NCBI GenBank assembly: GCA_021790305.1
Contig: JAJYED010000005.1
Location: 1-38,097, forward strand
DNA: 38,097 nucleotides
Origin: Microcaldota archaeon
GTDB lineage: Archaea > Micrarchaeota > Micrarchaeia > Micrarchaeales > CABMGC01
Direction: 5' to 3'
Position numbers and translations under genes: made by a program. The notes under the pieces are model-generated. The model was not told where the DNA came from. It saw nothing but the letters and a program-made list of their open reading frames with translations, and ran no database searches. Shown one piece after another: positions 1 to 38,097 of this stretch (its first letter is position 1; the number at the start of each line of letters is the position of its first letter).

Positions 1-2
1 TT

Positions 3-125
3 GACGAAGAGCATAATGAGCTTCTGAAGGAATTGATAAGAAGCGCAGAGCCTGACACGGATAACAACGCAGTAAAGTATGCACGTACAATAAAAGGCTA
101 CCTGAATTCAGATAATAAAGAGTAG
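3..125 (+). CDS. C-terminal fragment of a CDS entering from the left edge (hypothetical)
   Basis: Open frame from the window edge: ...DEEHNELLKELIRSAEPDTDNNAVKYARTIKGYLNSDNKE*; product not identifiable. Confidence 0.5.
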   Translation, partial: DEEHNELLKELIRSAEPDTDNNAVKYARTIKGYLNSDNKE

Positions 126-177
126 TCCATTTAAGGAATATGCTTTAATCTATTAGGAGTTATTTTAACGTGATATA

Positions 178-714
178 ATGGAGACAAAACAAAAGAGCAG
201 CGAGAGAAATACAGGAGCAGCGCATAAGGAATGGAATGAGAGAGTAGATACATTCAAGAATGCTGTGAGAGGCGCAGTGGTAGGAGCGGTTGTTGCAGTA
301 TCTGCAGCAGGATGCGCAACATACCAGCAGAATGGCCAGTTAGTTGGAGGAGTCCTGGGAGGAGTGATTGGAAGCCAGATAGGACAGGGAGAAGGAAGGG
401 CTGCAGCGACCATAATAGGTACGCTGGCAGGAGCTTATATAGGCGGTTCAATAGGCAGGAGCATGGACAGGCAGGACCAGATAAATGCATATGATGCAAT
501 AACTACCAACCCTGTAGGCAGGACGACTGTCTGGACAAACCCATATGGAAACAGGTATAGCGTAACCCCTACACAGCAGTATGTACCGCAGAATGGACAG
601 GCAGCTGGGCAGGTATGCAGAAGCTATGTCACGACAGGTTTCATAGGCGGGCAGGCGCAGACGATAAAAGGAGTTGCATGCAGACAGCCTGATGGCAGCT
701 GGAAGATAGAGTAG
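178..714 (+). CDS. Glycine-zipper, 17-kDa surface-antigen-like lipoprotein
   Basis: Glycine zipper LVGGVLGGVIGSQIGQGEGRAAATIIGTLAGAYIGGSIGRSMD; C-terminal YVTTGFIGGQAQTIKGVACRQPDGSWKIE typical of the 17-kDa antigen family; lipobox-like VSAAGC. Confidence 0.8.
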   Translation: METKQKSSERNTGAAHKEWNERVDTFKNAVRGAVVGAVVAVSAAGCATYQQNGQLVGGVLGGVIGSQIGQGEGRAAATIIGTLAGAYIGGSIGRSMDRQDQINAYDAITTNPVGRTTVWTNPYGNRYSVTPTQQYVPQNGQAAGQVCRSYVTTGFIGGQAQTIKGVACRQPDGSWKIE

Positions 715-871
715 ACAGTTCTGGGCAGATGCCAGGCATCTGCCCTCTCTTTTTATTAATTGAAGTAGCAGTCGGTAAATGATCCTGTATCTTACAATTA
801 CCAGTTTAGTCGTTTGTCGTTCACCAAAGAATCTTTATCAATGATAAGAACATTAAATTGTTTGTGATACG

Positions 872-1351
872 ATGAAAACAAAGACCATAGTTACTGACAT
901 TACTCCTGATAGACAGAAAACAGAGAGATTAAACACATTTAAAGAAGCTGTCAGAAAGGTGGCAGTAGTAGGAGCAGCATTGGCAGCTACCGCTTCGGTA
1001 TCAGGCTGTGTGCCATTTTATGGACAGGTAGGCATGGTTGGTGGATATACTGACGGGCAGATAGTTTATAGTGAAACAAATCCATACAGCTATTCGAATG
1101 GATGGTCATATAACTATGGAGGGGTGTTACCATATTATAATTCTGGAATAATACCTGGCTACGGATATAGCTACGAGTATACTGTACCTAACTATGGTTA
1201 TACCATACCTGATTATGATTATGGAGGAGGGATATTTGATTACGGATATAGAGCACCTGACTATGATTATAACAGAGGCTATGGAGATATGCCTGATAGA
1301 GATTATGGAGACAGGGATGGAGGCCGTATCTGGATGGGACACCGCAGATAA
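872..1351 (+). CDS. Tyr/Gly/Asp-rich putative lipoprotein sharing its leader with the upstream gene
   Basis: Leader TERLNTFKEAVRKVAVVGAALAATASVSGC followed by low-complexity YGY/PDYDY repeats. Confidence 0.7.
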   Translation: MKTKTIVTDITPDRQKTERLNTFKEAVRKVAVVGAALAATASVSGCVPFYGQVGMVGGYTDGQIVYSETNPYSYSNGWSYNYGGVLPYYNSGIIPGYGYSYEYTVPNYGYTIPDYDYGGGIFDYGYRAPDYDYNRGYGDMPDRDYGDRDGGRIWMGHRR

Positions 1352-1392
1352 GATTTAAGGAGCATACTGTATGGGCAAAAGATATTTGACTG

Positions 1393-2238
1393 ATGGTTAT
1401 GCATAAGGTATCTAATGCAACACAGGCAAAGCCGATAAATCAGATAGAGCTCCTGAAAACCGCTTCTGAAGATGCGCTTGCGTATTATAATAAGGCTGCC
1501 GGAACGCTCCATGCGGCACCTGAGATAATCCTGTTTAGCGACTTTAAAAAATCTTCAGAGATGGATAAGTCAGTATTAAATGGCATGGACAAGATAGGAG
1601 CATTAGGTACGTATATCTTCAACAAGATATACCTGGATGATCGCGAGCTGTGGCCTGAACCTAAAAAGGATAAGATCGATATAACAACAAGAAGCCTTAG
1701 CCATGAGCTTGTTCATCATATGAGGGATAGAAATGGGGCAAGAAACCATTTCCTTGCTAGGCTTTTCAACAAGAAGATTGGAACAGCGATCCGGACATTG
1801 GAGGAAGGGTGTGCAGTTTTCGTTGATGGAGTATACCAGTCAGGATCTGAAACGGATAGATCAAGGATAATAAGAGCAGTTTATCATGATCCTGGAATAT
1901 ATGCGCTGTCTATGCTTCCTCAGATCTATGATGCAGTAAAAGGAAAGGACAGAATGTCAATAGTCAGTTCAGGTGAATTTGATTATAAGAGAGTCTCAAG
2001 GATTGTTACTAACCATCCTGCAGATCAGGAGAATTATAGCTGGTTTTATACCACAGGAGCCAACCTTGCAGTGATTATATATGCTTCGAATGATTTTAAC
2101 ACCGCCAAGACGGTTAAGAAACTGCTTACCACCGATTATGATGGTCTGCTGGAAGAGATTAGACAATCAGTAAGGCCATGTGTCAGGGAAGCCATATACG
2201 ACCTGTTCCATGATATGGAAAAGGATAACATAGGATAA
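1393..2238 (+). CDS. Putative zinc metallopeptidase (gluzincin-like)
   Basis: HELVHHM (HExxH) and downstream EEGCAVFVDG as possible third ligand; 281 aa ORF. Confidence 0.65.
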   Translation: MVMHKVSNATQAKPINQIELLKTASEDALAYYNKAAGTLHAAPEIILFSDFKKSSEMDKSVLNGMDKIGALGTYIFNKIYLDDRELWPEPKKDKIDITTRSLSHELVHHMRDRNGARNHFLARLFNKKIGTAIRTLEEGCAVFVDGVYQSGSETDRSRIIRAVYHDPGIYALSMLPQIYDAVKGKDRMSIVSSGEFDYKRVSRIVTNHPADQENYSWFYTTGANLAVIIYASNDFNTAKTVKKLLTTDYDGLLEEIRQSVRPCVREAIYDLFHDMEKDNIG

Positions 2239-2720
2239 ACTAACATTATATTAGTATTTCTTATATATTATTAGTAATGATACAATGTGCGTTTGTTTGA
2301 GTTTAAAGAACATGTCGCTTCTACCTGGTTTTTATCTGATGTGAAGATAATCATCTCTTAAAACGCAATTCTGTGCAGAATTTGTCGTCGGAGATTTGGA
2401 CATGGTTCTTCCTTGTAAAATTAAAGCCTTTACAAGCCTGTTTACCAAAATTCCATATTATTGATAATTTTAATGCATCTTCCATAGATCTGGCATAAAA
2501 ATACAAGCACGAGGAAAAGCATTATTTTTATCCAGTTTTTTACAATAATACAGATGGCTTAACAGAAAGCCCTTGTTTTCCATAAATCTGAAATACATGA
2601 CTTAAAGCAGTTACTGATTTATACCAATATTTTGGAGATTTATTATTTTATACATATATACTGTTACAATTCAATAATATGGAAAGAAAATAGTCTGATC
2701 CACAGTAGGATGAGTAATTC

Positions 2721-2754
2721 TAACATCTATTTAGAATGGCTAAGATATTGCTAG
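2721..2754 (+). repeat. Degenerate intergenic repeat, copy 1
   Basis: TAACATCTATTTAGAATGGCTAAGATATTGCTAG. Confidence 0.6.
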
Positions 2755-3341
2755 TTTTTATCTAAATGCCTGTGTACTTTGATTAGAACCGTCTTATTAT
2801 CATCTTTTACATATGCAAAATGATGTCTCTTTAATTCCGGGTCCTGGTTAATCCTTTTTACAGATCTTGTCATGTGATCTATTCTGACTATCTGAGTCAG
2901 ATCATCAAAATCATCAGCACTTACCTTGAGGTATGCGGCCGTATCGCCTTCTTCGTATGGAAGATGGCAACCGAAAATCATATAGCTCTCGCCAGGAATA
3001 AGCAGTGCGCGTCTTTCTGAAGGGAGTTTGTTGAATTTAGCAGTATCGGCCATAGGTATGAAGGAACCGTCGTCCTTTATTCTGTGGGGTCCGTAACTTT
3101 CATGTAGGCCTTTTATAGATGCTCGCACGGCTACTTTCTCGTGCAATTCAAGGATAAAACCATGATTGAGATCCGTTTGGAGATAGTTGCCATATACATA
3201 CATTAATGCAATTTCTGCCGGAGTGGCTTCTCGGTATCCTTTTCTGATAGCGCCCTTCAGCTCCATGGGAGTTACTTTATCATCAGATATGAATACAGGC
3301 TTTATCTCTTTGGCATATTCTTGCATGAAGATTACCAACAT
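2751..3341 (-). CDS. Hypothetical protein
   Basis: Long ORF on minus strand, same direction as neighbouring genes; family not recognised. Confidence 0.55.
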   Translation of the reverse strand: MLVIFMQEYAKEIKPVFISDDKVTPMELKGAIRKGYREATPAEIALMYVYGNYLQTDLNHGFILELHEKVAVRASIKGLHESYGPHRIKDDGSFIPMADTAKFNKLPSERRALLIPGESYMIFGCHLPYEEGDTAAYLKVSADDFDDLTQIVRIDHMTRSVKRINQDPELKRHHFAYVKDDNKTVLIKVHRHLDKN

Positions 3342-3369
3342 TTATTTAGAATGGCTAGAATATTATTAG
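3336..3369 (+). repeat. Degenerate intergenic repeat, copy 2
   Basis: CAACATTTATTTAGAATGGCTAGAATATTATTAG; about 28/34 identical by eye to 2721..2754. Confidence 0.6.
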
Positions 3370-3371
3370 TA

Positions 3372-3983
3372 TTATACATACCTTCTTGCTGCGGATTTAA
3401 TAGTATTGATAAATGCCCTGGTCTTTGAGATAGGTTCTCTTTTTATTGCCGCTTCAAGATCCTCCCTTTTTGCAAGCGCTATGCTGATGTCATCAGGATG
3501 GAAGGGAGTAGTGCATACTATAAGACCTCTGTCAGGACTTGCGTCTATATATAAACTGCCAACCCCTCCGCATGCATGAAATGATCTCTCATGTGGTTCA
3601 AGCTCGTTGTAGAAAGTATACCTGTCTACCGGCCTGAATGTCCAGTTTACCTGTCTTTTCTTAGTAATATCCTCTCCGAGTATTTGAAAGTAGCCTTCGC
3701 TTTTTATACTCCTGCCTTGTATCGCAGTAACAGAGTGCTGGAAAAGATCCATTCTGAAATCGGGGTTGAGAAGGAAGGACATAGCGGCAAGCTTCATAGT
3801 CACATGCACATACCCTTCCGGTATCTCGAACTTTACAGGGGTCAGCCTTTGTGCCATAATCCTTTCGTATGAATCGCCTTCGAGGGCGTTGTCTCTTCTG
3901 AATCTCTTGAATGTTATCGGCACCTGTGATAAAGGATGCTGCGCTGCTTCTATTTGCTGCTCCATTCTTTGTATAGTCTGCAT
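3372..3983 (-). CDS. Hypothetical protein
   Basis: 203 aa ORF in a co-directional minus-strand run; family not recognised. Confidence 0.6.
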   Translation of the reverse strand: MQTIQRMEQQIEAAQHPLSQVPITFKRFRRDNALEGDSYERIMAQRLTPVKFEIPEGYVHVTMKLAAMSFLLNPDFRMDLFQHSVTAIQGRSIKSEGYFQILGEDITKKRQVNWTFRPVDRYTFYNELEPHERSFHACGGVGSLYIDASPDRGLIVCTTPFHPDDISIALAKREDLEAAIKREPISKTRAFINTIKSAARRYV

Positions 3984-4047
3984 ATCATCACTTTTTATTT
4001 TGAAATCAAAGCAAAATCATAGTGTTACTAATATATACTTAGAAATT

Positions 4048-4482
4048 CTAGTATAATGTTGGATTCCTCTTAAGAGAGATTAATAACTTCTCCTTTGCCT
4101 TATCCACATGGCCACATTCTGGATTGTATGATATTGAGTGCGCAGTTACTGAATATGAACGAATCTTGCATGTGTTTATATCGCGTGCACGCACACTGTT
4201 GGCAGATATGCTGCATGCTGAAACGTCAACTGCAGATATAGACCTGGCAGAGATATTTGCACCAGAATGCATGCTGCCTGTGACTGCTAGCTTGCTTACA
4301 TGTACATTCCCTGACACTCTTAGATTACCATTAACTTCTAAGTTGAATCTTGAACCACATGTGCCAGATATACTTCCTTCTACTACCACATTGCCCTGAT
4401 ACACTATGTCTTTTTCTAATACAAGATCGCCTTTTATTACAGTCTCTTGTACTTTCTTTTTGTCCGTGCCAATTATTTTCAT
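4048..4482 (-). CDS. Bactofilin/beta-solenoid-like protein
   Basis: VIKGDLVLEKDIVYQGNVVVEGSISG and repeated SISANSVRARDI-type short repeats; paralogous to the next gene. Confidence 0.6.
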   Translation of the reverse strand: MKIIGTDKKKVQETVIKGDLVLEKDIVYQGNVVVEGSISGTCGSRFNLEVNGNLRVSGNVHVSKLAVTGSMHSGANISARSISAVDVSACSISANSVRARDINTCKIRSYSVTAHSISYNPECGHVDKAKEKLLISLKRNPTLY

Positions 4483-4486
4483 ATAA

Positions 4487-5134
4487 TTAACCTCTTTTTT
4501 CCTTATAAATTATGTTTTTGATATCTATATCTTCATTTGATACGAATGGGCGAGGAGCATTTTCAGACTTCGGATAGGCATACCTGTACAATATCTCCTT
4601 GTGTGCATGGCATATCGTATCATAAAATATATCCTTTTCTGTTATTATGCTGTCCTTTGCCTCGGCATTCCTAATTTTTATATCGTTTACCGCTCTAGCA
4701 TAATCCACAATAAGGTCGTTTGCAGATATATCTGTCAGCGAAAAAAGAATGCGGGCAGTGATGTCTCCGTCTGCCTTTACTCTCTTGGCGCATATCTCAT
4801 CTGCAGAGATATTTGCTGATAATACATTATTGCAGTGCAGCTCCATTACTACAGATAGGTTATTGCAGCGAAGATTCCGCAAATCCATTGATCTTGCCCT
4901 TACATTCCCAGGCAGTTCAAGGTTTCTCAGCATTATCTCCTGTGCAGAAAGATCTCCGTCGAGGATAGTCAGGCCGTATCCTCTTCCTCTGTATCCAGTT
5001 ATATTTCCCTGTACCGTCACGCTTCCCGTATATCTGGTATTTCTATAAAGTACAAGATCACCTGGTATAACTACAGTACTTTTACTTTCCGCGCATATTG
5101 CGTCGTCTGCAGTACTGCTCTTCGAGAATATCAT
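4487..5134 (-). CDS. Bactofilin/beta-solenoid-like protein, paralogue of the adjacent ORF
   Basis: VIPGDLVLYRNTRYTGSVTVQGNITG matches the N-terminal block of 4048..4482; repeat-rich (ANISADEICAKRVKADGDI). Confidence 0.6.
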   Translation of the reverse strand: MIFSKSSTADDAICAESKSTVVIPGDLVLYRNTRYTGSVTVQGNITGYRGRGYGLTILDGDLSAQEIMLRNLELPGNVRARSMDLRNLRCNNLSVVMELHCNNVLSANISADEICAKRVKADGDITARILFSLTDISANDLIVDYARAVNDIKIRNAEAKDSIITEKDIFYDTICHAHKEILYRYAYPKSENAPRPFVSNEDIDIKNIIYKEKRG

Positions 5135-5149
5135 CTAACCAAGTATGTT

Positions 5150-5476
5150 TTATTGTCCTTCACCGCTGCCTCTCTTCCTGATAAACCCGTATAGACCGTG
5201 CCTGTGTACGAGAGTTGTAACGTTGACTACCTTTTCCAGTCTGAAACCAGTATCAGATCTTGCATCCATCTTTCCAAGACCGAATGTTGTTCTCGACTCT
5301 ACATCCAATGGTTCCATCCTAAGGGCCTTTGCAAAAGCATCTGCGAATGCACGGTTTCCGGCGTCTATGGCTTCATTTACCTGCTTCCTTATCTCCTTTC
5401 TCTCTTTTATCATTTCGACTAATTTCATATTTTTCATCTCTATAATTGTTAAATTCATAAAGTCGCCAAGACGCAT
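5150..5476 (-). CDS. Hypothetical protein
   Basis: 108 aa ORF, codirectional; no recognised family. Confidence 0.5.
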   Translation of the reverse strand: MRLGDFMNLTIIEMKNMKLVEMIKERKEIRKQVNEAIDAGNRAFADAFAKALRMEPLDVESRTTFGLGKMDARSDTGFRLEKVVNVTTLVHRHGLYGFIRKRGSGEGQ

Positions 5477-5609
5477 TTACTCTAGATAGTTGGATTTTGT
5501 CTGGTCGTCAGCTAATCAAAGAATGCATAAAGACTGATGGAAGAAGATAGGTTTTTGTGATATTTAAAAGTATCTAAGAGCATTCGTCTTACTGTAAAAA
5601 TTGCATGGA

Positions 5610-5804
5610 TTAGACAATTGCTTTTCTGAGGAAGGGCTTGTACATGCCTCCTCTTCTCAGGTCTGCCTGTTCTATGTCCTCCTTGTCTATGCGTTTTTCT
5701 GAAGAGAACCTGCCCTGCTGATCGAGAACAGTGACCATCTGGCCTTTTTGAATATCTACCTCTACCTGTTTACTCTCAGAGGTTATTTTTTTGATTACTT
5801 CCAT
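5610..5804 (-). CDS. Small hypothetical protein
   Basis: 64 aa ORF on its own in an otherwise empty interval. Confidence 0.4.
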   Translation of the reverse strand: MEVIKKITSESKQVEVDIQKGQMVTVLDQQGRFSSEKRIDKEDIEQADLRRGGMYKPFLRKAIV

Positions 5805-6043
5805 GAATACACGCTCAGTAGATGCAAAAAGCCATATTTAAATATTATTACCGCAACGTTTTTTGTCTAACTCGTTACAAGTATTATTATACATAATATG
5901 GACAAGATGTTCAGAGGGTTGGGAAGGTCATTACTAATCATGTTAGAGTTTCTGCCTTTACATCATAGGTATTGTCCTTATCCACTCCTTAGAGCATACA
6001 GATAATCTCTGTTTATATTTCTTTACTAATGAAAAGATGAAGC

Positions 6044-7270
6044 ATGGCTACACGCAAAGGGAATAAGAACAGGATATTCAAGTTCTATCTGCCTAAAGAT
6101 GCATGGATAATAACACTTACCTCTGCAATCTGGGGCATCGGCAGCTTCATGTACTCTCCCTTCCAGTCGATATTCTTCAAGGCGCTGGGAATGCCTCTAC
6201 TGTATATCGCAGTTATGGCAGCGATAAGCTCTGTTGTAACTGCAGTTGCACTTATCCTGGGAGGCTATCTTGCGGATGTGTTCGGCAGGAGAAAGGTCAT
6301 AGTCATATTCAGCACGATAGCAGCAGGGAGCGCCTTCCTATATCTCTTCATAAACAGCTGGCAGTTCATACTTATTCCAGTCATAATAGGATCGCTCTGC
6401 AGCATCTACACTCCTGCATTCAACTCCGTTCTGACAGAATCTATGAGACAGGATATGCGCCCTTCCGGATTTGCATCCTTTGCAATGCTCAACACCCTTC
6501 CTGCAGTATTTGCCCCAGTCATAGGAGGATTGCTGATGGTACACTACGGGGATATAAACGGGCTGAAGATAGCGTTCTTTGTAAGTGGTATACTAGGATT
6601 GACTGCGATGCTCTACCGCTCGATAAAGCTGGGTGAGACGTATAAGCCAAAGCCAAGGCTGAAGGAGCCCTTCCTCAAGAACTTCAGAGAGATGATAAAC
6701 GATTATGCACATACGATCAAAAAGGCAAACAGCGATGCCAAGAAACTTCTCTGGTATACTGTAACCTCGAGCATAGCCGCAAGCTTCACCACCATCTTCA
6801 TATCCATATATCTTGTAAAGCAGTTGAGCCTCTCTCCAATAACATATGGCCTGTTAAGCGGCATTACAGGACTTGCCACTGTAATCGTACTCATCCCTTC
6901 TGTGAGGATAATAAAGCGTGCAGGGCTGAAGAAGGCCACCATACTTGCAGCTCTCTTCTCTCCGCTCTCTATGTTCATCTTTGTATCGTCAAACGGAATG
7001 AATGATCTGCTTGCATGGAGCGTTACAGGTGGCGTCGGAGGCGCGATTGCGCAGCCTTCCATGTCCACACTGCAGGGAAATCTCTCTGAAAAGGAACAGC
7101 GCGGCAAGCTTATGGCTTTATTCAGCGTAATGCCGCTGATAGCTGCCTTCCCTGCACAGATATTCTCCGGGTACCTCTATGCAAATGTCTCATATATCTC
7201 TACATTCATGCTTGCCATACCTTTCTACATAATATCCGTACTGATACTCATGCGCCTGAACATAAAATGA
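6044..7270 (+). CDS. MFS transporter
   Basis: About 12 hydrophobic segments; MFS signature-like GGYLADVFGRRKVIVI. Confidence 0.85.
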   Translation: MATRKGNKNRIFKFYLPKDAWIITLTSAIWGIGSFMYSPFQSIFFKALGMPLLYIAVMAAISSVVTAVALILGGYLADVFGRRKVIVIFSTIAAGSAFLYLFINSWQFILIPVIIGSLCSIYTPAFNSVLTESMRQDMRPSGFASFAMLNTLPAVFAPVIGGLLMVHYGDINGLKIAFFVSGILGLTAMLYRSIKLGETYKPKPRLKEPFLKNFREMINDYAHTIKKANSDAKKLLWYTVTSSIAASFTTIFISIYLVKQLSLSPITYGLLSGITGLATVIVLIPSVRIIKRAGLKKATILAALFSPLSMFIFVSSNGMNDLLAWSVTGGVGGAIAQPSMSTLQGNLSEKEQRGKLMALFSVMPLIAAFPAQIFSGYLYANVSYISTFMLAIPFYIISVLILMRLNIK

Positions 7271-7329
7271 CTCAGTGGAATCTTCTGAAGATTATGCATG
7301 CTTTTAAATGTTGCTTTTGATATTAATCC

Positions 7330-8157
7330 ATGGCCAGCGTGATTAATGTCTTCAAAGAGAGCATAGATATTGCAAAGAAAAACTATCTGAAGCTCCTTGG
7401 ACTGTACCTGATTATTCTCATTATATTCACAGTACTGGAGGCTCTTGCTGTTCTTCTTACAGCAGGTGCCGCTCTCGGTGCAGTCTCTGGCATAAGCTCG
7501 CCTCTGACGTTTATCCCGTTGGTTCTTATTGTATTTATTGCAGCGATTCTGATAAGTCCAATATGGAATGGGATATATTATTCGCTTGCAATACAGGGAA
7601 TGAAAAAGAGCAGTAAGACAACCCTTGACAAGGCATTCGGAGATTCCAAAAAAGTTTATAGAAAAATGCTATGGACGTCAGTTATACAAACAGTAATAAT
7701 GGTAATAATATTGGGAATAATATTAACACCGGATATTCTTTATATACTATCGATCAGATCAGGCTCCAGTGCATTTTCGCATCCGTTGCTTTTTCTATCG
7801 ACTCTAGGCATAACAGCGCTCGTGTTTATCGTGGTTGCTTTCATATTGGGAGCTCTTTTCTTTGTCGCAGTGCCTCTCGCAATGCTTGACGGAAGCAGCG
7901 GAATTGGTGCCATAAGAAAAAGCTTCACGGTTGCAAGGAAGTATTTCTGGAGCGTAATGGGTTTGTTGATACTTTCAGGGATAGCATATGCAATCGTGTA
8001 TGCAATAACTGAGATCTTTACCTTAGGATTCTCTGTGGTAAATCCGACATTAGGGGAGGTGGTCTCACTCGTACTTACAGTACTTCTAGAATCTTTTATA
8101 GTCGGCATAGTGGGCTTTCTGCCCGTAATCTTCTACAAAAGATTTGTAAAATCCTGA
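7330..8157 (+). CDS. Polytopic membrane protein (DUF4013/GlpQ-membrane-domain-like)
   Basis: Multiple TM helices, 275 aa; upstream TTTTAAATG TATA-like sequence. Confidence 0.6.
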   Translation: MASVINVFKESIDIAKKNYLKLLGLYLIILIIFTVLEALAVLLTAGAALGAVSGISSPLTFIPLVLIVFIAAILISPIWNGIYYSLAIQGMKKSSKTTLDKAFGDSKKVYRKMLWTSVIQTVIMVIILGIILTPDILYILSIRSGSSAFSHPLLFLSTLGITALVFIVVAFILGALFFVAVPLAMLDGSSGIGAIRKSFTVARKYFWSVMGLLILSGIAYAIVYAITEIFTLGFSVVNPTLGEVVSLVLTVLLESFIVGIVGFLPVIFYKRFVKS

Positions 8158-8159
8158 GG

Positions 8160-8480
8160 TTATCTGTTATCTCCGCTGCCGGCTATCTTTCCCCTCTCCT
8201 GCCTGCTCTTCAGTTTCTCCAGATTGTGCAGTGCGACATCCTCAAAGTCTATGCCAAGCTCTGTTGAGAGTTGTGCGAGGTACCAGAGTATGTCTCCTAT
8301 CTCGCCTTTAAGGTCATCCCTGTCTATCTCCCTGTTGTCCCTCGCAATCTTCTTTATCTTGTTGAGGAGCTCTCCCACCTCCCCTGCCAGTCCTATTGAG
8401 GGGTAGAAGAATGCACCGTCAAGGTTCTTAGGATAAACTGCTGTTTTGTTGGCTTCGCGTTGATACTCTTCGAAATCCAT
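8160..8480 (-). CDS. MazG-type nucleotide pyrophosphohydrolase
   Basis: GLAGEVGELLNKIKK...LKGEIGDILWYLAQLSTELG, matching the MazG ExxE...ExxD pattern. Confidence 0.85.
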   Translation of the reverse strand: MDFEEYQREANKTAVYPKNLDGAFFYPSIGLAGEVGELLNKIKKIARDNREIDRDDLKGEIGDILWYLAQLSTELGIDFEDVALHNLEKLKSRQERGKIAGSGDNR

Positions 8481-8553
8481 TTGACCACTATCTTGCTTTT
8501 TGAGGAGAGATATTTATAAATATGCATAAAGAATATTTAGTGTCGAATTTTAG

Positions 8554-10539
8554 ATGATTCTTATGAAAAAGTTCAAGAGCACCGATGAGATAAAGATTCC
8601 CGACAAGCTCATAGACCAGATAATAGGACAGGAAAAGGCCACGGAGATAATAAAAAAGGCCGCAAAGCAGCACAGGAATGTGCTTCTGATAGGCTCTCCT
8701 GGAACAGGTAAGACGCTTCTTGCACAGGCCATGGCAGAGCTCCTCCCTGCAGCTGACCTTGAGGACGTGCTCGCATACAAGAACGTAAATGATGATAACA
8801 AGCCTTTGATAAAAGTAGTGAAGACGTACCCTAATGCAAAGGAGGCTCTTGCAAGCGGAAAGCCCCTCGGGGACGGGCAGGGCAGGCAGATAGTGCAGAA
8901 GGAGAAGATGGCAGGCAAGGTTGACATGGGCAAGCAGAGGAACTGGATAGTACCAATACTTATAGTACTGGTAGTCGTTGCGATAATAGCGACCTTCCTG
9001 AATATACTCAGCAACTCACAGATAATATTTCTGGGGGCGATAATGCTCGGAGTGCTGGTATTCGGAGCGGCTGCGCTCTTCGTAGGCACATTCAGACGCG
9101 CAGGGGCAGGCGTGCTTCCAGGAATGTTCGATACCAATGAACCCAAGCTTATAGTCGATAATACGGGGCTCGTACATGCTCCGTTCATAGAGGCTACAGG
9201 AGCAAAGGCAGGGGCACTCTTCGGAGATGTCAAGCATGACCCGCTTCAATCAGGTGGCCTTGGAACTCCTCCACACATGAGAGTTGACAGCGGTGCTGTT
9301 CACAAAGCAAGCAAGGGAGTTCTCTTCATAGATGAAGTATCAAATCTGGAAGCGAAGAGCCAGCAGGAGCTTCTTACAGCTATGCAGGAGAAGAAATACT
9401 CAATAACAGGACAGAGTGAGCTAAGTTCAGGTGCGATGGTAAGGACTGAACCTGTGCCATGCGATTTCCTCCTCGTAGCGGCAGGAAACCTCCAGGATGT
9501 TCCAAAAATGCACCCTGCTCTCAGATCAAGAATACGCGGTTATGGATATGAAGTATACATGGAAGATACGATGCCCGATACAGAAAAGAACAGGGATGAG
9601 CTTGTAAGGTTCATAGCGCAGGAGATAAAGAAGGATGGAAAGATACCTCCTTTCAGCTACGGAGCATGCATGGCGATAATAGATGAGGCGAAGAGGAGGA
9701 GCGGCAGGAAGAACAGGCTCACTCTCATACTCAGGGACCTCGGTGGCATAATAAGAGCTGCTGGGGACATAGCCAGGGATAAGGGCAGGAAGATTGTCAC
9801 TGAAGAAGACGTCATGGATAGCTTCAAGGTCACAAAACCTCTCGAAGCTCAGTTTGTAGAGCAATCCCTTGAATACAGAAAGGATTATCAGATATTCAGG
9901 AGCACCGGGTATGCTATCGGTAGAGTTAATGGCCTTGCAATAGTGGGATCATCATATCTCTCTTCAGGAATTGTTCTTCCGATAGTTGCAGAGGTAACAA
10001 AGGCAAGTTCAAGGACTGAAGGTAAGTTGATACCTACAGGTAAGCTAGGTACAATAGCTAGAGAAGCTGTCAAGAACACAGGCGCACTCATAAAGAGACA
10101 CATGAACAGAGATATGGCAAGCTATGATATTCACGTACAGTTCGTGCAGACATACGAGGGAGTTGAGGGTGACAGTGCGAGCATATCGATAGCCGTAGCG
10201 GTCATCTCCGCATTGGAGGGCATACCGGTATCCCAGGAGATTGCGATGACCGGATCCTTGTCAGTAAGAGGAGATGTCCTTCCTGTGGGAGGGATATCGA
10301 ACAAGGTAAGCGCTGCAATAAATGCAGGGATGAAATGTGTCCTTATACCGCATAACAATGCCGGTGACGTTAATATAGATAAGAAGAGTCTCAGTAAGAT
10401 AAAGATAATACCTGTAAAGAATATTGCAGACGTCCTCCAGTATGCGCTTAAGAAGAGCAAGCGCAGAGACGAGATGATAAGCAAGCTCAGGAAGTACATA
10501 GAGACGGACAAGCTGGAGAGAGAACCGCTGGAAGTGTGA
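8554..10539 (+). CDS. lonB: Archaeal Lon protease (LonB)
   Basis: Walker A GSPGTGKT; two TM helices inserted in the AAA domain; catalytic Ser EGDSAS and Lys SNKVSAA. Confidence 0.95.
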
Positions 10540-10540
10540 T

Positions 10541-11647
10541 TTGAGTATGGCGACCGAAGAAGGATCAAAAAAGAAGTTAGAGGAGCTTGGAGAGAAGATG
10601 GTCAGGGAGATAAAGCAGGGGAAGAATCCCAAGTTTGTTACCTCTACAAGGACGAGGTCCAATATAAACTTTGATCCTAAGGTAGGCTATCTCAAACTTG
10701 GCAAGGCAAAGGAAGAGAGAGATTTCGTCAACATCGCGCAGTCTAAGAAGTTCATGCAGACTGTTGCGATAGCATCGAAGTGCCATAGGTTCGTAAAGGA
10801 GAACCTGCACACCTCGATAAGAGGGCTTTACTATCAGCTAAAGCACTCCCTTGGAGAGGACATAGACGAGAATATATTCAATGAGCAGGCTGAGTCCAAC
10901 CCTCTTGTTGAGGATCTGGAAGTTACATTGGATCTGAAAAGGGAGGACCTCAATCTTAATACCAACAGGAAGGGGCTGCTTGCAGGGAAGATGAAGATAA
11001 TAGACAGCTTTGGCGGTGAAAGACAGGAGATAGATGCGAGCAAGATGGGCAGGAGCGGATGGGCCATACCTAGCGATGTCGACAACGATATCGAATTTGC
11101 AGACGTAAAGGCCAAGTATGTCCTTGTTGTGGAGAAGCAGGCCCTGTGGCAGAGGCTTAATGAGGACGGCATATGGAAAAAGGAGGGATGCATATTGATG
11201 TCCTCTGAAGGACAGGCTTCGAGAGGCACAAGGAGGCTGATAAGGAAGTTTGCAGATATGAAGTTCCCGGTCTATGTGCTGAACGATGCAGACGCATGGG
11301 GATGGTATATATACTGGACGATAAAGACGGGGAGTATCAATCTGGCATATATGGGAGACACAATAGCAACTCCAGAAGCGAGGTTTATCGGCGTCACGAT
11401 ATCAGATATAGAAAAGTATGATTTTCTTAAGAATCTTACTCTAAAAGCCACAGATGTGGATCTTAAAAGGGCACAGGACATGCTTTCTTACCAGTGGATC
11501 AATGTGCATGAACAATGGTCAGATGAATTGAAGAAGGTGATAAAGCTGAAACTGAAGCTTGAATCAGACGCGCTGCAGGGCCCAAGACTCACATTTGTGC
11601 AGGATTATATAAAGGAGAAGATAAGGAATAAGGACTTCCTGCCGTGA
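10541..11647 (+). CDS. top6A: DNA topoisomerase VI subunit A
   Basis: Catalytic Tyr region TSIRGLYYQLKHSL; Toprim DAD in LNDADAWGWYIYWTIKTGS. Confidence 0.92.
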   Translation: MSMATEEGSKKKLEELGEKMVREIKQGKNPKFVTSTRTRSNINFDPKVGYLKLGKAKEERDFVNIAQSKKFMQTVAIASKCHRFVKENLHTSIRGLYYQLKHSLGEDIDENIFNEQAESNPLVEDLEVTLDLKREDLNLNTNRKGLLAGKMKIIDSFGGERQEIDASKMGRSGWAIPSDVDNDIEFADVKAKYVLVVEKQALWQRLNEDGIWKKEGCILMSSEGQASRGTRRLIRKFADMKFPVYVLNDADAWGWYIYWTIKTGSINLAYMGDTIATPEARFIGVTISDIEKYDFLKNLTLKATDVDLKRAQDMLSYQWINVHEQWSDELKKVIKLKLKLESDALQGPRLTFVQDYIKEKIRNKDFLP

Positions 11648-11687
11648 AAGCTTTTTAATCCTCAGATGTGCCTGGATTTCACATTAG

Positions 11688-12194
11688 CTATGGGCGCTTG
11701 TATCCCCTTAATATATTATTGGCATAGCAGTGTATGTCGTCTATTATCATTTTTACTATCTCATTCTCATAATGCTGCTTTTCAGGTTCGGATACTCTGC
11801 CATAAGTAAGTATATACATTTTCCATAAATTGGAACTTTCTTTGTCTCTTGAACAGGATGCAAGCCCTACACTGACTCTCTCCCTGATCTCTCTTCTTAT
11901 TATTTGATTATCGAAGACAGACATCAAAGTTTCCTTTACTTTTGAATCGTAGTCTATACTTGCAATTATCATTTCTGTAAACCTATTTTCATTCTGGATA
12001 CGTTCAGGTGTCTCTACCTCTTTGTGCCATGTCTCTTTGCGCTTTTCACTCTCTGCAGTTATACTTGCTGCTGCGCTTTCATGATCAGTCGTTCTAGGAA
12101 CAAGGCTGCTTGTTTCAATAAATGATCCTTTGTTATACGAGGATCCATTAAGCTCCTTGCCGTTGATTTTCCGGGTGGTTGTCATGGTATACAA
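11688..12194 (-). CDS. Hypothetical protein
   Basis: 168 aa ORF, no recognised family. Confidence 0.5.
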   Translation of the reverse strand: MYTMTTTRKINGKELNGSSYNKGSFIETSSLVPRTTDHESAAASITAESEKRKETWHKEVETPERIQNENRFTEMIIASIDYDSKVKETLMSVFDNQIIRREIRERVSVGLASCSRDKESSNLWKMYILTYGRVSEPEKQHYENEIVKMIIDDIHCYANNILRGYKRP

Positions 12195-12251
12195 GTATTT
12201 GGTAATTTTAGTAATATATAAGCGTATTCTCTGAGTTCGGCAGGGGTGAAT

Positions 12252-12893
12252 TCATGCCATGCTTCTGCTTGGACAGATATCTCTCAATACGCATCTTTCG
12301 CACTCTTTCTTTGCTGCTTTGCATGTGTCTCTCCCTAATTCTATGAAAAGATTTGATACTACGCCCCACTCTTCTTCCGGAATCTTGCTGAGAAGGTCTT
12401 GCTCTATCTTCTTTGGATCCTTGTGCCTGCTGTAGCCGAGCCTTCTGGATACTACTGCACAATGTGTATCGACGGCTATGCCTGTATATATGCCAAACCC
12501 TTCATTTAGCATCACGTTTGCAACCTTCCTTCCCACTCCAGGAAGCTCCATTAGTTCGTTCATCTTTTTCGGAACTCTTCCGTTGAATCTGCTCTTTATC
12601 ATCTGCGCAGATGTCTTCAGGTTCCTGGCCTTTGTCTTGTAATAATTCAGTCCGCTGAGATCTAAACTAAGTCTTTTTATATCGGCATTTGCATAATCAT
12701 CAAATGTCCTGTATTTTTTGAATAACTTCTCTGTAACTGCATTAGTCTGCTTGTCTGTGCACTGCGGGGAGAGAAGGACAGCTACAAATAGATCGGTTGT
12801 GTTTCTGTGCTTTAACTGCGTACGAGGACTGTTGCCATATCTTGACTTAAGCAGATTCAATACCTCATTTATGTCAGGAGCAGGTTTTCTCAT
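12252..12893 (-). CDS. nth: Endonuclease III
   Basis: HhH-GPD MELPGVGRKVANVML, catalytic DTHC region, and C-x6-C-x2-C-x5-C Fe-S motif CKAAKKECERCVLRDIC. Confidence 0.95.
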   Translation of the reverse strand: MRKPAPDINEVLNLLKSRYGNSPRTQLKHRNTTDLFVAVLLSPQCTDKQTNAVTEKLFKKYRTFDDYANADIKRLSLDLSGLNYYKTKARNLKTSAQMIKSRFNGRVPKKMNELMELPGVGRKVANVMLNEGFGIYTGIAVDTHCAVVSRRLGYSRHKDPKKIEQDLLSKIPEEEWGVVSNLFIELGRDTCKAAKKECERCVLRDICPSRSMA

Positions 12894-12997
12894 CTGATTA
12901 CCTAATTGGCATATGCATTATCTTTAAGAACACTCTTTAATAATATTAAACGTATCTGAATTTCGTAATTCTATATACGAAGCGTATCAGTGATTTA

Positions 12998-14482
12998 TTG
13001 AAGAAAGCAGAATCAAAGAGAAAGCCACTTTATATGGTAGGGATGGACTCTGTACCCTTATGGATTCTTGATGAACTTAAAGACGAGAAAGGGATGCAGG
13101 CATTCAGGAAGCTCCTTTCCGGTAGCTGCATAAATAATATGGAGTCTACGCTTCCGCCAATGACCGGACCTGCATGGCCGAGCATATATACGGGACTTGA
13201 GCCGAAGGACCATGGCGTTCCTGATTTCTTTGTGATGAAAAAAAGTTATACTCCTGACATAGTCTACTATGATTCATCTGCAGTTCCGCCGTTCTGGAAG
13301 GAGCTTGTGCATAAAGGAATCAAATGTCTAGTCATAACACCTGCTACTGACATAACGCTTCCTGATTATGGTAATGTTGACATGATAACAGGATTTCCCC
13401 TTAAGGCGAGGACAAACAGCAAGGAACTTGAAGAGCTAATGACTAAGCACTCATTTGACGGAGAGCCCAATATAGAGAAGGAGATAAAGGCAGGCAAGAT
13501 GGATGTGAAAGAGGCTTCCAAGATATTCGCAAAGAGCGTTAGCGCACGCTCCGACATAGCAATTAGCATGATGAATAAGAATAAGTATGGATTTTCCTAT
13601 GTCTGCTTCACTGAGACCGACAGACTGCAGCATTTCGTAATGAACAGGAAGGATTGGAAGGAGTATCTGCTTCCTGTTTACTCTGAGATATCTGAATATA
13701 TAGCACATGTAATGCGGCTGATAGACAAGGATGGCGGAAGGCTGGTGATAGTCTCAGACCACGGTGCACAGCCGATAAGGAAGAAGTTCCTTCTGAATAA
13801 CTGGCTGATGCAGAATGATTATCTGTTTCTCAAGGAGAAGGTAAAGAAGGACTTCATGAAAGGCGGTGAGAAGAAGATGCCTGCAGGATATGCCATGCGA
13901 GAACGCATAATGAAGAGCGGGTTGAGGAGCACTTATGACAGGATGCCGTATCACATGAAACGTGCAGCTTACAAGGTATTCAGTACTGTATTTACAGGCG
14001 CCGCTTCGGCAGAATATACCAGGATGCATCTTTTTGACTTTGATATGAAGAAGACGAAGGTATTTGCAGCTATATCCAATGATCCCGTAGCCTCAATATG
14101 GATAAATGATTCAAGGTTTGCAACGCCTGTTGTAAAAAGCGGCAAGGAGAAGCTAATCGCAGAGTTGAGGGAGGATCTCTCCAAGGTAAAGACTTCAGAT
14201 GGAAAGAAGATGTTTGTCAACATATTTGACGGCAAGAAGTACTATAACGGCACCAAGAAGTTTATTGCCCCAGACCTTCTCATAGAAGCGCAGAAAGGGC
14301 ATACTATAGACATCTTCAACTTTTCAAAAGAGAGCATGTTCATGGATCCTGAAGATGCAAAGAGCGGCGACCATATAAGAGAGGGCATCTTTGGCACATA
14401 TCCAAAAGTCGATGGTCACGGAGTAAGTTCTGTTACAGAAGTGAAAAGTTTTATTATGAAGATTTTAGGTGCAGACAGATGA
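12998..14482 (+). CDS. Type I phosphodiesterase/nucleotide pyrophosphatase (alkaline phosphatase superfamily)
   Basis: MDSVPLW, TGPAWPSIYTGLEPKDHGVPDF, VSDHGAQP metal-binding motifs; TTG start. Confidence 0.85.
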   Translation: MKKAESKRKPLYMVGMDSVPLWILDELKDEKGMQAFRKLLSGSCINNMESTLPPMTGPAWPSIYTGLEPKDHGVPDFFVMKKSYTPDIVYYDSSAVPPFWKELVHKGIKCLVITPATDITLPDYGNVDMITGFPLKARTNSKELEELMTKHSFDGEPNIEKEIKAGKMDVKEASKIFAKSVSARSDIAISMMNKNKYGFSYVCFTETDRLQHFVMNRKDWKEYLLPVYSEISEYIAHVMRLIDKDGGRLVIVSDHGAQPIRKKFLLNNWLMQNDYLFLKEKVKKDFMKGGEKKMPAGYAMRERIMKSGLRSTYDRMPYHMKRAAYKVFSTVFTGAASAEYTRMHLFDFDMKKTKVFAAISNDPVASIWINDSRFATPVVKSGKEKLIAELREDLSKVKTSDGKKMFVNIFDGKKYYNGTKKFIAPDLLIEAQKGHTIDIFNFSKESMFMDPEDAKSGDHIREGIFGTYPKVDGHGVSSVTEVKSFIMKILGADR

Positions 14483-15690
14483 AGGTACTGATTGTAGACA
14501 TAGGATCGAAACATAATATGACTGGTGGACAGTCAAGGGTAGTCAGGATGCTTTATGACGGGCTTCGAAAGAGGAAGATGCAGACATACTACTTAGGATA
14601 CGAAACGCTCTACATGGACAATAAAAAAAAGGGAATCGTATTGAAGAGAACAGGTAAGGCGCTGGAAGCACGGAAGAGCAGGTTAAGCGAAATGAGAATC
14701 GTGCGCGCAGCGTACAATGCAGCATACGTCAGAAGGATGAAGGGACTGGGTGCGGACAAGGATGAAATATTTACCAAAGTTAAGAAGATAAATCCAGATG
14801 TGATAATTGCAAATGCAATATCTGATTTTCCTCTTATCTCTTATTTAAGAAAGAGAGGACTGCGCTTCAAGGCAGTATACATCGACCATGGAAGCGCTTC
14901 GACGACTGCAAGGAAATACTTATCTAAGGAGGGCATACCTCTCAGCATGGGTACAGGAAGAATTGGTACAAGTCTTGCTAGGAAGAGGAAACAGTTCTTC
15001 TCCTTCTTTGACATGAATGTAGCACTTAATGACAGGCATTATCATGAGATAAGCAAAATTACAGACAAGGTATCGATAATAGTAAATGGGTCTGATGTAA
15101 GGGCTTACAAGGATCCAAAGACAGAGAAGAGATTGAGGACAGAGTTTGGCATAGGAAATGATGATTTTACAGTAGTGTACATAGGCAGACTATTCGAGCG
15201 GCAGAAGAATGTATCAGTACTGATAAGGGCATTCAAAGAAATAGAAGGAGAGGATATCAAACTGCTCATAGTCGGAGACGGACCTTCTATGGACATGTAC
15301 AAAGAGATAGCTGCTGACGATACGAGGATAATATTTGCAGGGGTGATGAAGGATAAGGAACTTAACTCCGTATATAATATAGCGTCTCTATTTGTACTTC
15401 CATCTCGCTGGGAAGGATTCGCACTAACCGTACTAGAAGCTGCAGCACACTCCCTTCCGATGATACTTTCAAATAGTGCGTATGTGAGCGACCTTAACGA
15501 ACATGGAAAGCAGACGATACCTGCATTTGACGAGAATAATCCTGATGAGCTTGCAGACATTATAGCAAAGATACATGCAGACAAGAAGAAGTGGCAGGAA
15601 CTGCGCAAAGAATCCTCAGGCATATCAAAGCGTTTTACAGAGAAGAGGATGCTGGACAAGTATGAGGAGATGCTGAGAAAACTCTGTTAA
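14479..15690 (+). CDS. GT4-type glycosyltransferase
   Basis: VVYIGRLFERQKNVSVLIRAF, LFVLPSRWEGFALTVLEAAA; ATGA overlap with upstream gene. Confidence 0.88.
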   Translation: MKVLIVDIGSKHNMTGGQSRVVRMLYDGLRKRKMQTYYLGYETLYMDNKKKGIVLKRTGKALEARKSRLSEMRIVRAAYNAAYVRRMKGLGADKDEIFTKVKKINPDVIIANAISDFPLISYLRKRGLRFKAVYIDHGSASTTARKYLSKEGIPLSMGTGRIGTSLARKRKQFFSFFDMNVALNDRHYHEISKITDKVSIIVNGSDVRAYKDPKTEKRLRTEFGIGNDDFTVVYIGRLFERQKNVSVLIRAFKEIEGEDIKLLIVGDGPSMDMYKEIAADDTRIIFAGVMKDKELNSVYNIASLFVLPSRWEGFALTVLEAAAHSLPMILSNSAYVSDLNEHGKQTIPAFDENNPDELADIIAKIHADKKKWQELRKESSGISKRFTEKRMLDKYEEMLRKLC

Positions 15691-15796
15691 CTGAAAGATA
15701 TTAGTTAGTACCGGCATTGGCCTTTAGTCGTGTTATTACCATTCCCGCTTTTGCGTGAAGAATAGTTTTTAATATGATAATGCCATATGTTAGTTT

Positions 15797-16147
15797 ATGA
15801 AACCTAAACATGATTTTGAGATAGAAGTGAATGAGGCAAAAAAGCTGGTTGAAGCAGGGAAAAAGGTAATGCTTTTCGAATCAAACTATTCCGAGGTGCA
15901 GCTCCTGAGCGAGACCTTCAGCATTGATGAGGAGAAGGTAGAGATAATAGACATAAACGACTTCCAGATAGTCTATATGCATTATGGAGAGGAAGCTGAG
16001 ATAAAAAAGATAGCAGGCAAGTTTGAGGAGGCAGTGATAGTGTGCCAGCATGGGAACACTTCCAGAGTCTTCGCAGATGCTCTTGCAGAGAATGGAGTGA
16101 AAGCGTATAGCCTTTATGGAGGAATAGCAGGCATACTGTCAGGCTGA
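15797..16147 (+). CDS. Rhodanese-like domain protein
   Basis: VIVCQHGNTSRVFADALAENGVKAYSLYGGI resembles the rhodanese active loop and C-terminus. Confidence 0.65.
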   Translation: MKPKHDFEIEVNEAKKLVEAGKKVMLFESNYSEVQLLSETFSIDEEKVEIIDINDFQIVYMHYGEEAEIKKIAGKFEEAVIVCQHGNTSRVFADALAENGVKAYSLYGGIAGILSG

Positions 16148-16662
16148 TGCAGGTATATCCTATGATGCATGGCAAGGCCCCGACCATTGTCATGCTTATT
16201 CTTATTCTGCTGATATTCTCGGTAACATATCTTTACTTTAGCCATCTGGGTACTGCTACAGGCAGAGAGAATAACAACAGCACAGCACTGCTCAACAGGG
16301 AGTTCAGTGTCGGCAGGCTGGAGATCGGCAATTCCTCTTATAATGTATATATAGCCAATACGCTACAGCTTCAGGATCTCGGCTACATGAATGCATCAGG
16401 AATAGGCAACTGCGACGGACTTGGCAGATGTGCAGGAATTCTCTTTGTATTCGGCAATGATTCTATGCAGTGCTTCTGGATGAAAAATACCTTTATCCCG
16501 CTTAAACAGTCCTGGATATCTGACGGAGTGGTCAACTATACGTATTCTGGGACACCCCTCTCTCAGAATAGCATATGCAATATCGGGAATATGGTCCTTG
16601 AAACTGCGCCTTCCTTCCCGATAGAATATGGAGAGGTAGTAAATTACACAGGACATACCTGA
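16147..16662 (+). CDS. DUF192 family protein with N-terminal membrane anchor
   Basis: GILFVF...MQCFWMKNTFIPL signature; N-terminal TM segment. Confidence 0.85.
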   Translation: MQVYPMMHGKAPTIVMLILILLIFSVTYLYFSHLGTATGRENNNSTALLNREFSVGRLEIGNSSYNVYIANTLQLQDLGYMNASGIGNCDGLGRCAGILFVFGNDSMQCFWMKNTFIPLKQSWISDGVVNYTYSGTPLSQNSICNIGNMVLETAPSFPIEYGEVVNYTGHT

Positions 16663-16763
16663 AGCGATGATCAGATTGCATGCGCTCTTGGCAAAGCAGG
16701 TTTCAGCAAGGTTTTTATTAGCTTTAGTGGATATATTACCAAGTTCTATTTGTAAGTGATAAT

Positions 16764-17288
16764 ATGAATTTTATAGACAAGGAAGCACCGGCATTCGAGA
16801 CAGAGGCATTCAAGGACAATGATTTCAAGAAGATAAAGCTAAGCGACTTCAAAGGAAAGTGGGTAATACTGTTTTTCTATCCTGCAGACTTCACCTTCGT
16901 ATGCCCTACGGAGCTTGAAGGCTTTGCAAAGGACTACAAAAAGTTCCTCAACAAGAACTGCGAAGTTATAGCTGTAAGCACAGATACCGTTTTTACGCAT
17001 AAGGCCTGGATAGAGGCAGACAAGAGATTGCAGGGCATCCAGTACTACATGGCCTCTGACAGGAATGGAATAATATCAAGAGTTTATGATGTTTATGATG
17101 ACAGGACGGGCAATGCACTTAGGGGCTTGTTCGTCATAGACCCTGACGGAATCATAAAATACGTAGTGGTTACGCATGACAACGTAGGAAGAAGCACAGA
17201 GGAGACGTACAGGGTACTTACCGCTCTGCAGACAGGAGGGCTCTGCCCTGTGAACTGGAAGGAGGGCGATGCCATGCTGAAGAAGTGA
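16764..17288 (+). CDS. Peroxiredoxin (AhpC/TSA, 2-Cys type)
   Basis: FYPADFTFVCPTELEGF and resolving GLCPVNW. Confidence 0.93.
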   Translation: MNFIDKEAPAFETEAFKDNDFKKIKLSDFKGKWVILFFYPADFTFVCPTELEGFAKDYKKFLNKNCEVIAVSTDTVFTHKAWIEADKRLQGIQYYMASDRNGIISRVYDVYDDRTGNALRGLFVIDPDGIIKYVVVTHDNVGRSTEETYRVLTALQTGGLCPVNWKEGDAMLKK

Positions 17289-17384
17289 GAGTGCCGTCAA
17301 CACATGCAGCACTTAATCTCTGATGCACAGCAGCTTTGCTGGTAAAGTCAGGCTTTGCATGTAAAGTATTAGAATAGTTTAAAC

Positions 17385-17421
17385 GCCGACTTGGTTCTGT
17401 ATCAAGCCCGACTTAATCGGC
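17385..17421. other. Inverted repeat / possible alternative hairpins
   Basis: GCCGA...TCGGC arms enclosing CTTG...CAAG; an alternative CCGA-CTTAA-TCGG stem overlaps it. Confidence 0.35.
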
Positions 17422-17469
17422 TTTTAGTAAAAGTTTTTAAATTCCCATAGATAATTAACACTGGTTGGA

Positions 17470-17973
17470 ATGGTAGAAAATAGCAAAAAAAGAGTAACAA
17501 TGATATCTGTGGGTTATCTTGGAAAAAGTTCAACTTTCGCAAGTTATATTACAATGAAAAATAAGGAAGAACCAGTACTAACTTTGGATACAGTTGTTGA
17601 TGTGTTGGGTCTTAAAGATAAAATGGCCGTGGTTAAGGTAGATGTCGGCCTGGTAAATACAAGTGGATCAGCTGAAAAGAATAAAGCGATGCAGGAAATA
17701 TGGAAGAAGCTTATGCAAAGAAAAAATAAATGGAGCACCATAAGAACTAAAATTTTGTCTCTTGAAGAGGTTAGTGACTCACTTTTGCCTTTAGTTTTTA
17801 ATATTAATTACCCAGAGGTTAAGATAGAAGTAGTTGCAGGAGAATCCACAGTAACTATATCTAGTAAAGAAATTGATTTAAGATACTTAGGGGCTGAACT
17901 AAGGAAAACTGAACAGAAAAGACTCAGTATTTTTGGTGACCCTAAACAACCTAAGATTAAAGAATCGAACTGA
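17470..17973 (+). CDS. Hypothetical protein
   Basis: 167 aa ORF with TATA-like AAGTTTTTAAA upstream. Confidence 0.55.
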   Translation: MVENSKKRVTMISVGYLGKSSTFASYITMKNKEEPVLTLDTVVDVLGLKDKMAVVKVDVGLVNTSGSAEKNKAMQEIWKKLMQRKNKWSTIRTKILSLEEVSDSLLPLVFNINYPEVKIEVVAGESTVTISSKEIDLRYLGAELRKTEQKRLSIFGDPKQPKIKESN

Positions 17974-18113
17974 CAGAAAATTCAGATTACTAATAAAGTA
18001 TCAAATATCTCAATAATGTCTGCTAATTAAGTCATTTTATTAGCGAAGCAATCCACAGCAAAAGGTTTAAATAAGTAGGTCATTTAAACACTTACTATAC
18101 GCTTAAGGTTATC

Positions 18114-18404
18114 ATGGACTACAGCAACAGAAACATCGTCATTAACGAGCTAATAGGTCTAAAGGTAAAGGTCATAGATTCTTTGGACAAAAAGCAAAAG
18201 GGTATCTCCGGTCTTGTGATCGATGAGACAAAAAACACCCTCAGAGTCTTTGATGGCAAAGGCGTAAAGAATATAGTAAAGAAGAATTCAAAATTTGCGT
18301 TCAATGTGTCTAAGAGAAGATTTGTAGTAAGAGGAGAAGAAATAAATTTCAGGCCCTATGACAGGATAGAAAAAAGCCTGAAGTTTTACAAAATAAGAGA
18401 GTGA
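18114..18404 (+). CDS. rnp1: RNase P protein component 1 (Rpp29/POP4)
   Basis: ELIGLKVKVIDSLDKKQKGISGLVIDETKNTLRV...; located upstream of S17 as is usual in archaea. Confidence 0.9.
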   Translation: MDYSNRNIVINELIGLKVKVIDSLDKKQKGISGLVIDETKNTLRVFDGKGVKNIVKKNSKFAFNVSKRRFVVRGEEINFRPYDRIEKSLKFYKIRE

Positions 18405-18408
18405 TTTT

Positions 18409-18699
18409 CTGGAATGCAACGACAAGAACTGCCCTGTTCACCACGGGCTTAAGACAAGAGGCATGCTGGTGACTGGCACAGTCGTAAGCGACAAGGTCAA
18501 GAAGACCGCAATAGTCAAGCTAGACTACACCAGATACATATACAAATACGAGAGATACTTGAGAAAGAGGTCAAGAATACCTGCACACAATCCGGAGTGC
18601 ATAAACGCAAAGCTCGGCGATACTGTAAACATGCAGGAGACAAGAAGGCTGAGCAAGACCAAATCCTTCGTAATAACAGGAATTGAGAAGAAAGAGTGA
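18409..18699 (+). CDS. rps17: Ribosomal protein S17 (uS17); conserved N-terminus extends upstream of the first ATG
   Basis: In-frame CTG GAA TGC AAC GAC AAG AAC TGC CCT GTT CAC (LECNDKNCPVHHGLKTRGM) precedes MLVTGTVVSDKVKKTAIVKLDY. Confidence 0.88.
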   Translation: MECNDKNCPVHHGLKTRGMLVTGTVVSDKVKKTAIVKLDYTRYIYKYERYLRKRSRIPAHNPECINAKLGDTVNMQETRRLSKTKSFVITGIEKKE

Positions 18700-19106
18700 T
18701 TTTTATGAAAGGAGTAGCTTCAAAAGTAACAAAGACACTTATACCGGGCACAGAGATACACTGCGCCGACAACAGCGGAGCCTATACCTTCAGGATGATA
18801 CACATAATAGGAAAGACAGGAGGAAGGCCAGGGAAGCTTACAGCTGCAGGCGTAGGAGACATAGTATCTGCAAGCGTCAGGAAGGGCAATCCTACATATA
18901 TCAAAAAGCCAGTACGTGTTGTCATAATAAGGCAGAGGGCCTCGATAAGACGCTCTAATGGCATGAGGGTAAAGTTCGAGGATAATGCAGGGATCATGGT
19001 AAATGACGAGAACCTGCCAATAGGCACAGAGGTAAAGGGCGCAATGGCAAGGGAGGTAGTCGAGAGGTTTGTCAAGATAGGAGGAATTGCATCGAGAGTG
19101 GTATGA
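18696..19106 (+). CDS. rpl14: Ribosomal protein L14 (uL14)
   Basis: IHCADNSGAYTFRMIHIIG...RQRASIRRSNGMRVKFEDNAGIMVN. Confidence 0.97.
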   Translation: MIFMKGVASKVTKTLIPGTEIHCADNSGAYTFRMIHIIGKTGGRPGKLTAAGVGDIVSASVRKGNPTYIKKPVRVVIIRQRASIRRSNGMRVKFEDNAGIMVNDENLPIGTEVKGAMAREVVERFVKIGGIASRVV

Positions 19107-19484
19107 ATGATAGAGAGCGGCAAACCTAGGAAGCAGAGGATATTCAGGTATAGTGCGCCTATGCACCTCAGGCAGCATATGGTCAATGCCCACATATCTA
19201 AGCAGCTCTCGGAGAAGCTTGGCATAAAGAAGAGGAGCATAGCTGTAAGAAAGGGAGATACGGTAATAGTGATGAAGGGATCCTCAAAGGGCAAATCAGG
19301 AAAGGTCAGCGAAGTTGACCTGAAGAGATATACAGTAACTGTAAACGGAGTTGTAAGGAAGAATGCAAAGGGCAAGGAGCTTCCGATACCGATTAATGCT
19401 TCAAACGTATACATAACAGAGCTTGACGATACTGACAGATTGAGAAAGGAGAAGCTTGAATCTTTCAAGAGGAGTGTGAAATGA
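19107..19484 (+). CDS. rpl24: Ribosomal protein L24 (uL24)
   Basis: KOW motif RKGDTVIVMKGSSKGKSGKV; position in operon. Confidence 0.95.
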   Translation: MIESGKPRKQRIFRYSAPMHLRQHMVNAHISKQLSEKLGIKKRSIAVRKGDTVIVMKGSSKGKSGKVSEVDLKRYTVTVNGVVRKNAKGKELPIPINASNVYITELDDTDRLRKEKLESFKRSVK

Positions 19485-20158
19485 GCAAGAAAGGAGGCAG
19501 CAATCATTTGAACCGCATGGCATCACCAAGATACATGCGCGTTGACAAGAAAATGAGCAAGTACATAGCAAAGCCTATGCTTGGCAGGCACACGCTCCAG
19601 AGCAGCGTAGCTCTTGTAACAGTTCTCAAAGAGTCGATAGGCATCGAAAGCAACACCTATGAGATGAAGAAGGCAATAAAGGAGGGTAAGATCAAGGTAA
19701 ACGGCAAAGTAATAAAGGATGAAAGAGCTGCAATAGGTCTTGAGGACATAGTAGAGATTGTCCCTAGCAATGAGGTCTACAGGATAGGAGTGGATAACAA
19801 GGGCAGGATAAATGCAGAAAAGACCGACAATAAAGCGCAGACTCTGAAGATAGTAGGCAAATATGTCTACAAGGGAGGGAAGCTGATGCTCAGGCTCCAC
19901 GACGGCACCTCGGTAGCTGCTGTCAAGGATGCAAATGTCAATGATTCAGTAAGGCTAAACAATGGGAAGATAGAGAAGGTGGTTAAGCTTGAGAAGGGCG
20001 CACAGTGCCTTATCATAAGCGGGATCCACTCTGCTGAAAAGGGCAGCGTAGTTGACATAAGAAAGGGAGCTGCAGGGAGAGAGCCTACGGTAGAGATAGA
20101 GGGAAAGGGAGGAAGGATAGAGACCGTTCTAAGGAATGTGATAGTTATAGGTGCATGA
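19481..20158 (+). CDS. rps4e: Ribosomal protein S4e
   Basis: HLNRMASPRYMRVDKK..., S4-like and KOW regions; archaeal operon position. Confidence 0.95.
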   Translation: MSKKGGSNHLNRMASPRYMRVDKKMSKYIAKPMLGRHTLQSSVALVTVLKESIGIESNTYEMKKAIKEGKIKVNGKVIKDERAAIGLEDIVEIVPSNEVYRIGVDNKGRINAEKTDNKAQTLKIVGKYVYKGGKLMLRLHDGTSVAAVKDANVNDSVRLNNGKIEKVVKLEKGAQCLIISGIHSAEKGSVVDIRKGAAGREPTVEIEGKGGRIETVLRNVIVIGA

Positions 20159-20159
20159 T

Positions 20160-20684
20160 ATGGCAAACAGCAACCCTATGAGAGAGATTTATCTGGATAA
20201 GGTAGTAGTAAACATAGGCATAGGGGATAATGACAACATGTTCCAGAATGCACGCATGCTGCTCGAGAAGATAACAGGCAAGAAGCCGGTAGCAACGCTC
20301 TCGAAGAGGAGAAGACCCGAACTGGGAATAAGGAAGGATCAGATCATAGGGGCGATGGTGACATTGAGAAATGCGGATGCCAGGAACCTTCTAAAGAAGG
20401 CTCTTGAGGCAAATGAGAATGTATACAAAGATTCGTGCATATCAAACAATTCATTAAGCTTCGGTGTCAAGGAATACATTTACCTGCAGGGAGTCAAGTA
20501 CGACCCTGCTATAGGAATGCTTGGAATGAATGTCAATGCCGCTTTTGCAAGAAAGGGAAAGCGCGTTGAACTGAAGAGAATAAGGGCTTCCAAGGTCTCC
20601 AAGAAACACGGAGGAATAAGCAAGGAGGAGATAAAGGAGTATATGCAGAAGAACTTTGGTGCAAAGACCGGAGAGGAAGAGTGA
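20160..20684 (+). CDS. rpl5: Ribosomal protein L5 (uL5)
   Basis: MANSNPMREIYLDKVVVNIGIGD...RRRPELGIRKDQIIGAMVTLR; ATG start preferred over the upstream GTG at 20151. Confidence 0.95.
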   Translation: MANSNPMREIYLDKVVVNIGIGDNDNMFQNARMLLEKITGKKPVATLSKRRRPELGIRKDQIIGAMVTLRNADARNLLKKALEANENVYKDSCISNNSLSFGVKEYIYLQGVKYDPAIGMLGMNVNAAFARKGKRVELKRIRASKVSKKHGGISKEEIKEYMQKNFGAKTGEEE

Positions 20685-20689
20685 TTTTG

Positions 20690-20845
20690 ATGAAATTGAC
20701 ATTTGAACTTATGCAGAAAGGAAGGGCAAAGAGAAAGTGCAGGATATGCGGAACTGCACGAGGCCTCATACGCTCCTATGACCTCTACGTATGCAGGAGA
20801 TGCTTCAGGGAGGTAGGAAGAGAGGTAGGATTCGAAAAGTATTAG
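20690..20845 (+). CDS. rps14: Ribosomal protein S14 (uS14), missed by the ORF track (51 aa)
   Basis: MKLTFELMQKGRAKRKCRICGTARGLIRSYDLYVCRRCFREVGREVGFEKY*, CxxC...CxxC zinc motif. Confidence 0.95.
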   Translation: MKLTFELMQKGRAKRKCRICGTARGLIRSYDLYVCRRCFREVGREVGFEKY

Positions 20846-20853
20846 TGATATTC

Positions 20854-21237
20854 ATGGTAGACGTATTCGCAGATGCTATAAACAAGATAAAGGTCTATGA
20901 GAACAACGGGTTCGACGAGTGTGAAGTAAGCTCGACGAAGCTGATACGCGCCGTCCTTGAGAAGATGAAGGACAACAACTACATAAGCGGTTTTGAGGAA
21001 GTAAAGGACGGAAGGTTCAGCAAGCTCAAGGTAAGTCTGTCCAAGAAGATAAACGACATAGGAGTGATAAAGCCAAGGTATGCGATAAAGCTTGACGAGT
21101 TCCAGAAGTACGAGACAAGGTTCATACCGAGCAAGGATTTCGGCGTTTTGATACTCTCGACGCCAAAGGGTATACTTACAAACAGGGAGGCAAAGCAGAA
21201 CAAGACAGGAGGAAGGCTAATAGCGTATGTGTATTGA
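20854..21237 (+). CDS. rps8: Ribosomal protein S8 (uS8)
   Basis: MVDVFADAINKIKVYE...GVLILSTPKGILTNREA; start trimmed to ATG 20854. Confidence 0.95.
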   Translation: MVDVFADAINKIKVYENNGFDECEVSSTKLIRAVLEKMKDNNYISGFEEVKDGRFSKLKVSLSKKINDIGVIKPRYAIKLDEFQKYETRFIPSKDFGVLILSTPKGILTNREAKQNKTGGRLIAYVY

Positions 21238-21767
21238 TGATTATGGAAAAGATAGAGATTCCGAGCGGCACACAGGTAAGCGTTGACAATGAGCATATAG
21301 TGATAAAGGGCAAGCTCGGGAGCACGAAGAAGAAGTTCAACAAGAAGTTCGCCAACGTAAAGGTAGAGGGAAATGCTGTTGTGATAGAGGGCTCGAAGAT
21401 AAAGAGCATGCAGAGAAGGTCGAGCACTGCAGAGCACGCACTTGCAAATGTACTTAACGACGCTATAAAGGCTGTGAATGAAGGCATAGAGGAGCACATG
21501 AAGATAGTCTACGCCCACTTCCCGATGTCCGTAGAGATAAAGGGTAAGGAGATAAGCATAAAGAACATCTTCGGCGAAAAGGTGCCTAGGAAGACCAGCA
21601 TAGTCGGAGAGACGAAGGTTGAGATAAAGGGACAGGACGTCACAGTCAAGGGAATAGACAGGTATGATGTAGGACAGACAGTAGCGAACATAAGGAAGGC
21701 ATGCGCTGCAAGAGGCAACGACACAAGAGTCTTCCAGGACGGCATATACACAATCATAGAAGAGTGA
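21234..21767 (+). CDS. rpl6: Ribosomal protein L6 (uL6)
   Basis: IEIPSGTQVSVDNEHIVIKGKLGS...YDVGQTVANIRKACA. Confidence 0.95.
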   Translation: MMIMEKIEIPSGTQVSVDNEHIVIKGKLGSTKKKFNKKFANVKVEGNAVVIEGSKIKSMQRRSSTAEHALANVLNDAIKAVNEGIEEHMKIVYAHFPMSVEIKGKEISIKNIFGEKVPRKTSIVGETKVEIKGQDVTVKGIDRYDVGQTVANIRKACAARGNDTRVFQDGIYTIIEE

Positions 21768-21771
21768 TATT

Positions 21772-22308
21772 ATGGTTAAGAACGCAAAGAAGGTTGTAAA
21801 GAGAAAGGTTCCGACATTCAAGAGACCGAACTACGGAGCAAAGCGCAGATCAAGAGTAAAGAACGTCTGGAGAAGCCAGCGCGGAAACGACAACCACATG
21901 CGCGCAAAGAAGAAGAATGTTGGCGTAATGCCTATGATAGGCTTCAAGAACAGCGATAAGGTAAGATTCTTAAGGCAGGACGGCACCGTAGAGTTTGTAG
22001 TGCACAACAGAGGCGAGCTCGAAGGGCTTGTAGGAAAGGAAGGGATAACGGCAAAGTTCGCCCATGACCTTTCAAAGAGGAGCAGGATGGAGCTGCAGAA
22101 GTTTGCTGACGAGAAGAAGATAAGGATCTCGAACAGCTTCAAGGCAGAAGTGAAACCTAAGGCTGCAGGCACAGAAACAAAACAGAAGCAACATTCCGGA
22201 ACTGATGCGAAGCCAAAGGTTGCCGGCACAGATGTAAAACAAAAAAGTGCAGAGACAGGATCAGATCCAAAGCCTGAGAACCAGAAGAGCAGCGATTTAA
22301 AGGGTTAG
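21772..22308 (+). CDS. rpl32e: Ribosomal protein L32e with repetitive C-terminal tail
   Basis: FKRPNYGAKRRSRVKNVWRSQRGNDNHMR... then KPKAAGTETKQKQHSGTDAKPKVAGTDVKQK. Confidence 0.92.
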   Translation: MVKNAKKVVKRKVPTFKRPNYGAKRRSRVKNVWRSQRGNDNHMRAKKKNVGVMPMIGFKNSDKVRFLRQDGTVEFVVHNRGELEGLVGKEGITAKFAHDLSKRSRMELQKFADEKKIRISNSFKAEVKPKAAGTETKQKQHSGTDAKPKVAGTDVKQKSAETGSDPKPENQKSSDLKG

Positions 22309-22312
22309 TATT

Positions 22313-22813
22313 ATGAGCATAAAATTCACAAAGAGAGCGGCATCACTCATTATGAAGAGAGGAGAGAGCGCCATAAAGATAAAGAAGGGCTCTGAAGCCG
22401 ATGCAAACAACGCGCTTACAAAGGAGGACGTTAGGAAGCTTATCTCAAGCGGAGCTGTCTATGCAGTGAAGGAGAAGAAGAACCTCAGTCTCAACGCCAA
22501 GAAGCTGAAGAGGCTAAGAGAGGAAGGGAGGAGAAGAGGAACAGGAAGGAGAAAGGGTACAAGGAAGGCAAGAATGGGCAGGAAGTGGGAGAAGAAGGTA
22601 AGGGCCCAGAGAGCTGTTCTCCGAGAGGTAAAGGGCATGGGGCTCGTAGACTCGAAGGTTTATAACGCTTATTACAGACACATAAAAGGAAACGTATATG
22701 CTACAAAGGCAACGCTTATCGCACACATGAAGGAAGCAGGGATAAAGTTAGGCGATGCTGAAGTCAAGAAGATAAATGAGGCACTTGCTGCCAGATACAG
22801 GAGAGGTTCATGA
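22313..22813 (+). CDS. rpl19e: Ribosomal protein L19e
   Basis: KLKRLREEGRRRGTGRRKGTRKARMGRKWEKKVRAQR. Confidence 0.95.
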   Translation: MSIKFTKRAASLIMKRGESAIKIKKGSEADANNALTKEDVRKLISSGAVYAVKEKKNLSLNAKKLKRLREEGRRRGTGRRKGTRKARMGRKWEKKVRAQRAVLREVKGMGLVDSKVYNAYYRHIKGNVYATKATLIAHMKEAGIKLGDAEVKKINEALAARYRRGS

Positions 22814-23388
22814 AAAAGAAGATCATAAAGAATGTTAAATTCAGAAGAAGGAGAGAGTCTGCCACGAACTACAAGAAGAGGTTCGGAATGGTAAAGGGCG
22901 GCATTACAAGGGTAGTATTCAGGAGGTCCAACAGTACAATAATAGGCCAGGTTATCAGATATTCAGAGAAAGGAGACATGGTAATGGCAAGGGCTGATTC
23001 GAAGGAGCTGGCAAAGATGAAGTGGCCGAGCAGGGCGAACAGGGCAACCGCTTACCTTACAGGCTATCTTCTTGGAAAGAAGGCAGCGGCAAGCGGCAAG
23101 AAAGAGGAGTACATACTCGACATAGGGCTGAACTCTCCGATAAAGAATTCTCTCTCGTTCGTCTTCGCAAAGGGATGCAGGGATGCAGGGATGAATATAC
23201 GAGGCACCTTCGACATAAAGGAAGAGGTTTATAATTATTCGGATGCAAGCTATGCAACATCATTGAAGAAGGACAAGAAGCTCTTCGAGAAGCAGTACAG
23301 CGCGTACATAAAGGAAGGGCATGATCCTGAATCGTTCGGCAAGCTGTTCAATGATACGAAGAAGGCATTAGAGAGCATGAAAGCGTGA
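22810..23388 (+). CDS. rpl18: Ribosomal protein L18 (uL18)
   Basis: FRRRRESATNYKKRF...YLTGYLLGKKA...LDIGLNSP. Confidence 0.95.
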   Translation: MKKKIIKNVKFRRRRESATNYKKRFGMVKGGITRVVFRRSNSTIIGQVIRYSEKGDMVMARADSKELAKMKWPSRANRATAYLTGYLLGKKAAASGKKEEYILDIGLNSPIKNSLSFVFAKGCRDAGMNIRGTFDIKEEVYNYSDASYATSLKKDKKLFEKQYSAYIKEGHDPESFGKLFNDTKKALESMKA

Positions 23389-24083
23389 TTATTTTGGAAA
23401 ATTATAGACGAGATAGAAGGAATTTCAGGGAAGAGGCTCCCGCTCCTGAGTGGAAGCCAAAGACAAAGATAGGGCTCATGGTAAAGAACGGAGAGATAAA
23501 GAACGTCGAAGAGATATTCAACATGGGCAAGGACATACGCGAAGTAGAGATAATCAACACGCTTATACCAGACATAAAGGACAATGTTCTTGAGATAGCT
23601 TCTGTGCAGAGAATGACAAAGAACAACAGGAAGGCTAAATTCAGGATCACAGCAGTAGTAGGAGACGGAAGAGGCCATGTTGGGATAGGAGTGGGCAAGG
23701 GAATAGAGGTAAGGCCTGCAATAGAATCTGCAATAATAGATGCTAAGAAGAATATAATTTCAATAAAGCTTGGATGCGGCTCGTGGGAGTGCAACTGCGG
23801 TACAGAACACTCTCTGCCCCTGATACTCAAGGGCAAGTGCGGCAGCTCCGAGGTCATACTCAAGCCTGCTCCGAGAGGAGTAGGAGTCATAGCAAGCAAG
23901 ACAGTAAGGACTGTATTGGAACTTGCAGGCATAAAGGACATGTGGACCTTCTCAAGAGGAAGGACCAGGGACAAGTACAATATGGCCCTCGCCACATACT
24001 ATGCCCTGCAGAGTCTCTCTGATATAAAGAATTCTGATTCTATGCAGGTAAAGAGAGCCGATTCTATGCAGGTAAAGAACTGA
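23385..24083 (+). CDS. rps5: Ribosomal protein S5 (uS5)
   Basis: QRMTKNNRKAKFRITAVVGDGRGHVGIGVGKGIEVRPAIESA; GTG (23385) or TTG (23394) start. Confidence 0.95.
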   Translation: MIILENYRRDRRNFREEAPAPEWKPKTKIGLMVKNGEIKNVEEIFNMGKDIREVEIINTLIPDIKDNVLEIASVQRMTKNNRKAKFRITAVVGDGRGHVGIGVGKGIEVRPAIESAIIDAKKNIISIKLGCGSWECNCGTEHSLPLILKGKCGSSEVILKPAPRGVGVIASKTVRTVLELAGIKDMWTFSRGRTRDKYNMALATYYALQSLSDIKNSDSMQVKRADSMQVKN

Positions 24084-24095
24084 TTCTTTTTAGAT

Positions 24096-24785
24096 TCAGT
24101 TCCTCACTATGCTTCCAGTATGCTTCTTTCCGTCCAGAGCATTTGCCAGCTCCTTTACGCTGTCGTTAACAAAGAGTATGTCTATGTTTGACCTCTTTGC
24201 TATTTTTGCTGCGAAGAAATCGAGTATGAAATTGGAGCCTGCAGACCTGTCATCGCATCTGTTAGCTATGTCAACAAGCTGCTGATGGTTTAGTTTTGCG
24301 AGCTTCTTTGCGCCCTTCTCCCTTATGGGCCTGTCATACACGTAGTTCTCCCTGCTTATGTTTATCATCTTCTTGCATCCTGTAAGCTCGCATGCAAGCA
24401 TAGCCACGGAATCAGTTGTTATTCCAGGGATTATGCCTCCCATTATGACTATGTCACTCAGCGTTATCCCTGCGGTAAGCTCCTCCATCGTCGTTACTAT
24501 GTTCGGGTATACGTTGAATTCTGAGAGAAGATCCTTTAGTATCAGCGCATTTATCCTTGTGAACGCTATGCCTATCTGATCCAGTATCGCATTGTTGCTT
24601 ATTATGCTCCTTGTAGAGCTTATGTAGAGCCTGCTTGAGTACCCTCCCCCTACTACGAATATGAAGCGCGTGTCCTTTATGCGTTTCTTAAGAAGCGCAG
24701 CTAGCTCATTCACGTATCTTACGTTTATCCCGCTCTCTTTCGAGAGTATGCTTCCGCCTATAGAGATGCATACGGTCTTCTTCGT
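24096..24785 (-). CDS. pyrH: Uridylate (UMP) kinase, archaeal type; no canonical start for the conserved N-terminus
   Basis: KKTVCISIGGSILSKESGINVRYVNELAALL... (conserved GGS loop) lies upstream of the first GTG; first in-frame codon after the TGA is ACG. Confidence 0.85.
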   Translation of the reverse strand, partial: TKKTVCISIGGSILSKESGINVRYVNELAALLKKRIKDTRFIFVVGGGYSSRLYISSTRSIISNNAILDQIGIAFTRINALILKDLLSEFNVYPNIVTTMEELTAGITLSDIVIMGGIIPGITTDSVAMLACELTGCKKMINISRENYVYDRPIREKGAKKLAKLNHQQLVDIANRCDDRSAGSNFILDFFAAKIAKRSNIDILFVNDSVKELANALDGKKHTGSIVRN

Positions 24786-24789
24786 TCAA

Positions 24790-25164
24790 TTACCCAAAAA
24801 TTGCACCGAGTCCCTGTTCGCTCTGATTCCTCTCCGTCTCTATTACTTCTATTACCCTATTCTCAGTATTCTCATCAGCGCGCTGCAGCCCCTCTATGCT
24901 CTTCTTCAACTTCTCCTCCGCCTTCTCCAGAAACTCCTGGTTTGCCGAGATGCATAGATAGCTCTTCTCCCTATCCAGATCAAGAGATATGCCGTCCTTT
25001 ATCTGATAATCCTGCCTTGCAAATATTATGTTTGCATCTTTGTCCTCCTTTAGCTTGCTTATCTCCTCATCGCTCTTGCTCTTGTCGAGATAAGGATCAT
25101 ACTCCATCAGCTTCTTTACAGCTGATGCTTTTGAGGAATCAAATACGTAGACTCTCGAAGGTAT
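24790..25164 (-). CDS. Uncharacterised protein downstream of S8e; N-terminus extends upstream of the first ATG
   Basis: Frame open upstream of the 25107 ATG: (ATA)PSRVYVFDSSKASAVKKLMEYDPYLDKSKSDEEISK...EQGLGAIFG*. Confidence 0.6.
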   Translation of the reverse strand: MPSRVYVFDSSKASAVKKLMEYDPYLDKSKSDEEISKLKEDKDANIIFARQDYQIKDGISLDLDREKSYLCISANQEFLEKAEEKLKKSIEGLQRADENTENRVIEVIETERNQSEQGLGAIFG

Positions 25165-25175
25165 GCGAACACCTA

Positions 25176-25571
25176 CTACTCTGCCTTTTTGGCATTTATG
25201 TTGCCCTCTCTTCCAGGCCTGTTTATTACTACGGCCTTGCCGTCATCGGTATCTATTACCGTACCCTTTGTTATTATGTTAAGCCTTGCGAAGTTCCTGT
25301 TGTCCTTTGACTCGAGAATCGACTTTATCTTTGTCTTCTTGTACTTGCCGTTAACCAGAAGATTTGCGAATCCGGCATACTGGAGCTTGCTCTTCCTCTC
25401 TCCGCCTCTGCCCCTTACTTCCTTTACCTTGTTCTTATCCCCAAGCTTCGTAGCTATGAAGTAACCGCCCATATCATGCCTCTTCTTGTCATGATTCTTC
25501 AGCTTCTTCTTGCCACTGCCGTTGAGCTTCCTGCGCGATTTTCCGTGGAATTGCGATCCAAACTGACTCAT
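25176..25571 (-). CDS. rps8e: Ribosomal protein S8e
   Basis: MSQFGSQFHGKSRRKLNGSGKKKLKNHDKKRHDMGGYFIATKLG... Confidence 0.92.
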   Translation of the reverse strand: MSQFGSQFHGKSRRKLNGSGKKKLKNHDKKRHDMGGYFIATKLGDKNKVKEVRGRGGERKSKLQYAGFANLLVNGKYKKTKIKSILESKDNRNFARLNIITKGTVIDTDDGKAVVINRPGREGNINAKKAE

Positions 25572-25667
25572 TAAACCACTTATAATTAACACTATCTATA
25601 TCAGTATAGTACTGCTATACTTATACTGGGAAAACTTTTAAAGTGTTGCTATGCGTTATTCTGATGT

Positions 25668-26087
25668 ATGAACGTGCCATATGTACCAAAATGGGAGCTT
25701 TTCGCCTATATCTGCTCTTCAGAATATGCAGCTGAGGAGTTGATAGATTATGCAACTAATCTTCACAGTGGCAGGAATGTCCTTCTTGTCATCAGATATG
25801 ACAAGGATATTGAGGATAAGATTGGTTCCGCGTACCTGAACATGATGATAAGGTTCCACGACCATATCAACAAGTACAATAAGAGAGGCATGGAGATGCT
25901 GATGTTTCTCTATTCTGACCATGAGATAGGAAGGAATGCAAAGGCGGTGAAGCTGGACAATAATAAGTTCGTACTCTTTTCCGACAGCAAAAATTTATTT
26001 GACAGGTTTACCGATGTAAAAAAGGTAAAGAAACTGAAGAGGATAAAGATAGTTCCTGGATTCGAATCCGAGTACCTTATCAGATGA
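25668..26087 (+). CDS. Cgi121-like (possible KEOPS subunit)
   Basis: RGMEMLMFLYSDHEIGRNAKAVKLDNNKFVLFSDSKNLFDRF resembles the ME(I/L)L...G.RQI..A....G...v.l core of Cgi121. Confidence 0.4.
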   Translation: MNVPYVPKWELFAYICSSEYAAEELIDYATNLHSGRNVLLVIRYDKDIEDKIGSAYLNMMIRFHDHINKYNKRGMEMLMFLYSDHEIGRNAKAVKLDNNKFVLFSDSKNLFDRFTDVKKVKKLKRIKIVPGFESEYLIR

Positions 26088-27003
26088 GCAGTGCAAAGGC
26101 ATATCCAAGGACCATTGCAAGGATGGCAAGGAAGATCCATGACCTTATTATTGCAATCATCGTCTTGCCCTGTGCAAAATGCATCTTATAGCTGATAGTA
26201 GAACCGTATATGCTTGATACATATATCTGTGTATTTGAGAGAGGTATGCTGAATATGGTTGCTATCTCTACAAATATTGCGGATACTGCTTGGGATATCG
26301 TTGAATTGAGATAACGCATTGCCACTATACCGTTTCCCATAAGCGCCAGCTCCCTCCTGCTAAGGAAGAAACTCCCTATTATTATGCCAATTATGGCAAG
26401 GGCAAGGACATACGCTGCGTTGCCCTGATGAGGCATGAGCGCGTATACAAAGCCTATAGTATTTGCACCGAGAGTGAATGCTGTGAAGAATGATACAACT
26501 ATCAGAAGCAGCTTCATGTACTTTATGCTCGTCCAGATATTCTTCTCCTTCATCATATTGTATGAATAACGCATTGTCGCATAGCTGAGAAGTATTGCGA
26601 AGACAGATGAGAGTATCCATGCAAGAACCATTACTGCAACGAATGTCAGGTCAGGATTAGCGCCTATTGCTATGTCAAGACCAAGTATCGCCATCGCCAT
26701 GGTCATCGAAAGGGATTGCGGGACCTTGGTCTTGTGTGCAAAGAGGAAGACTATGAGCGCAGTGAATAGCACTATGGATGAGAGAAGATAATTGTTTACA
26801 GGCATGAGGCTGAGAAGCCCGGTGCCGAGAAGATTGCCTTCTGCCATAAGTCCCAGGGAGTATCCGAGTATGGTAAGCAAAATACCCTTTCTCTTGCTGA
26901 CTATGTTGCTGTTTATCAGGGAGCCGGTGCATGCCGGAAGATTGTTCCCTGAGACAAGGGCTATTACAAGGAATGCCAGCAAATAGACAATCAGGTTCTG
27001 CAC
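26080..27003 (-). CDS. PiT-family inorganic phosphate transporter
   Basis: Polytopic; GNNLPACTGSLI and GANTIGFVYAL repeats typical of PHO4/PiT. Confidence 0.85.
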   Translation of the reverse strand: MQNLIVYLLAFLVIALVSGNNLPACTGSLINSNIVSKRKGILLTILGYSLGLMAEGNLLGTGLLSLMPVNNYLLSSIVLFTALIVFLFAHKTKVPQSLSMTMAMAILGLDIAIGANPDLTFVAVMVLAWILSSVFAILLSYATMRYSYNMMKEKNIWTSIKYMKLLLIVVSFFTAFTLGANTIGFVYALMPHQGNAAYVLALAIIGIIIGSFFLSRRELALMGNGIVAMRYLNSTISQAVSAIFVEIATIFSIPLSNTQIYVSSIYGSTISYKMHFAQGKTMIAIIRSWIFLAILAMVLGYAFALLI

Positions 27004-27010
27004 TCGACCA

Positions 27011-27646
27011 CTAGCTTATTATTGATGCAAAGATTGACACCAGCCTGTCAGCCACGTCCTCGCAGTTGTCCTGCACATCGTCTGAGAGATATGCCAGATC
27101 AAGAATATGGTTAAAGGTCTTGTAATCCATCTTAGTGTTGTATGCATAGGCAACCATCTCATCCTTTATGTTGTCCCCTGCCTGCTCATACTTTTCTATC
27201 TCGAAGCGCAGCTTTCGCGCCTCGGATACGCTTGAGGCCTTGTGCATCTTCAGAAGAACCTTTATCGCACTGTCAGAGAGGTTGCACATCTTTACCATCT
27301 GCCTTGTCACATACTCACTCAGTTTCCTGTTCTTTATCCTATAGCGCACATACGCCCTTGAGAGATTGAATATGCTGTCTACTATGTCATCCTCAAAATC
27401 CATGAAGCGGAGCAGATCAGGTATTATATTAGGAGGCATGCCTCCGGAGGTTATTGAATTGGATACATCGAAAACTGCCCTGTCAGACGCTTCCTCTATC
27501 TTCTTTATAGAAGCTACGCTTCCTGAGCCGCTTATAACTTTCTTCAGCTCGTTGTTAGCATTAAGAGCATGCGAGACTATCCTGCTGCTCTTCTCCATCA
27601 TCTCCTCTTCAGAGGACTTTCCGAATAATTTTCCAAAGAATCCCAT
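27011..27646 (-). CDS. DUF47/PhoU-like phosphate transport regulator
   Basis: All-helical 211 aa; directly upstream of the PiT gene on the same strand. Confidence 0.75.
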   Translation of the reverse strand: MGFFGKLFGKSSEEEMMEKSSRIVSHALNANNELKKVISGSGSVASIKKIEEASDRAVFDVSNSITSGGMPPNIIPDLLRFMDFEDDIVDSIFNLSRAYVRYRIKNRKLSEYVTRQMVKMCNLSDSAIKVLLKMHKASSVSEARKLRFEIEKYEQAGDNIKDEMVAYAYNTKMDYKTFNHILDLAYLSDDVQDNCEDVADRLVSIFASIIS

Positions 27647-27656
27647 GATACAACAC

Positions 27657-28295
27657 TCATCTGCCTTCGTTTATCAGAGCGTAGAGCGTAGCAGCCTTCT
27701 TCTTCCCTATCTTCTCCACTTCGCACAGCTCTTCCTCGCTTGCATTCATTACGCTCTTTATGCTTCCGAAGTGTTCAAGCAGTCTCTTTGCAAGCATCGG
27801 ACCTATCCCAGGAAGCATGCTCAGCAGCATTACCCTTCTCTCATATTCCGAAAAGGCACGCTTCTCCCCTATCAGCCTGGGCTCTCTTGAATCCATTGTC
27901 TGTTCGCGCTCAGCAACCTTTGCAAGTATGACGGCAGTATGAACAGGATCCTTTGATCTTATGACCTGTATGTTGAAATCGTAATAGAGCTTGAGTATCG
28001 TACCGAGTATCACGTTGTCGCTGAGTCTGAAGTCAGCATCGTCCCCTTCTATTAGCAATATAGGCTTCCCGAAACTCGCCGCAAGCCTTTTGACCTGGTC
28101 AAAGAGCCTGCTGTCCATTATGGATTTCTCAAAATCCGGAACTGTCTTCCGTTCAATGCAGGTCCTGTCCGATATTATGTAGTCGCCTACAGGCAGCTGG
28201 GCAAAGTCTATCAGCACTCCAAGGTTGGAGAGCTCCTCATGCATTATCAGATTGCGCTCCCTATTGTCAACAATTATCTTCAGACTCTGCATCAA
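27657..28295 (-). CDS. XPF/ERCC4-type nuclease (helicase-less Hef/XPF-like) with HhH
   Basis: IIVDNRERN, CIERKTVPDFEKSI (ERKxxxD), LPGIGPMLAKRLLEHFGS. Confidence 0.92.
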   Translation of the reverse strand: MMQSLKIIVDNRERNLIMHEELSNLGVLIDFAQLPVGDYIISDRTCIERKTVPDFEKSIMDSRLFDQVKRLAASFGKPILLIEGDDADFRLSDNVILGTILKLYYDFNIQVIRSKDPVHTAVILAKVAEREQTMDSREPRLIGEKRAFSEYERRVMLLSMLPGIGPMLAKRLLEHFGSIKSVMNASEEELCEVEKIGKKKAATLYALINEGR

Positions 28296-28358
28296 ACCAG
28301 TAATTAGTTCGCTTGACGTCTTTTTTAACCTTTTTGCAGATTAATCATCAGTGTAGAC

Positions 28359-29117
28359 ATGGCAAGAAGGGTTAGCAAGAGAAAGATGCCCGACAGGGAT
28401 AAGCATAGGGTTAATGAAAGGTGGAAGATAGAAGAGGGCGTATTCGACAGGAAGACTATGATGAACATAGAGAAGGTCTTCACCCATGGCATCGCCTCCA
28501 GAATGATCCACATAATATCAAAAGGCAAGGAAGCAGATGTCTACCTCGCAGATGCAGGGGACAAGATCAATGAGATGTATGTAGTGCTCAAGATATTCAA
28601 CCAGGAGAATACCAGCTTCAAGAGAAGAACCGAATATGTCAAGGGGGATCCGAGATTTGACGGAGTAAAGGCAAATGTGACGAGCATAATAAGGATATGG
28701 TGCAGGAAGGAGTATGGGAACCTGAAGATAGCTGAAGAGGCACAGGTATCTGCCCCAAAGCCATATTACTTCAAGGGCAATGTTCTTGCAATGCAGCTTA
28801 TAGGAGATGACGGGGTTCCTTCACCGATACTGAAGAAGACGGAGCTTGAAGACCCTGAAAAGGTCATTGATGAGATTATAGAGAATATGAAGAGACTTTA
28901 CTCTGCAGGTCTTGTGCATGGAGACATCAGCGAGTATAACATACTGATCAAGGATAATATGCCGTTCCTGATAGACATAGGACAGGGAGTCTCGCTGGGG
29001 CATCCAAAAGCGAATGAGTTCCTTGAAAGGGATGTTGCCAACATACTCTATTACTTCAAGAAGGTATATGGAATAGAAAAGAATCAGGAAAAGGTTGTTT
29101 CGCAGATAAAGAGCTGA
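28359..29117 (+). CDS. RIO1-type protein kinase
   Basis: ISKGKEADVYLA; GLVHGDISEYNILI; FLIDIGQGV. Confidence 0.93.
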   Translation: MARRVSKRKMPDRDKHRVNERWKIEEGVFDRKTMMNIEKVFTHGIASRMIHIISKGKEADVYLADAGDKINEMYVVLKIFNQENTSFKRRTEYVKGDPRFDGVKANVTSIIRIWCRKEYGNLKIAEEAQVSAPKPYYFKGNVLAMQLIGDDGVPSPILKKTELEDPEKVIDEIIENMKRLYSAGLVHGDISEYNILIKDNMPFLIDIGQGVSLGHPKANEFLERDVANILYYFKKVYGIEKNQEKVVSQIKS

Positions 29118-29429
29118 TCACTTAGGGATCTCGAAGCCCTTTTTCTTAAGAGTGTCCTTGTCCAGCAGGCTGTATCTCCATATTATGTCCCCTTTCTCAT
29201 CTCCCTGGACAACCCATGGTTTCACCAGTACTAGATCATTTTCCTTTACCCAGAACCTCCTCTTCAGCCTTCCAGGTATAGAGCATACGCGCTGCTTCTG
29301 GTCTGCGCAGTTTATCATGAACTTTGAGGCTCCGAGCGCCTTGTAGACCGTGCCTATAATCTCATCGTCCCTTGGGATCATGAGCGTATGGACCTGTTCG
29401 GTATTGTTTTTCTTGTACAAAATAACCAC
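29118..29429 (-). CDS. Translation initiation factor aIF1A
   Basis: IGTVYKALGASKFMINCADQKQRVCSIPGRLKRRFWVKENDLVLVKPW. Confidence 0.93.
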   Translation of the reverse strand: MVILYKKNNTEQVHTLMIPRDDEIIGTVYKALGASKFMINCADQKQRVCSIPGRLKRRFWVKENDLVLVKPWVVQGDEKGDIIWRYSLLDKDTLKKKGFEIPK

Positions 29430-29848
29430 TAATAGTTCTTAACAGTATATCTTGCTCCGCATGCCTCGCACACGATAGTCATGTAGCCGCGTTCTGTGCT
29501 CTGCACATGCGTATCTGGCTTGTGGCACTCCTTGCATATGATATATATCTCAAAGTACTTCTTTATCTTTTCAGTGAGCTCCTGCTGCTGCACCTTTGCG
29601 CTTATTATCAGTGATGAATTATCCATTGATGTTGGGGTTCCTAGCTCCTTAGTAAGATATCTTGCTATGTCTGCAGGATCCCTCCTTGCAGCATCTGCTA
29701 TCACATTAAGGTTCCTCAAGAAGGTCTTGCTCCCCTGTATCATCGAGTCTGCCTCAGGTATCTTGAAATCTACCTTTTCCTCTGATAACTGGGATATCTG
29801 CGTAAATGCCCTATCTAGTAATTCTTCGTAATTCAATTGCTTCACCAA
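29429..29848 (-). CDS. Translation initiation factor aIF2 beta
   Basis: Zinc ribbon C-KEC...CEAC; LTKELGTPTSMDNSSLIISAK. Confidence 0.92.
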   Translation of the reverse strand: MVKQLNYEELLDRAFTQISQLSEEKVDFKIPEADSMIQGSKTFLRNLNVIADAARRDPADIARYLTKELGTPTSMDNSSLIISAKVQQQELTEKIKKYFEIYIICKECHKPDTHVQSTERGYMTIVCEACGARYTVKNY

Positions 29849-29914
29849 GATTAAGATCTGTAGTTATAGATAATACAGGAAAGGTATTAATAAGGTTATA
29901 GTGATGAATTTTAT

Positions 29915-30155
29915 TGCAGCAGAAGGGCAGGGAGCTAGAGGTTTCCTTTACCGCAAATCCTCTTCATGGCGGGCCTCATGCCTGTTGCGTGTTATGCCGG
30001 ATATGTCGGCCTTGTATGAAAACGTTGAGATCCTGCCTTTGGCGGTAGTTTTGTATATGAACCGGGCCAGGCCGGAAGGAGCAACCCTAAGTACACTGCA
30101 GAAGTGGACCTTCACTATGCGTATAAAAACCTATGCTCTGAAGATACAGGATTGA
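29915..30155 (+). ncRNA. SRP (7S) RNA, approximate limits
   Basis: Helix-8 signature GGGCCAGGCCGGAAGGAGCAACCC (about 30064-30087); possible helix-5 pairing GGTTTCCTTTACCGCA with TGCGTATAAAAACC. Confidence 0.8.
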
Positions 30156-30214
30156 GTGGACATGCAAACCAGCTTACATATTCGCATTATGCAATACGGG
30201 TTTCTGCTGCATAT

Positions 30215-30297
30215 GCTGGGTTCGCCTAGTGGGATGGCGGCAGGTTGCTAACCTGTTTGGCAGTAATGCCTTTACGAGTTCGATTCTCGTACCCAGC
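30215..30297 (+). tRNA. tRNA-Ser (anticodon GCT)
   Basis: Acceptor GCTGGGT/ACCCAGC, anticodon arm GCAGG-TTGCTAA-CCTGT, long variable arm, T-arm ACGAGTTCGATTCTCGT; no encoded CCA. Confidence 0.95.
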
Positions 30298-30396
30298 GTT
30301 CCATCTCTCTCAACGACGTATGCTTTGGAATATTTACTGTATGATTTTTCTATGAGATGAGCATTTCCTTTATGCCTTTTTATCTTTCCCACGCCA

Positions 30397-30645
30397 TTAC
30401 CTTAGATAATCATAGATGTTTTCTCTGCTTTTAAAGAACAGTAATGTTACTTTTGATTTTTCTACCCTGTAAACCAGTCTTTTATTTCCTATTCTGACCG
30501 AGTAGGTATTTTTAACATGATGAAGCTGCTTCCCCATAATGCCTGCTGCCTTAAGTAATTCAATTAGGGTGCGGATCCTTTTGACCTCTTCCTTGTTTGC
30601 TTTCTTTAGGTCTTTATCAAATTCACCGGTGGAGAGTATCTCCAT
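30397..30645 (-). CDS. RelE/ParE-family toxin
   Basis: FDKDLKKANKEEVKRIRTLIELLK...YSVRIGNKRLVYRVEKSKVTLLFFKSRENIYDYL. Confidence 0.85.
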   Translation of the reverse strand: MEILSTGEFDKDLKKANKEEVKRIRTLIELLKAAGIMGKQLHHVKNTYSVRIGNKRLVYRVEKSKVTLLFFKSRENIYDYLR

Positions 30646-30649
30646 AAGT

Positions 30650-30877
30650 TCACTTCATTATAAACTTGTGGACTTTCTCTTTTCCACTTGCAATGTCTTT
30701 AACCATTTTTTCTGCAGCCACAGCATACAGCTCATCATCAGTAAGACCGTGTTTCTGGTCAAATTCAAATAAGGCAAGCCTGACGGCTTCTGTCTTTGTC
30801 TTAGCATAATTCTCTTCGACCATACGGTCTATAACTTTTTCAATATATCCTTTTACTTCTATATTGATATTCGCCAT
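30650..30877 (-). CDS. Antitoxin (RHH-type) paired with the RelE-like toxin
   Basis: ANINIEVKGYIEKVIDRMVEENYAKTKTEAVRLALFEF; 4-bp gap to toxin gene. Confidence 0.8.
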   Translation of the reverse strand: MANINIEVKGYIEKVIDRMVEENYAKTKTEAVRLALFEFDQKHGLTDDELYAVAAEKMVKDIASGKEKVHKFIMK

Positions 30878-31014
30878 ATTATAACCTACTTATAAGATAT
30901 TATTATAAAAAAGATATAAATAACTATTGGTTTTAGTTGCTCATGCATGCCAAACAGATAAGTTGTATGGAGATAATGGGTAATAAGATTTCTTAATTAT
31001 AACATTGGTAAATA

Positions 31015-31209
31015 GTGATGATTATCGGCATTCAGCAGCAACAAAGCACTTCACAAATGCACATTATGGAGCTTGAGAAAGGACATATACTTGTAATAGA
31101 TTACAACAGGCACCATATAACTTATAACTACATATTTCTAGCTAATCTTAGTGCAGGTATGGATTATGTTAGGTGGAAATGGCGATTAGTAGAAGTGCTG
31201 TCTAATTAA
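31015..31209 (+). pseudogene. Small ORF or gene remnant containing the repeat also found at 36718
   Basis: C-terminal LSAGMDYVRWKW matches the interrupted frame VSAGVSYVRWN* at 36718. Confidence 0.3.
31150..31182 (+). repeat. Direct repeat copy 1, left edge of the accessory island
   Basis: AGTGCAGGTATGGATTATGTTAGGTGGAAATGG; about 26/33 identical by eye to 36718..36750. Confidence 0.6.
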
Positions 31210-32797
31210 TGGCAGATATCAGTGCCTTTTTCGTGGTTCTATTAGTTATTGATATCTGTAGGCGATTTATCCTGATGCTTAACATATCTCCATGATGGAA
31301 GATATTTGTAGCGTCTTTTATCCCTGCAATGAACGGGATATCGAATTCCTTTGCAATGATTGCTGCATGGCTCAGTATTCCTCCTTCTTCTGATATTATG
31401 CACTTGACATTTTTTAATCTTAGAACTGCTTCCGGGGTCACATCCTTATAAATAACGATGTCCTTGCCAACCTCACCTTTTATAGATGGCGGCAATTTAT
31501 AAATCGGTCGCGAAACGTCATAACTTCTGTTTAACTTAGGAAGCGTAAACCCGTGTTGTGCTAATATCCAAGTATAATCCGTTATATTTTTCTTCGGCTT
31601 TTCTGGGATTTTGTCATATGCTGCTTTTATCACTGGGGATATGTAATAATCATGATATACTACGCCGTAGCATTTGATATCGTATAGAAGCGAAAAGAAA
31701 TCTGCAACTCTTTTCTCACGAATTGAGAAGTTATAATTCCTTGGTTTTATCTTTCTCTTTTTTATATCATATTTGGTTATATCTTCGACAAATGTTTCTT
31801 CATATCTTTCAGGATTTGCCAATATTTTTGAGTATAAAGAGGTTTTTCTGTTTATAGCATATGCTAACAAAATGTCATTATCCAGCCCAAGCCGTTTTGC
31901 AGATAATAGCACTCTCTTCATGGCAAGAGAATTGTCTTCTGTAATTTGATTGAGAAAACCGTAATAGCCATAATTTATTATAGCGTCCTTGAACCTTTCT
32001 GCTGGTTTCATGCCTTTAGGTTTTCTGTAAGATTTTCTGATTATCGCTTCCCAGTCAAAAATCTCCAACCTTAATACTCTCTGCGCAAGCCAATATGCAG
32101 TTTTCCTGAATTCCTCACTGTACTTGAATGAGAATGCTAGATATCTGTCCCATTTAGAAGTAGGCGTCATTGATAGAAATTCGTTTATATTTTCAAGCTG
32201 CCTTTTGCCTATTTGCTTTGCGTCTCTTGCCTGAAGTATATATATCTTGTCATTTTTTAGCCATTCGATATCTTGCGGTTTCTTAAAAATTGCTTCTATG
32301 TCCAGTGCATCTGCTATTAATTCTGTTATATGAGATGGGATGCGCTTTGTATTGAGTGAAAACCTTGATATTTTGTAGGTTGAGTCCACCTCTTTTCCGG
32401 AAGTAACTTTAGCTGCATTCTTTCCTGACTCAACTGTTATTGTTGAATTATAGTCTGTAAAACATACTCCTCCGCATTTAGCAGGCACGTATTGCTGTAT
32501 TATAGCTCCTGGTTTTAGTTTGTTATTTAATCCTGACTTCTTGCCATATGTGGTAGCAGCGGATGTGCCGCTGAGGACCTTTTTTAGGTATAGTCTGATT
32601 TCATCTTCTTGCAGCGGGCCGTAAGATCTGAAGATACCTGCAAAAGACTTATCAGAATCTTCCAAGTTAAAAGAGCTCCTTACTATATATTTATCTGCCT
32701 TGAATGTAAGGTTATAGTCCAGATCCTTTGTAGATATAAATTCGGGTATGTTGAAACCGTTCTGTTTTAGGATGTACAGCTTACTGGCTTTACTCAT
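31202..32797 (-). CDS. PEP-synthase/rifampin-phosphotransferase-like dikinase (ATP-grasp + unknown middle + swivelling His domain)
   Basis: IVRSSFNLEDSDKSFAGIF; IIQQYVPAKCGGVCFTDY; DIEWLKNDKIYILQAR; C-terminal EEGGILSHAAIIAKEFDIPFIAG. No PEP-binding TIM barrel seen. Confidence 0.8.
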   Translation of the reverse strand: MSKASKLYILKQNGFNIPEFISTKDLDYNLTFKADKYIVRSSFNLEDSDKSFAGIFRSYGPLQEDEIRLYLKKVLSGTSAATTYGKKSGLNNKLKPGAIIQQYVPAKCGGVCFTDYNSTITVESGKNAAKVTSGKEVDSTYKISRFSLNTKRIPSHITELIADALDIEAIFKKPQDIEWLKNDKIYILQARDAKQIGKRQLENINEFLSMTPTSKWDRYLAFSFKYSEEFRKTAYWLAQRVLRLEIFDWEAIIRKSYRKPKGMKPAERFKDAIINYGYYGFLNQITEDNSLAMKRVLLSAKRLGLDNDILLAYAINRKTSLYSKILANPERYEETFVEDITKYDIKKRKIKPRNYNFSIREKRVADFFSLLYDIKCYGVVYHDYYISPVIKAAYDKIPEKPKKNITDYTWILAQHGFTLPKLNRSYDVSRPIYKLPPSIKGEVGKDIVIYKDVTPEAVLRLKNVKCIISEEGGILSHAAIIAKEFDIPFIAGIKDATNIFHHGDMLSIRINRLQISITNRTTKKALISAIN

Positions 32798-32868
32798 CTA
32801 AAACATCTCTTCATTTTCATTATATGCGCATTTATCTCATTTTTCATTTTCTCATTCAAGGGGTTTTT

Positions 32869-33441
32869 TTATAATCCTATTTTTGATTTCAGAGCTTCTA
32901 ATTTTTGCTTGTTGTTCAGTAGTGAGTATCCAAAACTGCCGAATCGTTCAATATTGCTGCTTATATTTTCTATAAACTGTTCAAAAGTAACTTCTATTGT
33001 TTCTATCTTTTCGCCATTGTCTAATCTTGGTTCTGCAACTTTTACGCAGTTTCTTGCTATAAACAAGTATATGTAGAACTCTATCCTAGGATAATTCAAA
33101 ACGTCAATGACTTCGATCTGCTCCCAGTTGTTCGATTCTAACCCTGCTTCTTCCAGCAGCTCTCTTTTGCCTGTTTCGATAGGTTCTTCGTTATCATCCA
33201 TCTGTCCTCCTATCAGAGTATAATAGGGTTTTTTGCTATCAGGCCGCTCTTCCTTTGTCATTATGATTTTGTTTCCTGATAACGCCATTACTTTTACCCC
33301 GTTTCTTCTGCTCTTCAGACCTTCGAATATGGCTGTTGAGCCGTCGAACATCTTCTGAGGCCATTGATAAACATCCCATAATTCGCCCCTGAACGCAAGT
33401 TTTGCGTTTTGAGGAAGTTTTGATTGCCCCATGGTAATCAA
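32869..33441 (-). CDS. NUDIX hydrolase
   Basis: Nudix box GGQMDDNEEPIETGKRELLEEAGL. Confidence 0.9.
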   Translation of the reverse strand: MITMGQSKLPQNAKLAFRGELWDVYQWPQKMFDGSTAIFEGLKSRRNGVKVMALSGNKIIMTKEERPDSKKPYYTLIGGQMDDNEEPIETGKRELLEEAGLESNNWEQIEVIDVLNYPRIEFYIYLFIARNCVKVAEPRLDNGEKIETIEVTFEQFIENISSNIERFGSFGYSLLNNKQKLEALKSKIGL

Positions 33442-33478
33442 ATATTAGTAGCCAATACTGCCTTTTAATTGTATATGC

Positions 33479-33492
33479 GAGCATGCATTAGC
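33479..33492. promoter_or_regulatory. Candidate shared upstream element, copy 1
   Basis: GAGCATGCATTAGC, identical to 36604..36617; upstream of the NUDIX gene and in the divergent interval with the terpene-synthase-like gene. Confidence 0.35.
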
Positions 33493-33649
33493 CAGAAGCA
33501 TAAGGAATTGACCCGGATAGCAGAGTATGGAAGCAGAGTTAGTTTGGTATATTTTATCCGGATAAGAGAATTCTACGATGCTTGAAAAGGGATATAAATT
33601 AATACTGGAATAGATAGTCATATCTTTTCAGTTTCATTGGGTTTGTGAA

Positions 33650-34627
33650 ATGGTAAAGTCATATCCGTTAGACAAGTTTCCTGAGACAGTGCTTAGACCA
33701 AATGTAGTAGCTAACCATGATGAACATCTTAAATTCCTATTAAACGATATAAAACAGTATGAGAATGTATGTGGTTATAGGGATCAGGTCCTATTCGACT
33801 GGTTGCTAAGAGTGTTTGAGAATCTTGGTATATCTACGGTCAATGCGCAGTATCTTGATTCGCTTGCAGTAACCAAAACGAAGATGGCCATGTTTGTCAT
33901 ACTGGTGGATGATACTGTTGACAATATTAAAAAGAGAGATCTTAGCCTATGTGAAAAACTACTGAAGATTCCATTCGAAGAAGCTAATAATAAAGAATAC
34001 GGCCATAAAGATAGCCAGTCAGCCTATCTAGATTTCGCAAGGGATTTATGGCTGGAAATAGCTGACGAGATTAAATCATACCCTTATTATGCAGAATACC
34101 GGGATGCGTTTGAGTTTGATGTTAGACAGTTTCTCAACTCGATGAGGTACAGTGAGTTTGTAAACAAGCACAACAACGCTGCGAACCTTATTGAAAATGA
34201 TGCTTATGTGCATCATGGCATGATGGTAATTATACAACTGGATATGGACTTAATGTGCTCGGAAAAGTTTGACAGCAAAGAATTTGGGGCTCTCAGAGAA
34301 CTTGCATATCTTTCCCAAAAACTGGCCAGAATAGGTAATCTTATAAGTACATATCCCAGAGAGATTATAGAATCAGATATGTCAAGTGAAGCGCTCATTA
34401 AATTCAGGAAGGAATATGGAGAAGATTTTAAGTTTAAGTTAAATAAGCTGTTCAACAGGGAGAAAAGGTATCCTGAATTCGAAGAGAAAATGATACGCGA
34501 ATGGGAGAACAAATATACTATAATCAAGGAACTCGCAACTGGTATTAAATCTATAGATGGCAATAAGTTCATCCAGTCGCTTGAATTTTTCCAGAAAGCT
34601 TACCAGACAAAGATAAATGATTGGTAA
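33650..34627 (+). CDS. Divergent class I terpene-synthase-like protein
   Basis: Asp-rich motif LVDDTVDN (residues 87-91) and NSE-like NLISTYPRE (230-238), all-helical 325 aa. Confidence 0.55.
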   Translation: MVKSYPLDKFPETVLRPNVVANHDEHLKFLLNDIKQYENVCGYRDQVLFDWLLRVFENLGISTVNAQYLDSLAVTKTKMAMFVILVDDTVDNIKKRDLSLCEKLLKIPFEEANNKEYGHKDSQSAYLDFARDLWLEIADEIKSYPYYAEYRDAFEFDVRQFLNSMRYSEFVNKHNNAANLIENDAYVHHGMMVIIQLDMDLMCSEKFDSKEFGALRELAYLSQKLARIGNLISTYPREIIESDMSSEALIKFRKEYGEDFKFKLNKLFNREKRYPEFEEKMIREWENKYTIIKELATGIKSIDGNKFIQSLEFFQKAYQTKINDW

Positions 34628-34629
34628 TC

Positions 34630-35175
34630 TTAGATCTGCATTTCGCAGAGTTCCCTGAATTCATTAACTAGCTTTTCTTTAGAGTCTAGGATAAAACGAC
34701 AATTTTCCCTGCCCGATACTGCACAATCTGTTTCAAGAGCATGAAGTTCCTGTCCAGTAGCGATAGATGCTATGCCTGCCAATGCGCCTCGTACTATGTG
34801 ATCCACAGGTGCAGAAGACTTTCCTTTCAGGATCTTGACAAATGGAGAACATTCAAGAATCATGGTCCTATTCTGACTCGACAAAGGTTTTTCATAGCGC
34901 ATCTTGCCGAATCCATATAAATTGATACTGTCGCATATCCACCCCGAAGGATCATTATCTTTTGATTCAGCATTTAGTTTATTGCGTTGTTCCAGCATAG
35001 AATTCCGCATAGTAGAATATAGTATCTTCGTAGTTGACTTATCGCTTGCTATCTTACTGGCATACATTATGAATCCTTCCAATGGCAGTATAGCAACACT
35101 CTCACCGTATAATGTAATAGAGCCGTCTTCGAATTTCATCTTTCGGCTCATCAGAAGCGCGTCCAGCAGATTCAT
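34630..35175 (-). CDS. V4R-like domain protein
   Basis: Parallels the neighbouring gene: GALAGIASIATGQELHALETDCAVSGRENCRFIL. Confidence 0.6.
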   Translation of the reverse strand: MNLLDALLMSRKMKFEDGSITLYGESVAILPLEGFIMYASKIASDKSTTKILYSTMRNSMLEQRNKLNAESKDNDPSGWICDSINLYGFGKMRYEKPLSSQNRTMILECSPFVKILKGKSSAPVDHIVRGALAGIASIATGQELHALETDCAVSGRENCRFILDSKEKLVNEFRELCEMQI

Positions 35176-35723
35176 TGTGTTTCACCAAAGAGTTTTTCAT
35201 AACGATCAGGAAACTTTTCCTTCAGGTATTCTTTAGGTCCCCAGTAGTAGACACAGATGTCTCTGCCTGAGCATATGCACTCAGTCTCTATCACATCTAT
35301 GTCAGTCTTGAAAGTGCCGCTTGCGGAACCTGCAATGAATCCTTCAAATAATGGATCTGAAGGTACCTTGACACCCTTATCTCTCAGATATTTATGAAGT
35401 GGAAGTTCAGCTATAGATAATATGCCACAGTTCCCCTCTTCCACTATCTTGTAGGATACAGTTCCCCAGCCTGCAAAGCCGCAGTATTTTATCCAGCGGT
35501 CTAAGAATATTCGGGAGGTCAGTTGATATTCTTCTCCAAGCGAAACTGAGAATTCGATCATGCCTTTCTTAACCGATTCATATAGTCGCCTTCCCTCGTT
35601 CAGATCGCCTTTTATATTAATAATGTAATCCCCAAGGAAACTTATGGGAAATATGGCCACTGGCTGCTTATTCAGAGTTATCGCACCTTCTTCTATTGCG
35701 ACCTGCTTTGAAACTGAAAACAA
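35172..35723 (-). CDS. V4R-like domain protein (paralogue)
   Basis: GFIAGSASGTFKTDIDVIETECICSGRDICVYYW resembles the V4R C-terminal core. Confidence 0.65.
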   Translation of the reverse strand: MFSVSKQVAIEEGAITLNKQPVAIFPISFLGDYIINIKGDLNEGRRLYESVKKGMIEFSVSLGEEYQLTSRIFLDRWIKYCGFAGWGTVSYKIVEEGNCGILSIAELPLHKYLRDKGVKVPSDPLFEGFIAGSASGTFKTDIDVIETECICSGRDICVYYWGPKEYLKEKFPDRYEKLFGETQ

Positions 35724-35749
35724 TTCAAAGAGATTTATCTAACCACCTT

Positions 35750-36538
35750 TCAAGTGGTGCTTTTCTGGTATACCTTCTCAGCAGGTCTCACCAGGCATCC
35801 GCTCTTTCCAAGCTCTAGGTCATGGATATACTGGCTGTGATCCGTATCCCTCATCTTAAGTATGCTTATAGTCCTCATGCGCTTGGACCCTAGAAGTTCG
35901 TTGTAGAAAGTTAACACACAGTCGCATGCAAACTCGCTTACCCCGTCCACTGTAAGCTGGTCTCCTGCCTGTTTTGCAGCTGTAATTATCAGGTTTGTCG
36001 TACCTTGCTTGGAAAGCTCGTTTATGAGAAGGTATGTTGCTCTCTGGTCAGACCTCCCGGTATATAATATCTTGTGGTCTGTTGGACGGTTCTTGTAAGC
36101 AGAATCAATGTCAGATAGATTAAAACCGAGCGGTATTATAAATTGGTCTAGATTTACCGCAAAAGTTACCAGACTGTCAAAGACTAACCTTTTGGCTCCA
36201 ACTTCTTTTACAGCTGTATCTATCATTTCAAAAATATTGATGCCTGCCAGATCAAGTGCAACTTCGACTATCTTAATCTTCTTGTTCTCTTCCAGCGATT
36301 CAAGATCCCATCCGAACTTCCTTGCCTGATCAAGAAGATCCTGTCTTTTCTGATCCAAAGTCACATATACTCCGCATTCGCCATTCTTTGCACCGCTGTA
36401 AAGATATTGCAACGCGAAGATTGTCTTGCCTGTGCCAGGAATACCGGTTAGAAGAACATTGGATCTTTGAGGCAGTCCCCCTTCTACCAACTCATCGAAT
36501 CCTGGAACTCCTGTCTTGACTCTTGCCCCTACATCCAT
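35750..36538 (-). CDS. KaiC/RadA-like single-domain ATPase
   Basis: TGVPGFDELVEGGLPQRSNVLLTGIPGTGKTIFALQYLY; Walker B-like RLVFDSLVTF. Confidence 0.88.
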   Translation of the reverse strand: MDVGARVKTGVPGFDELVEGGLPQRSNVLLTGIPGTGKTIFALQYLYSGAKNGECGVYVTLDQKRQDLLDQARKFGWDLESLEENKKIKIVEVALDLAGINIFEMIDTAVKEVGAKRLVFDSLVTFAVNLDQFIIPLGFNLSDIDSAYKNRPTDHKILYTGRSDQRATYLLINELSKQGTTNLIITAAKQAGDQLTVDGVSEFACDCVLTFYNELLGSKRMRTISILKMRDTDHSQYIHDLELGKSGCLVRPAEKVYQKSTT

Positions 36539-36603
36539 AGTTTCACCGCATATTATGTATCTAGAAGAGCTTTAAAACATTGGTTTTATTGGTCTGAAGT
36601 AAG

Positions 36604-36617
36604 GAGCATGCATTAGC
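36604..36617. promoter_or_regulatory. Candidate shared upstream element, copy 2
   Basis: GAGCATGCATTAGC, upstream of the KaiC-like gene (start 36538). Confidence 0.35.
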
Positions 36618-36717
36618 TAATCAAAATAGCACAAAGTTATCATTGAGATTTAGAGTTGTAGTAAACTGCTAACAAGCACTGCGTAACATTTAAAAATATG
36701 CTTTTTCAGTTAATGTC

Positions 36718-36750
36718 AGTGCAGGTGTAAGCTATGTTAGGTGGAACTGA
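36718..36750 (+). repeat. Direct repeat copy 2, right edge of the accessory island
   Basis: AGTGCAGGTGTAAGCTATGTTAGGTGGAACTGA. Confidence 0.6.
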
Positions 36751-36791
36751 CAACGATGGTTAATACTTAGAATTCATTTCTGAAAGTAATT

Positions 36792-38097
36792 TTATTTTGG
36801 TTCTTGATTATTGGGAATATAGAAGTCTATGGCTTCTTGTTTTATCCCATGTAAGATCTTATATTGTGTGCTTTCTTTGTTATCTAATCTTCTAAATCCC
36901 AGCTTACCTATAAGTAGTTGGATTATAATCATAGTATGTAATTCAACTCCGCTTCCGAAGAAGCTACGGAAACTATTCTCTGTCTTTTGTAGGTCCGAAC
37001 TTTCAAAGACTGGAAGTATAGAGAACATCCCATATGGGGCGCCCATATCCCCTAGCAGTATAAATCTGTTAGTAAGGTAGGCTGTATTCTCAATAATATA
37101 TCTGCGATAATTTACTTTTCCTTTATCAAACTTAGATATGTTTGTCTGGTTGGATATCAATAATGCAGTGTACTTCAATGGCAACGAATCCATCGTAATG
37201 GTTATTCTTCGTATTATCTTCTTCTCTAGGAGTTTATGATAAGTATAATGTGCAGCACCTGAGTGCATCTGGTATTTTTTATCTATCTCGTTAAAGTCAA
37301 TTCTACCATTTTTATTAAGTTCGTATAAAACATTGAATTCTCTTTCTAATAACATATTCACCGGTTTTCTTGGCAGTTCCTTTGTCTTATGCCATATCTT
37401 ATCCTTAATAATATCAAAGAATCTGTCTCTGAATGGAATAAAGCCATATGAGGATGTGATATAACTCACTATCCAGTCTGCATCCTGGTCTGAGAATACC
37501 TTATTCTGCCTAATCTCATAAATTACGTCCTCAAGATATGCTGTGTTGTTGGCCAATAGGTATATTAAAATGTCATATTCTCCTTTAAGCAATGCGACAG
37601 TTTGTATTAACGGATATCTATTAAGAACTTCTTTTATCTTTTCTACATCGGGAACCCCGTTTCTGAATTTTACCAGTATATAGAACCTGAACAGTCCAAA
37701 TGGCCTTGGAGCAAAATCAAGAGTGTATTTTATCTTATAAAGAGATTCCAGTCTGTGTAATCTTCGCTGAGCTTTACTCCTACTTACATTTGCATATTTG
37801 CTTATCTCAGAAATTGTTGCTCTGCCATCAGTGCTTATCTTTTCCAGTATCTTTCTGTCAATCTCATCTGGATATATCAATGATTCCAGATTTCCGGTAT
37901 CATTATGCCTGCCGCGCTTCAGCATAAGTTCATCTAAAGAACTGGCATCAGATCTTGAGCTTACCCTGTATCTTGCCTTAGTAAACTTTCCGTCAGCATC
38001 CATCTTGCCAAGATAAAGCGCTACAGACTTCCATTTGGATCTTCCTTTATCATACATATTTGAGCATTCGTATACATAATATCTGCCTTTTAAGATC
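36792..38097 (-). CDS. Lrp/AsnC-type HTH protein with extra N- and C-terminal regions; 5' end beyond the window
   Basis: IDRKILEKISTDGRATISEISKYANVSRSKAQRRLHRLESLYKI plus a second HTH-like region; frame open to the edge (DLKGRYYVYECSNMYDKGRSKWKSVALYLGKMD). Confidence 0.65.
   Translation of the reverse strand, partial: ILKGRYYVYECSNMYDKGRSKWKSVALYLGKMDADGKFTKARYRVSSRSDASSLDELMLKRGRHNDTGNLESLIYPDEIDRKILEKISTDGRATISEISKYANVSRSKAQRRLHRLESLYKIKYTLDFAPRPFGLFRFYILVKFRNGVPDVEKIKEVLNRYPLIQTVALLKGEYDILIYLLANNTAYLEDVIYEIRQNKVFSDQDADWIVSYITSSYGFIPFRDRFFDIIKDKIWHKTKELPRKPVNMLLEREFNVLYELNKNGRIDFNEIDKKYQMHSGAAHYTYHKLLEKKIIRRITITMDSLPLKYTALLISNQTNISKFDKGKVNYRRYIIENTAYLTNRFILLGDMGAPYGMFSILPVFESSDLQKTENSFRSFFGSGVELHTMIIIQLLIGKLGFRRLDNKESTQYKILHGIKQEAIDFYIPNNQEPK

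Follow-up and report, generated by a model that had tools for sequence, protein, structure and literature searches.

Closest described systems

The DDxxD/E motif and the NSE/DTE triad of class I terpene synthases have been described previously (PMC10563020). The family reported here resembles the bacterial class I terpene synthases (PF19086; T-muurolol synthase, Roseiflexus castenholzii, PDB 9hr0) in its predicted alpha fold, its DDxx(D/E) motif, and its N-x3-(S/T)-x3-E triad, which is followed by an acidic residue at position 14 (the GD of the canonical NDxxSxxKExxxGD). It differs from them in having W, L, or V rather than D at NSE position 2, in lacking the usual pyrophosphate-sensor Arg and the C-terminal RY of the canonical bacterial enzymes, in sharing ~12–14% identity with them over the structural alignment, and in being sensor-linked or joined in one protein with DXS, a receiver domain, or a methyltransferase. 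The best profile alignment in the PDB was to the plant enzyme TPS18 (PDB 7bzb), with the NSE helix and DDxxD in register and an Arg at N-3 common to both, but the match is not significant by sequence (E = 0.42–1.8) and the plant domain architecture differs.

The genes that accompany the family also have described counterparts. MopR, PoxR, and DmpR are NtrC-type activators that respond to phenol, and their sensor domains are V4R domains whose fold, as predicted, and conserved V4R Cys recur in the V4R protein adjacent to our gene; in the window, however, the V4R proteins are free-standing, arranged in tandem, and located beside a KaiC ATPase instead of being fused to an NtrC-type ATPase. The partner gene of bacterial relatives combines PF16927, HisKA, and HATPase_c, as known HisKA_7TM histidine kinases (PF16927) do, but unlike those it is coupled to a terpene synthase gene. 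In enzymatic-output response regulators such as REC-GGDEF, a receiver domain is followed by an enzyme-type domain. The same order is found in two fusions of this family (L045 and L069/L106), in which the output is instead a terpene synthase-like domain, and the function of these fusions is untested. In open-licence PubMed Central papers, the only literature covered, neither archaeal class I terpene synthases nor a terpene-like signal in archaea turned out to have been described.

From the observed fold, conserved metal ligands, distribution, fusions, and gene linkage, we infer catalysis on a prenyl diphosphate together with regulation or sensing by a partner. We consider it probable that the encoded protein is a class I terpenoid synthase with catalytic activity, belonging to a divergent and unannotated clade and working in a sensor-linked module, with the reservation that no member's activity has been shown.

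The gene and its contig

The window, meaning the whole 38,097-nucleotide stretch of Micrarchaeota contig that was analyzed, contains the gene under study as follows:

33650..34627 (stop codon included), + strand: divergent class I terpene synthase-like gene, 325 aa (evidence: ORF, fold, motif conservation, relatives)

The frame opens with ATG at 33650 and closes with TAA at 34625–34627, and the ORF is confirmed as a real gene. Its four closest full-length relatives, at 49–54% identity, come from genomes of the same family or order and correspond to Candidatus Micrarchaeota MAGs in a collection with named genomes. By inference from these relatives, the host is an archaeon of Micrarchaeota type. 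Searched alone against Pfam, NCBIfam, and PDB, the window protein had no match, and viral-contig and phage searches likewise returned none.

The contig comes from a metagenome bin with 81.9% completeness and an estimated contamination of 0.65%, and a misassembled or contaminating contig could in principle have placed a gene foreign to the archaeon here. We regard this as barely credible and rejected it: archaeal translation genes share the contig (aIF1A, aIF2-beta, and, like them 4–5 kb from the terpene synthase-like gene, RIO1 kinase), and other Micrarchaeota MAGs hold close relatives with the same neighbours.

Elsewhere in the window, the protein encoded at positions 31202–32797 has PPDK_N and PEP-utiliser mobile domains but, at 531 aa, is far shorter than PEP synthase.

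Predicted fold and relationship to terpene synthases

The AlphaFold2 model of the window protein is all-alpha, with a pLDDT of 90.9 and a pTM of 0.91. In a Foldseek search of the PDB, the top 50 matches were class I terpene synthases, save for one farnesyl diphosphate synthase of the same superfamily, and the best match was T-muurolol synthase (E = 4.2e-4, probability 1.00, TMq 0.63). DDTVD lies at the end of helix 66–91 and the NSE block within helix 209–240 of the model, which are the places of helices D and H in the class I terpene synthase fold; no inter-motif distance was derived from coordinates. The sequence-only reading had called the protein class I terpene-synthase-like and had named in advance two conditions that would refute it, a different predicted fold and motifs that are not co-located. 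The predicted fold passed the first of these, and the reading is supported by the fold, the Foldseek matches, and the helix placement of the motifs.

Sequence comparisons gave a weaker link. The HMM search against terpene synthase families that had been suggested as a check succeeded for relatives of the window protein and failed for the protein itself: PF19086 (Terpene_syn_C_2, terpene synthase C-terminal domain) matches 26 of 59 aligned members at E <= 0.01 (best 4.8e-8), while the window protein has no hit at the curated cut-off of this model, and a PF19086 search of its own genome matched the polyprenyl synthetase only. Profile-profile comparison with canonical Streptomyces clavuligerus enzymes placed the NSE block in register but was not significant (E = 0.095), and the family profile had no significant hit in the PDB. 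In the HMMER alignment, the NSE block of the family is in register with the plant NDxxTxxxE. Judged on sequence, this weak link to the canonical enzymes and the absence of the sensor Arg and C-terminal RY count against a synthase.

A prenyl chain-elongating enzyme or a squalene/phytoene-type synthase would share the superfamily fold, yet either is very improbable. The protein has a single DDxxD, and no second DD motif was found in its sequence, as the earlier reading had stated when it judged the protein less like a chain-elongating enzyme; PF00348 has no match, PF00494 matches one member weakly (0.036), and a separate polyprenyl synthetase is present both in the genome and in the bacterial operons. 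With one DDxxD and no PF00348 match, the chain-elongating enzyme was rejected.

Metal-ligand motifs and the inferred diphosphate site

The two motifs map to the gene as follows:

33908..33922, + strand: aspartate-rich motif DDTVD, residues 87–91; D87, D88, and D/E91 each 59/59 in the alignment
34337..34363, + strand: NSE-type motif NLISTYPRE, residues 230–238; metal-ligand positions N230, T234, and E238, then D243 at NSE position 14

Both had been picked out from the letters alone, and both are present as described: residues 84–93 of the window protein read ILVDDTVDNI and residues 229–243 read GNLISTYPREIIESD. Across the 59 aligned relatives, D87 and D88 never change, position 91 holds D in 29 rows and E in 30, and N230, T234, and E238 are likewise invariant. 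The invariance of the latter three is biased, because the pattern used to collect relatives by scanning, GN[WLV][LIV][TGS]T[WY][EP]RE, includes the N-to-E block. An HMM search run without the pattern gave 17 hits, of which 16 retain N-x3-S/T-x3-E, position 2 being W, L, V, or A and never D; the remaining hit is a degenerate paralogue. Given the conservation in the 59 relatives, both motifs are, as sequence evidence goes, far beyond chance.

NSE position 2 is W in 46 of the 59 rows, L in 11, and V in 2, and the canonical Asp is absent. Asp occupies this position in the canonical consensus, in which it is not a metal ligand and is not essential. The D-to-L change that had been noted is real, but since position 2 is not among the three metal ligands it need not disable the site, and the whole family does without Asp there.

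The pyrophosphate-sensor Arg was suspected to be missing from the region upstream of the NSE motif, where an HH pair (188–189) had been pointed out. In 14 canonical enzymes the sensor Arg lies 46 residues before the NSE motif, a feature typical of bacterial members although not definitive, and column 187 of the family, which aligns with this invariant Arg, is mostly D, G, L, or V. The suspicion is thus supported within the limits of a weak alignment (E = 0.095). The HH pair fared less well: H188 is not conserved, and of the 59 rows, 40 have H at position 189, 13 have Y, and 4 have F. R44, R216, and R237 are invariant, and position 227 (N-3) is R or K, making these four residues putative diphosphate ligands by inference from conservation. 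We suggest that basic residues other than the usual sensor Arg, possibly these, would hold the diphosphate.

The loss of the sensor Arg would also suit a protein that has lost catalysis and acts as a prenyl-diphosphate or pyrophosphate sensor subunit feeding the neighbouring kinase, Bat, or KaiC. The receiver-domain fusions, the tight coupling with kinases, and the long stem of the Micrarchaeota clade (1.7 changes per column) point the same way. We nevertheless find this unlikely, in that the metal ligands are all kept across archaea and bacteria, and that an enzyme better accounts for the fusions and operons with DXS, IPP isomerase, polyprenyl synthetase, and methyltransferase.

A second family copy adjacent to an intact one in the planctomycete G364 (L110, 4889–5956) has lost the NSE motif and is a degenerate paralogue.

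Distribution and phylogeny

Such enzymes had been called uncommon in archaea, which is wrong for this family: an HMM search found it in 47 of 151 Halobacteria genomes. Corresponding searches found it in 6 of 197 Micrarchaeota-phylum genomes, 4 of 290 Patescibacteria genomes, and 3 of 249 Planctomycetota genomes. Because each search was centred on a gene-holding genome, every tally is bound to contain one positive or more. "Unannotated in archaea" is a better description than "uncommon", as roughly one in three of the Halobacteria genomes sampled has the family, which is nevertheless unannotated, its members being labelled "hypothetical protein" in the plasmid records examined. If active, the family would constitute a further terpene synthase clade, one whose diphosphate-binding site is altered, and might be a source of terpenes in archaea.

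In the phylogenetic tree, the haloarchaeal rows group into a single clade (100/100), as do the Micrarchaeota-type rows and the Planctomycetota rows (100/100 each). The long-stemmed Micrarchaeota-type rows are placed among bacterial rows.

Several individual loci need separate comment. A Nitrosopumilaceae MAG (JASHNR) holds two genes 52–53% identical to the window protein (L016, L018); the contig of L018 carries tetrapyrrole-synthesis genes, identified by eye, so transfer rather than contamination is possible. The MAG of L022 is labelled Lysobacteraceae, but the genes next to the family gene, identified by eye as mraZ and rsmH, group with the neighbours seen in Patescibacteria loci, and this MAG is probably misbinned. 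Long frames in the haloarchaeal hits L104, L105, L107, and L108 were considered as fusions and rejected: their extra N-terminal stretches matched none of the local set of domain models and look like spurious early starts. The long C-terminal frame of L080 is probably a frameshift.

Isoprenoid-supply genes linked or fused to relatives

In three Planctomycetota MAGs, the terpene synthase-like domain forms the C-terminal third of a 915–936 aa protein, behind a complete DXS that scores 705–729 bits (cut-off 466). In G101, which is among these genomes, a housekeeping DXS is encoded separately, and the fused DXS therefore looks dedicated. Two more fusions carry a degenerate DXS (L065/L109 and L113). 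A polyprenyl synthetase is present in eight Patescibacteria-type loci (L022, L028, L036, L058, L076, L082, L089, and L125), of which L076 and L125 also have an IPP isomerase above cut-off. A SAM methyltransferase adjoins the family gene in L022, L024, and L112 and is fused to it in L111; NCBIfam methyltransferase models gave no match over cut-off for the methyltransferases of L022 and L024. The links to DXS, isomerase, and polyprenyl synthetase favour an enzyme over a dead sensor domain.

On the reading that the family is catalytic, the protein would bind a prenyl diphosphate through Mg2+, ionise it, and release a terpene hydrocarbon or alcohol. In the Micrarchaeota archaeon, the polyprenyl synthetase encoded in the same genome could provide the substrate, and in some lineages the accessory genes for MEP-pathway entry, isomerisation, chain elongation, and methyl transfer may supply or decorate the molecule.

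In Natrinema ejinorense (L074), a UbiA prenyltransferase and a cytochrome P450 flank the family gene (3376–4287 and 7874–9232), possibly as a terpenoid tailoring cluster in a haloarchaeon.

Sensor genes linked or fused to relatives

In all 12 bacterial loci, the family gene is followed on its own strand by a gene with a 7TM-kinase N-terminus, at a distance of −4 to +28 bp downstream of the stop codon. When six of these kinases were scanned with Pfam, HisKA_7TM was detected in five, and HisKA and HATPase_c in all six.

Across 59 haloarchaeal loci, genes of sensor and regulator classes (kinase, PAS, receiver, HalOD1, and Bat) cover 36% of the adjacent 500-bp bins, compared with 3–5% at 4–5.5 kb, and in 40 of the 59 such a gene lies within 800 bp of the family gene. 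No recognised sensor gene was found within this distance in the other 19, one of which (L061) has a Bat-type neighbour. Although the enrichment is clear, its control is rough, since HalOD1 genes are very common across haloarchaea (PMC5847659) and the HMMs used were built from the loci themselves. Direct fusions also occur, with a receiver domain (REC) in front of the terpene synthase-like domain in L045 and in L069/L106, the last two being the same gene, and in L087 a FIST protein overlaps the start of the family gene.

The neighbours of the gene in the window are:

32869..33441, − strand: Nudix hydrolase, divergent neighbour (PF00293, 9.6e-11; module membership not shown)
34630..35175, − strand: V4R-domain protein 2, convergent with the terpene synthase-like gene, 2 bp between stop codons (PF02830, 31.5 bits, cut-off 31)
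35172..35723, − strand: V4R-domain protein 1, tandem paralogue (PF02830, 6.8e-5, below cut-off; conserved E..C.......C)
35750..36538, − strand: KaiC-family ATPase (PF06745, 3.8e-52)
36792..38057, − strand: AsnC/Lrp-type HTH regulator (PF13404, 2.5e-11; module membership not shown)

The V4R-V4R-KaiC cluster (34630–36538) thus converges from the minus strand on the terpene synthase-like gene. The earlier reading had not picked up this sensor setting or the links to isoprenoid genes. The AlphaFold2 model of the V4R protein at 34630–35175 is of moderate confidence (pLDDT 67.6), and in the PDB Foldseek matches it best to the domains with which MopR, PoxR, and DmpR sense phenol (E about 1e-6, TM-scores about 0.45), which is consistent with its V4R hit in Pfam; the protein is predicted to have a hydrocarbon-sensor fold. 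KaiC and V4R partners accompany the gene in other Micrarchaeota as well, with KaiC not always in the same arrangement, and KaiC is linked to the gene in most relatives. KaiC-V4R modules without a terpene synthase-like gene are also found in Micrarchaeota, and because V4R and KaiC are not exclusive to the gene, this co-occurrence is weaker evidence than the bacterial operons.

We suggest that terpenoid production is tied to the sensor module, which would consist of KaiC and two V4R proteins in the window archaeon and elsewhere of histidine kinases (7TM or PAS), Bat regulators, or a fused response regulator. That the sensor detects the product itself, which would then act as a terpenoid signal within or between cells, is inferred from gene linkage only, and we offer the idea tentatively, with slightly less than even confidence. 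The broader hypothesis of a terpenoid signalling system common to archaea and bacteria, in which a small terpenoid is detected by a partner encoded beside the synthase (7TM/PAS kinase, Bat, FIST, or V4R), is put forward with the same reserve.

Alternatively, an active terpenoid synthase could make an ordinary lipid, pigment, or protective compound, with the sensors merely timing its production. Regulators often adjoin biosynthetic genes, and a few haloarchaeal loci do contain tailoring-type enzymes (the P450 and UbiA of L074 and an FAD oxidoreductase in L106) or, in L035, a geranylgeranyl-reductase-like gene. However, many loci consist of synthase and sensor alone without any tailoring gene, and the partner is usually a sensor whose type varies by lineage (7TM kinase, PAS kinase, Bat, V4R/KaiC, FIST, or REC fusion), a pattern that suits a shared ligand as well as regulation. 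An ordinary product is somewhat doubtful in our judgement, though a real possibility. If the product is instead the sensed ligand, a terpenoid signalling system would span archaea, Patescibacteria, and Planctomycetota, and this could be tested in cultured haloarchaea.

Two KaiC-V4R modules without a terpene synthase have isoprenoid-related neighbours. A polyprenyl (uppS-type) diphosphate synthase over cut-off lies beside one (L128, 4810–5523), and a mevalonate-kinase-like gene, below cut-off, and a FIST protein lie beside the other (L129, 1997–3160 and 174–1541).
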